From contig NZ_ATXB01000001.1 of assembly GCF_000421465.1 (NCBI RefSeq), forward strand, positions 2,449,001 through 2,513,000: 64,000 nucleotides of DNA. The letters run 5' to 3'. This document shows positions 1 to 64,000 of the stretch, piece after piece. The position numbers were made by a program, and so were the translations under genes. The notes beneath the pieces are model-generated. The model searched no databases and was not told where the DNA came from. It was given only the letters and a program-made list of their open reading frames with translations. Positions within the stretch are counted from its first letter, which is position 1; each line of letters begins with the position of its first letter. Source of the stretch: Methylohalobius crimeensis 10Ki. Lineage in GTDB: Bacteria > Pseudomonadota > Gammaproteobacteria > Methylococcales > Methylothermaceae.

Positions 1-1
1 C

Positions 2-796
2 AAGCTCAGCCCCGATTACCGGAAACTGTACGTGGCCGCCAGCGACGACGACACCATCCAGGTTCTGGACGGCGACACCTATAAGATCATCGGCGATCTT
101 CCCTCGGGAGACGATCCGGAGACCTTCGCCATCGACCCGAAGGGCGAGCGCATGTACGTCTCCAACGAGGACGACAACCAGGTGACGGTGATCGATCTGG
201 CGAGCGGGGAGGTGGTCAAAACCATCCCGGTGGGGGTGGAGCCGGAAGGCATCGCGGTGAGTCCCGACGGCCGATGGGTAGTGAGCACCTCGGAAACTAC
301 CAACATGGCCCACTGGATCGATACCCAAACCTTGGAGATCGCCCACAACACGCTGGTGGACCCCCGCCCACGGGCGGCCACCTTCACCGCCGACAGCAAA
401 CAACTCTGGGTAACTTCGGAAATCGGCAGCACCTTGACCGTCATCGACGCCTCCAGCCAACAGGAAGTCAAAAAGCTCCACTTCAAGATCCCCGGGGTCA
501 CCCAGGAGCTGATCCAGCCGGTAGGCGTGGTGGTGGATTCCCGGCGTCGCTACGGCTACGTCGCCCTGGGTCCGGCCAACCGGGTGGCGGTGGTCGACGC
601 CCAAAAACTGGAAGTGGTCAAGTATCTTTTGACCGGCCAACGGGTTTGGCACCTGGCCTTCGCCGACGACGGCAAACGCCTCTACACCACCAACGGCACC
701 AGCCACGACGTGACCGTGATCGACACCGCCCGGCTCAAGCCGATCAAATCCATCCCGGTGGGCCATTACCCCTGGGGGGTCGCGGTCAAGCCATGA
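2..796 (+). CDS. PQQ-dependent catabolism-associated beta-propeller protein (5' end outside window)
   Basis: The reading frame is open from base 2, so the gene starts upstream; 264 residues are visible. It is built of YVTN-type repeats (YVSNEDDNQVTVIDL, LWVTSEIGSTLTVID, LYTTNGTSHDVTVID), each one blade of a seven-bladed propeller. Proteins of this type are found next to the ABC cassette of PQQ-dependent alcohol oxidation, presumably in the periplasm; the signal peptide would lie in the missing part. The stop overlaps the start of the ABC ATPase gene (ATGA), so the two are translationally coupled. The family is clear; its biochemical role is not known to me. Confidence 0.85.
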   Translation, partial: KLSPDYRKLYVAASDDDTIQVLDGDTYKIIGDLPSGDDPETFAIDPKGERMYVSNEDDNQVTVIDLASGEVVKTIPVGVEPEGIAVSPDGRWVVSTSETTNMAHWIDTQTLEIAHNTLVDPRPRAATFTADSKQLWVTSEIGSTLTVIDASSQQEVKKLHFKIPGVTQELIQPVGVVVDSRRRYGYVALGPANRVAVVDAQKLEVVKYLLTGQRVWHLAFADDGKRLYTTNGTSHDVTVIDTARLKPIKSIPVGHYPWGVAVKP

Positions 797-1533
797 ACGC
801 CCCCCTGGAAATCGAAAACGTCGGCTTCGCCTATGGCAAGAAGCCGACTTTGGACGAGATTGCCTTCACCGTTCCCGAGGGCCGTTGTACGCTCCTCTTG
901 GGACCCAACGGCGCGGGAAAAACCACCCTGTTCAATCTGATCACCCGTCTCTTCGACAGCCCCACCGGCCGCATCCGCATCGCCGGTTTCGACAACCGCA
1001 AACACCCCCGCCGGGCGCTGGCGCGAATGGGGGTGGTGTTCCAGCAACCGACCCTGGATCTGGATCTGAGCGTGCTGCAGAACCTGCGCTATCACGCCGC
1101 CCTGCACGGCCTCGGTGGGCGTGAAGCCCGCGACCGGATCGAAACCGAACTGGAACGCTTCGGATTGCGCGAATACCGCAAGTCCAAAATCCGCAGTCTG
1201 AGCGGCGGCTACCGGCGGCGGGTGGAAATCGCCCGCGCCCTGCTCCACCGTCCCACCTTGCTGCTCCTGGACGAACCCACGGTGGGCCTCGACATTCCCA
1301 GCCGCCAGGCGCTGGTCCGGCACCTTCATCAACTGGCCCGGGAGCAAACCATCGGCGTTTTATGGGCCACCCATCTGCTGGACGAGGTCGCGCCCACCGA
1401 CGAATTGATCGTCCTCCATAAAGGGAAGGTCCGCGCCACCGGCGTGGTCGCCGAAGTCATCCGCCAAACCCAAGTGGAAACCCTGACTGAAGCCTTCCAG
1501 ATGCTGACCGAGGAGAAAGCCGCATGGGCCTGA
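793..1533 (+). CDS. ABC transporter ATP-binding protein, PQQ-alcohol-dehydrogenase-associated (PedA-like)
   Basis: A 246-residue ABC ATPase with all signature parts: Walker [10 protein letters not shown] near residue 37, signature [15 protein letters not shown] near 136, Walker [13 protein letters not shown], and the H-loop histidine in WATHLLDE. It resembles the DrrA/NodI-type ATPases that pair with ABC-2 exporters and, from its neighbours, the PedA-like protein of PQQ-dependent alcohol dehydrogenase systems. The ATG at 793 overlaps the stop of the propeller gene. A longer reading of the same frame back to 274 is an artefact of the propeller gene. The downstream permease starts inside its 3' end at 1524. 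Substrate unknown. Confidence 0.9.
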
Positions 1534-2324
1534 TGCATTATTTGCGTGCCACCCGGGCCATCAGCGCCCGCGAATTGCTCCGTTTCGTCCATCAACGGGG
1601 ACGTTTCGTCGCCGCCCTGGTGAGACCGCTGGTGTGGCTGTTCATCTTCGCCGCCGGTTTCCGCTCCACCCTGGGCATCGCGGTCATCCCGCCCTACGAG
1701 ACCTATATTCTCTACGAGGAATACATTACCCCCGGGCTGACCGGGATGATCCTCCTGTTCAACGGCATGCAGAGCTCCCTGTCGATGGTATACGACCGGG
1801 AAATGGGCAGCATGCGGATGCTTCTGGTGGCCCCCCTGCCCCGTTGGTATCTGCTGGTCTCCAAATTGTTGGCGAGCACCCTGGTTTCGATTGTGCAGGC
1901 CTATGTATTTCTGGGCATCGCCTGGCTTTACCAAATCCAGCCGCCGCCCACGGGGTATCTGGCCGTGTTCCCGGCGCTAATCCTGGGCGGCATGATGCTG
2001 GGGGCCCTGGGAATGCTGCTGTCGTCTTTCATCAAGCAACTGGAGAATTTCGCCGGAGTGATGAACTTCGTCATTTTCCCCATGTTTTTCCTCTCCACCG
2101 CCCTGTATCCTCTTTGGCGGCTCGAGGAATCGAGTCCCCTGCTCGCCACCCTGGCCCGCTACAATCCCTTTTCCCAAGCGGTGGAGTTGATCCGCTTCGC
2201 CCTCTACGGCCACTTCAACCAATATGCATTTCTCTATACTTTGGGTACCATGTCGGTATTTTTGATCCTGGCCGTGTGGGGCTACAACCCCTCCAAAGGC
2301 ATGCTGAAACGGAGAGGCGGATGA
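1524..2324 (+). CDS. ABC-2 type permease, PQQ-alcohol-dehydrogenase-associated (PedC-like)
   Basis: A 266-residue integral membrane protein with about six hydrophobic helices and the ABC-2 permease pattern (a charged N-terminus, [19 protein letters not shown] between helices, and [20 protein letters not shown] before the last helix). It should form the membrane channel for the preceding ATPase. The start lies ten bases inside the ATPase gene and its stop overlaps the rfbB start (ATGA), so one transcript probably links this exporter with the rhamnose genes. Homologues are called PedC in PQQ-dependent alcohol oxidation; whether they export anything is not settled. Confidence 0.88.
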
Positions 2325-3385
2325 ATCCAACCACCTGGCTGGTGACCGGCGGTGCCGGCTTCATCGGCGGCAATTTCGTATTGCGACAATTAAGTCGAGG
2401 AGAGACCCGGATCGTCAATCTGGACGCGCTCACCTATGCCGGCAACCTGGACACCCTGGCGCCGGTGATGGACGACCCCAACCATGTTTTCGTCCAGGGA
2501 TCGATTGCCGACCGGACCCTGGTGCGCCGCCTGCTCGACGAGTATCGTCCCGCGGCGATCGTCAACTTCGCCGCCGAAAGCCACGTGGACCGCTCCATCG
2601 ATTCGCCCGGCGATTTCATCCAGACCAACGTGGTGGGCACCTTCGAGCTTCTGGAAGCCGCCCGCCGCTATTGGCGCGAACTGCCCGAACCCGACCGGCG
2701 AAACTTCCGCTTCCTGCACGTGTCCACCGACGAGGTTTACGGCTCGCTGGGCCCCACCGGCAAGTTCGGCGAAACCACGCCGTACCGACCCAATTCTCCC
2801 TATTCGGCTTCCAAGGCCGGTTCCGACCATCTGGCACGCGCCTACCATCACACTTACGGGCTGCCCACCTTGACCACCAACTGCTCCAACAACTACGGAC
2901 CCTATCAATTTCCCGAGAAGCTGATTCCCCTGATGATCCTCAACGCCGTGGAAGGCAAACCGCTGCCGGTCTACGGCAAGGGATCGAACGTGCGCGACTG
3001 GCTTTACGTGGCCGATCACTGCCGGGCCATCGAGCGAGTCCTGGCCTCCGGCACCCCCGGAGAGGTCTACAACATCGGCGGCAACAACGAAAAAACCAAT
3101 CTGGAAGTGGTGCGGACCCTTTGTCGACACTTGGACGAACTGTTGCCCAACGCTCCCCACCGCCCCCATGAACAATTGATTACCTTCGTCGCCGACCGTC
3201 CCGGCCACGACCAGCGCTATGCCATCGACGCCGGCAAAATCCAACGGGAACTGGAGTGGACACCTGAGGAAACCTTCGAAACGGGGCTGGCCAAGACAAT
3301 TCGCTGGTACCTGGACAATCAAGCCTGGTGCCGAAGGGTCACCGACGGCAGTTACCGCCGCGAGCGCCTGGGAGTGACGCTATGA
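2321..3385 (+). CDS. rfbB: dTDP-glucose 4,6-dehydratase
   Basis: A 354-residue extended SDR enzyme that converts dTDP-glucose to dTDP-4-keto-6-deoxyglucose, the second step to dTDP-L-rhamnose. Visible features are the NAD-binding [11 protein letters not shown] at the N-terminus, AESHVDRSI, the catalytic STDEVYG and YSASKAGSD (Tyr and Lys) and [17 protein letters not shown]. The ATG at 2321 overlaps the ABC permease stop; the same frame is open upstream to 1634, but that portion is a shadow of the permease gene. It is followed by rfbA with another ATGA overlap. Length and motifs are normal for the family. Confidence 0.97.
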
Positions 3386-4272
3386 CGATCAAGCGCAAAG
3401 GAATCATCCTCGCCGGCGGCGCCGGCACCCGTCTGCATCCCCTCACCCACGCCGTCAGCAAACAGCTGCTGCCGGTCTACGACAAACCGATGATTTACTA
3501 TCCCCTGGCTACGCTGATGCTGGCGGGGATTCGGGAGATCCTGATCATCACCACCCCCCACGACGCCCCCTTGTTTCAACGGCTGTTGGAAGACGGCAGC
3601 CAGTGGGGCATCCGACTTTCCTATGCGGTTCAACCCGAACCCGGCGGGTTGGCCCAGGCGTTCATCATCGGCGAGGATTTCGTCGGCACCGATCCCAGCT
3701 GCCTGATTCTGGGGGACAATATTTTCTACGGCCACGGCCTGACCGAGCTTTTGGCCTCCGCCAGCCGACGCCAGGAAGGCGCCACCGTCTTCGGTTATTG
3801 GGTCAAGGATCCGGAGCGCTACGGGGTGGCGGAATTCGATTCCCGGGGCAAAGTCGTCGGGCTGGAGGAAAAACCGGCCCATCCCAAGTCCCGCTGGGCG
3901 GTGACCGGCATCTATTTCTACGACGGCGAGGTATGCGAGTTGGCCCGATCCCTGACACCCTCGCCGCGGGGGGAATTGGAGATCACCGATCTCAACGCGC
4001 GATACCTGGAACAAGACCGGCTCCATCTGGGAAAACTAGGTCGCGGCATCGCCTGGCTCGACACCGGCACCCACGAATCCCTGATGCAGGCGTCCCAGTT
4101 CATCCAAACCATCGAGGAACGCCAGGGACTGAAGGTCTGCTGCCCAGAGGAAATCGCCTATGCCCAGGAGTGGATCGACGCCGACCAACTGGCGCGGCAA
4201 GCGGAAATATTCAAAAAGAACGGCTACGGAGCTTATCTGAAACGAGTCTTGGAACAAGGAGCGGTGTGGTGA
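3382..4272 (+). CDS. rfbA: glucose-1-phosphate thymidylyltransferase
   Basis: A 296-residue nucleotidyltransferase making dTDP-glucose from dTTP and glucose-1-phosphate. The N-terminal [13 protein letters not shown] nucleotide loop, [44 protein letters not shown] and [10 protein letters not shown] are characteristic of RmlA/RfbA. It begins at ATG 3382 overlapping the rfbB stop and ends overlapping the start region of rfbC, consistent with one operon. Confidence 0.97.
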
Positions 4273-4829
4273 AAGTAACGGAAACGACACTGCCGGGAGT
4301 ACGCCTCATCGAACCGGATGTTTTCGGCGACGCCCGCGGTTTCTTCATGGAATCGTGGAATCGGCGGCGCTATGGGGAGGCCGGCTTGAAGGTGGATTTC
4401 GTTCAGGACAATCTGTCCCTGTCCCGCAAGGGCATTCTTCGCGGGCTCCATTATCAGTGGCCACAGCCCCAGGGCAAACTGGTTCAGGTCCTGCGCGGCG
4501 CGGTCTACGATGTGGCGGTGGACATCCGCCGAGGCTCCCCCACCTTCGGTCATTGGGTCGGTTACGAACTGTCCGTCGACAACCACCGTCAACTCTACGT
4601 CCCGGAAGGCTTCGCCCATGGTTTCTGCGTACTGAGCGACGAAGCCCTGTTCGCCTACAAATGTACCGATTTCTATCAGCCTAAAACCGAGTACAGCCTG
4701 CGTTGGGACGATCCGGACATCGGCATCGATTGGCCGGTCGCAGCGCCGGTGCTCTCGGACAAGGACAGCAACGGGTATTGGTTGAAAGACCTGCCTCCCG
4801 AGGCTCTGCCGACCTGCGAAAATTCATGA
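4269..4829 (+). CDS. rfbC: dTDP-4-dehydrorhamnose 3,5-epimerase
   Basis: A 186-residue cupin epimerase acting on dTDP-4-keto-6-deoxyglucose. Motifs: [24 protein letters not shown] with the catalytic His, [31 protein letters not shown] and YKCTDFY. The start chosen is GTG 4269, seven bases after GGAG at 4258-4261, overlapping the rfbA stop; the frame stays open further upstream only in the shadow of rfbA. GTG 4266 is an alternative one codon earlier. Confidence 0.95.
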
Positions 4830-5722
4830 AGCCCATACTACTCCTCGGCCGCAACGGCCAAGTCGCCTGGGAACTGCGCCGTACCTTGGCTCCGCTGGGC
4901 CAAGTCGTCGCTTTGGACCGCCGCTCCGAACCGGCGCTGGATCTATCCTGGCCGGATGGCTTGGCGGATGTCGTCCGGACCCTGAAACCCGGACTCATCG
5001 TCAACGCCGCCGCCTATACCGCGGTGGATCGAGCCGAACAGGAACCGGAACTGGCCCAACGAATCAACACCGTCGCTCCCGGCGTTCTTGCCGAGGAGGC
5101 CAAGCGCATCGGCGCCGGCTTGGTGCACTTCTCCACCGATTACGTGTTTACCGGCGACGCCGATCGTCCCTACCACGAGGACGATACCACCGGCCCCCAA
5201 GGGGTCTACGGTCGCACCAAACTGAAGGGAGAAGAGGCCATTCGAGCCTGCGGCGGAAACTACTGGATTTTGCGCACCGCCTGGGTCTACGGCGGCCGCG
5301 GACACAATTTCCTGTTGACCATGCTGCGCTTGATGGGCGAGAGAAGCCAGTTGGGCATCGTGGACGACCAGATCGGCAGCCCCACCTGGAGCCGCTGGAT
5401 CGCCGAAGCCAGCGCTCAAATGCTGGCCCGGACCCGTTTAAATCTCCAGGAATCGGCAGGGATCTATCACTTGACCTGCGACGGTCAAACCTCCTGGTAT
5501 GGCTTCGCATGTAAAATCCGGGAATTGGCCGTCGAACAGGGCTTATTGCCGAATTCCGCCGCCCGAATCGATGCGATCACCAGCGCCGACTTCCCCACGC
5601 CGGCCAAACGGCCCGCCTACTCGGTGCTCGACCATCACCGACTGGAAGATTATTTCGGCCTGAGGCTGCCGGCCTGGGAATCGGGTCTGGCCGCTTGCCT
5701 CGAAGGCATGGCCTTAACTTAG
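4826..5722 (+). CDS. rfbD: dTDP-4-dehydrorhamnose reductase
   Basis: A 298-residue SDR that makes dTDP-L-rhamnose, the last step of the pathway. It shows LLLGRNGQVAWELRR (NADPH loop), NAAAYTAVDRAE, FSTDYVFTGD and YGRTKLKGE with the active Tyr and Lys, and RTAWVYG. ATG 4826 overlaps the rfbC stop. This closes the coupled chain of seven genes. The operon end is followed by a large inverted repeat at 5752-5852 that may stop transcription. Confidence 0.96.
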   Translation: MKPILLLGRNGQVAWELRRTLAPLGQVVALDRRSEPALDLSWPDGLADVVRTLKPGLIVNAAAYTAVDRAEQEPELAQRINTVAPGVLAEEAKRIGAGLVHFSTDYVFTGDADRPYHEDDTTGPQGVYGRTKLKGEEAIRACGGNYWILRTAWVYGGRGHNFLLTMLRLMGERSQLGIVDDQIGSPTWSRWIAEASAQMLARTRLNLQESAGIYHLTCDGQTSWYGFACKIRELAVEQGLLPNSAARIDAITSADFPTPAKRPAYSVLDHHRLEDYFGLRLPAWESGLAACLEGMALT

Positions 5723-5751
5723 AAGCTATCCCGTTGTAAAGCTTTGCTAAA

Positions 5752-5852
5752 GGCGTGGGGGATGGCTTTCGGGGATGTTGGCGGCCCGGATGGTCGCCAT
5801 CAAGCCCCCAAGGACGGGTTGACGGCGTTCCCCGAAAGCCGTCCCCCACGCC
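5752..5852. repeat. 101-bp inverted repeat between convergent genes
   Basis: Two 24-base arms (5752-5775 and 5829-5852) are complementary except for one position and enclose a 53-base loop. Arm core: GGCGTGGGGG and TGGCTTTCGGGGA. It sits between the convergent ends of rfbD (5722) and the GGDEF gene (5881). It could be a bidirectional terminator, although there is no clear T-run, or a copy of a dispersed palindromic repeat or MITE-like element. No second copy was seen in this window. Confidence 0.75.
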
Positions 5853-5880
5853 AACATACCATCTCTATTCAAATAGAGGC

Positions 5881-6774
5881 TTAAGCCACTACCACCCGAT
5901 CCCGCCCCTGCCGCTTGGCTCGATAAAGGGCGTCATCGGCGCGCTTGAGAAGCTGTTCGGGAGTTTCCTCGGAGTGATTCAGGACCGCCACGCCGATACT
6001 CATGGTGATCCGCAAGTCGGGGGCAATATCGCTGCAGTCGATATCCTGAATCGCCCGACGCACTCTCTCCGCGAGCAAATACCCTCCCTCGGCGGGCGTA
6101 TTGTTGAGCAGGATCACGAATTCCTCTCCGCCGTAGCGAAAGATGATATCGCTGGCCCGAACCGTCTGCTCAAGGCAATGGGCGATTTTAATCAAGGCCG
6201 CGTCACCGGCGGCATGGCCGTGATTATCGTTGATTTGCTTGAAATAATCGCTATCGAGAACCAAAACCGAGAGGGGGGTTTTCTGGCGCTGTGCCAACTT
6301 CCATTCGCGTTGGAAAACACTATGCAAGGCGGTACGGTTATAAAGACCGGTCAAGGGATCGGTATAGGCCGACTGTAACGCTTGATAATACAGCAAGGCG
6401 TTGCGCAAGGGATAAATCAAGCAACAAAGCAGCGACTCCAGTCCCCTCAATTCCGATTCACTAAACCGTTTGCGGCGCTGCAAAGTTAGCTCACCGAGAT
6501 TTTGCTCCTCCATGGTAAGCGTGTAATGGCAACGGTGATGCGCTTGCCTGCCGCCTTGGACTGCCAAGCCGATGGTTTCATGACGGTATTTGAAGCCGTC
6601 GTGGGGCACCCATTGTTGAACTTCCCGACTGAACAATTGCAGCAACTGATCCAGCACTAAGGTTGTCTGCAGGACCGTGAGCAACTCCATCCGCTGGGGT
6701 TGCTGTATTTTGGCATTTTGCTTTTCAAAAGCGGGATTATCGATGACTGCCAGTTTGACCTGCTCCTGGGACAT
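5881..6774 (-). CDS. diguanylate cyclase (GGDEF domain)
   Basis: A 297-residue protein. Residues of about 1-125 form a sensor-like region with no recognised motif and a hydrophobic patch GLESLLCCLIYPL; about 130-297 is a GGDEF domain beginning AYTDPLTGLYNRTAL. The active-site loop is RYGGEEF, so catalytic residues are intact, and RASD lies five residues before it, matching the RxxD inhibitory I-site. It should make cyclic di-GMP from two GTP and be product-inhibited. It stands alone, convergent with the rhamnose operon, so it might tune polysaccharide production, but that is only inference. Confidence 0.93.
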   Translation of the reverse strand: MSQEQVKLAVIDNPAFEKQNAKIQQPQRMELLTVLQTTLVLDQLLQLFSREVQQWVPHDGFKYRHETIGLAVQGGRQAHHRCHYTLTMEEQNLGELTLQRRKRFSESELRGLESLLCCLIYPLRNALLYYQALQSAYTDPLTGLYNRTALHSVFQREWKLAQRQKTPLSVLVLDSDYFKQINDNHGHAAGDAALIKIAHCLEQTVRASDIIFRYGGEEFVILLNNTPAEGGYLLAERVRRAIQDIDCSDIAPDLRITMSIGVAVLNHSEETPEQLLKRADDALYRAKRQGRDRVVVA

Positions 6775-6946
6775 AGCTTCTCCCGTCGCGATTATTCTTG
6801 GTATAGGACGCCGAAAAAGAAATAAGCTAAATTCGTGCCTAAATCTCTGCTCAGAAGAAACAAGGTCTTATATAAAAAAAACCTTGGGAGAAAACGAAAT
6901 ATTGACGCCCATCAAGCTGGCAAGATCTTACCGCCTATGGGATGGA

Positions 6947-7501
6947 TTACATCATGCCCAACTGTAGTTTGGCCGCCTCCGACATCATATCTCGCGACCA
7001 GGGGGGATCGAACACCACTTCCACGCTTACCTGCCCGACACCGGAAAGATTCCTGACCGCCAGCTCCACGTCCTGCTGAATGATGGGTCCCATGCCGCAA
7101 CCGGGCGCGGTCAAGGTCATGATGATCTCGACCCGGCTTTTCCCCTCCTCCATGGGGGTCACGCGAACGTGATAAACCAATCCCAGATCGGCGATGTTGA
7201 CCGGAATCTCGGGGTCGTAAATGGTCTTGAGAATTTCCCAAACGTTATGTTTGATCGTTTCCGGATCGGTTCCCTCCTTGAGACCGGTGACCATCGGCGG
7301 CTCCTTGCCCAAGGCATCGGCGTCGTCGGCCCGAATACGCGCCATGGTGCCGTCCTCGGTCAGGATGGTATAGCTGCCGCCCAGGGCTTGATAAATCGTC
7401 ACCAGTTCGTCTTTATGCAACTGGACCGGCGCGCCGTCCGGCACCCGGATCGCTTCCACATCCCGCTGCAGTACGATGCTTTCACCTTGACCGTAATACA
7501 T
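6947..7501 (-). CDS. sufT: putative Fe-S cluster assembly factor SufT (DUF59/MIP18 family)
   Basis: A 184-residue protein. The N-terminal part (ALGGSYTILTEDGTMARI, DADALGKEPP) is the SufT-specific segment; the C-terminal DUF59/PaaD-like domain has TIYDPEIPVNIADLGLVY and TAPGCGMGPII with its conserved Cys. SufT proteins take part in Fe-S protein maturation. The start is ATG 7501, with AGGAC eight bases upstream, rather than the open frame to 7570; it overlaps the end of the SDR gene by 20 bases, indicating one operon with genes starting at mtaD. No other suf genes are in the window. Confidence 0.88.
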   Translation of the reverse strand: MYYGQGESIVLQRDVEAIRVPDGAPVQLHKDELVTIYQALGGSYTILTEDGTMARIRADDADALGKEPPMVTGLKEGTDPETIKHNVWEILKTIYDPEIPVNIADLGLVYHVRVTPMEEGKSRVEIIMTLTAPGCGMGPIIQQDVELAVRNLSGVGQVSVEVVFDPPWSRDMMSEAAKLQLGMM

Positions 7502-8267
7502 GCCACTCGTCCTGGTAAATGTAGGTATAGCCACACTGGCCCCGACTTTCGGGGCCCAGCAAATAAACATACAGTTTTACTAAGGAATCTGGCGGGGTCA
7601 AGTATTTTTCCGACTCTCCCGGAAACGCCCGATGGCGAATCGGCGTGCGCACCGGTCCGGGCACCAGGACATTGGCCCGCAAGGCACCGGCGGCCGCCCA
7701 TTCCTCGGCCAAAATTCGGGCGAATGCTTCCAATCCCACCTTGGACACCCCGTATGCCCCCCAATAGGCATTCGCCTGACGTCCCCCCGAATCGGAAGTG
7801 AATACCACCGAGGCGTCGCCGCTGGCCTTCAAAAGCGGCAGCAAACTGTGGGTCAACAAATAAGGGGCGTTCAAATTGACTTGAAGACTGCGAAACCAGC
7901 GCTCCGGGGAAAGGCAATCCAAAGGTTCCAAGCAGTCCAGTTGGGCCGCGTTGTGGAGCATTCCGTGGAGCGCAGGGGTGTAATCGGAGAGGATTCGAGC
8001 CAACTGCTGATGATCGCTTGGAGTCGCGCCGGCCAAATCCATGGGAAACAGGCCCAGGTCGGCGTGGGGGAACGCCGTCAGAATTTCGTCACGCAGCGTT
8101 TCCAGACCCGATACGTCCTTATCCAACAACACCACTCTAGCGCCGGCGGCGACGCAGGCACGAGCCGCCGCCCTTCCCAAGGCCCCGGCGGCGCCGGTGA
8201 TCAAAATCGCACGTCCGGATAAAGTGTTGCCGGTCGGCGCCGGCAGGGTCAGTCGCTCTTTTAGCAT
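7482..8267 (-). CDS. SDR family oxidoreductase, YciK-like
   Basis: A 261-residue short-chain dehydrogenase: nucleotide loop ITGAAGALGRAAARAC, NAAQ, catalytic Ser in VVFTSDSGG and YGVSK (Tyr/Lys). ATG 8267 overlaps the end of the phosphatase gene by seven bases (ATGCTAA); the frame upstream to 8522 is the phosphatase shadow. YciK proteins sit next to ubiG and a HAD phosphatase in Pseudomonas and relatives, as here. Substrate unknown. Confidence 0.88.
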   Translation of the reverse strand: MLKERLTLPAPTGNTLSGRAILITGAAGALGRAAARACVAAGARVVLLDKDVSGLETLRDEILTAFPHADLGLFPMDLAGATPSDHQQLARILSDYTPALHGMLHNAAQLDCLEPLDCLSPERWFRSLQVNLNAPYLLTHSLLPLLKASGDASVVFTSDSGGRQANAYWGAYGVSKVGLEAFARILAEEWAAAGALRANVLVPGPVRTPIRHRAFPGESEKYLTPPDSLVKLYVYLLGPESRGQCGYTYIYQDEWHVLRSR

Positions 8268-8974
8268 TCGCCGGCCGCTTTTCGAACCTTGGATTTTCCA
8301 GCCGGTTGAATAGCTGAAGCCCGTTCGCGAAAAATCCGGGAAAGCTGGCGTGGCGTTTCCACCAAGGCGTCGGCACCCCAGCCCTCCGGACGCGCATCCG
8401 GCGCCAAATAACCGTAGCGGGCCACTACCGTCCCCATTCCGGCACGGCGACCGGCCTCGATGTCGCGCTCGGCATCTCCCACATAAATGCAGTGGGCGGG
8501 ATCGACCCCCGCTTGGCGGCAAGCCAGCCAGAGCGGATCGGGATGGGGCTTGTTACGGCTCGTGTCATCGCCGGACACGACGCAGGCCGCCCGTTCGCGC
8601 AGTTGCAAACGGTCCAGCAAGGGAAGGGTCAGATCGCGGCGTTTGTTGGTCACCACGCCCCATGTCATCCCCTGCGACTCCACCTCCTGCAACACCTCGG
8701 CCATCCCGTCGAAGAGGCGAGTCCGGTCGGCCAAGTGCTTCCGATAGACCGAAATCAAGCGATCCATCCGGCGGGCGCTCGCATCCCCGTCCTCGCCGAA
8801 TCCCAATCGAATCAAACCCCGCGCACCGTGGGATACCGCCGGACGGACGGTCGCCAGCGGCAGCGGCTCGCGGCCTTCTTCGGTCAATACGGCGTTGAGG
8901 GCGAAGGCCAAATCCGGCGCCGTATCCAGCAAAGTGCCGTCAAGATCGAGCAAAATGCAACGCAATCCGCTCAT
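8261..8974 (-). CDS. HAD hydrolase, MupP/Gph family phosphatase
   Basis: A 237-residue HAD phosphatase: nucleophile motif LLDLDGTLLDTAPD at the N-terminus, GVVTNKR (motif II), the Lys in RNKPHPDPL, and YVGDAERDIEAGRRAGM (motif IV). Standard annotation would be phosphoglycolate phosphatase. The gene order ubiG-phosphatase-yciK beside mtaD and mtnA matches the Pseudomonas locus encoding MupP, the N-acetylmuramic-acid-6-phosphate phosphatase of peptidoglycan recycling, so MupP is at least as likely. Start ATG 8974 overlaps the ubiG stop (ATGA). A basic tail of about 25 residues follows the domain. Confidence 0.87.
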   Translation of the reverse strand: MSGLRCILLDLDGTLLDTAPDLAFALNAVLTEEGREPLPLATVRPAVSHGARGLIRLGFGEDGDASARRMDRLISVYRKHLADRTRLFDGMAEVLQEVESQGMTWGVVTNKRRDLTLPLLDRLQLRERAACVVSGDDTSRNKPHPDPLWLACRQAGVDPAHCIYVGDAERDIEAGRRAGMGTVVARYGYLAPDARPEGWGADALVETPRQLSRIFRERASAIQPAGKSKVRKAAGEC

Positions 8975-9681
8975 AGCGGCTTCTCGAAGGCTATCAAGTA
9001 ATTGACGTCGAGGTTCTTGCCCAAGCGAAAACGTCGGCTGAGGGGGTTGTATTCAATCCCGCGGATCCCGAGGGGTTCCAGATCCACCGCTCGCGCCCAG
9101 GCGGCCAACTCCGACGGCCGGATGAATTTGTCGTACTGATGGGTCCCCTTGGGGATCAGGTCGAGCACGTATTCGGCGCCGACGATGGCGAGCAAATAGG
9201 CCTTCATATTCCGGTTGAGGGTGGAAAAGAACACCTTGCCGCCGGGTTTGACCAAGCGGGCGCAGGCGGCCACCACGGAAGCGGGCCGGGGCACGTGTTC
9301 GAGCATTTCCATGCAAGTGACCAGGTCGAAACTTTCCGGTTCCCGGTCGGCCAGCGATTCGGCGCTGATTCCCTCGTAGCGCACATTCTCCACCCCTTGC
9401 TCTAAAGCATGCAGCTCGGCCACCTCCAGCAGTTCGGGCGCCAGATCGATCCCCCGCACCTCGCCCCCTTCCCGCGCCAGCGCCTCGCTCAAAATGCCGC
9501 CGCCGCAGCCCACGTCCACGATTTTTTGGCCGCGAATCCGGGCATATTCCCGGATGAAACGGATGCGCAGGGGATTGACCTGGTGCAAGGTACGAAACTC
9601 GCCGGTCGGATCCCACCAGCGTTCGGCTTTGGCGCCGAATTTCTCGATCTCTTCGGAATGAACGTTGTCGGAAGTCGTCAT
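8971..9681 (-). CDS. ubiG: bifunctional ubiquinone O-methyltransferase
   Basis: A 236-residue class I SAM methyltransferase performing both O-methylations of ubiquinone synthesis. It shows WWDPTGEFRTLHQVNPLR, SAM-binding VDVGCGGGILSEAL, GIDLAPELLEVA, CMEMLEHVPRP and FSTLNRNMKAYLLAI, typical of UbiG. ATG 9681 is chosen because it overlaps the mtaD stop (ATGA); a longer frame to 9744 adds residues unlike the family. Confidence 0.95.
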   Translation of the reverse strand: MTTSDNVHSEEIEKFGAKAERWWDPTGEFRTLHQVNPLRIRFIREYARIRGQKIVDVGCGGGILSEALAREGGEVRGIDLAPELLEVAELHALEQGVENVRYEGISAESLADREPESFDLVTCMEMLEHVPRPASVVAACARLVKPGGKVFFSTLNRNMKAYLLAIVGAEYVLDLIPKGTHQYDKFIRPSELAAWARAVDLEPLGIRGIEYNPLSRRFRLGKNLDVNYLIAFEKPL

Positions 9682-11003
9682 GTTTCCAAGGGTTGTATCA
9701 GACGTGTCTGCCAATCGGCCACTTCGGCGCGCAATGCGGACCAATCCAGCTTGGTCAAGCGCCGCTTCGCCAATAGCCGCTCACCGCCGACCCAAACGTC
9801 GGTCACCTGCTGGCGGCAGGCCGAATAAACGATTTGCGAGACGGGGTCGAACAAGGGGCGGGTCTCCGGTTGGGAAAGGTCGACGGCGGTCATATCCGCC
9901 CATTTGCCCGGCTCCAGCGAGCCGATCCGGTCCTCCATTCCCAATACCCGGGCGCCCTCGATGGTGGCCATTTCCAGCGCCCGAGGGGCGGGCAAGGCTT
10001 CCGGATTTTCAGCCACTCCTTTGGCCAGCAAAGCGGCGGTGCGCATCTCACCGAACATGTCCAGGTCGTTATTGCTCGCGGCCCCGTCGGTCCCCAGTGC
10101 CAAGGCAATTCCCGCCTCGTCCAGGCGGGCGGCGGGACAGAATCCACTGGCCAGCTTGAGATTGGACTCCGGACAGTGCACCGCCCCGCAACCGGCGGCG
10201 GCCACTCGCTCGATCTCGGAATCTTCCAGATGAATCATGTGGGCCCCGATCAAGCCTTGGTTCAACAACCCCAACCGCCCCATCCGGGCCAAGGGGCGCT
10301 CGCCAAAGCGCGCCAGGCTTTCCTCGATCTCGATCCCGGTTTCGTGGAGATGCACATGCACTTTCAAGTCATATTCATCGGCCATGGTCCCCACCTCCCG
10401 GAACAGTTCGTCACTGACCGAATAAGGCGCATGGGGCGCCAACAGCCAGGCGATGTGGTCGTCGGGCGGGCAAGTCCGATATAAATCGCGGTTCTTGGCG
10501 ACATACTCTTCCGGGGAACGGGCCCAGGGGGTGGGGAAATCCACAAAAATCAAACCCACCGCGGCGCGCATGCCCGTCTCGCGAACCACCCGGGCGGTGA
10601 CGTCGGGAAAGAAATACATGTCGCTGAAACAAGTGGTCCCGCCCCGCAGCATTTCGGCCACGGCAAGGCGGGTGCCGGCCGCGACGAAATCCTCGTCCAC
10701 CCAGCGCATTTCCCGCGGCCAGATGTGTTCGCTCAGCCATTCCATCAACGGCAAATCGTCGGCAATGCCCCGCATCAACGCCATGGCGGCGTGGGTATGG
10801 GCATTGATCAGGCCGGGAATCAAGGCGTGATCGGGCAGATGTACGGTTTCCGTCGCCCGGAAACGGCGCTGTGCCTCATCACGGCTGCACACCGCTACGA
10901 TTCGACCGGCGCGTACGGCGACGGCGGCATCGGTCAGTAGCCGCTGACGGGGAACCACCGGTATAATCCATCCGGCAAAAATGAGCGTGTCGATCGACTC
11001 CAT
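9678..11003 (-). CDS. mtaD: TRZ/ATZ family amidohydrolase, probable 5'-methylthioadenosine/S-adenosylhomocysteine deaminase
   Basis: A 441-residue amidohydrolase. Metal-binding HTHAAMALMRG, the later His in HVHLHETGIEIEES, and ALGTDGAASNNDLDMFGEM (catalytic Asp) are intact. It should deaminate methylthioadenosine to methylthioinosine. Start ATG 11003 gives the family length; a frame running upstream to 11792 is antisense to mtnA. It is divergent from mtnA 18 bases away, and the two fit one methylthioadenosine recycling route in which a phosphorylase (not in the window) makes methylthioribose-1-phosphate. Confidence 0.9.
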   Translation of the reverse strand: MESIDTLIFAGWIIPVVPRQRLLTDAAVAVRAGRIVAVCSRDEAQRRFRATETVHLPDHALIPGLINAHTHAAMALMRGIADDLPLMEWLSEHIWPREMRWVDEDFVAAGTRLAVAEMLRGGTTCFSDMYFFPDVTARVVRETGMRAAVGLIFVDFPTPWARSPEEYVAKNRDLYRTCPPDDHIAWLLAPHAPYSVSDELFREVGTMADEYDLKVHVHLHETGIEIEESLARFGERPLARMGRLGLLNQGLIGAHMIHLEDSEIERVAAAGCGAVHCPESNLKLASGFCPAARLDEAGIALALGTDGAASNNDLDMFGEMRTAALLAKGVAENPEALPAPRALEMATIEGARVLGMEDRIGSLEPGKWADMTAVDLSQPETRPLFDPVSQIVYSACRQQVTDVWVGGERLLAKRRLTKLDWSALRAEVADWQTRLIQPLET

Positions 11004-11021
11004 CGATTTCACTATCTTTGA

Positions 11022-12134
11022 ATGCGCCAAAACTTTAACACGGAACCCCCCAAGATGCACGATTCCCCCATTCCGAACATCGCTGCGGACCTTGCCGACC
11101 GCGTCCGTCCGCTGCGCTGGACCGATGCCGGCCTGGAAGTGCTGGACCAGCGCCGCCTGCCGGATCGGACCGAATATCGACTCTGCGCCGCCGCCGATGA
11201 GGTGGCCGAAGCCATCCGCACCATGCAAGTGCGCGGGGCGCCGGCCATCGGCATCGCCGCCGCCTTCGGCGTGGTGCTGGCGGCCCGGCGGTGGTTTCGG
11301 GAAAATCCCGAACGCTGGAAGCGCCTGATCGAAGCGGACCTGGAAACGCTCGCCCGATCGCGCCCCACGGCGGTCAATCTCTTCTGGGCCTTGGAGAGAA
11401 TGCGCCGGCGCATCGCCGACCTGGAATACGTCCCCGAACCGGCGCTGCTGGCCGAGGCCCGCGCCATTCACGCCGAGGATATCGCCGCCAACCGTAAAAT
11501 GGGTGAACTGGGGGCCGATTTGATCGGTCAGGCGAATGGTATTTTGACCCACTGCAATACCGGCTCCCTCGCCACCGGCGGCTACGGCACGGCCCTGGGC
11601 GTCATTCGCTCGATTTGGCAACGCGCCCTCGCCGGTTCCGGCGATGCCCGTCCGCATATTTTCGCCACCGAGACCCGTCCCTGGCTCCAGGGCGCTCGAC
11701 TCACCCTGTGGGAACTGGTGCAGGATCGAATCCCCGCCACCTTGATCTGCGATTCGGCGGCGGCGTTCCTGATGCAGCAAGGCCGAATCCAATGGGTGAT
11801 CGCCGGCGCCGACCGAATCGCCGCCAACGGCGACACCGCCAACAAGATCGGCACCTACAACCTGGCGGTGGCGGCCCGTCAGCTCGAGGTCGGTTTCATG
11901 GTGGCCGCGCCCACCAGCACCATCGATTGGGAACTGCCTGCCGGCGATCGCATTCCCATCGAGGAACGGGACGCCGGGGAACTCCTACCCGAGTATTATC
12001 GAGGGAAGGAACGTCTCGCCGGCGCTTGGAATCCGGTCTTCGACGTCACCCCCAAGGAACTGATCAGCGCCATCGTGACCGAACGGGGAATCGTCCACCC
12101 CGACCAGGAGTCCCTGGACAAACTGCGCGCCTGA
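11022..12134 (+). CDS. mtnA: S-methyl-5-thioribose-1-phosphate isomerase
   Basis: A 370-residue enzyme that isomerises methylthioribose-1-phosphate to methylthioribulose-1-phosphate in methionine salvage. Diagnostic motifs are [35 protein letters not shown] with the active Cys, [33 protein letters not shown] with the active Asp, and [10 protein letters not shown]. Two starts are possible: ATG 11022, used here, and ATG 11055; neither has a convincing ribosome binding site. The stop overlaps the trmL start. Confidence 0.94.
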
Positions 12135-12598
12135 TGTTCGAAGTCGCCCTGTTCGAGCCGGAAATCGCGCCCAACACCGGCAACATCATCCGCCTGTGCG
12201 CCAACACCGGATGCCGGCTTCATCTAATCGAACCGTTGGGATTCGATTTGAAGGAAAAAAGGCTGCGACGGGCGGGGCTCGACTACCGCGACCTCACCGT
12301 CATCCACCGCCATCCCGACTTGAACGCGTTGCTGGAATACTTGGGATCGGCGCGTTTATTCGCACTCACCACCAAGGCCCACCGCCACTACACCGAGGCG
12401 CGTTTCCAGGCCGGAGACGTATTTCTGTTCGGCCCGGAGAGCCGGGGATTGCCGGAAGCGGTTTTGAATGCCCTTTCCTCCGAGCGAAAACTGCGCTTGC
12501 CGATGGTGCCGGACAGTCGCAGTCTCAATCTTTCCAACACGGTGGCGGTGACCGTCTACGAAGCCTGGCGCCAACAGGAGTTTACCGGTGGCGGTTAG
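12134..12598 (+). CDS. trmL: tRNA (cytidine(34)-2'-O)-methyltransferase
   Basis: A 154-residue SPOUT methyltransferase that 2'-O-methylates the wobble base of tRNA-Leu. NIIRLCANTGCRLHLIEPLG, FGPESRGLPE and MVPDSRSLNLSNTVAVTVYE form the knotted SAM site. Its ATG overlaps the mtnA stop (TGATG), so the two are cotranscribed. Length is normal for TrmL/YibK. Confidence 0.94.
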   Translation: MFEVALFEPEIAPNTGNIIRLCANTGCRLHLIEPLGFDLKEKRLRRAGLDYRDLTVIHRHPDLNALLEYLGSARLFALTTKAHRHYTEARFQAGDVFLFGPESRGLPEAVLNALSSERKLRLPMVPDSRSLNLSNTVAVTVYEAWRQQEFTGGG

Positions 12599-12706
12599 AA
12601 TCCGCCCCGATAGGGACGTGGGTTATGGCCCTTACCCTCTTTTATACCGCCTTCGATCTCGCTATCCTAATGGCTTGATTTCAACCGACATGCAATACAA
12701 TCGCCC

Positions 12707-13405
12707 ATGCAACGCATTCTGATTACCGGCATCGGCTCCGGGCTGGGAAAGGCGCTGGCCGAATACTACCTGGCGCGGGACGTACAAGTTTACGCCTTGG
12801 GCAGGCATCTGCCGGAGGATCTGAAGGAGCACCCCCGATTGCACTTCCAATTCTGCGATTTACGCGGGCTGGAACGCATCGATTCGGCGGTTCGGGCTTT
12901 GCTGAACGGGACGGAAACCCTCGACCTGATTATCCTCAATGCCGGGGTGCTCAACGCAATAAACGACATGACCGACATTCCGGTCCATGAACTGGAGACG
13001 GTCATGACCGTCAACGTTTGGTCCAACAAAGTGCTTTTGGATACGGTCATCGGCCTCGGCCTCAAGGTCGATCAGGTGGTCGGCATCTCCTCGGGGGCGG
13101 CGGGCAACTGCAACCGGGGCTGGAACGCCTACTCTCTCTCCAAGGCGGAGCTCAATGCCCTGCTGAAACTTTATTCCCGGGAACTGGAAAATACCCACGT
13201 CACCTCCCTGGCGCCGGGAATCATCTGGACTCCGATGCTGAAAAAGCTGATCGAGACCACCGATACAACCCGATTTCCGTCCGTTCAGCGGGTCAAGGAG
13301 GCGGACAAGCTGTCGCCGGAAGAAGCCGCCAAGCTCCTGGATGCCACTTTCCCTAAATTGAAGGCCTACGAGAGCGGCTCGTTTCTCGATGTCCGCGCCC
13401 TTTGA
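12707..13405 (+). CDS. SDR family oxidoreductase
   Basis: A 232-residue classical SDR: LITGIGSGLGKALAEYY, NAGVLNAI, GISSGAAGN with the Ser, and YSLSKAELNALLKLY with Tyr and Lys. It is separated from trmL by 108 bases and has no clear ribosome binding site. A possible promoter (TTGATT, 15-base spacer, TACAAT) ends 12 bases before the start, which would leave a very short leader. A direct repeat begins three bases after its stop. Substrate unknown. Confidence 0.85.
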   Translation: MQRILITGIGSGLGKALAEYYLARDVQVYALGRHLPEDLKEHPRLHFQFCDLRGLERIDSAVRALLNGTETLDLIILNAGVLNAINDMTDIPVHELETVMTVNVWSNKVLLDTVIGLGLKVDQVVGISSGAAGNCNRGWNAYSLSKAELNALLKLYSRELENTHVTSLAPGIIWTPMLKKLIETTDTTRFPSVQRVKEADKLSPEEAAKLLDATFPKLKAYESGSFLDVRAL

Positions 13406-13407
13406 CG

Positions 13408-13463
13408 GCATGCGGCATGGACTTCGGGACGGGTTGCGAACCTGGTGGCCCAATGGGAAGCAG
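13408..13463 (+). repeat. direct repeat, copy 1, flanking the DUF433/DUF5615 pair
   Basis: A 56-base sequence beginning GCATGCGGCATGGACTTC and ending CCCAATGGGAAGCAGT. It matches 14105-14164 in the same orientation: 26 of the first 28 bases and 15 of the last 16 agree, with a diverged middle four bases shorter. In one frame both encode ACGMDF...PMG. It lies immediately after the SDR stop. Confidence 0.8.
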
Positions 13464-13481
13464 TATTTCAGGAGGATGCCA

Positions 13482-13820
13482 TCATCTATCACAGATCTCA
13501 ATGAGAGTTTCGCCTAAACGCAACATATGCATCGCGTCCGGAAACACTCGCTTGAGAACTGCCCGCATATGGGCATTAGAGGTATTACCGAGCGTTACCC
13601 AGAGTATTCGGGGAGGCGGGCCGTATTCGCTCAGCAGCCGTAAAAAATCGCTGTCTTTGGTCATCACGACAGCGCCCGCTTTCCGTGCAGCACAGAAAAT
13701 CACGCGGTCAGCTGCATCTCGGTAACCTAACCATTTGACAGAATAGGCCTCAATAGCAAATTGTTCGGTCATCCAAGGCGCCAATGCCGGCGACAATTGC
13801 GCGTCGACCCAAAGGATCAT
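13482..13820 (-). CDS. DUF5615 family PIN-like protein, probable toxin
   Basis: A 112-residue protein of the DUF5615/Mut7-C-like group of PIN-related nucleases. Conserved acidic positions are visible in WVDAQLSP near the N-terminus and MTKDSDFLRL in the middle. It overlaps the upstream DUF433 gene by four bases (ATGA), the usual toxin-antitoxin arrangement. It likely acts as an RNase on RNA; activity is inferred from the family. Confidence 0.85.
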   Translation of the reverse strand: MILWVDAQLSPALAPWMTEQFAIEAYSVKWLGYRDAADRVIFCAARKAGAVVMTKDSDFLRLLSEYGPPPRILWVTLGNTSNAHMRAVLKRVFPDAMHMLRLGETLIEICDR

Positions 13821-14041
13821 GCAGCGAGCATTGGGTGATCTAGTTTCTGGGCGGCGAATTTCAGTGCGGCGGTGATGTCTTCAGGTTCCAAGTCCGGCAA
13901 CTCTTCTCGCACCTGATCCGGGGACAGGCCTGACGCCAAGAGGTCGAGAATATCGATCACCCGTATCCTCATGCCCCGGATACAGGGGCGTCCGCCACAT
14001 TGCTCCGGGTTTATGGTGATACGTTTACGCCAATCAGACAT
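13817..14041 (-). CDS. DUF433 domain protein, probable antitoxin
   Basis: A 74-residue protein with the DUF433 signature: RITINPEQCGGRPCIRGMRI followed by a helix-turn-helix region (LASGLSPDQVREELPDLEPEDI). Such proteins precede DUF5615 genes and are thought to be their antitoxins and autorepressors. Both genes sit between the two direct repeats. Confidence 0.87.
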   Translation of the reverse strand: MSDWRKRITINPEQCGGRPCIRGMRIRVIDILDLLASGLSPDQVREELPDLEPEDITAALKFAAQKLDHPMLAA

Positions 14042-14104
14042 GGAATGTCCCCATTACGGCTTGAATTAGTTCAACAGTTCGTAAAACGCAGTTTATCATG
14101 CGTT

Positions 14105-14164
14105 GCATGCGGCATGGACTTCTGGATGGGTTACAACAAACCCGTTCCCCCAATGGGAAGGAGT
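14105..14164 (+). repeat. direct repeat, copy 2, flanking the DUF433/DUF5615 pair
   Basis: A 60-base partner of the repeat at 13408-13463, same orientation, starting GCATGCGGCATGGACTTC and ending CCCAATGGGAAGGAGT. It lies just upstream of the DUF433 start and ends 12 bases before the stop of the next membrane protein gene. The pair brackets the toxin-antitoxin genes. Confidence 0.8.
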
Positions 14165-14176
14165 GTCTACTTGACC

Positions 14177-15010
14177 TTAGGCCGGCACGGCTTCATCCGC
14201 CAAACCGAAAACATTCAGATCGATCAAGGCGAACGCCGCCAACCACAAGAAGGCATCCCAGAAATCGAGAAATTCCCCCCGGATTCCCCAGAAAATCGCC
14301 CCCGCCAATAAGATCAGGTACAAGCCGGCCTTGGTGAATTCACTGACCCGAAGCAGCCACCCCTTGAGCCGGTCGCGCTCCATGAGATAAACGTCCAACT
14401 CGAGAATCACCACGACCAGGAGCCAGGTGGTGGCGTAGATCACGTCCACCAAGGCCATCCAACGCGCCTCTTGGAGACGCGCCGGATCGGCGAGAATATG
14501 AGTGTCCTCGATCCTAACCCAGGAAAGATTCCGTAACTGCTCGCAAGATCCGGCGGTAAAAGGCAGATATTCGTCCAGTTCCTGAAGATAGGTGTAGGCG
14601 GTCCCGGCCAGGGTACAAACGTCGTCCACCGCAAACGGCACCGCCTGGGTCAACATCAAATATTTGGCGATGTATCCGTAATAAGAAGACAGCACAAAAA
14701 AGTAGCAAACCACTCGCAACCCGTGGAGTCCCCACAACACCGGTCCTTTGAGTTTGTCGGGCGAGATCAAGGCGGTTTCGAGCTCGAAACAAAACAACAG
14801 CACCAGCCACGAAATCATATCGATGGTAATGGCATAGGCCTCCACGAACCTATGATAGGTCACCCCCTCGGCGAGGATCTGCCGGGCGCTGGCGGAATCC
14901 ATTTGCAGGTACTGATAAGCATCGTAAATCAGAAGAAGGTAGATGCTGTATTTGAGCAAATTAAATAGCGCAACCTTGCTCAGAAGCTTTTCCGGATAGG
15001 TAGCATTCAT
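14177..15010 (-). CDS. multi-pass membrane protein of unknown function
   Basis: A 277-residue protein with about seven hydrophobic segments (LLKYSIYLLLIYDAY, ISWLVLLFCFE, VVCYFFVLSSYYGYIA, VIYATTWLLVVVIL, LYLILLAGAIFWGI, AFLWLAAFALIDL). A hydrophilic stretch in the middle (LAGTAYTYLQELDEYLPFT) is probably outside the membrane. ATG 15010 is preferred; the frame is open to 15079, but that extension runs through the terminator hairpin of glgP. It lies after glgP on the same strand. Function not recognised. Confidence 0.75.
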   Translation of the reverse strand: MNATYPEKLLSKVALFNLLKYSIYLLLIYDAYQYLQMDSASARQILAEGVTYHRFVEAYAITIDMISWLVLLFCFELETALISPDKLKGPVLWGLHGLRVVCYFFVLSSYYGYIAKYLMLTQAVPFAVDDVCTLAGTAYTYLQELDEYLPFTAGSCEQLRNLSWVRIEDTHILADPARLQEARWMALVDVIYATTWLLVVVILELDVYLMERDRLKGWLLRVSEFTKAGLYLILLAGAIFWGIRGEFLDFWDAFLWLAAFALIDLNVFGLADEAVPA

Positions 15011-15037
15011 GGCTGGTGCAAACCCAGACGCAGACAA

Positions 15038-15065
15038 GGCGGATCGCCCTTTCAGGCGATCCGCC
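15038..15065 (-). terminator. Rho-independent terminator of glgP
   Basis: On the minus strand an 11-base perfect stem (GGCGGATCGCC with GGCGATCCGCC) closes a six-base loop and is followed by TTGTCTG. It lies about 50 bases after the glgP stop. Confidence 0.75.
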
Positions 15066-15115
15066 CTCGATTTATCCAAATTCCCGTAATTTTCCTGCGA
15101 CGACTCGAACGACGC

Positions 15116-17617
15116 TCAGCTACCCGGCGATATCGGCGTCAATCGCCAGATTTCATCATTGTATTGGGAGATCGTCCGGTCGGTGGAAAACCGTCCGCTG
15201 CAGGCGGTATTGAGAATACTCGAACGCAACCAGCGCGGCCGATCCCGATACGCTTCCGCGGCACGCTTCTGGGCTTCCACGTAGCTGCGGAAGTCGGCCG
15301 CGGTGAGCCACGGATCGTGCGGACTTTTGATCGCGCCGATCACATCGTCGAACAGTCCGGGTTCGAAGCGGTTGAAATGCCCTTTTTCCAGCAATCGCAT
15401 CACCCGGGACAGGTCTTCATCCGCCGAGATGATGGCCTGAGGATCGTAATGCCCGCGAGTCTGCGCCACTTCCTCGGCGGTGAGGCCGAACAGGAAGAAG
15501 TGCTCTTCTCCCACTTCCTCCAGGATCTCGATGTTGGCACCGTCCAGGGTACCGATGGTCAAGGCGCCGTTCAGCATGAACTTCATATTGCCCGTTCCGG
15601 AAGCCTCCTTGCCCGCGGTGGAAATCTGTTCCGACAGATCGGATCCGGCGCAAATGACCTCCATGGCCGACACCCGATAATTGGGCAAAAACACCATCTT
15701 GAGGAGCCCCTCGGTATCCGGATCGCTGTTGACCACCCGGGCGACATTGTTGATCAATTTGATGATCTTTTTGGCGATCAGATAGCCCGGCGCCGCCTTG
15801 CCGCCGATGATCACCGCCCGCGGGGTCCAGTTTTCGATATCCCCGCGCTTGATCCGGTCGTACAAATGGATCACATGCAAGGTATTGAGCAGTTGGCGCT
15901 TGTATTCGTGAATCCGCTTGACCTGCACGTCGAACATGAAGTTGGCGGGAATCTCGACGCCGCTTTCTTGAAAAATAAAGTCGATCAAGCGCTGCTTGTT
16001 GGCATGGCGCACCTCGTCCCAACACTGCTGGAATCGGGCGTCGGAAGCCAAAGGCGTCAATTCGTGCAGCCGATTGAGTTCGGTCACCCACCGGTCGCCG
16101 ATCGCCTCGCTGATGAGGTCGCTCAAGTCGGGGTTGTTCCAGGCCAGCCAGCGGCGCGGGGTGATGCCGTTGGTCTTGTTGTTGAACTTGTACGGCCAGA
16201 GTTCGTAGAAATCCCGGAACAAGCCTTCGCTGAGCAATTTGGAGTGCAGCTCCGCCACTCCATTGACGGAATAGCTGCCCACGATGGCGAGATAGGCCAT
16301 GCGCACCTGGGGCTCGTGCCCCTCCTCGATCAGCGACATGCGCGCCAGGCGGTCCATATCGCCGGGCCAGCGCTTGTCCACCTCTCCCAAGAAGCGGGCG
16401 TTGATCTCGTAGATAATTTCCAGAAGCCGCGGCAGCCACTGTTCGAAGAGCCGCACCGGCCATTTCTCCAGCGCTTCGGGAAGCAGCGTATGGTTGGTGT
16501 AGGCCATGGTGCGGGAGGTAATATCCCAAGCCTCAGCCCACTCCAACCCTTGCTCGTCCATCAACAGACGCATCAATTCGGCGACCGCGATGCTGGGGTG
16601 GGTATCGTTGAGCTGGAAACAGTTCTTGTCGGCGAAATCGGAAAAATCCCGACCCCGAGTCCAAATCCAGCGTCGCAGCACGTCCTGCAGGCTGGCGGAG
16701 GCCAGAAAATATTGCTGGCGCAGACGCAACTCCTTGCCGTTCTCGCTGGCATCGTTGGGATACAGCACCAAGGTGATCTGCTCGGCCATATTCTTGGCGG
16801 CGACCGCTTCCGGATAATCGCCGGCGTTGAATTCTTCCAGATCGAATTCGTCGGTGGCGGCCGACTTCCACAATCGGAGGGTGTTGATGGTTCCGTTGCG
16901 ATAACCGGGAATGGGGACATCGTAGGGAACCGCCAGGATGTCATGGGTATCCACCCAGCGTACTTTCAAGCGACCGTCGTCGTGGGCGGTGGTGTCGGTT
17001 CTGCCTCCGAAACGCACCCGCAGCACCAACTCCGGGCGCTCCAATTCCCACACATTGCCGTTCCGCAACCAGTGATCGGGTTCTTCCACCTGAAAACCGT
17101 TTTCGACGTGCTGGCGGAACATCCCGTATTCGTAGCGCAAGCCATATCCCATTACCGGCAGTTGGAGGGTCGCGCAGCTGTCCAGGAAGCAGGCGGCGAG
17201 CCTTCCCAAGCCGCCGTTGCCCAACCCGGCATCGGATTCGATCTCGACCAGTTCTTCCAGGTGGAGACCCAAACTGTGCAAGGCCTCGGTGATGGAATCG
17301 GTGATGCCCAGGTTGAGCATGGCATTCCCCAGGGCGCGCCCCAACAGAAACTCCATCGATAAATAATAAGCCTGTTTGCAATGGCTTTCCTCGTAAGCGC
17401 GCCGGGTATTCTTCCACCGCTCCATCAAGCGGTCCCTGACCACCAACCCTAGGGCGGTGTAGGCATAATGCGCCGATTGGCAGCTTCGGTCGCGGCCGAG
17501 GGTGTAATTAAAATGGCGCTTGTAATCGGCTTGAATATCCTCCGCCTCGAGTCCCAAGGAGGGCAACTCGGCGACGGCCGAACTCGGTTTGCTTTTGACT
17601 AACGGCTGTACTGGCAT
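15116..17617 (-). CDS. glgP: glycogen/starch/alpha-glucan phosphorylase
   Basis: An 833-residue phosphorylase releasing glucose-1-phosphate from glycogen. Visible: EDIQADYKRHFNYTLGRDR, YYLSMEFLLGRALGNAM, DAGLGNGGLGRLAACFLDS, FQLNDTHPSIAVAELMR, VKRIHEYKRQLLN and EASGTGNMKFMLNGALTIGT with the pyridoxal-phosphate Lys, then GANIEI. Length is normal. ATG 17617 is used; GTG 17626 is three codons upstream and neither has a strong ribosome binding site. It is followed by a terminator and stands apart from other glycogen genes; a GH57 enzyme lies 12 kb away. Confidence 0.96.
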   Translation of the reverse strand: MPVQPLVKSKPSSAVAELPSLGLEAEDIQADYKRHFNYTLGRDRSCQSAHYAYTALGLVVRDRLMERWKNTRRAYEESHCKQAYYLSMEFLLGRALGNAMLNLGITDSITEALHSLGLHLEELVEIESDAGLGNGGLGRLAACFLDSCATLQLPVMGYGLRYEYGMFRQHVENGFQVEEPDHWLRNGNVWELERPELVLRVRFGGRTDTTAHDDGRLKVRWVDTHDILAVPYDVPIPGYRNGTINTLRLWKSAATDEFDLEEFNAGDYPEAVAAKNMAEQITLVLYPNDASENGKELRLRQQYFLASASLQDVLRRWIWTRGRDFSDFADKNCFQLNDTHPSIAVAELMRLLMDEQGLEWAEAWDITSRTMAYTNHTLLPEALEKWPVRLFEQWLPRLLEIIYEINARFLGEVDKRWPGDMDRLARMSLIEEGHEPQVRMAYLAIVGSYSVNGVAELHSKLLSEGLFRDFYELWPYKFNNKTNGITPRRWLAWNNPDLSDLISEAIGDRWVTELNRLHELTPLASDARFQQCWDEVRHANKQRLIDFIFQESGVEIPANFMFDVQVKRIHEYKRQLLNTLHVIHLYDRIKRGDIENWTPRAVIIGGKAAPGYLIAKKIIKLINNVARVVNSDPDTEGLLKMVFLPNYRVSAMEVICAGSDLSEQISTAGKEASGTGNMKFMLNGALTIGTLDGANIEILEEVGEEHFFLFGLTAEEVAQTRGHYDPQAIISADEDLSRVMRLLEKGHFNRFEPGLFDDVIGAIKSPHDPWLTAADFRSYVEAQKRAAEAYRDRPRWLRSSILNTACSGRFSTDRTISQYNDEIWRLTPISPGS

Positions 17618-17716
17618 GGCAATCACACAATCGAAAAAGTGGCGTTAATCATAGTCCAAAACCCCGACGACTTGGCAAGTTTATGGACAGAAAACACGGA
17701 AAAATTCTGTTTATTG

Positions 17717-17745
17717 TTGACAGAAATTTCGTTCATCAGTAAACT
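17717..17745 (+). promoter_or_regulatory. promoter for the tRNA-Arg/tRNA-Asn unit
   Basis: A perfect -35 box TTGACA (17717-17722), a 17-base spacer and -10 TAAACT (17740-17745). The next bases, GCCCGGAC, form a GC-rich discriminator such as is found in stable-RNA promoters under stringent control. The tRNA begins 18 bases after the -10 box. Confidence 0.7.
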
Positions 17746-17762
17746 GCCCGGACAGTTTGCGA

Positions 17763-17839
17763 GCGCCCGTAGCTCAGCTGGATAGAGTACCTGGCTACGA
17801 ACCAGGTGGTCGGAGGTTCGAATCCTTCCGGGCGCGCCA
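17763..17839 (+). tRNA. tRNA-Arg (anticodon ACG)
   Basis: 77 bases including an encoded CCA. The acceptor stem GCGCCCG pairs with CGGGCGC, the D arm has AGCTCAGCTGGATAGAGT, the anticodon stem CCTGG/CCAGG closes the loop CTACGAA with anticodon ACG, and the T arm contains GGTTCGAATCC. ACG needs TadA editing to inosine to read CGN codons. Confidence 0.96.
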
Positions 17840-17845
17840 GTCTTT

Positions 17846-17921
<76 letters not shown>

Positions 17922-17929
17922 ATAAAAAC

Positions 17930-17962
17930 AAAGGCTTAGCCGATCACGGTTAAGCCTTTTTT
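17930..17962 (+). terminator. bidirectional Rho-independent terminator
   Basis: AAAGGCTTAGCCG and CGGTTAAGCCTTT form a 13-bp stem with one G-T mismatch and a four-base loop, followed by a T-run (TTTTTTATT) on the plus strand. On the minus strand it is followed by TTTGTTTTT, so it can also end the MFS transcript arriving from the other side. Confidence 0.8.
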
Positions 17963-18024
17963 ATTGCCTCCGTCTAAGTTGGCGCTTATGGTCGGTGACC
18001 CCGGGCATGATCTTGCATCTGCGT

Positions 18025-19599
18025 TTAATTGAACAAGGCACTCGCTTTCTGCAAAGTCGACCCAATTCCCCATGCGAGGGGAACGGTCACATAAAGCCAG
18101 AACAACATTAGCCATAGAAGGCTAAGCGGTTTTACGGCGGTTGAATGCGCGATCTCGTCTTCGAATTTTTTTCCGACCGCTTTTTGGTCCGAGTCTGGAC
18201 CGGCGGACGCGGCTTCTTCCCGGGGGAAAACGCCATCCGGTTCATCCAATTCTGCGTGCTTCATATGATGCTTTTCATGAACGGAACGCATCATCAGATT
18301 GCAGCAAAAGCCAAGGAATAAAAGACCCGCCATCACGTACATCGTAAGATTGTAGGCATCCGCCTTGGCAACGCCCTGCTCGACCTGAAACTCTCGAATA
18401 TAATTCACCAACACAGGCCCTAGAACGCCGGCAGTGGCCCACGCGGTCAACAACCGGCCGTGAATGCCACCGACAAATTTGGTCCCGAAAATATCGGCCA
18501 AATATGCGGGGATCGTGGAAAAGCCGCCGCCGTACATGCTTAAAATGACCGCATACAACGCGATGAATAACACCAAATTGCCGGCCGCGCCTATGGAAGG
18601 CACCGAGGCATAGAAAGCGATGCCGAGAACGAAGAAGATGAAGTAGGTATTTTTACGCCCGACAAAATCCGAGGCGGTGGACCAAAAAAACCGCCCTCCC
18701 ATATTGAACACGCTGAGCAGTCCGACAAATCCGGCGGCCGCGGCTGCTGTCACGACGCCTTGGAACATTTCCTGGATCATCACCGAAGCCTGCCCCAGAA
18801 CACCGATTCCGGCAGTGACATTCAAGCATAACACCAGCCAAAGCAAATAAAATTGGGGTGTTTTCAAAGCCTGGTCGATATGGACATGGTTTTGGGTAAT
18901 CATTCCATTCCGGACGGCCGGAGCCGCCCAACCCGCCGGACGCCAATTTTTGGGCGGCGTGCGAATGATCAGAGATCCGACGCACATGGAAAGAAAATAA
19001 AGCGTGCCCATCACGAGGAACGTTTCCATGACGCCAACCGATGTGGCGGATTTAAAATGATCCATCAGCCACACCGATAAAGGCGCCCCTATCATCGCGC
19101 CCCCGCCGAACCCCATGATCGCCATACCCGTCGCCATACCTCGGCGATCAGGAAACCATTTAATCAAGGTCGAAACCGGCGAGACGTAACCCAAGCCGAG
19201 ACCGATACCCCCGATCACGCCGTACCCTAAATAGATTAACCAGATCTGATGGAGAGAAACCCCCAATGCCGAAATCAGGAACCCTCCGCCGAAGCAGCAG
19301 GCGGCTATGAACATCGTCAGTCTAGGCCCTACTTTTTCCAGCCATTTCCCGCCAAAAGCCGCAGAAAGACCCAAAAATAAGATCGCCAAACTAAAAACCC
19401 ACCCCAGCGTGGTTAATTTCCAGTCTTCCGGCGAGGAACGGCTTATCCCAATGACGCGGGTCAACGGTTCATTAAAAACACTAAAGGCATATACCTGTCC
19501 GATACAGAGATGAACGGACAACGCCGCAGGCGGCACCATCCAACGACTATAACCGGGTTTGGCGACGGCATTTTGCTTCGAAAAAAAACCTAACCTCAC
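18025..19599 (-). CDS. OFA-family MFS transporter (oxalate/formate antiporter type)
   Basis: A 524-residue major facilitator transporter with about 12 helices, the N-terminal WMVPPAALSVHLCIGQVYAF typical of the OFA family, and FPDRRGMATGMAIMGFGGGA in the loop between helices 4 and 5. A C-terminal cytoplasmic tail (KHAELDEPDGVFPREEAAS) precedes one or two further hydrophobic segments (LLWLMLFWLYVTVPLAW), which is a family variation. The start is GTG 19599, preceded by GGGAAGGAG at ideal distance; the frame extends to a TTG at 19617, but that lies upstream of this ribosome binding site. Substrate likely a small carboxylate, unproven. Confidence 0.9.
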   Translation of the reverse strand: MRLGFFSKQNAVAKPGYSRWMVPPAALSVHLCIGQVYAFSVFNEPLTRVIGISRSSPEDWKLTTLGWVFSLAILFLGLSAAFGGKWLEKVGPRLTMFIAACCFGGGFLISALGVSLHQIWLIYLGYGVIGGIGLGLGYVSPVSTLIKWFPDRRGMATGMAIMGFGGGAMIGAPLSVWLMDHFKSATSVGVMETFLVMGTLYFLSMCVGSLIIRTPPKNWRPAGWAAPAVRNGMITQNHVHIDQALKTPQFYLLWLVLCLNVTAGIGVLGQASVMIQEMFQGVVTAAAAAGFVGLLSVFNMGGRFFWSTASDFVGRKNTYFIFFVLGIAFYASVPSIGAAGNLVLFIALYAVILSMYGGGFSTIPAYLADIFGTKFVGGIHGRLLTAWATAGVLGPVLVNYIREFQVEQGVAKADAYNLTMYVMAGLLFLGFCCNLMMRSVHEKHHMKHAELDEPDGVFPREEAASAGPDSDQKAVGKKFEDEIAHSTAVKPLSLLWLMLFWLYVTVPLAWGIGSTLQKASALFN

Positions 19600-19652
19600 G
19601 ATACTCCTTCCCTTCAAGCCCAGACGTCCCTTATCTAAGCGGCAAAAGGTTC

Positions 19653-19681
19653 ATTATGGCGAAAATGGCGGCGTGCCCCAA
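19653..19681 (-). promoter_or_regulatory. promoter of the OFA transporter gene
   Basis: Reading the minus strand: -35 TTGGGG (19681-19676), a 17-base spacer, -10 CATAAT (19658-19653), about 54 bases before the GTG start. The same box, spacing and surrounding CGCCATTTTCGC are kept in the duplicated leader at 23401-23500 (TTGAGG, 17 bases, CATAAT), which supports the assignment. Confidence 0.6.
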
Positions 19682-19839
19682 ATTCCGTGAATCAGAAAAG
19701 AGGGGCACGCTTTTAATTTATAATTTTCCAACAGACACTCATGCCCTTTTTATCCTCGCCCCGCTCCGCGGCACTGGCACCTTCCTTCAGCCGCTTGCCC
19801 CGCACTCTGCGCTCCATTTTTTCACCCTGCGGCCGGAGG

Positions 19840-21090
19840 TCAGCGGTGAATCACCCGCCAAATCCGGCCCCGCACCGAGTCGGATATATAGAGCGTCCCG
19901 TCCGGTCCCTGGGCCAGTCCCATGGGGCGATGTTTCGCTTGGCCCGGCCGACGGAGGGGGGACACGCCGGCGAAGCCGTCGGCGAAAACTTCCCACTTTC
20001 CCGTCACGCGGCCTGCGCCGTCCAGGGGAACGAATACCACTTTGTAGCCGCGCTGCGCCAGGGGTGCCCGGTTCCACGAACCATGGAAGGCGATGAAGGC
20101 GCCGTTGCGATAGGGGGCGGGGAAATGGTCGTCGGTATAAAATAACAGGTCGTTGGGGGCGAAGTGCCCCGGAAAGGCGACTTCAGGGGCGGGATAGGCG
20201 CTGCAATCCCGGCTGTCGTCGTCCGCGTATTCGGGCGCCTTCACGCGCGAGCCCTTGGCGGGATCGTGGTAGCAATAGGGCCAGCCGAAATCAGCGCCGG
20301 CGGTCACCCGCTGCAGCTCTTCCGAAGGGGCTTCGGCGTTTTTCTCATCGCTGAACCCCCAGTTCTGGCCCAACTGATCGCGGCCGTGCTGGACCGTATA
20401 GAGCTGATCGTCCCAAGGATTCCAGGCGATGGCCACGGCATTGCGGATCCCGGTGGCATAACGCTTGCCGTCATCCACCTGAGTCTGACCGCTTCGAAAT
20501 GCCTTGAATTGCCAAATTCCCGCCGCCCGCTTTAGTTGCGGGCAAGGTTTTTTTCCGGGGGAGCGGTCCGCCCGGTCCTTCTCCTGGCAGCTGTTGGACG
20601 GAGCGCCGACGTTGACGTAAAGATTCCCCTGGGTATCGAAGGTGAACGTCTTGGCCCTGTGGGAGCGCTGGCTGGGGAAGCCATCCACCACCACTTCCAT
20701 GGGCGATTCCGGCTTCAGGTTGCCGTCGAGCCTCCAGCGAACGATGCGGGTGGACGTGCCGTAGTAAAGAAATTCGCGGTGGATTCCGATGCCGGTACCG
20801 CCCGCAGGGCCGAAGTGGATCTTTTGATCGAAGCGGCCGTCGCCGTCGGTGTCGCGAAGGCCGACGACGCCCGCCGGCTCCGATCCGCCACCTCGAAGGG
20901 CCACGTAAGCGTCGCCATTGTCAGCGACGGCCAAGTGCCGTACCCTACCGAGGTTGTCCGCCGCCACCAGGGCGCAGAAACCTTTGGCCAGCTTCAGCCC
21001 GCCGTTGTCGGCATCGCACGTCGGCGTGTCGGCGGCGGCTCCACCGGCCAGGGCGATCCAAAGCAGTCCCAACGTCACTCGTTTAATCAT
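19840..21090 (-). CDS. PQQ-dependent sugar dehydrogenase-like protein (soluble GDH/sorbosone dehydrogenase family), periplasmic
   Basis: A 416-residue beta-propeller protein. The N-terminus MIKRVTLGLLWIALAGGAAA is a signal peptide. Blade motifs include HLAVADNGDAYVAL, GIGIHREFLYYG, ATGIRNAVAIAWNP, WGFSDEKNAEAPSEELQRV, GADFGWPYCYHD, FHGSWNRAPLAQRGYKV and MGLAQGPDGTLYISDS, which match soluble PQQ sugar/sorbosone dehydrogenases. ATG 21090 follows GGAGGAGGG; the frame extends to 21129 without a signal-like start. Substrate unknown; PQQ use is inferred from the family. Monocistronic, downstream of the intron region. Confidence 0.88.
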   Translation of the reverse strand: MIKRVTLGLLWIALAGGAAADTPTCDADNGGLKLAKGFCALVAADNLGRVRHLAVADNGDAYVALRGGGSEPAGVVGLRDTDGDGRFDQKIHFGPAGGTGIGIHREFLYYGTSTRIVRWRLDGNLKPESPMEVVVDGFPSQRSHRAKTFTFDTQGNLYVNVGAPSNSCQEKDRADRSPGKKPCPQLKRAAGIWQFKAFRSGQTQVDDGKRYATGIRNAVAIAWNPWDDQLYTVQHGRDQLGQNWGFSDEKNAEAPSEELQRVTAGADFGWPYCYHDPAKGSRVKAPEYADDDSRDCSAYPAPEVAFPGHFAPNDLLFYTDDHFPAPYRNGAFIAFHGSWNRAPLAQRGYKVVFVPLDGAGRVTGKWEVFADGFAGVSPLRRPGQAKHRPMGLAQGPDGTLYISDSVRGRIWRVIHR

Positions 21091-21354
21091 GGCGGCCCTC
21101 CTCCGCTCCGATTGATCGATCCAAAGCAAGCCTCATTGCCCGGCCCCGAGATGCCATTGTGCTAACCCCGAACCAGCCACGGTGGTGCACATCAGATGGC
21201 ACTGCCGGATCGTGCGGGTGCTCGCTTTCAAAGCAAATTCCCCCGCTTCCACCAAATTTCAATCTAAATTAAGCCGATATTGAGGGTCAACCGCCATAAG
21301 CATCGAACCAAGGCTTAAGGGTCTCTTCGCCAGGAGGACATCGAGGATGTCACC

Positions 21355-21410
21355 GGCTCACCCCTGCGGGGCCAGCCTGCGTCTGTTCAAATTGGCTCCC
21401 GGCCAATTTG
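21355..21410 (+). repeat. 56-bp hairpin repeat, copy A
   Basis: Reads GGCTCACCCC, a CCCC-TGC-GGGG hairpin, CCAGCCTGC, then a perfect 9-bp hairpin CAAATTGGC-TCCCG-GCCAATTTG (21388-21410). It is 87% identical (49 of 56) to copy B at 22773-22828 on the other strand, so the two form an inverted repeat around the reverse transcriptase gene. Confidence 0.85.
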
Positions 21411-21436
21411 TCCCGTACACGGCTTTCCGATGTTCT

Positions 21437-22768
21437 TCACACCGAGGCATGCGCCGAGCGCCAGGGCGCCGTCGTCGGCAGCTTGAAAAGCCCATAACGT
21501 CCATAGATTATTCGGCCCGGAAAGCGATGATATCCCCGGCTGGCCAGCTTGTGACGCCGCCGCAGGTGGATACGCACCCGCTCTTCCACTTGCAGCTTCA
21601 CTTTGGACATCACCCGAGTGCAGTTGCGGTGGTGGAAATAATTGGACCAGCCACGCAAGGTGGCGTTGAGTTCGCCCATGATCATTGGCATCGGAACCGG
21701 GGTGCGCCGCCGGTCGGTCAGCGCCTTGGTGCGATCTTTGATCCGCTGCACCGCCTGCTTGGACGGTTCCACGTGCGGGTAGTGTTTGCCACTCTTGCAG
21801 CTCCGCTTCACGCGAAAGCTGAATCCGAGGAAGTCGAAGGATTCCTCGCGAGCATCCACTACCCGGGTCTTGGTCTCGTTGAGGCTGAGGTCCAGCTTCT
21901 CCAAGATCTGTCGCAGCGCCGCCAGCGGCGCCTCGACATCCCCTGCGCACAATGCCACTATATCGTCGGCGTACCTCACCAGCCGACAGCGGTAGCGTGT
22001 TTCCAGTCCATGCCGTTCCCATATCCGATCCAGAAGATGCAGATACAGGTTCGCTAGCAACGGCGAGATCACCCCGCCCTGGGGCGTGCCCCGCCGATTG
22101 CTTTTGCCACCTCCCCTCGTCCGCCGTGTGCCGTCGTCGTCTTCTTCCACCACCGGTGCCTTGAGCCATTGCTTGATGAGCGCCAGCACCGCACCATCGC
22201 TGATGCGTTCGGCCACTGCCGCCAACAGCTTGGCGTGGGGGAGGGTGTCAAAATACTTCGACAGGTCCGCGTCGATCACTTGGGCGTGGCCGCTCAACAG
22301 GGCGTCCGCCACGGCATCCACCGCGTCATGGGCCGAGCGCTTCGGACGGAAACCATACGAGTGCTCGCAGAAGTCCGCCTCGAAGATCGGCTCCAGGACA
22401 ATTTTGGCCGCCATTTGCACCACTCGATCCCGGATGGTGGGAATTCCCAGCGGCCGTTTGCTGCCATCGGGCTTGGGTATCCCTACCCGACGCACCGCGT
22501 CCGCTTGGTACGTCTTGCTTTCCAACTGCTTCTGTAGGCGTTGCAAGAATTGCGCTTCCCCTTCTTCTGCCTCGATGGCCTCGAAGGTCTGCCCGTCTAC
22601 GCCGGGCGCGCCCTTGTTCGACCGGACCCGCCGATAGGCGTGACTCAGAATGTCCGCCCGGCACAGCTTGTCGTACAAGGCATAGAAGCGGAAGTCCGGC
22701 TCCTGATTGGCCTTGGTGTAGAGCTTCCTCTGCAGCGTCCTGATCTTTTCCGGGGTTCGTAGCACCAT
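21437..22768 (-). CDS. ltrA: group II intron reverse transcriptase/maturase
   Basis: A 443-residue intron-encoded protein. The RT domain shows SNKGAPGVDG, GIPTIRDRVVQMA, GFRPKRSAHDAVD, RGTPQGGVISPLLANLYL and the catalytic YADDIVALC. The maturase X domain (GIIM) is seen in MGELNATLRGWSNYFHHRN. No HNH endonuclease follows; it ends in GRYGLFKLP about residue 430. Start ATG 22768 fits the family start; the frame is open to 23212 but that part is intron RNA. The start lies five bases after repeat copy B. Confidence 0.93.
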   Translation of the reverse strand: MVLRTPEKIRTLQRKLYTKANQEPDFRFYALYDKLCRADILSHAYRRVRSNKGAPGVDGQTFEAIEAEEGEAQFLQRLQKQLESKTYQADAVRRVGIPKPDGSKRPLGIPTIRDRVVQMAAKIVLEPIFEADFCEHSYGFRPKRSAHDAVDAVADALLSGHAQVIDADLSKYFDTLPHAKLLAAVAERISDGAVLALIKQWLKAPVVEEDDDGTRRTRGGGKSNRRGTPQGGVISPLLANLYLHLLDRIWERHGLETRYRCRLVRYADDIVALCAGDVEAPLAALRQILEKLDLSLNETKTRVVDAREESFDFLGFSFRVKRSCKSGKHYPHVEPSKQAVQRIKDRTKALTDRRRTPVPMPMIMGELNATLRGWSNYFHHRNCTRVMSKVKLQVEERVRIHLRRRHKLASRGYHRFPGRIIYGRYGLFKLPTTAPWRSAHASV

Positions 22769-22772
22769 GGCA

Positions 22773-22828
22773 CAAAATCGCCGGGAGCGATTTTGAACAG
22801 CTGCAGGCTGGCCCCGAAGGGGTGAGCC
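22773..22828 (-). repeat. 56-bp hairpin repeat, copy B
   Basis: Minus-strand partner of copy A: GGCTCACCCC, CCCC-TTC-GGGG hairpin, CCAGCCTGC, then CAAAATCGC-TCCCG-GCGATTTTG. Seven positions differ from copy A; four of them are two compensated base pairs in the 9-bp hairpin. It ends five bases before the reverse transcriptase start. Confidence 0.85.
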
Positions 22829-23400
22829 CCAGGGAGGGGGGCGAATAATCCCCTGATCCTCCACTCTTCGGTTGCGTGAACAAAGCAGGGCCCCTTCCCT
22901 CGGACCGGGTTGTGTTGTCCCAAGTCCTCGAACGGTAGTATGGACCCCTCCGACTTCCACGACGGCCCGGCACGACTTCGGCACTCGCCTTATACGCACC
23001 CGTTGGCGGTTCTGCCCCGCCACCGCCGCGGATCTCCCGCACTGCACTGGTTTTCTTCCGTTACCTGCCGCCCCTGCTACCCCGGGAGATCCGGTGGAAC
23101 GCTTCCGTTCTCTCATCCCATCGACAGCGGCCTTCCCCTTCTGACCACAGGGTCGGCATCTCCAACTAATTGACGAGGCTACCCGTAGGTTCGCTTGCGC
23201 TACGGCCGGCAACTTCGCCCCTCGGAAACTTACAACCCCCGATTGCTCGGACGCTGCTTCCAGGCGCTACAAAGGTGTACGGACAACTCCTTTCGCGGGA
23301 CTTTAACCCGCAAGAAAAACAGCCGGTTACGGCATACGGTCAAAGTAATATTTATTACCTTGATTTAAAATTATTACTATGACCCCAATTATTGAACACC

Positions 23401-23500
23401 TAAATTCACGATACTCCTTCCCTTCAAACTTAGACCCTCCTCACCTAGGAGACGAGGGGTTGATTATGGCGAAAATGGCGATATGCCTCAATCTCGCAAA
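23401..23500 (-). pseudogene. orphan copy of the OFA-transporter leader and start codon
   Basis: 100 bases align without gaps to 19591-19690, the promoter, leader and GTG start of the MFS gene. Identical blocks include CACGATACTCCTTCCCTTCAA and ATTATGGCGAAAATGGCG (plus-strand reading). After the ribosome binding site and GTG, only about six codons follow (GTG AAT TTA GGT GTT CAA) before TAA. It looks like the front end of a second transporter gene whose body was lost. The remaining bases between the intron (about 23300) and 23566 show nothing else. Confidence 0.7.
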
Positions 23501-23566
23501 TCCGGACATACAATACTCAACCAGCACCTGCCGCTAGAGAGAATATGTAGACGAACATTTTAGCTG

Positions 23567-24640
23567 TTAGGGATTCGGTTTTAATTCGTACAGTCGCCGA
23601 AGATACCGATGATAAGGACCGTCTCCCATGAGATCCAAGCTTCGAGCCACTCGGCGGCGGTCTTGGGGACGGGGCAAGGATTCCAGAGCCTTGAAAATAC
23701 GTTTAACCTGGGCCGAAGTCACCGTTCCGGTCAACGGTTGTCCCAGACCCATAATATATTTGGCGCGCTGAAGATCGGCGAAGCGGTGCGGATCGTCCTG
23801 CATAGCCTGGAACAGAAGGGTACACGCTTGATGCGCCTGAGCCACTTCGTCCCAATCCTCCTCCGAGGCGGCCTGCAATAGATACCTATACTGATACACC
23901 GCGAGCGCCATCAAGCCGGAAGTAATGCCGACTCGCTGGCGTCCGTCGGAATCGTGCCGGGGACCGTCTCGAAGCGCCCGCCCCAGGTGCGGGTCCCACC
24001 CCTGAACGATTTTTAGGCGCTTGAGGTCGGGATGGACCAGGAAGCGCGCCGTGCTCCGTTCGTAGTCCTTTTCGGTCACCTTGACGGCGACGATATGCCC
24101 ACCGCCACTTGAGACAACCAACCGGGCGACGGCCTCCGGTGTCAGAGGCAACCCGCTGACATCGGAAATGGAGTAGAGACCGATGGCCAAGTCCCGCTCG
24201 GCGGCGGCACTGACAAGAGGCGCCAGGCTTGCGCTCACTTCTTCGTCAAGGGCTGATGGATCCAAGTCGGTCCCGGGACGAAAAAACACCACCGGATAAT
24301 GCATTGCGGCAAGCCGGTCCAGCAGCCGCTTGTTGGCGTCCAAACCGTCTTCCGGACGCAGCAACGCCAATCGCAGCATCTCTCCCGTATCGGCCCGGGC
24401 GGCACAATCGAACCACGCCGTGAGCTCGTCGATCGTGCGCAGATGGCCCCGTCCGGTGGACGAGGCGATGAGTGTCGCCATGGCCCCGGCGGAAGCCAAT
24501 CGCTCCAGATAGACCATAGTCCGGGCTTCGTCCAGCTGTCTGCGGGGCAGATTGCCGCAGGTGGGATCGAAACAGGCCACCGTCGCTTGGGGATAGCGCC
24601 CGATCGGGTCGTGGATAATCGCCGAGCTGCTCAGAGTCAT
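23567..24640 (-). CDS. dihydrodipicolinate synthase-like aldolase family protein
   Basis: A 357-residue protein resembling the DHDPS/N-acetylneuraminate lyase TIM-barrel family: VACFDPTCGNLPRRQLDEARTM at the N-terminus, ASSTGRGHLRTIDE in the GTTGE loop position, GLYSISDVSGLPLTPEAV, and a Schiff-base Lys candidate in HIVAVKVTE. It is about 60 residues longer than DapA and lacks the usual GTTGE, so it is probably not the lysine enzyme. AAGG lies eight bases before ATG 24640. Divergent from the U32-like gene 83 bases away. Confidence 0.78.
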   Translation of the reverse strand: MTLSSSAIIHDPIGRYPQATVACFDPTCGNLPRRQLDEARTMVYLERLASAGAMATLIASSTGRGHLRTIDELTAWFDCAARADTGEMLRLALLRPEDGLDANKRLLDRLAAMHYPVVFFRPGTDLDPSALDEEVSASLAPLVSAAAERDLAIGLYSISDVSGLPLTPEAVARLVVSSGGGHIVAVKVTEKDYERSTARFLVHPDLKRLKIVQGWDPHLGRALRDGPRHDSDGRQRVGITSGLMALAVYQYRYLLQAASEEDWDEVAQAHQACTLLFQAMQDDPHRFADLQRAKYIMGLGQPLTGTVTSAQVKRIFKALESLPRPQDRRRVARSLDLMGDGPYHRYLRRLYELKPNP

Positions 24641-24723
24641 GGAAACACCTTTTAAAACGCTGGCTTACTTTGTATTATCGCAATTTATCCGGTATAGGGA
24701 CATCGTTGAAAAAGAGGCAACGT

Positions 24724-25653
24724 ATGCAAAAACTAGAGCAGGCGCTTGAGGCTCTCGGACTCCCGGCCCAAGACAACAATCACCTTCCCGATTCCAGTCT
24801 GACTTTTCCCGACGGCGGGCATTACCGAATCGAAATATCCGGCGTCGAACGGGTTTCCGCCCTGGAAACATTGATCGACGAAGCCGATCGACAAGGAGTG
24901 CCGGTGCATCGAATCATCGCCACGGTGGGCGGCGCCACCTATCTGACTTGGGATGAATTGCGGGATTTCGCCCAGCTGGCGCATCAACGGCGTATCGAGG
25001 TGGTCATGACGCCCGGCCCCCGCCGGACCTGGGACAGTGGCCGGCAAATCACCACCGCCGAAGGGCTGGTTTCCGGAATGCGGCTGCGCGGCATGAACCG
25101 CGTTCGCCACTGGCTCAAGGATATCGAACGCTGTATAGAGGCGGGATTCCGCGGTTTTCTGGTGGCGGACGAGGGCGTGCTCTGGCTGGCCAGCCAACTG
25201 CGGCAGCAGGCCATCCTACCTGAAGATATCATTTTCAAGCTCTCGGTTTTCGCCGGCCAGGCCAATCCGGCGGGCGCCCGGGTAGCGGAACAATTGGGGG
25301 CCGATACCTTCAATCCGCTCGCCGACCTCACCCTGCCCATGCTGTCGGCAATACGCAGCAGCATCCAAATTCCAATGGATGTTTATCTCTGCCTGGTCAA
25401 CGCCATGGGCGGTTTTGTGCGCTTCTACGAAGCCGCCGAGATCGCGCGCATCACCGCGCCCTGCTATTTCAAAATTGAACCGGGCCCCTCCGAAGAGGTG
25501 GTCTACGCGCCTTGGAATCCGCCCTCCTATCACGACGATATGATTCGGGAAAGAGTGCGCAATGCGGCCGTGGCCATGGAACTGATCACCCGGGAAAACC
25601 CCGATCTCAAATGCTCACCGACCGGAGGCGAGGACCTGGCGATTCCCGGTTAA
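24724..25653 (+). CDS. U32 peptidase-like TIM-barrel protein
   Basis: A 309-residue protein with the layout of U32-type peptidase/collagenase-like barrels: HYRIEISGVE, VHRIIATVGGATYLTWDEL, QLAHQRRIEVVMTPGPRR, CIEAGFRGFLVADEGVL, ARVAEQLGADTFNPLADLTLPML, CYFKIEPGPSEEV. It lacks the Cys-rich C-terminal part of classical U32 proteins. ATG 24724 follows AGAGG at six bases. Its 3' end overlaps that of the convergent GDH-like gene by four bases. Real activity unknown. Confidence 0.7.
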   Translation: MQKLEQALEALGLPAQDNNHLPDSSLTFPDGGHYRIEISGVERVSALETLIDEADRQGVPVHRIIATVGGATYLTWDELRDFAQLAHQRRIEVVMTPGPRRTWDSGRQITTAEGLVSGMRLRGMNRVRHWLKDIERCIEAGFRGFLVADEGVLWLASQLRQQAILPEDIIFKLSVFAGQANPAGARVAEQLGADTFNPLADLTLPMLSAIRSSIQIPMDVYLCLVNAMGGFVRFYEAAEIARITAPCYFKIEPGPSEEVVYAPWNPPSYHDDMIRERVRNAAVAMELITRENPDLKCSPTGGEDLAIPG

Positions 25654-26897
25654 CACCAGCCCCGCGTCTTCACCGCTTCCTCGATGCGTTTCAAGGCGTT
25701 GATCCAAGCGCCCAACCGCGTCGAGGCGACCCCGTACCTCGACGCGGTCGTCCGGGCTTCCCTGACCCCCCCTATCAGGCGTTCCCAGCGCAAGCGATTA
25801 ATCACGTCGATCTCCCAATAATTGTCGTAGAGCCCCTGACTGCGCTCCATCTGGCATAGATGCACACTGCCGGCATTGGCCAGGACATCGGGAACCACGG
25901 CAATGCCTTTTTCCACCAGAATTTTATCCGCCTCCACGGTGGTCGGGGCATTGGCCGCTTCCACCAGCAAACGCGTCCGCAGCCGCCCCGCATTCTCTTC
26001 GGTAATCACTCCCTGGACTGCGGCAGGCACCAGCACCTCGCATTCCAATTGCAGCAATTCCGCATTGCCGAGCGGCGTACTGCCGGGGAACTCCACCACG
26101 CTTCCCGTTTGCTGCTTGTGATGTAGCAAAGCCGCCACATCGACCCCCTCCTTGACGTATATCCCACCTCGGATGTCGCTGACAGCCACGACGCGACAAC
26201 CGGCATTCTGGAACTGAGCAGCCGCCACCGACCCCACCTGCCCGAATCCTTGGATGGCCACTCGGGCATTGGGGATTTCCAGACCGATTTCATGGGCCGC
26301 CTCCTCGAATACTTCGAACACACCGCGGCCGGTGGCTTCGTAGCCGCCCAGCGTCCCCCCCAGAATGGGCGGTTTGTCGTTAACCGCGGGAGGATCGTGG
26401 TAGCCGCTGACGGATTCGTATTCATCGAGCATCCAGGACATGCTCTGAAGATCGGTGCCGATATCCGCCCCGGGCACATCGTAATTGGGCCCCTTGGGTC
26501 TCAAATTGCGCATATACCCTCGACAGAGGGCTTCCATCTCCCGGGGGCTTAACTGGTGCGGATCCGCCTCGATCCCGCCCTTACCTCCGCCGGCGGGAAT
26601 ATGGCCGGCGGCGTGTTTAATAGACATGATCAAGGCCAGCGACTTCACCTCGTCGAGATCCAAGTCGGGCGAGATGCGGACACCGTCTCGACAAGGTCCC
26701 AGGGCATCATTGTAGCGAACGCGATGGGCATCGAAGACGCGGAAGCTGCCGTCGTCCATTTTCAAGGGAATCCGAAAGGAAGTGACCCGCATCGGCGCAG
26801 CAAGCAATTGCATTACGTCGGGATCAACCTTTCCGACTTCGCCTGCCGCCCTGAGCATACGAATGCTTTGGTCGAGGAAGTGATACATGTGGCTCAT
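25650..26897 (-). CDS. Glu/Leu/Phe/Val dehydrogenase family protein
   Basis: A 415-residue amino acid dehydrogenase. The N-terminal domain has IPAGGGKGGIEADPHQLSP with the catalytic Lys and YDVPGADIGTDLQSMSWMLDEY with the catalytic Asp; the NAD domain has VAIQGFGQVGSVAAAQF. Unusual points: the usual GGS-GR loop before ATGRGV reads GGTLGG, and the usual VSYFEW-type segment after ANAG reads VHLCQMERSQ. These changes suggest an altered substrate. Convergent with the U32-like gene. Confidence 0.85.
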   Translation of the reverse strand: MSHMYHFLDQSIRMLRAAGEVGKVDPDVMQLLAAPMRVTSFRIPLKMDDGSFRVFDAHRVRYNDALGPCRDGVRISPDLDLDEVKSLALIMSIKHAAGHIPAGGGKGGIEADPHQLSPREMEALCRGYMRNLRPKGPNYDVPGADIGTDLQSMSWMLDEYESVSGYHDPPAVNDKPPILGGTLGGYEATGRGVFEVFEEAAHEIGLEIPNARVAIQGFGQVGSVAAAQFQNAGCRVVAVSDIRGGIYVKEGVDVAALLHHKQQTGSVVEFPGSTPLGNAELLQLECEVLVPAAVQGVITEENAGRLRTRLLVEAANAPTTVEADKILVEKGIAVVPDVLANAGSVHLCQMERSQGLYDNYWEIDVINRLRWERLIGGVREARTTASRYGVASTRLGAWINALKRIEEAVKTRGWC

Positions 26898-27122
26898 CCA
26901 TCAATCTTATTTTGAAACGCCTCCATTGAATCACAGTTGACCTTAAAAGGAGTAAAAGCTAGAAAGATCAGGTCATTTATTCGGTCGGCGTCGCCTCCTA
27001 CCGGACTACTCGTTCAAGTTGAATTGAGGCCCAAACGTTATCTTCAGGGGAAAAATCATGGATCGATCCACGTCCGCAATCAACGTGACCAAATCGTGAC
27101 GGAAACGAAGACCTTGCTATAC
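26898..27122. other. intergenic region left of the IS630 element
   Basis: 225 bases between the GDH-like start and the insertion sequence. A 13-codon ATG frame (27058-27099) follows AGGGG at seven bases, but nothing else supports it as a gene. No hairpin terminator or tRNA seen. Confidence 0.5.
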
Positions 27123-28344
27123 TAGTAGACCTTCAATTTAATATTGCCTAATGTTAATGTGCTTTCTCAATGTTATCCAGCAACATGCTGAGAAGGCGTA
27201 TGAAGAAGAAATACATTGTCCGCCTGACGGCGGAGGAGCGCCAGAGCTTGGAAGCTTTGGTGCGCAAAGGCAAAACGGCAGCCTATCGACGCACCCACGC
27301 GCAAATACTGCTGTGGGCCGATGAGGGCGATCAAGGCCCGGGCCTGCTGGACAGCGAAGTGGCTGAGACTGTCGGGGTCAACGCACGCACGGTGTCGCGG
27401 TTGCGTCAACGCTGTGTAGAGGAAGGCCTCGATGCGGCCTTGGAGCGCAAGCGGCGTATGCGGGAAAAGCGGCGCGTCCTCGACGGTGATGGCGAGGCGC
27501 AGTTGGTGGCGCTGATGTGCAGTGAGCCGCCACCGGGGCAATCGCGCTGGACGTTGCATCTGTTGAGCGATCGACTGGTTGAGTTGGGTGTTGTGGAGTC
27601 GATTTCGCACGAATCGGTAAGACGCGTTTTAAAAAAACGCCTTTAAACCGTGGCGGAAAGCGATGTGGTGTATTCCGCCCAAACAGAATGCCGCGTTTGT
27701 GTGCGCGATGGAGCGCGTCCTGGAGGTTTACAAGCGCCCCTTCGATCCGGACTATCCGGTGGTGTGCATGGACGAAACCAGCGTGCAATGTGTGAGGGAA
27801 GTGCGACCTCGCGTGCCGGGCAAGCCCGGGCAAATCGAGCGCTACGATGTGGAGTACGAGCGCAACGGTGTCGCCCACCTGATTCAGTTTTATGCCCCGT
27901 TTAGGGGGTGGAGACGGATAGAGGTCGCAGACAATCATGCGGCGCCGCAATGGGCAGAGGGGGTTCGGGCGTTGGTGGAGAAAGACTTTCCGGATGCCCG
28001 GCGTATTACCCTGGTCATGGATAACTTAAGCACACATACGGGAGCTTCTTTGTATAAAGCATTTGAGCCACAGGTCGCACGCGCTCTGCTGGATAAACTG
28101 GAATTTGTGTATACACCAAAGCATGGCAGTTGGTTGAATATGGCGGAATGCGAATTCAGCGTGTTGTCGCGACAATGTCTTGATCGGCGGCTACCGGATA
28201 GGGAAACCGTGCGCAGAGAGGTCGAAGCCTGGGCGGCGGCACGCAACCAAGCTGCGGTGACCGTCGATTGGCGGTTTACGACTGAGGATGCCCGGATAAA
28301 GCTGAAACAGCTCTACCCGACAATATAAAATTGAAAGAGCACTA
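27123..28344 (+). mobile_element. IS630 family insertion sequence
   Basis: A 1218-bp element (27125-28342) inside a TA duplication (27123-27124 and 28343-28344); both junctions read CTAG. Terminal inverted repeats: left GTAGACCTTCAATTTAATAT, right (complement) GTGCTCTTTCAATTTTATAT; 18 of the first 24 bases agree. One transposase gene fills it. Size, target and transposase match IS630. Confidence 0.88.
27200..28328 (+). CDS. IS630 transposase, two frames joined at an A7 run
   Basis: Frame 1 (ATG 27200 after GAGAAGG, to 27646) carries the N-terminal helix-turn-helix domain (EVAETVGVNARTVSRLRQ). Frame 2 (from 27633 to 28328) carries the DDE catalytic part: CMDETSVQCV, VMDNLSTHTG and GSWLNMAECEFS. 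The switch lies in AAAAAAA at 27631-27637, where moving from VLKK to NAFKPWRKAMWCIPP restores the usual protein. It can be programmed frameshifting, known for IS630 relatives, or a disabling deletion. An ATG at 27170 offers a ten-codon longer start. Confidence 0.85.
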
Positions 28345-28379
28345 GGATATACGCCGATTTCGAGCGGAGCCCCCATCCG

Positions 28380-29213
28380 ATGCCTTCCCTGATTTTGGCT
28401 CTACTGGCTGCGGCCGGCGCCTACAGTATCTTGTTGGCCGCTATGTACTTCGGTCAATCCGCCCTGCTGTACCTGCCCAACCTCCCCTCGCGTACCCTCG
28501 CCGCCACGCCGGCGGCAATCGGCCTCGATTACGAGACCGTTCATTTTGAGACCGAGGACCGGGTTCGCCTCCACGGCTGGTTCATTCCGGCCAAGGAACC
28601 TCGCGGCGCCCTGCTCTTTTTCCATGGCAACGCGGGCAATATCTCCCACCGGCTGGATTCGGTGCGTATTTTCCACGATCTGGGTCTGTCGATCTTGATC
28701 TTCGATTATCGGGGTTACGGCCGAAGCGAAGGCCGGCCCAGCGAGAAGGGAACCCGGCTCGACGCCCGCGCGGCCTGGCGCCATCTCACCGAGGTGTACG
28801 GCATCGAGCCGCAGCGCGTTGTCCTGTTCGGCCGTTCCTTGGGGGCGGCGCTGGCGGCTTGGTTGGCCACCCAAGCCAAGCCCGGCGCATTGATCCTGGA
28901 ATCGGCCTTTACCTCGGTCCCGGAACTGGCGGCCGAACTCTACTGGTGGCTTCCGGCGCGCCGATTGGCCCGACTCAACTACCCCACCCGCGATTACCTG
29001 AATGATGTCCATTGCCCGGTGCTGGTCATCCACAGCTCGGAGGACGAGATCATTCCCTACCGCCACGGCCAGGCACTCTATGCCGCCGCCCACCCGCCCA
29101 GGTCTTTCCTGAAGCTGCGGGGCGATCACAATACCGGCTTTCTGCTGAGCGGCGAGCGGTACGTGGGCGGTTTGGATCACTTTCTCCAACGCCATTTGCC
29201 CGCCGCTCAATAG
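28380..29213 (+). CDS. alpha/beta hydrolase, membrane-anchored (BEM46/ABHD13-like)
   Basis: A 277-residue hydrolase. Residues 1-25 form one membrane helix. The fold is marked by FFHGNAGNISHR (oxyanion side), IFDYRGYGRSEG, the nucleophile elbow FGRSLGAA, the acid in VIHSSEDEIIPY and the His in LRGDHNTG. Relatives are serine hydrolases, perhaps acting on lipids; the substrate is unknown. It lies 36 bases after the IS630 element and leads a plus-strand group with the GH57 and crcB genes. Confidence 0.88.
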   Translation: MPSLILALLAAAGAYSILLAAMYFGQSALLYLPNLPSRTLAATPAAIGLDYETVHFETEDRVRLHGWFIPAKEPRGALLFFHGNAGNISHRLDSVRIFHDLGLSILIFDYRGYGRSEGRPSEKGTRLDARAAWRHLTEVYGIEPQRVVLFGRSLGAALAAWLATQAKPGALILESAFTSVPELAAELYWWLPARRLARLNYPTRDYLNDVHCPVLVIHSSEDEIIPYRHGQALYAAAHPPRSFLKLRGDHNTGFLLSGERYVGGLDHFLQRHLPAAQ

Positions 29214-29329
29214 ATGGAAGGACATCGTTGCTTTGCCCCATGTATCTCGTTATCTTAAACGCGGTGTCCCTTAGCTCGGATAGGCAGGGGCCGACATTCA
29301 CCGTTTTTTTTAGAAGAAAGGGGGGATCG

Positions 29330-30532
29330 ATGCGGACGGGACGGATCTTCCACGCCTTAGGGCTTCACATGCACCAACCGCCGGGGAATCTCCGGCTGCT
29401 CATCGACAGCAATCCGTGGGAAACGGAGCAAATCATCCGCTGCTACGATCGCGTACCGCGTTACGCGCGCGAATACGCCGATGTGGGTCGGCTCCACGTG
29501 GGCTTTTCCGGGGTGCTGCTGGAGCAATTCCGCGACCCGGAGATGGTCGATCGCTATCGGCGGTTCGTGGATATTCCGGCGATGCTGGAAAATTACGCCG
29601 AGGCCGACAATATCGAACTCATCGGCATGGGCTATTACCATCCCATTTTCCCTCTCATCCCTCAGGAGGACTGGGAGGAGCAACTGCTTAGCGGACGTGA
29701 AATCATGCAGGAGATTTTCGGGCGCGCGCCCAAGGGCTTTTGGCCGCCGGAGATGGCTTTCTGCATGGAGATGATTCCGGCTTTGGTGAAGGCCGGTTAC
29801 GAATATGTGGTCGTGGACGGCGTTCACGTCCAGCCGCAAAATTCGGACAAGACCGTCGATGTTTTCCAGCCCTACCGGGCGAGCTTCGAGGGATCGGCTA
29901 TCACGGTGATTCCGCGCAACCGGGATATTTCCAACGCCCAGGAAAGCGGACTGGATCCCGGCTGGTTCTTCAACGAGGCGGCGCACAAAGTCGCCGAGTC
30001 GCCCCGTCCCGAGGCCGACCGCCTGGTGACCACCTGGTCCGACGGGGAAAACGGCGGCTGGTTCAGGCAGATGCACGAGGCGTCGGGATTTTTCGGCCAC
30101 TTTTTCGCGCCTTACATGGAGGCCGTTCGCGGCGGCGAGTCCCCCGTCCAGCCGACCGCCATCAGCGAATATCTCGACGCCCATTCGCCTTCCGAGGAAG
30201 CCTTCGTGCGGACCGGCGCCTGGAACGTGGGTTCCACCTCCGGCTTCGATCTGTCCCAATGGGCGGGGTCGGACTCCCAGAAGCAGGCGGTGGAGAGGGT
30301 ACGCGCCATCAGCGCCCGCTATTGGGGGCTCAAAAACCGGGAATCCAAACTTTCGGCCCGGGGGAAGCAGTCCCTGGCCAAGGCGCGGGATCTGATTTTG
30401 GAGGGCGAGACGAGTTGCTTTTTGTTCTGGGGCGACGCCTGGGTGCCCGAGCTTTACAAGCGAACAACGCCCGCGGAACGGTATCTCGCCGAGGCGGAAA
30501 ACGAGTCCACGGAACCTTGTTCAGACAATTAG
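29330..30532 (+). CDS. glycoside hydrolase family 57 protein
   Basis: A 400-residue GH57 enzyme. GLHMHQPPGN at the N-terminus, VGFSGVLLEQF, GMGYYHPIFPLIP, GFWPPEMAFCMEM (around the family nucleophile region) and LVTTWSDGENGGWF (around the second acid) are visible. GH57 members are alpha-amylases, amylopullulanases, branching enzymes and glucanotransferases; which one this is cannot be told. ATG 29330 follows a strong GAAAGGGGGG; the frame continues upstream to 29012 only as a shadow of the hydrolase. It is 12 bases from crcB. Confidence 0.9.
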   Translation: MRTGRIFHALGLHMHQPPGNLRLLIDSNPWETEQIIRCYDRVPRYAREYADVGRLHVGFSGVLLEQFRDPEMVDRYRRFVDIPAMLENYAEADNIELIGMGYYHPIFPLIPQEDWEEQLLSGREIMQEIFGRAPKGFWPPEMAFCMEMIPALVKAGYEYVVVDGVHVQPQNSDKTVDVFQPYRASFEGSAITVIPRNRDISNAQESGLDPGWFFNEAAHKVAESPRPEADRLVTTWSDGENGGWFRQMHEASGFFGHFFAPYMEAVRGGESPVQPTAISEYLDAHSPSEEAFVRTGAWNVGSTSGFDLSQWAGSDSQKQAVERVRAISARYWGLKNRESKLSARGKQSLAKARDLILEGETSCFLFWGDAWVPELYKRTTPAERYLAEAENESTEPCSDN

Positions 30533-30544
30533 GATTCGACGAAC

Positions 30545-31258
30545 ATGCTCGCCAACCTTCTTGCCGTCGCCTTCGGCGGTGCCACAGGCGCCCTGCTGCG
30601 CTTTTCGATTTCCGGTGCCGTTTATCGCTGGCTGGGACGGGGATTTCCCCACGGCACCCTCGCCGCCAATCTAATCGGTTCGTTCCTGTTGGGGCTTTTG
30701 GCGGACCCCTTGCTGCAATTGCCGCCGTCGAGCTTTCCCTGGCGAGCGGCGGCGGCCACCGGGTTTCTGGGGGCGTTCACCACTTTTTCCACCTTCGCAC
30801 TGGAAACCGTTTATCTGATCGAGCAAGGGCGCATGCTGCGCGCGTTCGGCAATCTTTTGATCAGCATCGGGTTGGGACTTGCCGCCGCCTGGACCGGCTT
30901 TCTATGCGGGCGGGCGCTGTTGGTTGGAAACGGCCTCATTTCCTTGCCCGGGGTCGACTGGCCCTTGCCCTGGCTGCTGGGGCTTTTGGCCAACGGCTTG
31001 GTCGCTTTTATAGTGGGGTTGGCGATGGAGGCCGCCTTCGAACGGTGGCGTCCGGGTCCGGCTTATCGAACCAGTTGGAGCATTCTGTCAATCGGCGGTT
31101 TCGCCACTGTTTCCAGCTTGCATCTCCTGCAGGAACTCCTCCGCCAGGAAAATGCCTTCCACCAGATTCTGCCGTGGCTGGTGGGTGTCTTCGCGCTGAA
31201 TCTACTGATCTGTGCCGGCGGGGTGTGGGGAGGGTTCGGCACCGCCCGGCACTTGTGA
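30545..31258 (+). CDS. crcB: double-domain CrcB/Fluc fluoride channel (FEX-like fusion), 1
   Basis: A 237-residue protein, nearly twice the usual CrcB length of about 125. Residues 1-125 are a normal four-helix CrcB: GGATGALLRF (Arg19), GTLAANLIGSFLLG (Asn42) and GAFTTFSTFALE (Phe81 and Phe84). Residues 139-230 hold three helices like CrcB helices 2-4: LLGLLANGLVAF keeps Asn150, but the Phe-box equivalent GGFATVSSL has Val189 and Leu192. The first helix of the second half is absent, so the second half should insert upside down relative to the first. Fluoride export is known for CrcB; the single-chain arrangement is inferred. Confidence 0.88.
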   Translation: MLANLLAVAFGGATGALLRFSISGAVYRWLGRGFPHGTLAANLIGSFLLGLLADPLLQLPPSSFPWRAAAATGFLGAFTTFSTFALETVYLIEQGRMLRAFGNLLISIGLGLAAAWTGFLCGRALLVGNGLISLPGVDWPLPWLLGLLANGLVAFIVGLAMEAAFERWRPGPAYRTSWSILSIGGFATVSSLHLLQELLRQENAFHQILPWLVGVFALNLLICAGGVWGGFGTARHL

Positions 31259-31564
31259 CGGAGGCTTGATAGCCGGCCAAACTAAAATATCCTCCAATCC
31301 GAGACGGCTTTGCAGCTTGCCGATCGCTGCTTCGACCCGTTTCTCTTCGCCGAAAAACTCCACCATCAGCGGCAACCGCAAGGACAAGGTCAACAGGGAC
31401 GAGGTGTGCACTTCCCGCCCGCCCGCGGTTCCGGCGACGGCCCGAAAAGCGTGTACGTTGGCGATTCCCTCCTCCTCGTGGATAATTTGGAGGAGCTCGT
31501 CCAGATGATCGTGCCCCTCCAGTACATAAACGCGCGCCACCCAAACTTGTTGGCCTTTCACCAT
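31202..31564 (-). CDS. DUF190 family protein
   Basis: A 120-residue soluble protein of the DUF190 family, small alpha/beta proteins related to PII-like folds (VARVYVLEGHDHLDELLQII, HAFRAVAGTAG, LPLMVEFFGEEKRVEAAIGKL). DUF190 genes often neighbour crcB. It starts seven bases inside the second crcB and its 3' end overlaps crcB 1 tail to tail by 57 bases. A regulatory role for the channels is plausible but unproven. Confidence 0.85.
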   Translation of the reverse strand: MVKGQQVWVARVYVLEGHDHLDELLQIIHEEEGIANVHAFRAVAGTAGGREVHTSSLLTLSLRLPLMVEFFGEEKRVEAAIGKLQSRLGLEDILVWPAIKPPSQVPGGAEPSPHPAGTDQ

Positions 31565-32265
31565 AGCTCACCTCCCCAGAATCCAAGCCAAATACCCGCA
31601 AGACAGACCATCGCATTACCGAGCAGCAACCCCACCATCCAGCGGCCGTGATGTTTTAGTTCTAACGCCTCTTCGTGCAGAAATAAAGCCAGATAAAGGC
31701 TGGAAAAAGTCACGAAACCGCCCACCAAAAGTACAGTCAACACCGCTCTGAGCCGATCGGACACGGGCGACCATTCCACCAGAAACGTCAAAAAGAAACC
31801 GATCAGGACCGCGATGAGAAAGTTAATCAATAGCCAGCCATAAGGCACCGGCCACCTCGACCAATAAATAATGCCCCGGGAAGGATAAAACAAGCTGCGC
31901 CCGCTGAGCAGCCCCAGAAACGCCACTCCCGTGCAGAGACCCGCGCTGAGACCGATATTCCCCAGGGCCGCGGGCCATGCGCCTTGTTGGAGAAGGGCGA
32001 GGGTTTCCACCGAAAAGGTGGAAAAAGTGGTCAGAGAACCGAACAGCCCCACCAGTACACCGGCCCGGAATTCCGTCGCCACCGCGACCCGTTCCAACAG
32101 CAGCGCCTCGCTCATCAAGCCGATGAGATAAGAACCCAGGACATTGACGACGAGGGTGCCGTAGGGGAAGCCGGGGCCCAGCCAAGCGGATACGCCACTG
32201 GAAATAAAAAAACGCAGCAACGCACCCACCGCCCCGCCGAAGGCAATGGCGAAAATCTGAATCAT
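31558..32265 (-). CDS. crcB: double-domain CrcB/Fluc fluoride channel (FEX-like fusion), 2
   Basis: A 235-residue protein with the same two-part plan as the other crcB. First half: GGAVGALLRF (Arg18), GTLVVNVLGSYLIG (Asn41), GSLTTFSTFSVE (Phe81, Phe84). Second half, three helices: WLLINFLIAVLIGF (Asn148), VGGFVTFSSLYLA (Phe187 kept, Leu190 instead of Phe) and VGLLLGNAMVCLAGIWLGF. ATG 32265 is used; the frame extends to a TTG at 32286. It follows the P-type ATPase by 28 bases and overlaps DUF190, so ATPase-crcB-DUF190 look like one operon. No fluoride riboswitch was recognised upstream. Confidence 0.88.
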   Translation of the reverse strand: MIQIFAIAFGGAVGALLRFFISSGVSAWLGPGFPYGTLVVNVLGSYLIGLMSEALLLERVAVATEFRAGVLVGLFGSLTTFSTFSVETLALLQQGAWPAALGNIGLSAGLCTGVAFLGLLSGRSLFYPSRGIIYWSRWPVPYGWLLINFLIAVLIGFFLTFLVEWSPVSDRLRAVLTVLLVGGFVTFSSLYLALFLHEEALELKHHGRWMVGLLLGNAMVCLAGIWLGFWGGELW

Positions 32266-32293
32266 CGGCCGGACCCCGAGCGGCAATCCGCCG

Positions 32294-35047
32294 TCATGGA
32301 TGCGATACGGCCCTGCCGGTACGGCGGCGCCCCGCCCGATAAAACAATCGAACCATGAATTTTTCCACCTCCACCAGCACGAAGACCGACATGGAGGCGG
32401 CCACGATCACCTGCCAATGCCGCGCGTCGATCGCCACGGTTCCGAACAGGAACTGCATGGGCGGCAAATAGGTAAATCCCAGCTGGAAGATCACCAGCAA
32501 AACAATGCTCAACCAAGTGTAGGGATTGCCGAACAATCCCTTGAGATTCAGCACCGAATCGGTCAAGTAACGGCAGTTGAGCACATAGAAGATTTCGAAC
32601 ATCACCAAGGTATTGACGGCGACGGTTCGGGCGGCTTCGATCGGCGTCCCGAAGGAACGTTCCCAGAGATACAGTCCGAAGGTCCCCGCGACGATCAGCA
32701 AGGACACGAACAGGATGCGCCAGATCAGAAACTTGGACAGCAATGCTTCGTCGGAGCGCCGCGGAGGTCGCTGCATGATACGCTTCTCCGGGGGTTCGAA
32801 GGCCAGGGTGAGCGCCAGGGTAACGGCGGTGATCATGTTCACCCACAGAATCTGCACCGGGGTAATGGGCAGCATCCGTTCCATGGCAATGGCGGCGACG
32901 ATGGTCATGGCTTCGCCGCCGTTGGTCGGCAAAATGAAAACGATCGACTTTTTCAGGTTGTCGTAGACCGCCCTTCCCTCCTCCACGGCATGAGCGATGG
33001 AGGCAAAGTTGTCGTCCGCGAGCACCATTTCCGCCGATTCCTTGGCCACTTCGGTGCCTTTTACGCCCATGGCGATGCCCACTTCGGCCCGTTTCAGCGC
33101 CGGAGCATCGTTCACCCCGTCGCCGGTCATGGCGACCACCTGACCGTCGGCCTGGAGGCTTTTCACCAGCCTCAGCTTATTCTCCGGACTGGTGCGGGCG
33201 AAAACGTCCGTCTCACGAAGCATTTCGGTCAAGGCCGACTCGTCCAGGCGATCCAAATCCTCGCCCCGCAAGACCGTCTCCCCATTCCCGATACGCATCT
33301 GCCGGGCGATGGCCACCGCGGTGGCAGCGTGATCGCCGGTGATCATCTTGATCCGGATACCCGCCCCTTGGCATTGGCGGACGGCTTCGATCGCCTCGGC
33401 GCGCGGGGGATCGATCATGCCTACGATGCCCAGCAGGGTCAGACCGCTCTCCACATCGTCGAACGCCAATTGACGCCGATCGGTCGGGACGACTTTAAAG
33501 GCAATGGCCAAGAGCCGCTGGCCGCGACCGGCCATGGTATCCATCACTCGGTGCCAATAATCCAAGTGAATGGGTTCATCCTCACCATAGCGCCGCTGCC
33601 AGCGACACATGGCGAGAATTCGCTCGGGCGCCCCCTTGACGAACACGAAGGCGTGACCGTCGTGATCGTGATGGAGGGTGGCCATGAATCGGTGTTCCGA
33701 TTCGAACGGAATGGTATCGGTCCGGGGAATTTCCTTGCGTTCGAAATCCAGCTCGAGCCCCGCTTTCCGCGCCAGCGTCAATAAGGCGCCTTCGGTGGGG
33801 TCGCCGTGAATGATCCATTGCTCGCCATTTTTCTCCATCTCGGCGTTGTTGCATAGCGCGGCCGCCCGGGCCAGCTCGCAAAGCCCCGGATAGAGGTCCA
33901 GGGAAACCGTCTCACCCTGCAGCCTGAAATCGCCATGGGGATCGTAGCCCCCATCCTTCACATCGAACAATAGATCGTTGACGGCGACGTTGGTCACGGT
34001 CATCTCGTTGCGGGTCAAGGTGCCGGTCTTGTCGGAACAAATCACCGTCACCGCGCCCAGGGTTTCCACCGCGGGCAAACGCCGGATGATGGCGTTGCGT
34101 CGGGCCATGCGTTGCACCCCGATGGCCAAGGTGATGGTCATGATCGCGGGCAACCCTTCCGGAATCGCCGCCACCGCAAGTCCCACCGCGGACATGAACA
34201 AATCCTTGAGGGAGGAATGCTGAATCATCCAACCGTAGGCGAAAGTCGCCGAAGCAATGGCGACGATGGCCGCGGTCAGCCAGCGACTGAAACGGGTCAT
34301 CTGGCGCAAAAGCGGGGTGGTCAAATGAGGCACCTTGCTCAGCAAGGCACTGATGCGACCGATTTCGGTATCGTCGCCGATGGCCACCACCACCCCGAGG
34401 GCCGTTCCGTAAGTCACCAGGGTGCCCGAATAAACCATGCCGACGCGATCTCCCAGCGGGGCGTGGGCGGTGACTGCATCGCAGCTTTTGTCCACCGGCA
34501 CCGATTCGCCGGTCAACATGGACTCGTCCACGCGGAGATTTTTTACTTGAAGCAGGCGCAGATCGGCGGGCACCTTGTCGCCGCTTTCCAGCGTCACCAG
34601 ATCTCCCGGCACCAGCTCTTCGGCAGGAACCAGAAAATTCCGACCGTCGCGGCGCACCATGGCCTTGTGGGAAAGCAGGTTGCGAATGGCATCCAGGGCC
34701 TTTTCCGCCTTGCCTTCCTGAATGAAGCCGATGGCGGCGTTGATCAAGACGACGCCGAGAATGACGCCGCTGTCGATCCAATGCTCGATGGCGGCGGTCA
34801 CCCCGGCCGCCACCAGCAGGACGTAGATCAGGAGATCGTGGAACTGGGCGAAAAAGCGCCGGATCGGCCCGCGCCGGGCAGTGGGGGTCAGGCGGTTTTC
34901 CCCGTATCGCTTGCGCCTTCTTTCGACTTCCGGGGCGGACAAACCGGCATCGGAAACTCGCAACAAATCGCAGACTTTGTCGGCGGAAAGCGCATGCCAT
35001 TGGGGCGCATCCGAACGCGCTTGCTTGGATGGTTTTCTCACTCCCAT
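32294..35047 (-). CDS. cation-transporting P-type ATPase (P2A-like)
   Basis: A 917-residue P-type ATPase: cation_N domain (LLRVSDAGLSAPEVERRRKR), TGES loop, phosphorylation site ICSDKTGTLTRNEM, KGAPE, and GDGVNDAPALKRAEVG. Compared with Ca2+ ATPases, AAIPEGLPA (helix 4) and TNGGEA (helix 5) keep the ligand Glu and Asn, but helix 6 reads WVNMITAVTLAL, with Ala where SERCA has Asp800, so Ca2+ binding cannot be assumed. ATG 35047 is used, but AGGAGG is only one base away; GTG 35041 has seven-base spacing and may be the true start. Confidence 0.9.
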   Translation of the reverse strand: MGVRKPSKQARSDAPQWHALSADKVCDLLRVSDAGLSAPEVERRRKRYGENRLTPTARRGPIRRFFAQFHDLLIYVLLVAAGVTAAIEHWIDSGVILGVVLINAAIGFIQEGKAEKALDAIRNLLSHKAMVRRDGRNFLVPAEELVPGDLVTLESGDKVPADLRLLQVKNLRVDESMLTGESVPVDKSCDAVTAHAPLGDRVGMVYSGTLVTYGTALGVVVAIGDDTEIGRISALLSKVPHLTTPLLRQMTRFSRWLTAAIVAIASATFAYGWMIQHSSLKDLFMSAVGLAVAAIPEGLPAIMTITLAIGVQRMARRNAIIRRLPAVETLGAVTVICSDKTGTLTRNEMTVTNVAVNDLLFDVKDGGYDPHGDFRLQGETVSLDLYPGLCELARAAALCNNAEMEKNGEQWIIHGDPTEGALLTLARKAGLELDFERKEIPRTDTIPFESEHRFMATLHHDHDGHAFVFVKGAPERILAMCRWQRRYGEDEPIHLDYWHRVMDTMAGRGQRLLAIAFKVVPTDRRQLAFDDVESGLTLLGIVGMIDPPRAEAIEAVRQCQGAGIRIKMITGDHAATAVAIARQMRIGNGETVLRGEDLDRLDESALTEMLRETDVFARTSPENKLRLVKSLQADGQVVAMTGDGVNDAPALKRAEVGIAMGVKGTEVAKESAEMVLADDNFASIAHAVEEGRAVYDNLKKSIVFILPTNGGEAMTIVAAIAMERMLPITPVQILWVNMITAVTLALTLAFEPPEKRIMQRPPRRSDEALLSKFLIWRILFVSLLIVAGTFGLYLWERSFGTPIEAARTVAVNTLVMFEIFYVLNCRYLTDSVLNLKGLFGNPYTWLSIVLLVIFQLGFTYLPPMQFLFGTVAIDARHWQVIVAASMSVFVLVEVEKFMVRLFYRAGRRRTGRAVSHP

Positions 35048-35133
35048 GCCTCCTGATGGTCCTCCCGGCAAACCGCCGCGTCAGACTCCCCGACCAGGCG
35101 ATCTGGTTTACTAACAACCGTTAAGAGTTGGCG

Positions 35134-35185
35134 TGTTGACATGGGACTAATCCCTCTCTCCGGCCCCTCCCTGCGAATGTCAACA
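35134..35185. promoter_or_regulatory. inverted repeat upstream of the P-type ATPase
   Basis: TGTTGACAT (35134-35142) and ATGTCAACA (35177-35185) are perfect inverted 9-mers 34 bases apart, about 90 bases before the ATPase start. Each contains a TTGACA box pointing inward, without a good -10. It may be an operator; no protein can be named. Confidence 0.4.
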
Positions 35186-35200
35186 GTTCCTAAAAGGCGA

Positions 35201-36352
35201 TCAGGATGCCAACAAGTTTTCCAAGATTTTTTCGTAAACCTCGGTCAGCTGATTCAGGTCCTCCACCGGCGTCCATTCGTTGATTTGGTGGATGGTGGCA
35301 TTGATCAGCCCCAATTCCAAGACTTGGGCCCCCGTGGGCGCGATAAAGCGTCCGTCGGAGGTTCCGCCGCCTGTAGATAGCTGGGCACGCCGCCCCAATA
35401 CCGATTCCAGGGAGGATTGAACCGCCTCGATGAGCGCCTCCCCGGCGGTCAAAAAGGGATTGCCCGACAGGCGCCAGTCCAGTTCGTAATCGAGCCCGTA
35501 GTGATCCAGAATCGCCGTCACCCGTTGCCGGATTTCCTCGGCGGTCAGCTCGGTGGAGAAGCGGAAATTGAATTGGACGTCCAGTTGTCCCGGAATCACG
35601 TTTTCAGCGCCGGTCCCTGAATTCATATTGGATATTTGAAAACTGGTGGGGGGAAAATGGGCGTTGCCCCGGTCCCAGACCTCCTCCACCAAATGCTGCA
35701 GCGCCCCGGCGAAAGCGTGGATGGGATTTTTGGCCTTGTGGGGGTAGGCGACGTGGCCTTGCACCCCGAACACCCGAAGCCGCCCGTTGAGGGAACCGCG
35801 CCGGCCGATTTTGACCACATCCCCCAGGGTGTCTTCGCTGGAAGGTTCCCCCACCAGGCACCAGTCGATTTTTTCGTCGCGGGCTTCGAACACCTCCACC
35901 ACTTTTACGATCCCATTGGCGGCGATCCCTTCCTCGTCCGAGGTCAACAGCACGGCGAGGGAGCCCGGATGGTGGGGGTGATTTTCCACGAACCGCCGGC
36001 AGGCGACGGTGAACGCCGCCACCGCGCCTTTCATATCGGCCGCGCCGCGACCGTACAGACCGCCGCCACGGATATGCGGCTCGAATGGCGGAGAGGTCCA
36101 GTCGGCCAGCGGCCCCGGCGGCACCACATCGGTGTGCCCCAGAAACACGAACAGCGGCCCGCCCGTCCCCCGCCTGAGCCACAGATTCCGGGTATCGCCG
36201 AAATCCAGGAACTCGGGCACGAAGCCCAAGGGAGACAACCGGTCGACGATCAAATCCATGCACCCGGCATCCTCCGGCGTCACCGACGGCCGGGCGATCA
36301 GGGTTTGCGCCAATTCCAGCGTTTCCCCGCTGATCCGATTCGAGCCGCTCAT
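35201..36352 (-). CDS. dapE: succinyl-diaminopimelate desuccinylase
   Basis: A 383-residue M20 metallopeptidase that cleaves N-succinyl-LL-diaminopimelate. [34 protein letters not shown] (catalytic Glu), [31 protein letters not shown] and [12 protein letters not shown] match DapE closely. ATG 36352 overlaps the yffB stop (ATGA); the frame upstream to 36637 is a shadow of yffB. Last gene of the dapC-dapD-yffB-dapE run. Confidence 0.95.
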
Positions 36353-36690
36353 CTCAAGGCCTCGTATCGATCCGGGTCGAATCCCACCCACAACGCTTCG
36401 CCGGCCTCCAGGACCGGCCGCTTGACCAGGGAAGCATGCGCCAGAAGCAATTCCCGCGCCTTGTCCCGGTTCAAATCGGTGCGCGCTTCCTCCGGCAATC
36501 GCCGCCAGGTGGTTCCCCGGCGATTGACCAGGGTTTCCCAGCCGAGCCGATCGAGCCAGCGATCCAGCCGGTCCGGATCGACGCCTTCCCGCTTGAAATT
36601 GTGGAAGCGGTACTCGATGGCGTGCTCCTCCAGCCACTGGCGAGCCTTTTTCACCGTGTTGCAGTTGGGAATGCCGTAAAGCTCGATCAT
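36349..36690 (-). CDS. yffB: ArsC/Spx-family protein YffB
   Basis: A 113-residue thioredoxin-fold protein: [16 protein letters not shown] (single Cys where arsenate reductase has CNTCR), [30 protein letters not shown]. YffB is next to dapE in E. coli and many Proteobacteria, as here. The family is thought to use glutathione, but its function is not established. ATG 36690 is chosen for family length. Confidence 0.9.
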
Positions 36691-36698
36691 GGCATTTC

Positions 36699-37520
36699 TC
36701 AATCCCTGAGCAATTCGTTGATGCCCACCTTGCTGCGGGTGCGCTCGTCCACCTGCTTGATGATCACCGCGCAATACAGGCTATGGCTGCCGTCCTGCGC
36801 CGGCAAGCTGCCCGGCACCACCACCGAACCGGCGGGCACGCGGCCGTAGTTGATTTCCCCGGTCAGGCGATTGTAAATCTTGGTGCTCTGGCCGATGTAC
36901 ACGCCCATGGAGATCACCGAGCCTTCCTCCACGATGACCCCTTCCACGATCTCGGAGCGGGCGCCGATGAAGCAGTTATCCTCGATGATGGTGGGATTGG
37001 CTTGGAGCGGCTCCAATACGCCGCCGATTCCGACGCCGCCGGACAAATGCACGTTTTTTCCCACCTGGGCGCAAGAACCCACCGTCGCCCAAGTATCCAC
37101 CATGGTGCCCGAATCCACATAGGCGCCGATATTCACATAGGACGGCATCAACACCGAACCCGGCGCCACATAAGCCCCCCGGCGCACGTTGGCCAGCGGC
37201 ACCACCCGCACGCCGTCGCGGCGAAAATCCTCGGGGCGGTAGCCGGCGTACTTCAGTTCCACCTTGTCGTAATAATTGGTGGGCGCGCCGTCCATCATCC
37301 GATTATCGGAAAGCCGGAAGGACAGCAGCACGGCTTTCTTGAGCCACTGATTGACCGTCCATTGGCCGTCCTTTTTCTCGGCCACTCGCGCCTGTCCGGA
37401 ATCGAGCAGGCCCAAAGCCTCCTCCACCGCATCCTTCACTTTTGTATCGAAGTTTTGGGGGGAGATTTCCGAGCGCCGTTCAAAGGCTTCTTCAATGATC
37501 TTGGCTAATTGTTCACTCAT
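36699..37520 (-). CDS. dapD: 2,3,4,5-tetrahydropyridine-2,6-dicarboxylate N-succinyltransferase
   Basis: A 273-residue left-handed beta-helix acyltransferase that transfers succinyl from succinyl-CoA in the DAP/lysine pathway. [73 protein letters not shown] and GQSTKIYNR are diagnostic. Normal length; eight bases before yffB. Confidence 0.97.
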
Positions 37521-37582
37521 TCCTGGTTCTCGATTATTTTAAAAACGACAAGCATACCCATCTTCAAGATGACGGTTCAAGC

Positions 37583-38773
37583 TTAGAAGTTGCGCACGAA
37601 GTCTGCGATTCTCTCCGCCGCTTCCCGACATTCGTTCAGAGGATGGACCCAAGCGATACGAACGTGTCCTTGTCCCGGATTGACGCCGTCCCCCGTCCGC
37701 GCCAGGAAACTGCCGGGGAGCACGGTCACGTTCTGCTCGGCGAAAAGCCTGCGCGCGAATTCGGTATCGTCGATGGGGGTCTTGAGCCAGAAATAGAATC
37801 CCGCCGGCGGCACCGTCACGGAGAACCGCTCGGATAAGATCGCTTCCGCGGCATCGAAACGCTCGCGGTATCGGCGGCGGTTTTCCGCCACATGCTGCTC
37901 GTCGGACCAGGCGGCGATGCTGGCATGCTGGGTGGGCACCGGCATGGCGCAGCCGTGGTAGGTTCGGTAGAGAAAGTACGGCTGCAGAATGTCCGCATCG
38001 CCGGCCACGAAGCCGGAGCGCAGCCCCGGCGCGCTGGATCGCTTGGACAGGCTGTGAAATACCACGCAGCGGGAGAAGGCATCGTTACCGCAGGCAACGG
38101 CCGCCTCGAGCAACCCGGGCGGCGGCGTGTCATCGTAAAGTTCGCTGTAGCATTCGTCGGCGGCGATGACGAAATCGAAACGCCGGGCCTTCTCGATCAA
38201 TCCTTTCAGGGTTTCCAAACCGATCACCTGCCCGGTGGGATTTCCAGGCGAACAAAGATAAAGCAGCCGGCATTTTTGCCAGACCGAATTCGGCACCGCC
38301 TCGAAATCGGGCAGGAAACCGGTCTTCTCGGTGGCATTGAGATAATAGGGCTCGGCACCTGCCAGCAGGGCGGCCCCTTCGTAAATCTGGTAAAAAGGAT
38401 TGGGCATCAACACCAACGGCTTTTCGGCCGGATCGATCACCGCCTGCGCGAAGGCAAACAACGCCTCGCGAGTGCCGTTGACGGGTAAAACGTGGCGCTC
38501 GGGATCGATTGCAGCGGCCGGCAGACGGAAGCGGGCCGTCAGCCAAGCGGCAATGGTTTCGCGCAACTGCGGCATGCCCTTGGTCTTGGGATACTTGGCC
38601 AAGCCGTGCAAGTGACTGATGAGCACTTCGGCGATGAAATGGGGCGGGGGATCCTGGGGTTCGCCGATGGATAGGGTGATGGCGGACTTGTCCGAAGGCG
38701 GCGTCGCCCCTTCCTTGAGTCGGGCGAGTTTTTCGAAGGGATAAGGCTGAAGACGGTCCAGACGGGGATTCAT
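37583..38773 (-). CDS. dapC: succinyldiaminopimelate transaminase
   Basis: A 396-residue class I/II aminotransferase using pyridoxal phosphate. LSIGEPQDPPPHFI, LPVNGTREALFAFAQ, PNPFYQIYEGAALLAG, CSPGNPTGQVI, ADECYSELYDD and the PLP Lys in FHSLSKRSSAPGLRSGF fit DapC. It lies directly upstream of dapD (62 bases), completing the succinylase branch from tetrahydrodipicolinate. Confidence 0.93.
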   Translation of the reverse strand: MNPRLDRLQPYPFEKLARLKEGATPPSDKSAITLSIGEPQDPPPHFIAEVLISHLHGLAKYPKTKGMPQLRETIAAWLTARFRLPAAAIDPERHVLPVNGTREALFAFAQAVIDPAEKPLVLMPNPFYQIYEGAALLAGAEPYYLNATEKTGFLPDFEAVPNSVWQKCRLLYLCSPGNPTGQVIGLETLKGLIEKARRFDFVIAADECYSELYDDTPPPGLLEAAVACGNDAFSRCVVFHSLSKRSSAPGLRSGFVAGDADILQPYFLYRTYHGCAMPVPTQHASIAAWSDEQHVAENRRRYRERFDAAEAILSERFSVTVPPAGFYFWLKTPIDDTEFARRLFAEQNVTVLPGSFLARTGDGVNPGQGHVRIAWVHPLNECREAAERIADFVRNF

Positions 38774-38911
38774 AATGAATGCTACCTCTTAACTAACTTA
38801 CTCTAAATAGGCGCCGCCCTATTCGATCGGCCGCCACGGAAATTAAATATTATGACTGTAATATACCCACTGCCCGCGATTCACTGGCACAACGGAAAAT
38901 AGCCCAGGTTT

Positions 38912-38941
38912 TTGCAGCTTGCGCGCTCGTTCGTCTAGACT
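38912..38941 (+). promoter_or_regulatory. candidate egtB promoter in the dapC-egtB divergent gap
   Basis: TTGCAG (38912-38917), 18-base spacer, TAGACT (38936-38941), 30 bases before the egtB start, which has the strong ribosome binding site GGGAGG. The 197-base gap must also hold the dapC promoter, not clearly identified. Confidence 0.45.
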
Positions 38942-38970
38942 GTTAATCGCTCCGCAAACCGGGAGGAAAT

Positions 38971-40284
38971 ATGATAGCGGATCAAAGCGAGATCGGTTTC
39001 TCCATTAAAGCTTACGGCGAGGACGATGCGCTCGCCCGCCTCCTCGACCGCTATCGCGAGGTACGCCGTCTCAGCGAGGAATTGTGCCAACCGTTGGCAA
39101 CCGAGGATTACATCATCCAGACCATGGCGGACGTCAGTCCTCCCAAATGGCATCTGGCGCACTGCAGTTGGTTCTTCGAGCGGTTTCTACTCCGCCCCCA
39201 TCTTCAAGACTACCGCTGCTTCCACCCCCGATACGATTACCTGTTCAATTCCTATTACGAAAGCGTCGGCCGATTTTGGCCCCGCCCCCGGCGCGGCCTG
39301 CTATCCCGCCCCACGGTAGACGAAATCACCGCCTATCGAAAGCACGTGGATGAAGGCATGGAACGACTGTTTGCGGGCTGCGCGACGGTCGCTTGGTCGG
39401 AAGCAGCCCCCCTGATCGAGCTCGGGCTCAACCACGAGCAACAACACCAGGAACTCCTGCTGACCGATATCAAGCATATCTTCGCCGTTAATCCCTTGCG
39501 GCCGGTCTACCGGGAAATGGCTGAACCGCACCCCGCCGGCTTGGAAACCATCCCTTTGAAATGGCATGAATTCGAGGGCGGACTCCATTCCATCGGCGAC
39601 TCGGGCGAAGGTTTCGCCTACGACAACGAAGGCCCGCGCCATCGAGTTCATCTGGAAGACTTTCGTCTCGCTTCGCGGTTGGTGACCAACGGCGAATACC
39701 TGGCCTTCATGGAAGCGGGCGGTTACCGGGAACCGCGCTATTGGCTTTCCGAGGGCTGGGCGAAAGTTCGAGAGGAAGGCTGGGAAGCCCCCTTGTATTG
39801 GGAGAAACGCGACGGTGAGTGGTGGCAGATGACCCTTTCCGGAATGCGGCCGGTCGCGGCGGAAGAAGCGGTCTGCCACCTCAGTTATTTCGAGGCCGAC
39901 GCCTATGCCCGCTGGGCCGGGCGCCGACTGCCCACGGAGGCCGAATGGGAGGTCGCCGCGGCGCGGCAACCTATCGACGGCAACTTCCTGGAATCGAGGG
40001 CCTTGCATCCGCGGCCGGCTCCTTCCACGGCAGAAAACAGACCGCTGCAGCTGTTCGGCGACGTCTGGGAATGGACCGCCAGCACCTATGCCCCCTACCC
40101 CGGCTACCGACCGCCCGCAGGGCCGATCGGAGAGTACAACGGCAAATTCATGTGCAGTCAGATGGTGCTCAGGGGCGGGTCTTGCGTCAGTTCCCGGACC
40201 CATCTACGGGCGAGCTATCGCAATTTCTTCTATCCTAAAGACCGTTGGCAGTTCAGCGGCCTGCGATTGGCGGACAATCTATGA
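38971..40284 (+). CDS. egtB: ergothioneine biosynthesis protein EgtB (sulfoxide synthase)
   Basis: A 437-residue non-haem iron enzyme joining a thiol (gamma-glutamylcysteine or cysteine) to hercynine with O2. N-terminal DinB-like domain: SPPKWHLAHCSWFFERF and the iron site LNHEQQHQELLL (HxxxHxE). C-terminal formylglycine-enzyme-like domain: AYARWAGRRLPTEAEWE, FGDVWEWTAS and LRGGSCVSSRTHLRASYRN. ATG 38971 follows GGGAGG. Overlaps egtD by ATGA. Confidence 0.95.
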   Translation: MIADQSEIGFSIKAYGEDDALARLLDRYREVRRLSEELCQPLATEDYIIQTMADVSPPKWHLAHCSWFFERFLLRPHLQDYRCFHPRYDYLFNSYYESVGRFWPRPRRGLLSRPTVDEITAYRKHVDEGMERLFAGCATVAWSEAAPLIELGLNHEQQHQELLLTDIKHIFAVNPLRPVYREMAEPHPAGLETIPLKWHEFEGGLHSIGDSGEGFAYDNEGPRHRVHLEDFRLASRLVTNGEYLAFMEAGGYREPRYWLSEGWAKVREEGWEAPLYWEKRDGEWWQMTLSGMRPVAAEEAVCHLSYFEADAYARWAGRRLPTEAEWEVAAARQPIDGNFLESRALHPRPAPSTAENRPLQLFGDVWEWTASTYAPYPGYRPPAGPIGEYNGKFMCSQMVLRGGSCVSSRTHLRASYRNFFYPKDRWQFSGLRLADNL

Positions 40285-41261
40285 GCACCCATTCTCCCCT
40301 CCAAGTGGGCAGACCGGTTCTGTACGACCATCATCCGGCGCCGGCCTCCTTTTTAGAAGACGTCTTGCGGGGACTGTCCATTCAGCCGCGCGCTATCCCT
40401 CCCAAGTATTTTTACGATCAAGCGGGTTCCCAGCTGTTCGAGGCCATTTGCGAACTTCCGGAATACTATCTCACTCGGACCGAGATCGGATTATTCAAGC
40501 GCTTCGGTCACGAGATGGCCCAATGCTTGGGAAAAGGGCGCGTCTTGGTGGAATTCGGCAGCGGCAGCAGCACCAAGATCCGCCTTTTGCTCCAAGCCCT
40601 GCAGCCGGCGGCTTATGTCCCCATCGATATTTCCCGTGAGCACCTTTATCAATCGGCGAGGACATTGGCGGCCGATTTTCCGGAGGTGGCGATCCATGCC
40701 GTTTGCGCCGATTATAGCCACCCCCTCGAACTTCCGGAATCCTTGGCCGGAATGTCCCGGGTGGGCTTTTTCCCGGGCTCCAGCATCGGCAATTTCGAAC
40801 CCCGAGAGGCGGAGAAATTTCTCGCCCATATGGCGACTCTGCTGGGCGTCGGCAGCGGATTGCTGATCGGCGTCGACTTGAAGAAAGATTCCGCCATTTT
40901 GGAGGCCGCCTACAACGATCGCCGGGAGATCACCGCCGCCTTCAACCTGAATCTATTAAAGCGCATCAACCGGGAGCTCGATGCCGATTTCAATCTGGCG
41001 GGATTTACCCATCATGCCTTCTATAACCGGGCACCGGGGCGGGTGGAGATGCACCTCATCAGCCGCAAGGAACAGACCGTCCACCTTGACGGACAAAGCT
41101 TTCATTTTCAGGACGGGGGCAGCATCCACACCGAGAATTCTTATAAATACACCATTGAAGAGTTCCAGCGCCTGGCTCATGCGGCCGGATTTCACTCGGA
41201 ACGGGTTTGGACGGACGACGACGAGCTCTTCAGCGTGCATTACCTGAGCCTCAACGGCTAG
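40281..41261 (+). CDS. egtD: L-histidine N-alpha-methyltransferase EgtD
   Basis: A 326-residue methyltransferase that trimethylates histidine to hercynine, the first step of ergothioneine synthesis. IPPKYFYDQAGSQLFEAI, YYLTRTEIGLF, LVEFGSGSSTKIRLLL (SAM site), YVPIDISREHL, FFPGSSIGNFEP and RVEMHLIS are typical. Start ATG 40281 overlaps the egtB stop; the frame upstream belongs to egtB's shadow. With egtB this is the minimal two-gene pathway; the C-S lyase is not in the window. Confidence 0.96.
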   Translation: MSTHSPLQVGRPVLYDHHPAPASFLEDVLRGLSIQPRAIPPKYFYDQAGSQLFEAICELPEYYLTRTEIGLFKRFGHEMAQCLGKGRVLVEFGSGSSTKIRLLLQALQPAAYVPIDISREHLYQSARTLAADFPEVAIHAVCADYSHPLELPESLAGMSRVGFFPGSSIGNFEPREAEKFLAHMATLLGVGSGLLIGVDLKKDSAILEAAYNDRREITAAFNLNLLKRINRELDADFNLAGFTHHAFYNRAPGRVEMHLISRKEQTVHLDGQSFHFQDGGSIHTENSYKYTIEEFQRLAHAAGFHSERVWTDDDELFSVHYLSLNG

Positions 41262-41286
41262 CCGAAGACGCCACCGGCCAATCGGC

Positions 41287-42477
41287 TCAATCGACCATCG
41301 CCGGAAAAAGCGCATCCCACCGTTCCCGCAATTCGGCATGAGCCAAGGGGGGTTCAATCACAGCCAGGCGGCCGGAGGCTTCCTCACGCAGCAGATTCAT
41401 ATCGCGCAGCTTGCGCAAACCGTCCGCCACGTCGAAATTCATCTTAACGCCGAACTTCTCATCCATGAAGCTTTCAATCGCTCGATCCAGCTCCGCTTCG
41501 GTCATCCCGCCTTGCGCCCAAAGCAGTCCATAGGCCAGTAGGACTTCTTTCGCTTCCTCGGAGCTGGCGGCTTCTATCAACCAGGACAGCGCGCCCATAT
41601 TGTTGTCCAGATTGTAGAAATACAGGCTTTTGGACAACTTCGCCATGTACTGGGTACGCTGGCTGAATACCTTGGCCACTTCTCTCCAAATAATCGCACC
41701 CAGCGCGCCGAGGGCGGTGACGATCCTCATCGGACTGGCCGCCACGGCCATTCGCCCCATGGCGCTCATGACGCCGCCGATCACCCCACCCCCGCCGGTA
41801 ACCGCCAGCTTGATCTTGTCGAGCATGCGCAACCGGATCTGGGTATTGGGAAAGATGGTTTCCAGATCAGAATGGGGGATTTCCTTGAACAGCTTGATGA
41901 AAATATCCTGCTCAACCAATCGCCCGCTCCAGGGCTTCAGCTTCAAAAGCACGAACAGCCGCTGGTAAACGGGGATGGTGAAGGTCTCCTCCTGCAAATA
42001 CAGGCTGCGCCAATCCCGCCGCTTTACGGTGTATGCGGCGCTGCCGCAATAATAAATCAGGATCTCTTCGAATTCCTCCAGATCCACACTGACTTCCACG
42101 CCCCGGGGTGAAATCTTGTTCAACGCTTGATGCAAGGTTTCCTGATCCAAAGGCTGGAAATTGGCCTGTTGCAACAATTGTTTGATCTCACCCATCAAAG
42201 TTTTCCGATCGCGGGCAAGGGACCCCGCATCTACGGCCGGCAAGGACAACGTGTCCCAATCGGGATTGAATGGATAATAGAGATGTTTGAGCAATTCCAG
42301 CCGCTGGCTGAACAAGGCGTCATAGTAGAGCACCAGCCCTTCGGCGAAGCGTTGGAAATCCGCTTTACCCGACACATCCCCCAAATGCTCGGCCAGGGAA
42401 TCGGTCAATATCGCCAGGGGAACCGGTAGGAAATGTTCTTTATTGGACATTTCCGCCGAACTCGGGGTCGCACTCAT
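41287..42477 (-). CDS. DUF3754 (TMEM143-like) membrane-associated protein
   Basis: A 396-residue protein with the DUF3754 pattern: YYCGSAAYTVKRRDWRSLY, VYQRLFVLLKLKP, DIFIKLFKEIPHSDLETIFP, then hydrophobic GGGGVIGGVMSAMG and IVTALGALGAIIWREVAKVF, and AKLSKSLYFYNLDNNMGAL. The C-terminal part (LLAYGLLWAQGGMTEAELD) resembles a winged-helix-like region. ATG 42477 overlaps the SCO1 stop and is preceded by GGAGGAGG. Function unknown; cotranscribed with sco1 and probably recBD. Confidence 0.82.
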   Translation of the reverse strand: MSATPSSAEMSNKEHFLPVPLAILTDSLAEHLGDVSGKADFQRFAEGLVLYYDALFSQRLELLKHLYYPFNPDWDTLSLPAVDAGSLARDRKTLMGEIKQLLQQANFQPLDQETLHQALNKISPRGVEVSVDLEEFEEILIYYCGSAAYTVKRRDWRSLYLQEETFTIPVYQRLFVLLKLKPWSGRLVEQDIFIKLFKEIPHSDLETIFPNTQIRLRMLDKIKLAVTGGGGVIGGVMSAMGRMAVAASPMRIVTALGALGAIIWREVAKVFSQRTQYMAKLSKSLYFYNLDNNMGALSWLIEAASSEEAKEVLLAYGLLWAQGGMTEAELDRAIESFMDEKFGVKMNFDVADGLRKLRDMNLLREEASGRLAVIEPPLAHAELRERWDALFPAMVD

Positions 42478-43070
42478 GTTGCCTCCTCCACCAAGCGTTC
42501 CAGATCCGCCCGCAAATCCGCCGGCAGAGATGAACCGCGCGCTAAAAGCCGCGCATTGCCCCGGCGGTCGAATATCAAAACGATGTCGCTATGGATCACA
42601 TCGTAGTCACCCCCCATCTTGGAGGATTCCTTACGATAACTGAGAAAATAGCGTTGCACCAGCGCATCCAACTGAGCCTTGCCGCCGGTCAGACCGATGA
42701 ACCACGGCCCGAAGCGCTCTACGTAGGATTGCAACACCTCGGGGCGATCACGCTCCGGATCCAAGCTGACGAACAATACTTGGATGTGTTCACGGCTTCC
42801 TTCGATCTCCTCCAGCACGGTGGCAAGCCGCGCCAAGGTAGCCGGACAAACGCCCGGGCAATGAGTGAAACCGGTGAACAGTAAAGTAACCTTTCCGCGA
42901 AAGTCGGCGCCGTGCCGCATCCGTCCTTGTGTATCCGTCAAATTGAAATCCAGCTGCGGCAGCTTGCCGCTGACATCGGTCAAACGCCAAGCGGTTTTCT
43001 GCTCACAGCCTGACAAAACAAGTAGCGTCAACAAGATGGAAAAAAATTTTTTAATAACTCTGCCCCTCAC
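42474..43070 (-). CDS. SCO1/SenC family copper-binding lipoprotein
   Basis: A 198-residue thioredoxin-fold protein. The N-terminus has a lipoprotein signal (KKFFSILLTLLVLSGC). The copper ligands are CPGVC in FTHCPGVCPATLARL and the His in YDVIHSDIVLIFD; FVSLDPERDRPE is conserved. It should deliver copper to CuA of cytochrome oxidase. No ATG is available near the signal peptide; GTG 43070, two bases after the recD stop, is the best start. An in-frame extension to 43199 is a shadow of recD. Confidence 0.88.
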   Translation of the reverse strand: MRGRVIKKFFSILLTLLVLSGCEQKTAWRLTDVSGKLPQLDFNLTDTQGRMRHGADFRGKVTLLFTGFTHCPGVCPATLARLATVLEEIEGSREHIQVLFVSLDPERDRPEVLQSYVERFGPWFIGLTGGKAQLDALVQRYFLSYRKESSKMGGDYDVIHSDIVLIFDRRGNARLLARGSSLPADLRADLERLVEEAT

Positions 43071-43071
43071 A

Positions 43072-44802
43072 TTACAATTTGCGACGTAGGCCGCCGCTTC
43101 GCCGGATTCCCCGCGTAACGGCCTGCTCCAATACTTCTTCGCTGCCCCATAACAGAATTGTTTCCTTGGCCCGGGTGACCGCCGTATAGACCAGCTCACG
43201 GGTCAGAACCTCGGAGGATTTCGGCGGCAGCACCACCAGCACGCGGCCGAATTCACTGCCCTGGGATTTATGACAGGTCTGGGCGTAGACGGTCTCGTGA
43301 CGAGGCAAGCGCGCGGCGGCCAATTGCCGACCGTCCCCGAACCAGACCCGCCCACCTGCCAGGCAAATACCGATGTCGCCGTTGAACAACCCCAGTTCCG
43401 GCACGTTTTCGCCGATCAGGACCGGCCGGCCGGGATAGTAGCGCCCTCCTTGACTCGAAGCATTCCGAGATGGGATCCAGCCCTTTTGCCGCCAGCGCCG
43501 CTCCAATTGATCGTTGAGCCACTCCGAGCCCAACGGACCTCGGCGGTGGGCGCACAGCACCTGAAAACCACCAAACGCATCCATCAAGGCCGCAGGTTCC
43601 GCGCCGTCTTGTACCGCTTTCCAATAGGCTGCGTAACCTTCGTCCACCGCACCCCAGAAATCTTGCAGATGCTTCAGCCATAAGCGGCCTCGCCGCAGAC
43701 GGGCCATGACGCCGGCGGCATCGCCCTGCTGCAGGGCCGCCGCCAAATCCTGCAGTTCCCCCGCGAAACGGTGGGTGCGGACCAGGCGATGCGTATGCCC
43801 GGGCAATCCGTCGCACAAGTCGGCGAGAACGCTGCCCGCCTCCACCGACGCCAGCTGATCCCGATCGCCCAGCAGATACAAGCGGGCGTCGGACGGCAAC
43901 GCTTGCACCAATTTGCTCATCAAGGCCAGATCCACCATGGAGGCCTCGTCCACCACCACGACGTCGTAAGGCAACGGCCGCTGTGCGTCATGGCGCAGCG
44001 ACACCGTGTCGGGACGAGCGCCCAGCAGGCGATGCAGCGTGGTTGCCTCATCCGGAATTGCCTGCTTCACCGATTCCGGAACCGGCAGCGCACCGATCCG
44101 TTCGCCGATGGTTTCCTGCAAGCGCTGGGCCGCCTTGCCCGTGGGCGCCGCCAGCGCCACCTTGGGTAGGGGCGACCGGCCGGTCGCCCCTACCCACAAT
44201 AGCAGGGCGAGAAGCTGAATCACGGTGGTGGTTTTGCCGGTACCCGGTCCGCCGGTGATGATGAAGAAACGGTTGGCGGCCGCCCGCCGCACCGCATCCA
44301 TCTGGGAATCGTCGAGCCCGGCCGCTCGGGAAAGATCCCGCAGCATCGGGGTCAGGTCTCGCATTCCAGCACATTCGTGCAAAGTACCAGACCCGACTCC
44401 GGTATTTTCATCCGTCAGCCGATGCAATCCGGCCACCAGCCGCTCCTCGTATTGCCACAAACGCTGAAAATAGAGACGATTCTCCTCGAGCACCAGCGGC
44501 GCCTCCCCGGCCGGCTGGTGCAATCCGGTCAGCTTTTCCAACCAAGCGCGGCGGGTTTCTCCCAGAGTCAAACACACATGACCGTTGTCCTGGGCGGTCA
44601 ACAGATCGCTCAACAATCGCTCCAGCCTGTCGGCATACTGCCGGGGCGACCGGCCGGCCGCCCCTGCCTTGCGCGCGAAAAAATCCGCCAGAACCCGAGC
44701 GTGGGGATGACGTTCGTCGGTCGGGGCGACCGGCCGGTCGCCCCGACTCTCAGTGCGCCCGAAGGAGGCGGGCCGGGAACGGCGGGCATCACTGTCGGTC
44801 AT
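43072..44802 (-). CDS. recD: exodeoxyribonuclease V subunit alpha
   Basis: A 576-residue 5'-3' helicase of the RecBCD repair complex: Walker A ITGGPGTGKTTTVIQLLAL, AAPTGKAAQRLQE, VVVDEASMVDLALMSKL, LLGDRDQLASVEAGSVLAD, VLIGENVPELGLFNGDIG and QTCHKSQGSEFGRVL. Odd: three copies of a GC palindrome lie inside it in frame, giving GDRPVAPT near residue 28, GAAGRSP near 49, and VGATGRSPL between Walker A and the next strand. ATG 44802 lies inside the end of recB; ATG 44820 adds six residues. Confidence 0.93.
   Translation of the reverse strand: MTDSDARRSRPASFGRTESRGDRPVAPTDERHPHARVLADFFARKAGAAGRSPRQYADRLERLLSDLLTAQDNGHVCLTLGETRRAWLEKLTGLHQPAGEAPLVLEENRLYFQRLWQYEERLVAGLHRLTDENTGVGSGTLHECAGMRDLTPMLRDLSRAAGLDDSQMDAVRRAAANRFFIITGGPGTGKTTTVIQLLALLLWVGATGRSPLPKVALAAPTGKAAQRLQETIGERIGALPVPESVKQAIPDEATTLHRLLGARPDTVSLRHDAQRPLPYDVVVVDEASMVDLALMSKLVQALPSDARLYLLGDRDQLASVEAGSVLADLCDGLPGHTHRLVRTHRFAGELQDLAAALQQGDAAGVMARLRRGRLWLKHLQDFWGAVDEGYAAYWKAVQDGAEPAALMDAFGGFQVLCAHRRGPLGSEWLNDQLERRWRQKGWIPSRNASSQGGRYYPGRPVLIGENVPELGLFNGDIGICLAGGRVWFGDGRQLAAARLPRHETVYAQTCHKSQGSEFGRVLVVLPPKSSEVLTRELVYTAVTRAKETILLWGSEEVLEQAVTRGIRRSGGLRRKL
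44163..44196. repeat. intragenic GC palindrome 1 (recD)
   Basis: A perfect 34-bp palindrome with core GGGGCGACCGGCCGGTCGCC. In recD it encodes WVGATGRSPLPK, in the loop between the Walker A helix and the strand IALAAPTGK-type segment. Frame is kept. Confidence 0.95.
44643..44664. repeat. intragenic GC palindrome 2 (recD)
   Basis: A 22-bp copy, GGGGCGACCGG then CCGGCCGCCCC overlapping at the centre, with one mismatched pair. Encodes GAAGRSP in recD. Confidence 0.85.
44720..44747. repeat. intragenic GC palindrome 3 (recD)
   Basis: A perfect 28-bp copy (flanks GTCGGGG and CCCCGAC). Read in another frame than copy 1, it gives GDRPVAPT near the recD N-terminus. Confidence 0.92.
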
Positions 44803-47800
44803 GGTCCTGCAAAGTTTCATCCAACCAATGAATCAAAGCGGCCTCGGGCTGCCAGGCGTAAACACCTCGAAGCGGCGTCTCGCCGTCCATGCCCCGCAAA
44901 AACAGATAACGCACCCCGCCGAAATGTTCCGCATAATCGTAACCCGGCCGGCGGCTTTTGAGATAACGGTGCACGGCGAGGGTATAGAACAGGGCCTGCA
45001 AACCGTAGTCGTGAGCGCGCATGGCTTGCTCGAGACCGTCGGGGCCGTAATCGGCCAGTTCGTTGGATTTGTAGTCGAGCACATAATAACGGCTGCCGTG
45101 CTCCACCACCAAGTCGATGAAGCCGTGGAGAAAACCCTGAATCGACTGGAAATGGAGAGGACGAAACAGGGGATCTCGCTTGAGGCGTCGGTTCAATTGG
45201 GCGGACGACAGACGGTCCACCGGCAGAAAGAATTCCAACTCCTTCAACTGCCGCTCCGCGCTCACCTGAGCCAGACTGAAATCGGGCAAAGGGGTGGTCA
45301 GGGTGTTTTGGAGGAGGGGTGATACTTGCTCCCAAGCCAAATCCTCGGCTAGACCGTTGCGCCGCAGTGCCTGACGCCAGAAATCTTCCTCGATCCCGCC
45401 GGCGAGAACTCCGCTAAAAGGTATTTTTTCCAGCAACTCATGCAGGAGATTGCCGAAAGCCGCCCCTCGCGGCAATGGCTCGTCGGTCCCGCCTTCGGAC
45501 TCCTCAAACAAGCGTTCCAGCCAATTGTGCGAAGATTCATCCGGTTGGCCGCGCACCAGCGCCGAGTAACTGGTCATGACACGGGTTTCGGCCTTAAGAT
45601 TCCGGGGGAAGATCGGCGGTTGCCGCAGCGTTTCATTGCCGAATGCGCGGGGCAAGGTCCGCGTGCTGCCCCGCCGCCATTCCCGCAGCTGATATTGGAA
45701 ATTGTCGGGAAAGCGGTTGGCCAGCCCTTCGGCGCCTTGAAACAGATCGCCCGCCTCTTTCTGTCCGGACAACAAGTGAAACAATGGCGACCACGCCGGC
45801 TCGGCGCCCTCCTTCTTGGGCGGGTTCTTTTCCACCAGATAGACGCGGCAATGGGCCTTGGCACGGGTCAAGGCCACGTAGGCGATGCGCAAGTTCTCCT
45901 GACGCATCTCCTTTTTCCGGGCCGCCCGGGCGGCTTCGAAGGCTTCCGGGCCGGCGGCCTGCCAAACCGCCATCGTTCCCTCTTCCGTCGAACAGAGTAC
46001 CGGATCGGTGGTTTTGTCCGCCCCTTCCGGCCGCCACAGATCGAAACAAAACACCACCGGATATTCGAGTCCCTTGGCGCTGTGCATGGTGACGATTTCC
46101 ACCGCCTCGTCGTCGCTTTCCAGCCGAAGCTGCTCGGCCTCGCCGGGAGGCGTATCGAGTTGGCGCCGATACCACGACAACAGGGCCTGCGGGGTGAGAT
46201 GCTGGCGCACCGCGGTTTCCTGCAACATCTCCAGCAGATGGCGCAGATCCGCCAAAGTCCGTTGTCCGTAGCGCCGACCGGCGATCCGCCGCCACACCCC
46301 GAAGCGCCGAAACAACTCCGCCACCGCCGCCAACAGACTGTCCCGGCGCCAGGTAATGCCGGCGGCGACAAACGCCTCCAGATAATCGCCGGCGCGCTCG
46401 TTGTCCTCTTCCAGCGCCAACAACGCGCGGGCGTCCAGCCCAAACCAGTCGCAACCGCCGATGACCCGCTTGATGCGACGCCAGTCGCCGGTTTCCCAAA
46501 AAGCCATCAACAGCCAATACAAATGCTCCGCCGTGGGGGTCTGATAAACGCTGCGCCGATCGATCAGCACCGCGGGCACATTCCGATCGCGGAGGGCGTC
46601 ACGCACCTGCAGCGCGGTGTCGTTGTCGCGCACCAATACCGCCAGGTCGGCGGGGCGCAGCTTGCGTGGCTTATTATCCTTGAGCAGTTCGAAGCCCTCC
46701 CGCTCATCCAGCAGATCCACCACGTCTCCCGCCAAATGCTCTGCCAGCAGTCCGGTGGCCTCTTTCAAATTGCGGTAACGATACGGTTGCCCCTCTTCCT
46801 GAAAAGCCGACCACTGCAGAGGTGCCACCGCCCGCTCCCGTCGGCGCAGACACAGATTGTCCGCCCGGCGGCCGGCCGCCACCGGATGATAGCCCAGCTG
46901 GCGGTCGTAAAAGGGCGTATGATCGTCCCGGTCGTCTTCCCCCGACTCGGCGAATACAGCATTGACCGCCGCCACCAAATCGGGATGGGAACGGTAATTG
47001 GTCCCCAACTGCCAGGTTTTCCGAGCCTCCCCCCGAGCCCGGAAATACGTGCGAAGCTCGGCGCCGCGAAAGCGGTAGATGGACTGTTTGGGGTCGCCGA
47101 TCAAAAACATCCGGTGCTCGTCGGTATGAAACAAGTTGGAGAAAATCTGCCATTGATAGCGGTCGGTGTCCTGAAATTCGTCGATCAAGACCAACCGGAA
47201 GCGCTCGCGGAGGGCGTGGACGACAGCGGCGTTGCCGCCTTCCCGCAGAATCTCGGCCAACCGCCGGATCATCCAGTCATGGGTCAGCCAGCCTTTTTCC
47301 CGCAGCCGATGCTCGTATTCGGCTTGCCAGGCTCGCCAAGCACTTTGCAGCCAGCCGATCTCCATCTGCGCCTGCCGGCTTCCCAACTCGGCCAGTTTTT
47401 CCAATTGGGAGCGATGCTTGGCGTAATCCGGCAGATTTTCCAAGCCGCCGACTTTTTTGATCACCTCATCGTTCAGGAAACCGATCAAATCGGATTTCAG
47501 TAGGGGCGACCGGCCGGTCGCCCCTACCTCCTCGCGAATAGCATCCCACCATTGGCGCGCTTTGGCCTTCAATTGCTTTTGTTCGCACAAACCATCCATC
47601 CAGCGGGCAAATCCTTGCCATTCATCTTCGCCGAAAGGCGACGGTTCGTCCTGGTTAAGTAGGGGTGACCGGCCGGTCGCCCCTACTTCGGGAACGAACC
47701 GGATAGGAGGCTTCCAGTTCTTGAGGACACCGTACAACGCATCCGGTGTGGGTGTCTTGTCCAAAATCCGCCGCCACAGTCGCGGCGGCATTTCTTCGGC

Positions 47801-48301
47801 CTGGCGCCGCCAAAAGTCGTCGATGATCTGCTGATTGAACTGGCAGTCGTTTTCCAGCAAAGTCTGGCCCAGCAGTTCCCCCGCTTCCAAGGCCTGCTGC
47901 CGCAGGGCGTGCTGGCAGAAACTGTGGATGGTTTGAATCGACATCAGGTCGAGCTTCAACAGCTCTCCTTCCAGGCGTCTCAGACGCGCCTCGGGCTCAT
48001 CCAAGGATTCGACCCACTCCCCCAAAGCGGTATCGTCCGAAATCGGATTTTGCTCCGCCAGCCGGGCGCGCAGGGCGTCGCGCACTTGGATCAACCGCTG
48101 CTGGATACGCTGGCGCAATTCTGCCGTGGCCGCCTTGGTGAAGGTGACCACCAGCATCGCCTCCACCGGAACATCCTCGGCCACCGCGAACCGCGCCACC
48201 AACTGGGCGATGGAATAGGTCTTTCCGGTGCCGGCGCTGGCCTCGATCAGATGCACGCCGGGATCGAAACCGGCGCCGTAGAGATCTAATTTGTCCATCA
48301 T
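44789..48301 (-). CDS. recB: exodeoxyribonuclease V subunit beta
   Basis: A 1170-residue helicase-nuclease: Walker A IEASAGTGKTYSIAQL, LVVTFTKAATAELRQRI, LVLIDEFQDTDRYQW, LIGDPKQSIYRFRGAEL, WQLGTNYRSHPDLVAAVN, MHSAKGLEYPVVFCFD and RIAYVALTRAKAH. The nuclease domain is intact: GFIDLVVEHGSRYYVLDYKS with Asp and Lys. Two palindromic inserts encode VGATGRSPLL near residues 207 and 261, in a region that varies between RecB proteins. recD overlaps its 3' end. It is separated from recC by four other genes. Confidence 0.95.
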   Translation of the reverse strand: MMDKLDLYGAGFDPGVHLIEASAGTGKTYSIAQLVARFAVAEDVPVEAMLVVTFTKAATAELRQRIQQRLIQVRDALRARLAEQNPISDDTALGEWVESLDEPEARLRRLEGELLKLDLMSIQTIHSFCQHALRQQALEAGELLGQTLLENDCQFNQQIIDDFWRRQAEEMPPRLWRRILDKTPTPDALYGVLKNWKPPIRFVPEVGATGRSPLLNQDEPSPFGEDEWQGFARWMDGLCEQKQLKAKARQWWDAIREEVGATGRSPLLKSDLIGFLNDEVIKKVGGLENLPDYAKHRSQLEKLAELGSRQAQMEIGWLQSAWRAWQAEYEHRLREKGWLTHDWMIRRLAEILREGGNAAVVHALRERFRLVLIDEFQDTDRYQWQIFSNLFHTDEHRMFLIGDPKQSIYRFRGAELRTYFRARGEARKTWQLGTNYRSHPDLVAAVNAVFAESGEDDRDDHTPFYDRQLGYHPVAAGRRADNLCLRRRERAVAPLQWSAFQEEGQPYRYRNLKEATGLLAEHLAGDVVDLLDEREGFELLKDNKPRKLRPADLAVLVRDNDTALQVRDALRDRNVPAVLIDRRSVYQTPTAEHLYWLLMAFWETGDWRRIKRVIGGCDWFGLDARALLALEEDNERAGDYLEAFVAAGITWRRDSLLAAVAELFRRFGVWRRIAGRRYGQRTLADLRHLLEMLQETAVRQHLTPQALLSWYRRQLDTPPGEAEQLRLESDDEAVEIVTMHSAKGLEYPVVFCFDLWRPEGADKTTDPVLCSTEEGTMAVWQAAGPEAFEAARAARKKEMRQENLRIAYVALTRAKAHCRVYLVEKNPPKKEGAEPAWSPLFHLLSGQKEAGDLFQGAEGLANRFPDNFQYQLREWRRGSTRTLPRAFGNETLRQPPIFPRNLKAETRVMTSYSALVRGQPDESSHNWLERLFEESEGGTDEPLPRGAAFGNLLHELLEKIPFSGVLAGGIEEDFWRQALRRNGLAEDLAWEQVSPLLQNTLTTPLPDFSLAQVSAERQLKELEFFLPVDRLSSAQLNRRLKRDPLFRPLHFQSIQGFLHGFIDLVVEHGSRYYVLDYKSNELADYGPDGLEQAMRAHDYGLQALFYTLAVHRYLKSRRPGYDYAEHFGGVRYLFLRGMDGETPLRGVYAWQPEAALIHWLDETLQDHDRQ
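47500..47527. repeat. intragenic GC palindrome 4 (recB)
   Basis: A perfect 28-bp copy beginning GTAGGGGCGACCGG. Encodes EVGATGRSPLLK in recB. Confidence 0.95.
47657..47688. repeat. intragenic GC palindrome 5 (recB)
   Basis: A 32-bp copy with one mismatched pair (AAGTAGGGGTGACCGG left arm). Encodes EVGATGRSPLLN in recB, 54 residues before copy 4 in the protein. Confidence 0.92.
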
Positions 48302-48410
48302 CCAAGCTTACCCGGCGGCATCGGCATCAGGAAAATGACTTGGATGGACCTTGCACCTACCTGTTTCCCGAAACAATACTGACAATAAGCATTTGGCAAA
48401 TTGATGAATT

Positions 48411-48893
48411 TCAACCAAATTGTCTTATCCCTTTTTCTTTGATTCTAACCCAGGCTCCTGATTCCAAATGCCCGAGAAATAATTTTCCTATGTAGTACAC
48501 AATAAGTCCCGAAATGGCAGGACGTAGAAAATATGAACCCGCAGGAACAAGTGCCGGCGAGTAATTTTTAATATATTTCATCAAATAATAACCAATCCAT
48601 TCCGAATGCGCTCCTCCGAGAACGGAAGTAACGATAACTTTAATTTTATGGTCGGATAAAGAAATTCCATAAATCCTGCATAAATCTTGAAGTAATTTAA
48701 CCAAAATGCCACCAACCGCGATTTGACCTAGAATCGGACTCGGAACAAACCCAATGCCGCTCGCCATAAAACTGTATTTGTTAATGACTCGTTGAGCTTT
48801 TATGCCTTTTGCGGAAAGCCTTTTTGACTTTGGCAGCTCGCTAGGTTTGAACAGCCGGATGCTGTTTGAATCGGATTTGTCCACCTCGGCCAT
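48411..48893 (-). CDS. DUF697 family protein
   Basis: A 160-residue protein with the DUF697/YcjF-type membrane segment: INKYSFMASGIGFVPSPIL, VGGILVKLLQDLCRIYGISLSD, VIVTSVLGGAHSEW and YFLRPAISGLIVYYIGKLF. DUF697 proteins often accompany GTPases, but none is adjacent. ATG 48893 has AGGAG eight bases upstream; a GTG at 48902 abuts that site and is less likely. The gene is clearly richer in A and T than its neighbours, a sign of transfer. Confidence 0.75.
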   Translation of the reverse strand: MAEVDKSDSNSIRLFKPSELPKSKRLSAKGIKAQRVINKYSFMASGIGFVPSPILGQIAVGGILVKLLQDLCRIYGISLSDHKIKVIVTSVLGGAHSEWIGYYLMKYIKNYSPALVPAGSYFLRPAISGLIVYYIGKLFLGHLESGAWVRIKEKGIRQFG

Positions 48894-48939
48894 GGCTTTC
48901 ACTCCTATTACGGTATGGTTTTGCCAGTGAAGAACAGAT

Positions 48940-49392
48940 TCATCCCTCCTCGGGGTCTCGGGATTCCGAATCCGCCAGCACTAGCACCGGACAAGGGGCG
49001 TTGACGGTCACGTACTCGGCCGTGTTTCTGCGCAATGTCCAACGTCCGGGGCTGCTGCCCTGGGAGGCGAGGATAAGCAGGTCGGCGCCCAGACTGCCGG
49101 CCAGCGCCACCAGCGCCTGCCCGGCCTCGCCGTGGGCCACATGCAGTTGCGCATTTCGGTTGAGGGGAAGATATTTGCGCGCCAAAAGATCCAATCCGTC
49201 CCGTGCTCCCGCCTCCAGCTCCTCCGGCGATTGTTCCGGCACGTGAGGGAAGAACGCGGTGCCTTCGGGACTGACCACGGTCGCCAGATGCAGCTCACCG
49301 TCCTCCTCGAGCTGGTTCAGGCCGGTCTCGATCGCCGCCTTTGCCTCCGGCCCCTGATCAGGTGCGATAGCGATCAGAATCTTGTGATACAT
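48940..49392 (-). CDS. universal stress protein UspA family
   Basis: A 150-residue Usp-fold protein: YHKILIAIAPDQGPEA, LHLATVV, GADLLILASQGSS and VNAPCPVLVLAD. The ATP-binding motif G-2X-G-9X-G(S/T) is degenerate here (ASQGSSPGRWTLRRNTAEY), so ATP binding is doubtful. It starts 35 bases inside the BCCT gene, after AGGGGAG, so the two are coupled. Confidence 0.88.
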   Translation of the reverse strand: MYHKILIAIAPDQGPEAKAAIETGLNQLEEDGELHLATVVSPEGTAFFPHVPEQSPEELEAGARDGLDLLARKYLPLNRNAQLHVAHGEAGQALVALAGSLGADLLILASQGSSPGRWTLRRNTAEYVTVNAPCPVLVLADSESRDPEEG

Positions 49393-50977
49393 CGTTGCTC
49401 CCCTCCTCGGCTTCGGTTATTTCCACTACGGGGAATGCGCGTCCCCTGACCAACTCCTGAACGGAGTAACCCCGGTAGTCGGCGCGCAAAGTCCGCAGCA
49501 GGGACACCGCCATGAATATCAGTAGGCCGCAGAACGGCAAACCCAGACTCGTAATCACATTCTGCAACGCGGCGAAGCCGCCGACAAGCAGCAAAGTGGC
49601 GGCGACGGCCCCTTGCGCCGCCGCCCAGAATACTCGCTGATGTACCTGGGATGGTTGGTCGTCCCGGCGGGTCAGCATATCGATCACCAAGGACGCGGAA
49701 TCCGAAGAGGTGGTGAAAAAGATTACGATGATCACCACGCCCAGCCCCGACACAATCGATGCCAAGGGATAATGCGCCAGAAAGGAAAATACCGCCACCG
49801 ACACATCCTCCCGTACCTGGGCGGCCAAACCTACCTGCCCGTGCCATTCCAGATCGATCGCCGACAAACCGAACACCGCGAACCACAGCACGGTAAACAA
49901 CGTGGGCGCCAACAGCACGCCGCCCACGAACTCACGGATGGTGCGCCCCCTAGAAATGCGGGCGATGAAAATCCCCACATACGGCGCCCAGGAAATCGTC
50001 CACGCCCAGTAAAACAAGGTCCATTGTTGCTGCCAATGCGTCTCTTGATAGGCCTCGGTCCAGAAAGCCAGCCACGGCAGCGCCTCCAGGTAGGCGCCGA
50101 TGCTCTCCACCAAGCCGTTGGTGATGAACAAGGTCGGCCCGGCGAACCAGACGAACAACAGTAAAACGCATGCCAGCAGAATGTTGATCTGGGACAAACG
50201 GCGAATGCCACGCTCCAGCCCCAATGCGACGGAAGTGCTCGCAATCGCAGTGATGGCTGTGATCAACACGACTTGAGAGGTGCCGCTCACCGGCAAGCCG
50301 AAAAGGTAATTGAGACCGCTGTTGAGCTGTAGTGCGCCCAATCCCAGGGACGTGGCCACCCCGAATAGTGTCCCGATGACCGCCACCACGTCGATGGCCC
50401 AGCCGACGGGTCCCGCCGTCCGCTCCCCCAATAGGGGATAAAACAAACTGCTGATGCGCATGGGCAGTTGATGGCGATAGGCGAAATAGCCGATGGCCAG
50501 GGCGGGCACCGCGAAAATGCTCCAGGTATGCAGACCGAAATGATACAAGGCGAATGTCATCGCCAATTTCGCCGCGTCTCTTCCGCCCGCCTCGACCCCT
50601 GCCAGCGGCGGGTCGGCAAAATGGGAGATCGGCTCGGCCACCCCCCAGAACATGAGGATGGTCCCGATGCCGGCGGCGAAAAGCATCATGAACCAAGTGA
50701 GGTTGTCGAAATCCGGCAGCGATTGATCACCGCCGAGCCGGATGGCGCCGTAGCGACTGAAGGCCAGCCATAGCAGAAATAGCAGCAATCCGGTGACGGT
50801 GAGGATATAGAACCAGCCCAGATAGGTCGCGATCCAGCGGGTCAGATCGCCGAAAAAAACCGCCACGGGTTGTTCGAAGGCGATCGCCAGCGCCACGAAC
50901 GCCACCGCCAAGCCGGCTGCGGTAAAAAACACCGCCGGAATAACCTGCAGCCCCAAGAAATGTTGCAGTCGGTACAC
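49358..50977 (-). CDS. BCCT family betaine/carnitine/choline transporter
   Basis: A 539-residue 12-helix transporter: LPDFDNLTWFMMLFAAGIG, FWGVAEPISHFADPP, FHFGLH-like ALYHFGLHTWSIF, FYWAWTISWAPYVGIFIARI with the conserved substrate tryptophans, SRGRTIREFV, and FFTTSSDSASLVIDML. It should import betaine-like solutes with Na+ or H+. The start is GTG 50977 after GGAGG. The C-terminal tail is short and acidic and overlaps the Usp gene, which may link stress sensing to uptake. Confidence 0.92.
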   Translation of the reverse strand: MYRLQHFLGLQVIPAVFFTAAGLAVAFVALAIAFEQPVAVFFGDLTRWIATYLGWFYILTVTGLLLFLLWLAFSRYGAIRLGGDQSLPDFDNLTWFMMLFAAGIGTILMFWGVAEPISHFADPPLAGVEAGGRDAAKLAMTFALYHFGLHTWSIFAVPALAIGYFAYRHQLPMRISSLFYPLLGERTAGPVGWAIDVVAVIGTLFGVATSLGLGALQLNSGLNYLFGLPVSGTSQVVLITAITAIASTSVALGLERGIRRLSQINILLACVLLLFVWFAGPTLFITNGLVESIGAYLEALPWLAFWTEAYQETHWQQQWTLFYWAWTISWAPYVGIFIARISRGRTIREFVGGVLLAPTLFTVLWFAVFGLSAIDLEWHGQVGLAAQVREDVSVAVFSFLAHYPLASIVSGLGVVIIVIFFTTSSDSASLVIDMLTRRDDQPSQVHQRVFWAAAQGAVAATLLLVGGFAALQNVITSLGLPFCGLLIFMAVSLLRTLRADYRGYSVQELVRGRAFPVVEITEAEEGSNDVSQDSDRYRT

Positions 50978-51033
50978 GCCGCCTCCGAAACTCGATCAAC
51001 ATCCAGGGTCGCGGCTGGATTCCCCGGGTTAAA

Positions 51034-51086
51034 TTGCTTTGACACGGTTTTATTGTTTATAATTGTACATTAATCTTGTACAATTA
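51034..51086 (+). promoter_or_regulatory. promoter and operator of the vapBC-type pair
   Basis: -35 TTGCTT (51034-51039), 18-base spacer, -10 TATAAT (51058-51063). A perfect 10-base inverted repeat TAATTGTACA/TGTACAATTA with a seven-base spacer (51060-51086) overlaps the -10 box and ends 13 bases before the antitoxin start: the position expected for autorepression by the antitoxin complex. A TTGACA at 51039 is only 13 bases from the -10. Confidence 0.6.
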
Positions 51087-51099
51087 AGATGTCCCGGCC

Positions 51100-51330
51100 A
51101 TGATAAACGTCACCATCAGCGAACTTAGGGCCAACTTACTGAAATATTTAAAAATAGCGCAACAAGGCGAACGGATTACCGTCACCTCAAAAGGTTTGCC
51201 TTTGGCCACTTTAACCGCCCCAGTTACTCAACGCAATGAGGCGAAGACCAAACTCGACAAACTGGCTGAGACGGCTGAAATCCATGATGTCGTTTCCCCG
51301 ACGATCGAAAGTTGGGAAGTCATGCGGTGA
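51100..51330 (+). CDS. Phd/YefM-type antitoxin
   Basis: A 76-residue antitoxin: MINVTISELRANLLKYLKIA and GERITVTSKGLPLATLTAP form the DNA-binding N-terminal domain; the C-terminal half (KLDKLAETAEIHDVVSP) would wrap the toxin. Its stop overlaps the toxin start (GTGA). AT-rich compared with neighbours. It is the only plus-strand unit between recC and recB. Confidence 0.9.
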   Translation: MINVTISELRANLLKYLKIAQQGERITVTSKGLPLATLTAPVTQRNEAKTKLDKLAETAEIHDVVSPTIESWEVMR

Positions 51331-51716
51331 TATTGCTCGATACTTGCGCGATTATCTGGGATGCGCTCGATCCGGGAAAACTGACGCCAAAAGCCGAAAA
51401 ATCGATTAAAAACGCAGAATGCGATTTAATCATTTGCGATATTTCCATTTGGGAAATTTCGATGCTTATAAAGCGCAATCGGCTGGTGATCGAGGACACA
51501 CCTGCCGAATTTATCAAGCTTGTGCTTCAAGCACGAAATTTTCAGATTCAGGAAATTACCCCTGAAATAGCCGAACTCTCGGTAAATTTCGGTCCCGAAA
51601 TCAACAGCGATCCGGCCGATCGGCTGATTGCGGCGACTTCCATCCTACTGAACGCTCCGGTCGTTACCGCCGACCAAAACCTCAGAGAAGCAACCATTCT
51701 TCAAACCATTTGGTAA
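51327..51716 (+). CDS. vapC: PIN domain toxin (VapC family)
   Basis: A 129-residue PIN ribonuclease with the acidic set visible: LLDTCAIIWDAL, SIWEISML, SDPADRLIAATSI and VVTADQNLRE. Start GTG 51327 overlaps the antitoxin stop; an upstream TTG in frame at 51312 has no support. It should cleave tRNA or another RNA when free of antitoxin. Confidence 0.9.
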   Translation: MILLDTCAIIWDALDPGKLTPKAEKSIKNAECDLIICDISIWEISMLIKRNRLVIEDTPAEFIKLVLQARNFQIQEITPEIAELSVNFGPEINSDPADRLIAATSILLNAPVVTADQNLREATILQTIW

Positions 51717-51738
51717 AGGCACCACACCACGCAATTAC

Positions 51739-54700
51739 CTATTCCTCCCCCCACGGTACCGCGTGCAGCAGAGTTTCGTAAAGCGGCCAACATTCCCGGA
51801 CGAAGTCTTCGGACAAGGCATCGCCGAACAAGAGGGCAAACGCTTCGGAAGGTATTTTGTCTCCTATTTTATTTCGCCAAACAGCTTGCAGATCCTCGGA
51901 CTTTTTTCGATGGGTGGGCTTTTTGTAGATTTCGAGCCAGCGATACCCCCATTCCGGCAGCCAAGGCGACGGCCTCGACCAACCCCCTCGAAAATGGGCC
52001 AGCCACGGCTGGAATCGTTGGGCCCAATTTTCCCGGGGATCGAATCGCCAGACCGTCACCCCGCTCTTTTTTGGATCCGGATTCAAGGCCACCAACCAGG
52101 TCGGCGTCTCGGAAAACGATTGCTTGAATAGATGCTGAAGCCAGACGCGCACCAGGTGCTTGCCCTTCAGTTTACCGGGCTCGACAAAGACGCTGCCGCG
52201 GGAATGGCGTTGGGCGATCGTCCCCGTCAGCCGCATACCGTCGATGACCACCTCGTGCCGATCTTCGAAACGTGCCTCCCCCGCGTTGCAGGCCTGCACC
52301 GCTTGACGCAAGGCCCTCGCCTCGGCCTGAAGGGCGCTGAACGGAATCTGCCCGGCAACCCCCTGCGGCCATTCCCCGGCCTGCTGCCAGCGTTCGAGAA
52401 CGGCCGCCGGCGGTTGCTCGGAATCAAGCAATTCACACCGCATTCGCCATGTGGTTAACCCGTCCGCGGCAAAAGGTTCGCGGGCTTCGGGCAGGACGTC
52501 GCGACCGTCCAGGGTCAATCCCAATCGACTCCGGCAGAACCAGTTTTGGGCATCGGCGTAGAAGGCCAATAGCTCGCTCAGCGGTAGAGGATCGGGCGGC
52601 TCTCCCTCGACCGTCCAACCCGATGGCCAGAAACGCACCTCGGTCCGAGGCGCCAAGAGGGCTCGGGCCACCTCGAAATCCTCCCCATCCTGGCTAGGCG
52701 CCGCAGCGGACTCGGTGAAATAACGAGGATGGAAGGGATGGGAGGGATGATCTTCGATCCAACTGTTCGGATCGAGACGGTAACGACCCAGGGTGTCGAT
52801 CAGCTCGGTCACCACCTGCGCCGGCGGCAGCGGCTCGCTTTTTTCCGGGGTCAGACCCCGATAGGTGAGAATCAATTCCTGGCGGGTGGAAAGCAATACT
52901 TCCAGAAATTGATAACGCTGCTCCTGCCGCCGCTCGCGGTCGCCGAGACGGGGATGGCGGGCGATCAGGTCGAAAGCGGGCGGCGTTTCCCGGCGCGGAA
53001 AGGCCCCGTCGTCCATCCCCATGACCAGGGTGATCCGGAACGGCACCGCGCGCATCGGCAGGAGGGTGCAGAAGGTGACGCCGCCGCTGAGGAAGCCGCG
53101 CTGCTGGTACTCCTCGTCCACCCGCGAGCGCAGCCAGTCGATGATCAAGGCCAGCGGCACGCCATCGTCGTAATCGGCGTCCCCGGGTAAGGCGGCAAAC
53201 AGCTCCGCCAATGCCTGGCGCGCCGCCAGGGTGTCGGCCGAATCGATGAACAAATCGTCGATGAATTCGGTCAACTCCTCCGCCCACCGGATCGGAGGCC
53301 GGGAGGTTTGCCAGCGTCGCCACCAGGCTTGCAGACGGCGCACGAAATCGGCCAAACCGAGGGCCGCAGCGCCCCATTGACCTTCGATGTCGGGGTAGGG
53401 AACCGTCCCTTGCCAGGCGACTTCCCCGGCCAGCATCCAGCCCAACAGCAACCGGTCAACGCCCATCCGCCAGGTATTGTGATCGCTCCCGGGCACGCCC
53501 TCGGCGGCGCGCTGCTCGGCGTCCAGCCCCCAGCGGGTGGCGCTGTCCACCACCCAGCGCTCCAAGCGCGGCAGTTCGGTGGCGCTGTGGCCGAAGCGAT
53601 CGCGTACCGGCGGACGGCCGAACAACGCCAGCACCCGGTCCCATTCGAAACGGCCGTCGATCAATTCCAAGGCTTCGATCAACACCTCCAAAAGCGGATT
53701 GGAGTGGCCCAGCGTGCGGTCGGCGATATGATGGGGCACGTCTTGAAACACCGCTTCGATGTAGGGCTGATAGGCGCCGATGTCCGGCGCCATCACGGCG
53801 ATGTCCTCCAGACGCAGGGAAGCATCTCGGGCCAAACGGGTCAGAATTTCGTTGCGCACCACCTCCACTTCGCGCAAGTGGGTATGGCAACGGTGCAGAT
53901 GGATTCCGACCGGCAAGCACTCGGCGGGCATGCTCAGCCGTCCGGCGGCCAGATCGTTTTGCAGGTGTTGGAGCAAATTGCGGGGCGGATCGTGACGGAA
54001 ATAGCCTTCCGACTCCAACGCCGGTTCCAAGTGTTCCAGCACCAGGCGCTGGAATTGAGCGCCGCGCTTGCCCAAGGCTACCAAGAGGGGATGGTCCAGC
54101 CCGTCCCAGTCCGCTTCGGGGTCCGTCCCGGCCATCCGCATCGCCAGACTACGCTTGCCGGGCAGATCGGCCCAATAACCTGCCACCGGGCTGAGGAGGA
54201 ACAAATGGACATCGGTCTGCCGAGACAGCGCCGCGAGTACCTCGAGCATCAGCGGGGGCAGAAAGCCGATCCCGAACAAATGCAATGCCGGCGGCAACAG
54301 GCCTTCCGGAACCGGCCGCCGAAGGCGTTCGATCAGTTGCCCCCAAAGTTGGCCGCGGTGGCCGCCGAGGCGTGCGTACAATGCCCGCCACAGAGCTGCC
54401 TGCCAGCGCTCCATGTCCCGTCCCATCTCCCGGCACTGGGCCGCCTCCCCCGCCTGCCAGGCCGAAAGCCAATCCACCCGCTGGATTTGATACTGGTCGA
54501 ATAGGTTGGCCAACTGCCGGGCCAATTGGAAACGGCGCAACGCCGGGCCGGGGCCGGCCAGATAACGCTGAAGCAGCGGGTCTTCCTGAAAGCGGGGCTG
54601 TTTGAGCAGATCATCGAGCAACCACGCCATGCGGCCGCGGTCGAATGTCTCGTCGTTCAAACGCAGTCCCAGAGCCGCCGCCAGTGCACCGAAAAAACGG

Positions 54701-54894
54701 TTAGGGAAATCGAACCGCCCATGGGCCCAAACCCCGTCCGTCTGCGCCAAACCCATTTGCAGCCAGCGCTCCATGCCGCGCCCCTGAATCAAGAAACGGA
54801 CCGGATCGAACGGACCGTAGGCGTACTGCGCCATCACCACGGAAAGCTGCTCGAATAGAATCTCGGTACGGTTGGCGGTATGGAGAGCGAACAT
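51739..54894 (-). CDS. recC: exodeoxyribonuclease V subunit gamma
   Basis: A 1051-residue RecC: N-terminal LHTANRTEILFEQLSVVM, PVRFLIQGRGMERWLQMGLA, HLFGIGFLPPLMLEVLAAL, MAPDIGAYQPYIEAVF, VTFCTLLPMRAVPFRI, LVMGMDDGAFPRRETPPAFDL and DRERRQEQRYQFLEVLLSTR. It recognises Chi and holds the RecBCD complex together. ATG 54894 follows GGGGAAAG. It lies just after the GNAT-nitrilase gene, not directly before recB. Confidence 0.94.
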   Translation of the reverse strand: MFALHTANRTEILFEQLSVVMAQYAYGPFDPVRFLIQGRGMERWLQMGLAQTDGVWAHGRFDFPNRFFGALAAALGLRLNDETFDRGRMAWLLDDLLKQPRFQEDPLLQRYLAGPGPALRRFQLARQLANLFDQYQIQRVDWLSAWQAGEAAQCREMGRDMERWQAALWRALYARLGGHRGQLWGQLIERLRRPVPEGLLPPALHLFGIGFLPPLMLEVLAALSRQTDVHLFLLSPVAGYWADLPGKRSLAMRMAGTDPEADWDGLDHPLLVALGKRGAQFQRLVLEHLEPALESEGYFRHDPPRNLLQHLQNDLAAGRLSMPAECLPVGIHLHRCHTHLREVEVVRNEILTRLARDASLRLEDIAVMAPDIGAYQPYIEAVFQDVPHHIADRTLGHSNPLLEVLIEALELIDGRFEWDRVLALFGRPPVRDRFGHSATELPRLERWVVDSATRWGLDAEQRAAEGVPGSDHNTWRMGVDRLLLGWMLAGEVAWQGTVPYPDIEGQWGAAALGLADFVRRLQAWWRRWQTSRPPIRWAEELTEFIDDLFIDSADTLAARQALAELFAALPGDADYDDGVPLALIIDWLRSRVDEEYQQRGFLSGGVTFCTLLPMRAVPFRITLVMGMDDGAFPRRETPPAFDLIARHPRLGDRERRQEQRYQFLEVLLSTRQELILTYRGLTPEKSEPLPPAQVVTELIDTLGRYRLDPNSWIEDHPSHPFHPRYFTESAAAPSQDGEDFEVARALLAPRTEVRFWPSGWTVEGEPPDPLPLSELLAFYADAQNWFCRSRLGLTLDGRDVLPEAREPFAADGLTTWRMRCELLDSEQPPAAVLERWQQAGEWPQGVAGQIPFSALQAEARALRQAVQACNAGEARFEDRHEVVIDGMRLTGTIAQRHSRGSVFVEPGKLKGKHLVRVWLQHLFKQSFSETPTWLVALNPDPKKSGVTVWRFDPRENWAQRFQPWLAHFRGGWSRPSPWLPEWGYRWLEIYKKPTHRKKSEDLQAVWRNKIGDKIPSEAFALLFGDALSEDFVRECWPLYETLLHAVPWGEE

Positions 54895-54897
54895 TTA

Positions 54898-56481
54898 TCA
54901 CTTTCCCCGCCAGCGAACGCTGTACAAATCGTGGCGGCGATCGCGCAGGTTCTGCACGGTACCATTGTTGCGCGCCATTTGCAGGGTCTCGGGCCGCAAA
55001 TCGGCAATCGCCACCATTTCCACGTTGGGGGTGGTGTCGGCGGCGATGCCGTCGCGGGCGAAGGGGAAATCGCAGGGCGTCAGAATGCAGCTTTGGGCAT
55101 ATTGAATATCCATGTTGGAAACATTGGGCAGGTTGCCCACGTTGCCCGCCATGACCACGTAGAACTGATTTTCCACCGCCCGCGCCTGGCCGCAATAGCG
55201 GACCCGCAAGTAGGATTGACGCTCGTCGGTGCAAAACGGCACGAACAGGATCTGCACACCTTGATCGGCCAGATGCCGCGTCAGTTCCGGGAATTCCGCG
55301 TCGTAGCAGATGAGGACTCCGATCGGGCCGCAGTCGGTCTCGATGGCGTTGAGGGTGTTGCCGCCCTCGATGTTCCACCAATACACCTCGTTGGGGGTGG
55401 GATGGATCTTGGGCTGCTCGTAAATCGCTCCGTCCCGCAGGAAGACGTAGGCGATGTTTTCCACCCGCCCGTTGGGCATCCGCGTGGGATGGGAACCGCC
55501 GATGATGTTGATGTTGTAGCGGATGGCCAGATTTCGGAGCGCTTCTTTGAAGCGCGGGGTGTACTTGGTGAGCGCCTCGATGGAAACGGCCGGATCCAGT
55601 TCCTGATCCTCGATGGACAATACCTGCAGGGCGAACATTTCCGGAAAGACCACAAAGTCCCCCTTGTAGTCGGCCACCACATCGACGAAATACTCGATGA
55701 ATCCGAGAAATTCGTCGAAGGAAATCACCCGCCGCTGCATGTATTGGACGGCGCCGACCCGAATGGTGTCGGGCAGACGGCGACCGTAGCGTTTGCGGCG
55801 TCCGGTGGGCGTCTCCTCGGGCACCTTGGGGTTATGCCAGACCAGATGGACCCCGTAGCCGAGGGATTCTCGGTCGGCGTCGAGATAACGGGGAATCACC
55901 CCGATCACCTCGAAGCCGTTGCGGAGTTGAAACGACAACACCGGATCGCGCTGTTGCTTTTGCTGTACCTGCTCCACGTATTCTTCCACGCCGGCGAACC
56001 GGCGGATCCGCCGCGCCAGGGTCGGCAGGCGGCCCACAAACACGATTCCCTTCAATCCCAGATCCTGACACAGGCGCTTGCGCGCGTTGTAAAGCCGTTG
56101 CCCGATGCGATAGCCCCGATAGCGGGGATCGACGCAAACCTCCATCCCGTACAGCCACTCGCCCTCCGGATCGTGACGCGAGGCATAACCATGGCCGGTA
56201 ATTTCCTCCCAGGTATGGGGCTTGAGCGCGAGTTCTCCACTGATGCGGAAAGTGGCGCAATAGCCCACCACCCGATCCTCCACCATCGCGGCGAACTGGC
56301 CTTCGGGAAAATTATTGATCTGGCCGATCAACGAGCCCGCCGAATACCCCGTCATTCCGGTGCCGGCATAGACCCGATCGATCAGGGAAGCGATCTCCGG
56401 CACGTCGCGCAAGGTGGCGTTGCGCACCTCGAGGCGGCTGCGGGGATTGTCGAGCATGGTGGGTTGTCTTTTGTCGGTCAT
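54898..56481 (-). CDS. GNAT N-acetyltransferase / carbon-nitrogen hydrolase fusion
   Basis: A 527-residue two-domain protein. Residues of about 15-215 are a GNAT domain (LRDVPEIASLIDRVY, MEVCVDPRYRGYRIGQRLYN acetyl-CoA loop). About 240-520 is a nitrilase domain with the Glu in VVFPEMFAL, Lys in EQPKIHPTPNE and Cys in GVLICYDAEFPEL. This fusion is widespread in Proteobacteria, but its substrate is unknown. Its stop is four bases before the recC start, implying one transcript. Confidence 0.9.
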   Translation of the reverse strand: MTDKRQPTMLDNPRSRLEVRNATLRDVPEIASLIDRVYAGTGMTGYSAGSLIGQINNFPEGQFAAMVEDRVVGYCATFRISGELALKPHTWEEITGHGYASRHDPEGEWLYGMEVCVDPRYRGYRIGQRLYNARKRLCQDLGLKGIVFVGRLPTLARRIRRFAGVEEYVEQVQQKQQRDPVLSFQLRNGFEVIGVIPRYLDADRESLGYGVHLVWHNPKVPEETPTGRRKRYGRRLPDTIRVGAVQYMQRRVISFDEFLGFIEYFVDVVADYKGDFVVFPEMFALQVLSIEDQELDPAVSIEALTKYTPRFKEALRNLAIRYNINIIGGSHPTRMPNGRVENIAYVFLRDGAIYEQPKIHPTPNEVYWWNIEGGNTLNAIETDCGPIGVLICYDAEFPELTRHLADQGVQILFVPFCTDERQSYLRVRYCGQARAVENQFYVVMAGNVGNLPNVSNMDIQYAQSCILTPCDFPFARDGIAADTTPNVEMVAIADLRPETLQMARNNGTVQNLRDRRHDLYSVRWRGK

Positions 56482-56636
56482 GGTTTCTCGTCGATACTAT
56501 TTCGCGCTCAATGATAGCGGGAATTCCGCGTTTGGCATTATGACCACCCAAGGGGCAAAGGGAAAGTACATTGCTTTTGGAATCCGACCGGGCGCAAAAT
56601 CACAATCGCCATTAACACAATAACGAGGAGGAGACA

Positions 56637-58418
56637 ATGGCGACCAAACTTGGCCTGGCATTATCCGGCGGTGGATTCCGTGCATCCTTTTACCACATCG
56701 GCGTGTTGGCGCAAATGGCCGAACAAGGCCTGCTTCGCCATGTGGAAGTAATCAGTGCGGTATCGGGCGGTTCCATCATCGCCGCCTTGTATTACCTGCA
56801 TCTCAAAAAACTTCTGGAATCGAAGCCGGATGATCAAATCGAAGACGCCGACTATGTCCAGATCATGGAAACCATCGAGCGCGATTTCTTCAAAGCCGTG
56901 GAAACCAATTTGCGTATGCAAACCTTTTCCAGCTTCGCCGCCAATTGGGAAATGCGCCGCGCCGATTATTCCCGCTCGGACCGGATGGCCGAATTGTACA
57001 ACAAGCACTTCTACCGCCCGATACTGAGTAAATCCGGCCCCATCGAGATGCGGGAGCTGAAAATCCATCCGCCGGGTTTCCCTCATTTCCATCCCCACTA
57101 CCACAATTATTGCCGCAAGGCGAAAGTCCCCATCCTGATCCTCAACGCCACCACCCTCAATACCGGGCGCGATTGGCAGTTCACCGCCCGGACCATGGGC
57201 GAGCCCATGCGCCATGACGATCAAGGTCAATCCGACTACGAGGAAAGCGACAATATTCCCATTCGCCTGCGCCGTGCCCGACCCGGCTACGACAACATGG
57301 TCCCCCGCCAGCAGAATTTCACCTTGGGGGATGCGGTGGCCGCATCCGCTTGCGTCCCGGGCTTGTTTCACCCGCTCGCCGTCAGCGAACTTTACCGCGA
57401 CGGCGACGACCCTATCCGAGTCCAACTGGTGGACGGCGGCGTCCACGACAACCAGGGAATCGGCGCGTTGCGTGACGAGAGTTGCACCTATTTCGTGGTC
57501 AGCGACGCTTCCGGGCAAATGGCGTTCGACCACCTACCGGACACCTCCACGGTACCGGTCCTGCTCCGTACCGCCTCCGTTCTCCAGGACCGGGTCCGCG
57601 GCGGAAATCTGAACCGCCTGTTCGAGACTTGGGGACGAGATCACGTGGCCTTCACCTATCTCCGCAAGGGACTCGCCATTCGCGAACTGTCCTGGATCGG
57701 TCCGAACGGCCAACCGGCCGAACCGGATCGGACGGTCGGTCCTTTCACCAAGGATTACGGGGTCGCTGCGGAGGTCCAGGAACGCCTCGCCGATATCCGC
57801 ACCGACCTGGACGCCTTCAGCGAGGTGGAAGCCAATTCATTGATGCTGGACGGCTTTCTCGCCAGCCAGCAGGAACTGGCGCGTTTGGGGAAGGCACTCA
57901 GTTATCCCGAACCCGCGACCGGGGAGCCGCCCCAATGGCAATTCCGGCAAATCCGGCCCTGGATGGAAAACGGCGGCGAGGATTATCTGCACCAGCTCGA
58001 GGTCGCTCGATACCAGGTGGGCAAACCCTTGCTCTTGATTCCCTGGTTGTTGGCGGTAACCGTTCTGGCGGCGATAGTGGGATTGATTCTGCTGTGGCCG
58101 GAACTGATGGCGGGACTGAACTCGAGTCTGTCGGTGGCCGCCATCGTCGCCACCTTGGTTGTCGTGTTAATCGATTATTTGGGACGCAGACTGGCGCACC
58201 TGAAAACCCTGCACAAACTGGCGCAAGTCATCGTAATGCTTAAATATCTACGGACGCCGCTGGCATTCTATCAAGCCGTCAAGCGTTTCCTGCTCCGCTC
58301 CGCCCTGCCTTTGCTGGGGACCGTTTTCGTCCAGGGTTACCTGCGGTTCATCAATCCCCTCTTCCTACGGCGCGGCAGTCTGGAAAGGCTGAAAAAGGTC
58401 AATCCTATGAAAGACTGA
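56637..58418 (+). CDS. patatin-like phospholipase with C-terminal membrane region
   Basis: A 593-residue protein. The patatin domain fills about residues 1-350: LALSGGGFRASFYHIGVL (oxyanion glycines), ISAVSGGSIIAALYY (nucleophile Ser, with Ala at the usual first Gly) and VQLVDGGVHDNQGIGAL (the Asp of the dyad). Two helices follow near 460-515 (LLIPWLLAVTVLAAIVGLIL, VAAIVATLVVVLIDYLG) and a further hydrophobic stretch lies near the end. ATG 56637 has a strong AGGAGGAG. It probably hydrolyses membrane lipids at the inner membrane. Confidence 0.88.
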   Translation: MATKLGLALSGGGFRASFYHIGVLAQMAEQGLLRHVEVISAVSGGSIIAALYYLHLKKLLESKPDDQIEDADYVQIMETIERDFFKAVETNLRMQTFSSFAANWEMRRADYSRSDRMAELYNKHFYRPILSKSGPIEMRELKIHPPGFPHFHPHYHNYCRKAKVPILILNATTLNTGRDWQFTARTMGEPMRHDDQGQSDYEESDNIPIRLRRARPGYDNMVPRQQNFTLGDAVAASACVPGLFHPLAVSELYRDGDDPIRVQLVDGGVHDNQGIGALRDESCTYFVVSDASGQMAFDHLPDTSTVPVLLRTASVLQDRVRGGNLNRLFETWGRDHVAFTYLRKGLAIRELSWIGPNGQPAEPDRTVGPFTKDYGVAAEVQERLADIRTDLDAFSEVEANSLMLDGFLASQQELARLGKALSYPEPATGEPPQWQFRQIRPWMENGGEDYLHQLEVARYQVGKPLLLIPWLLAVTVLAAIVGLILLWPELMAGLNSSLSVAAIVATLVVVLIDYLGRRLAHLKTLHKLAQVIVMLKYLRTPLAFYQAVKRFLLRSALPLLGTVFVQGYLRFINPLFLRRGSLERLKKVNPMKD

Positions 58419-58451
58419 TCATAAGAACATTTCAAAAAATTCGGGCGCCGA

Positions 58452-59219
58452 CTATCCCAGTCGGCCCATGATATCCGCCAGCGTGGGGGTCGCCAACCCC
58501 GCTTGGCGGGCTTCCGCCAGCACCCGCTCCAGCCGCAGCCTCGCGCTGCGGCCGGTGCAGCCACGGTCGGGACAATCCTCGATCCCCGCCGCCATTCCCG
58601 CAATCAGCGGCTCCCGCGGCAAAGGTTGACCGGCGCGCCATTCCAGCACGCTCAACACTTCCGTCGCCACTTGGCGGGCGAATATTCGGTGGTTTTGCCA
58701 CAGCGCCCCCACCGTCCCGCCGACCGCCAATCCGGCGATATTGACGGTGAGAATGTAAAGGCTTTTCTTGGCCAGCTCGAACAAAAGCGCTTGTTCATCG
58801 GCCAGGATACGGGTGGGAATCCCCACCTCGGTCAGGGCTTCGGTCAATGCTTCAGCACCGGGACCATACACCGGCGTATCCAGAATATTGGTCAGCACCA
58901 TCCCCGGTTTTTTTTCGAACCAAACCACTGCCACGGTGACTTCGGAGAGGCCATGACGCCGCCAGTCACGGGGCATCAATTCGTTCTGGAGCAATCCCAG
59001 CCGATTACGCCAGGGAGCCGGTAAATCCGACAATAGGGGATGGAGGTCGGCCTCGCCCACAGTCACCAACACCAAGGCGGCATCGGGCAGACGACGACTT
59101 TCCGAAGCCATGTCCGAACCTCGAACGATGGGATAAACCGGGTAACCGGCGCGCAGAAAACCGCGTGCGAATATCCCGCCCAATTCGCCGATGCCGATCA
59201 GAACGATAGGAGGCTTCAT
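58452..59219 (-). CDS. ketopantoate reductase-like NAD(P)-binding protein
   Basis: A 255-residue protein with an N-terminal Rossmann motif IVLIGIGELGGIFARGFLRAGY and a helical C-terminal part with AKKSLYILTVNIAGLAVGG (Lys in the position of the ApbA/PanE catalytic Lys) similar to ketopantoate reductases. It is shorter and diverged, so PanE activity is uncertain. ATG 59219 is chosen, as AAGGA lies ten bases upstream; ATG 59228 sits against that site. Confidence 0.7.
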   Translation of the reverse strand: MKPPIVLIGIGELGGIFARGFLRAGYPVYPIVRGSDMASESRRLPDAALVLVTVGEADLHPLLSDLPAPWRNRLGLLQNELMPRDWRRHGLSEVTVAVVWFEKKPGMVLTNILDTPVYGPGAEALTEALTEVGIPTRILADEQALLFELAKKSLYILTVNIAGLAVGGTVGALWQNHRIFARQVATEVLSVLEWRAGQPLPREPLIAGMAAGIEDCPDRGCTGRSARLRLERVLAEARQAGLATPTLADIMGRLG

Positions 59220-59282
59220 GGTTTTCATTTCCTTTAGGCGAATCAGTCGATAAAAGAGCAACTCATCGAGAACGACAACTGG

Positions 59283-62317
<3,035 letters not shown>

Positions 62318-62333
62318 CACGAGGCAGGTCTAA

Positions 62334-63110
62334 ATGCGTAGGGTCATCTTCAATCAAAAGGGCGGCGTGGGCAAATCCACCATCACTTGCAATCTGGCGG
62401 CCATCGCCGCGGCGGAAGGCAAATCCACCCTGGTGGTGGACCTGGACATCCAGGGCAATTCGACCCATTACTTGCTGGGGTCGAAAATCGAAGATCCGGA
62501 GGAAACCCTGGCCAAATTCTTCCGCGAAACCTTGAGTATCAACCCGTTCGCCAAAAATCAAAAGTCATCGGCGCGGGAATTGATCCAGAGTACGCCTTTT
62601 CCGAATCTGCATTTGCTCGCTTCCCATCCGGAAATGGAACCGCTCCAGAGCCGCCTCGAATCGCGCTACAAGATTTACAAGCTGCGCGAGGCCTTGGAAC
62701 AGCTCAACGATTTCGATTATATTTTCATCGACACCCCGCCGATTCTCAACTTTTATAGCCGCTCGGCGCTGATCTCGGCCGAGAAATGCCTGATTCCGTT
62801 CGACTGCGACGCTTTCTCCCGCGACGCGCTATACAAATTGCTCGAGGCCGTCACCGAAGTGAAACTGGACCACAATCCCGACCTGGAAGTGGAAGGGGTG
62901 GTGGTCAATCAATTCCAAAGCCGCGCCCGCCTGCCCCAGCAATTGGTGGAGGAACTGACCAAAGAGGGGCACCCGGTGCTGTCCGCCCGCATCTCTCCCT
63001 CGGTCAAGGTACGCGAATCCCACAGTCAGGCCAAGCCGTTGATCCATTACGCGCCCGAGCACAAGTTGACCGAGGAATTCCGGGCCTTGTATCAAGAATT
63101 GCACGGTTAA
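62334..63110 (+). CDS. ParA family ATPase
   Basis: A 258-residue deviant Walker ATPase: FNQKGGVGKSTITCNLAAIA, VVDLDIQGNSTHYLLG (Walker A') and YIFIDTPPIL (Walker B). The C-terminal part ends PLIHYAPEHKLTEEFRALY. No ParB or parS is adjacent, so it is likely an orphan positioning or partition ATPase rather than the chromosomal ParA. RBS GAGGCAGG precedes ATG 62334. The next gene begins directly after its stop. Confidence 0.9.
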   Translation: MRRVIFNQKGGVGKSTITCNLAAIAAAEGKSTLVVDLDIQGNSTHYLLGSKIEDPEETLAKFFRETLSINPFAKNQKSSARELIQSTPFPNLHLLASHPEMEPLQSRLESRYKIYKLREALEQLNDFDYIFIDTPPILNFYSRSALISAEKCLIPFDCDAFSRDALYKLLEAVTEVKLDHNPDLEVEGVVVNQFQSRARLPQQLVEELTKEGHPVLSARISPSVKVRESHSQAKPLIHYAPEHKLTEEFRALYQELHG

Positions 63111-64000
63111 ATGAGGTTGATATTGCGCTTTATCCCCACCCTGAAAACCCGATCGGAACGGCCGCGGAAATTCGCCCCCCACCGTCGTCGTCCCTGGTTG
63201 TATCTCGCGGCCTTGATGTGCCTGCCCTTCTCCGCCCACGCCGCCGCATCCCAATTGACCATCGGCGCCCTGGCCTACGGCACCCTCAATTGGGAATTGA
63301 CGGTGGTGGAACGGGAAGGGCTCGATAAGCAACACGGATTCGATTTGAAGATCCGTGAACTGGCCAACCCCCAGGCAGGTAGAATCGCTCTGCAAAGCGG
63401 CTCGGCCGATCTCATCGTCACCGACTGGCTGTGGGTGGCTCGGCAGCGCAACCGGGGCTCCGATTTCACCGTCATCCCCTATTCCCTCACCCACGGCGCC
63501 CTGGTCGTCCCCCCCGAGTCGCCGATTCGATCGATTCGCGATCTGGCGGGTCGTCGGCTCGGAATCGCCGGCGGCGCCTTGGACAAAAACTGGCTGCTGC
63601 TCCAGGCGCTTGCCCAGCAACGGCACCAACTGAATCTGGCCGAGGATTCCCGGCCGGTTTTCGGGGCGCCGCCGCTGCTCAGTCAACAACTCCTTCGGGG
63701 ACGCATGGACGCGCTGTTGACCTACTGGCATTACGCCGCCCCCCTGGAGGCGAAGGGTTACCGGCGTCTGCTCACCGGCGGGGATTTGCTCGAAGCCTTG
63801 GATGTCACCCCACCCATTCCCACCCTCGGTTACGTATTTCGGCAGACCTTCGCCGAGCGTGCTCCGGACACCGTGGAAGCCTTCTGGAATACCGCCTTCC
63901 AGGCCAAACAAGCCATTTGCACCGACGACCGCGTTTGGAGCTACATTGCACCCATGACCGGAAGCGAAGATTCCGATGTTCAAGCCTTGCTGCGCCGGCG
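63111..64000 (+). CDS. ABC transporter substrate-binding protein (SsuA/NMT1-like), 3' end outside window
   Basis: The frame from ATG 63111 runs off the window (296 codons visible). A basic N-terminus and hydrophobic stretch WLYLAALMCLPFSAHAAA form a signal peptide. The mature part is a type 2 periplasmic binding protein: LTIGALAYGTLNWELTVVER, ALQSGSADLIVTDWLWVARQ, IRSIRDLAGRRLGIAGG, RGRMDALLTYWHYAAPLEAKGY. Such proteins bind sulfonates, nitrate or pyrimidine precursors. The start is next to the ParA stop, a curious pairing. Confidence 0.85.
   Translation, partial: MRLILRFIPTLKTRSERPRKFAPHRRRPWLYLAALMCLPFSAHAAASQLTIGALAYGTLNWELTVVEREGLDKQHGFDLKIRELANPQAGRIALQSGSADLIVTDWLWVARQRNRGSDFTVIPYSLTHGALVVPPESPIRSIRDLAGRRLGIAGGALDKNWLLLQALAQQRHQLNLAEDSRPVFGAPPLLSQQLLRGRMDALLTYWHYAAPLEAKGYRRLLTGGDLLEALDVTPPIPTLGYVFRQTFAERAPDTVEAFWNTAFQAKQAICTDDRVWSYIAPMTGSEDSDVQALLRR

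Follow-up and report, generated by a model that had tools for sequence, protein, structure and literature searches.

How can two copies of an even-helix, dual-topology membrane protein be joined in one chain, when such a fusion requires a means of inverting the second copy? Such a protein, EmrE, has been called 'evolutionarily frustrated' (PMC3962082), and the capture of a linker helix by FEX has been termed 'evolutionary gymnastics' (PMC3755343), the same source describing prokaryotic Flucs as proteins of 120–130 residues encoded by single genes or gene pairs. Two genes, here termed A and B, raise this question in the window analysed, a stretch of 64,000 nucleotides from Methylohalobius crimeensis 10Ki. 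Their products are fused CrcB/Fluc proteins, predicted fluoride channels, each with a full four-TM domain followed by TM2–TM4 of a second copy. The order Methylococcales shows a simpler route to inversion, the deletion of one helix, and its members display the stages side by side: a single gene, a fused gene, its duplication into an oppositely biased pair, a decaying second half, and a second half that is gone. With several stages in one order, a textbook account of how inverted repeats arise becomes testable in one protein family. It has to be asked, then, whether the fusion made an internal dimer or whether an old dimer persisted with a passenger.

Gene A is an ORF of 237 aa on the plus strand (30545–31258) and gene B one of 235 aa on the minus strand (31558–32265). 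The two are convergent, and between them, on the strand of B, lies a DUF190 (COG1993) gene (31202–31564, minus strand; Pfam PF02641, E 1.2e-11), whose 3' end runs 57 bases into the 3' end of A and whose start overlaps the stop of B by 7. The Pfam CRCB family (PF02537, cut-off 32.9) matches residues 6–119 in the N-half of both A (whole-protein E 1.4e-30, 106.1 bits) and B (E 1.7e-31, 109 bits), and each protein has a second, weaker CrcB stretch in the same search; moreover, the second half of B was matched separately in the genome search, over PF02537 profile positions 21–103. A and B are the sole CrcB matches in the genome at E 0.001 in the profile search. In A, a complete four-TM CrcB/Fluc domain occupies residues 1–122 (30545–30910) and contains N42, F81 and F84 according to PF02537, the AlphaFold2 helices and alignments, while the junction and C-half (residues 123–237 plus stop; 30911–31258) hold TM2'–TM4' of a second CrcB copy according to the last two. 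In B, PF02537 and a structural match to Fluc chains place the complete domain in residues 1–122 (31900–32265, minus strand), with N41, F81 and F84, and PF02537, hhalign and AlphaFold2 place TM2'–TM4' in the junction and C-half (residues 123–235 plus stop; 31558–31899, minus strand). In the alignments, the pore Asn is retained in both halves (N42 and N150 in A, N41 and N148 in B) and the Phe box is intact only in the first, both as the preliminary description had it; the second half has V189/L192 in A, with H193 at the position of S84 in Fluc-Ec2, and F187/L190 in B, with Y191.

That the two halves are copies of one another was clear from profile–profile comparison, since hhalign aligned the N-half (residues 1–122) with the C-half (118–235) over 110 columns with a probability of 99.7 and an E of 1.5e-24. 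The N-half ends in 'GLxxGRxL', which is also the C-terminus of single CrcB proteins in the order, and runs downstream into a stretch similar to the end of TM1 and loop 1; thus, the second copy seems to have been joined without its start and most of its TM1. Homology in the C-half appears to start within the closing stretch of TM1 and in loop 1, where the few residues involved are only suggestive. AlphaFold2, run with a 61-row alignment for both proteins, gave 4+3 membrane helices, seven in total, in A and in B, and not the eight or nine that had been set down beforehand as evidence against the proposal. The helices of B span residues 2–29, 35–57, 64–78/82–93, 97–126, 142–165, 170–198 and 203–234 (pLDDT 81.2, pTM 0.74); A follows the same pattern, with C-half helices at 142–168, 172–201 and 205–236 (pLDDT 80.6, pTM 0.56). 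TM3 is broken at residues 79–81 in the N-half of both models, as in Fluc, and is an unbroken helix in the C-half. The parity of seven helices would place the second half upside down relative to the first. Thus, the arrangement originally claimed, in which a complete CrcB half is followed by helices 2–4 of a second, is confirmed by Pfam, hhalign and the 4+3 helices of the models, and the predicted topology likewise agrees with a second half that lacks TM1, has no linker helix before it and is inverted. When the B model was compared with a chain library by means of Foldseek and VIA-align, its N-half (model residues 1–128) matched solved Flucs with Z of 16.1–17.5 over 121–125 residues, whereas rows starting in its C-half had Z under 8, not above background. 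The resemblance of residues 139–230 to CrcB stands at the level of sequence (PF02537 on B, and hhalign), whereas the clear structural matches of the B model to Fluc cover the N-half only.

The architecture resembles that of FEX in that each chain carries two CrcB copies, the second of them inverted, and in that some residues of the Phe box have been lost. However, FEX is described as two four-TM halves plus a linker helix, with one Phe per half and both lining the same pore (PMC5417652), whereas here there are 4+3 helices, no linker helix, no TM1 in the second half, and both Phe residues in the N-half. The pattern of FEX, ooFooX/ooXooF, is not the one found: among 117 distinct fused sequences, the N-half is F/F in 117/117 and the C-half L/L in 84/117. 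The proposal that the design differs from FEX is thereby upheld, and the likening to 'FEX where one pore is degenerate' is not supported. In the same 117 sequences, the TM2 Asn of the N-half is present in all (117/117) and that of the C-half in 103, while the C-half has both Phe residues in none, the first in 12 and the second in one, a row of the f4 group whose alignment is unsure.

In Fluc, both subunits contribute to each pore, one giving Phe1 and the other Phe2 (PMC4969038, PMC5417652). Since both Phe residues of the fused chains lie in the N-half, pairing of the N-half with the C-half of its own chain would in most cases leave each pore with a single Phe: a complete pair would be available in at most 13 of the 117 sequences, and in neither pore in the other 104. 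In Fluc-Ec2, Ile at either Phe site abolishes transport, as does Leu in the same survey, and among the substitutions reported at these sites all abolish activity except Met at the first; the same source mentions that natural Flucs are sometimes without Phe, the Mycobacterium tuberculosis pair lacking Phe2 in both subunits (PMC5636608). On a poorly resolved tree, Phe1 of the C-half shows at least 7 changes among 60 rows, and two B orthologs that agree at 226 of 239 residues differ at this site, one having F and the other L, so that it looks dispensable.

The charge of the loops points in the same direction. Bias was computed as loop K+R on the N-terminal side minus that on the other side, the loops being set by the seven-helix topology. 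It lies between −2 and +1 in all 109 distinct fused sequences outside the A and B copies, and in the four two-copy genomes found outside the named-locus set described below the A/B values are −5/+5 in that of the window, −8/+3 in G001, −4/+3 in G004 and −4/+3 in G007. When loop borders were drawn at random, every A kept its negative and every B its positive sign in 497 of 500 trials, and in all 500 the A and B copies were separated by the median of the remaining sequences. The tilt of A is confined to the N-half (−3 to −5 versus −1 to +1 in the others), its C-half being ordinary at −1 to −3, whereas that of B lies mostly in the C-half (+2 to +3 versus −3 to +1 in the others), its N-half being barely shifted at +1 or +2; the C-half shift of B has the sign predicted by seven-helix parity, and the C-half of A is unshifted. 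This pattern suggests that A and B settled in opposite membrane orientations and hence work as a pair and not singly. Ordinary Flucs occur as balanced singletons or as conversely biased twins, which Stockbridge et al. read as antiparallel assembly (PMC3755343), and the simplest explanation for the same pattern in the fused proteins would be that these chains, too, still assemble as antiparallel pairs. Like heterodimeric Fluc twins of the La1/La2 type, A and B are paralogs with opposite K/R bias, in 4/4 of the two-copy genomes found, but here each twin has seven helices and is itself a fusion, and its gene faces that of its partner across DUF190 instead of following it in tandem. The A/B split goes back to a single duplication within one genus, and the near-identity of G004 and G007 (223/230 residues in A, 226/239 in B) reduces the charge evidence to about three lineages and one event. 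Balanced charge in the remaining sequences, moreover, could be an inheritance from the four-TM ancestor with no present need for it.

The C-half has had different fates across the order, as seen in dN/dS values of the two halves (NG86 medians over pairs with dS of 0.1–1.5 in both halves). In named rows of the f8 type, meaning the Methylobacter/Methylomonas group, named Methylomonadaceae in GTDB, dN/dS was 0.058 for the N-half and 0.103 for the C-half (138 usable pairs of 75 sequences, with the C-half higher in 117). The corresponding values were 0.234 and 0.767 in f4-like rows (18 pairs of 11 sequences, C-half higher in 17) and 0.311 and 0.580 in f1 rows, including the A and B copies (24 pairs of 14 sequences, C-half higher in 23). 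Several C-halves of f4 lack both the Asn and the Phe box. Furthermore, in the same group, one protein of 133 aa (L104) is without a C-half and another of 160 aa (L108) has a remnant of it, both falling in a clade of fused sequences in a quick tree (SH-aLRT 94); the N-half there presumably works without a C-half. Purifying selection acts on the C-half across most of the order and is much weaker in one family, and the C-half has apparently been lost once and largely deleted once. In f8-type proteins it has a conserved signature of its own, L-S-[SG]-L-Y, and therefore does something; support of packing, formation of a C:C pair or modification of the pore are candidates for its role.

The reading that explains most of these data, to which a probability of about 0.52 is given, is that two fused chains pair in antiparallel fashion, N-half to N-half, as a homodimer elsewhere and as an A:B heterodimer here, with the C-half as an accessory. 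The conducting unit would be an antiparallel pair of fused chains in which N-half lies on N-half, and this pairing would yield the usual four-Phe, double-barrelled Fluc pore. In single-copy species, it would be a dual-topology homodimer, and in the genome of the window and three relatives a heterodimer of the diverged copies A, with its N-terminus predicted out, and B, with its N-terminus predicted in. The C-half would be an appended accessory domain that no longer gives a complete Phe box. The N-half shares with Fluc-Bpe and Fluc-Ec2 its fold, the Asn, both Phe residues and, outside the A and B copies, a balanced loop charge, the difference being the three-helix second copy fused on. However, an idle appendage would not explain the conservation of the f8-type C-half (0.103 versus 0.058, with Asn and Tyr each in 103/117), and B alone of the two window proteins retains a complete Phe pair for an internal pore. 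With somewhat less assurance, a little short of even odds, it can be proposed that dual topology outlived the fusion, the seven-helix protein inserting both ways and pairing with another chain, its duplicates being fixed in opposite orientations, and the C-halves perhaps forming a degenerate C:C pair. The fused CrcB resembles fused dual-topology proteins of the DUF606 type, as a two-domain fusion related to dual-topology ancestors; whereas those fusions are described as creating an antiparallel topology (PMC3962082), the fused CrcB is still charge-balanced and has itself been split into an oppositely biased pair.

The main competitor is the internal antiparallel dimer of the preliminary description, in which the N-half and C-half of the same chain would form a seven-helix counterpart of FEX and one pore, that of TM2/TM4 of the N-half, would conduct. 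The inversion of the C-half that it calls for is predicted by seven-helix parity, and 12 of the 117 sequences, B among them, keep F84 in the N-half and F187 in the C-half and thus a complete N-pore; the TM2 Asn in most C-halves and the conservation of f8-type C-halves also suit it. Nevertheless, in 104/117 sequences neither pore would have a complete Phe pair, and yet the Phe pair of the N-half never drifts, whereas FEX has lost the Phe residues of its dead pore. The internal dimer also leaves the opposite charge bias of A and B without explanation, and it sits badly with the f4-like C-halves, which are often without Asn and box and show the dN/dS of 0.767 against 0.234 in 18 usable pairs. Both the charge pattern and the counts of Phe-box residues place it second, and it is regarded as unlikely in general, although possible above all for B. 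The inverted second half of that description is kept, whereas its N:C pairing fits the Phe counts and the K/R pattern less well, and B alone of the pair is in keeping with it (F84 with F187).

A variant of the internal dimer would have altered chemistry. The C-half residue equivalent to Ec2 S84, a helical turn further on than the lost first Phe (residue 191 of B; 31693–31695), is Tyr in 103/117 sequences, Trp in 4 and His in 2; its N-half counterpart is Ser in 57 and Ala in 4 of the 61 alignment rows. This Tyr could provide the missing ring edge, the N-pore conducting with F84 and Y191. However, Tyr at the first Phe site itself is reported as inactive in Ec2 (PMC5636608), the C-half Tyr is also found where Phe1 is kept, and the A/B charge split would again be unexplained, which leaves this variant quite improbable. 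It is just as improbable that the fused proteins no longer conduct fluoride and have another role, or that A and B are independent transporters. Such readings could draw on the fact that no fluoride riboswitch was found in the 64-kb window at the Rfam gathering threshold, but the N-half keeps its box Phe pair and TM2 Asn in every sequence, the genome is without any other CrcB, and many relatives adjoin DUF190 and serS in the manner of ordinary crcB. Pairing between chains explains more of the data than the internal dimer.

The CrcB fusion is wider than the window and occurs in six family-level groups of the methanotroph order Methylococcales. At E 1e-10, the fused profile is matched by 276 of the 301 genomes of the order, a count that includes genomes with single genes; among the matches listed (to about E 4e-87), all start by model position 14 and reach at least position 222 of the 236. 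The groups in which fused genes were read are f1–f5 and f8; for two other groups of the order (f6 and f7), the rows read show single genes of 123–124 aa. When 84,980 species genomes were scanned for a C-half motif, 219 stretches came up, of which 103 were relatives and 80 were kept, these named loci belonging to Methylobacter, Methylomonas, Methyloprofundus, Crenothrix, Methylovulum, Methylomicrobium, Methylococcaceae or Methylococcales bacteria, Bathymodiolus methanotroph symbionts, or unclassified organisms. In 77 of the 80, the fused protein has 222–242 aa (one of the 77 being cut at its C-end), and the other three are cut by contig ends; the fusion is thus beyond chance. Some fused sequences, such as L098 (G013) and L140, are common to the G-coded genomes and the named loci, and the assignment of the order as Methylococcales is based on these and on the names of the loci.

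Outside the order, a class sample of 369 genomes gave matches that, among those listed, all end by model position 163, and the rows reaching past about 130 are mostly read through stops. In a phylum sample of 398 genomes, including that of the window, the C-half profile at E 1e-15 found only the window genome and an ORF of ordinary length (G673, 154 aa), this threshold separating imperfectly, with singles scoring up to 82 bits and decayed C-halves down to 4 bits; both searches would miss unrelated fusions. Within the samples searched, the fused CrcB is thus confined to one bacterial order, in agreement with the idea of a design separate from that of FEX. It is a real variant of a known channel family, and no earlier description of a bacterial CrcB fusion was found in the open-access literature.

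As for its origin, a quick N-half tree, built from 108 rows and few columns, unites the fused rows in a single group (SH-aLRT 80), the rows of 133 and 160 aa included, and the single or fused state changes at least three times on the tree, which fits one gain and two losses. serS lies within 58 and DUF190 within 31 of the 80 named loci, as judged from the fetched stretches, and both genes recur next to single and fused crcB in the G-coded genomes; it is therefore likely that the native locus is where the fusion took place. The DUF190 protein adjoins crcB in many loci, in the order crcB-DUF190-serS, and is a possible cytosolic partner of the channel. G001, G004 and G007 show the same layout, their DUF190 gene being flanked by A and B, on the same strand as B and faced by A; in G007, one extra ORF separates DUF190 from B. 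Of the two copies, B looks like the positional one. A gene for a cation-transporting P-type ATPase (Pfam E1-E2_ATPase and Cation_ATPase_C; 32294–35071) is found directly upstream of B on the same strand in the window; no such gene is among the ORFs listed next to B in either G001 or G007.

Two intact fused copies were seen in none of the 8 other genomes with two matches, although G514 and G653 may have a second copy. Two of these 8, G438 (L196, L204) and G442 (L198, L209), both of f8, combine one intact fused crcB of the f4-like kind, its C-half degenerate, with a native copy that is broken or partial, as if a transferred gene had taken the place of the native one; the rest have fragments, split frames or contig-end pieces. 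L093 (G010, f2) is f4-like too. In G656 (L199/L211) and G623 (L200/L210), the fused crcB is apparently in two frames, split at or near the junction, which may reflect either an assembly error, one of them having an X run, or a real return to a short protein. Elsewhere in the window, a group II intron match (Rfam RF02005, 71 bits) lies at 23070–23304 on the minus strand, and an ORF of 221 aa at 27663–28328, just upstream of alpha/beta hydrolase and GH57 genes, presumably encodes a protein resembling an IS630-type transposase.
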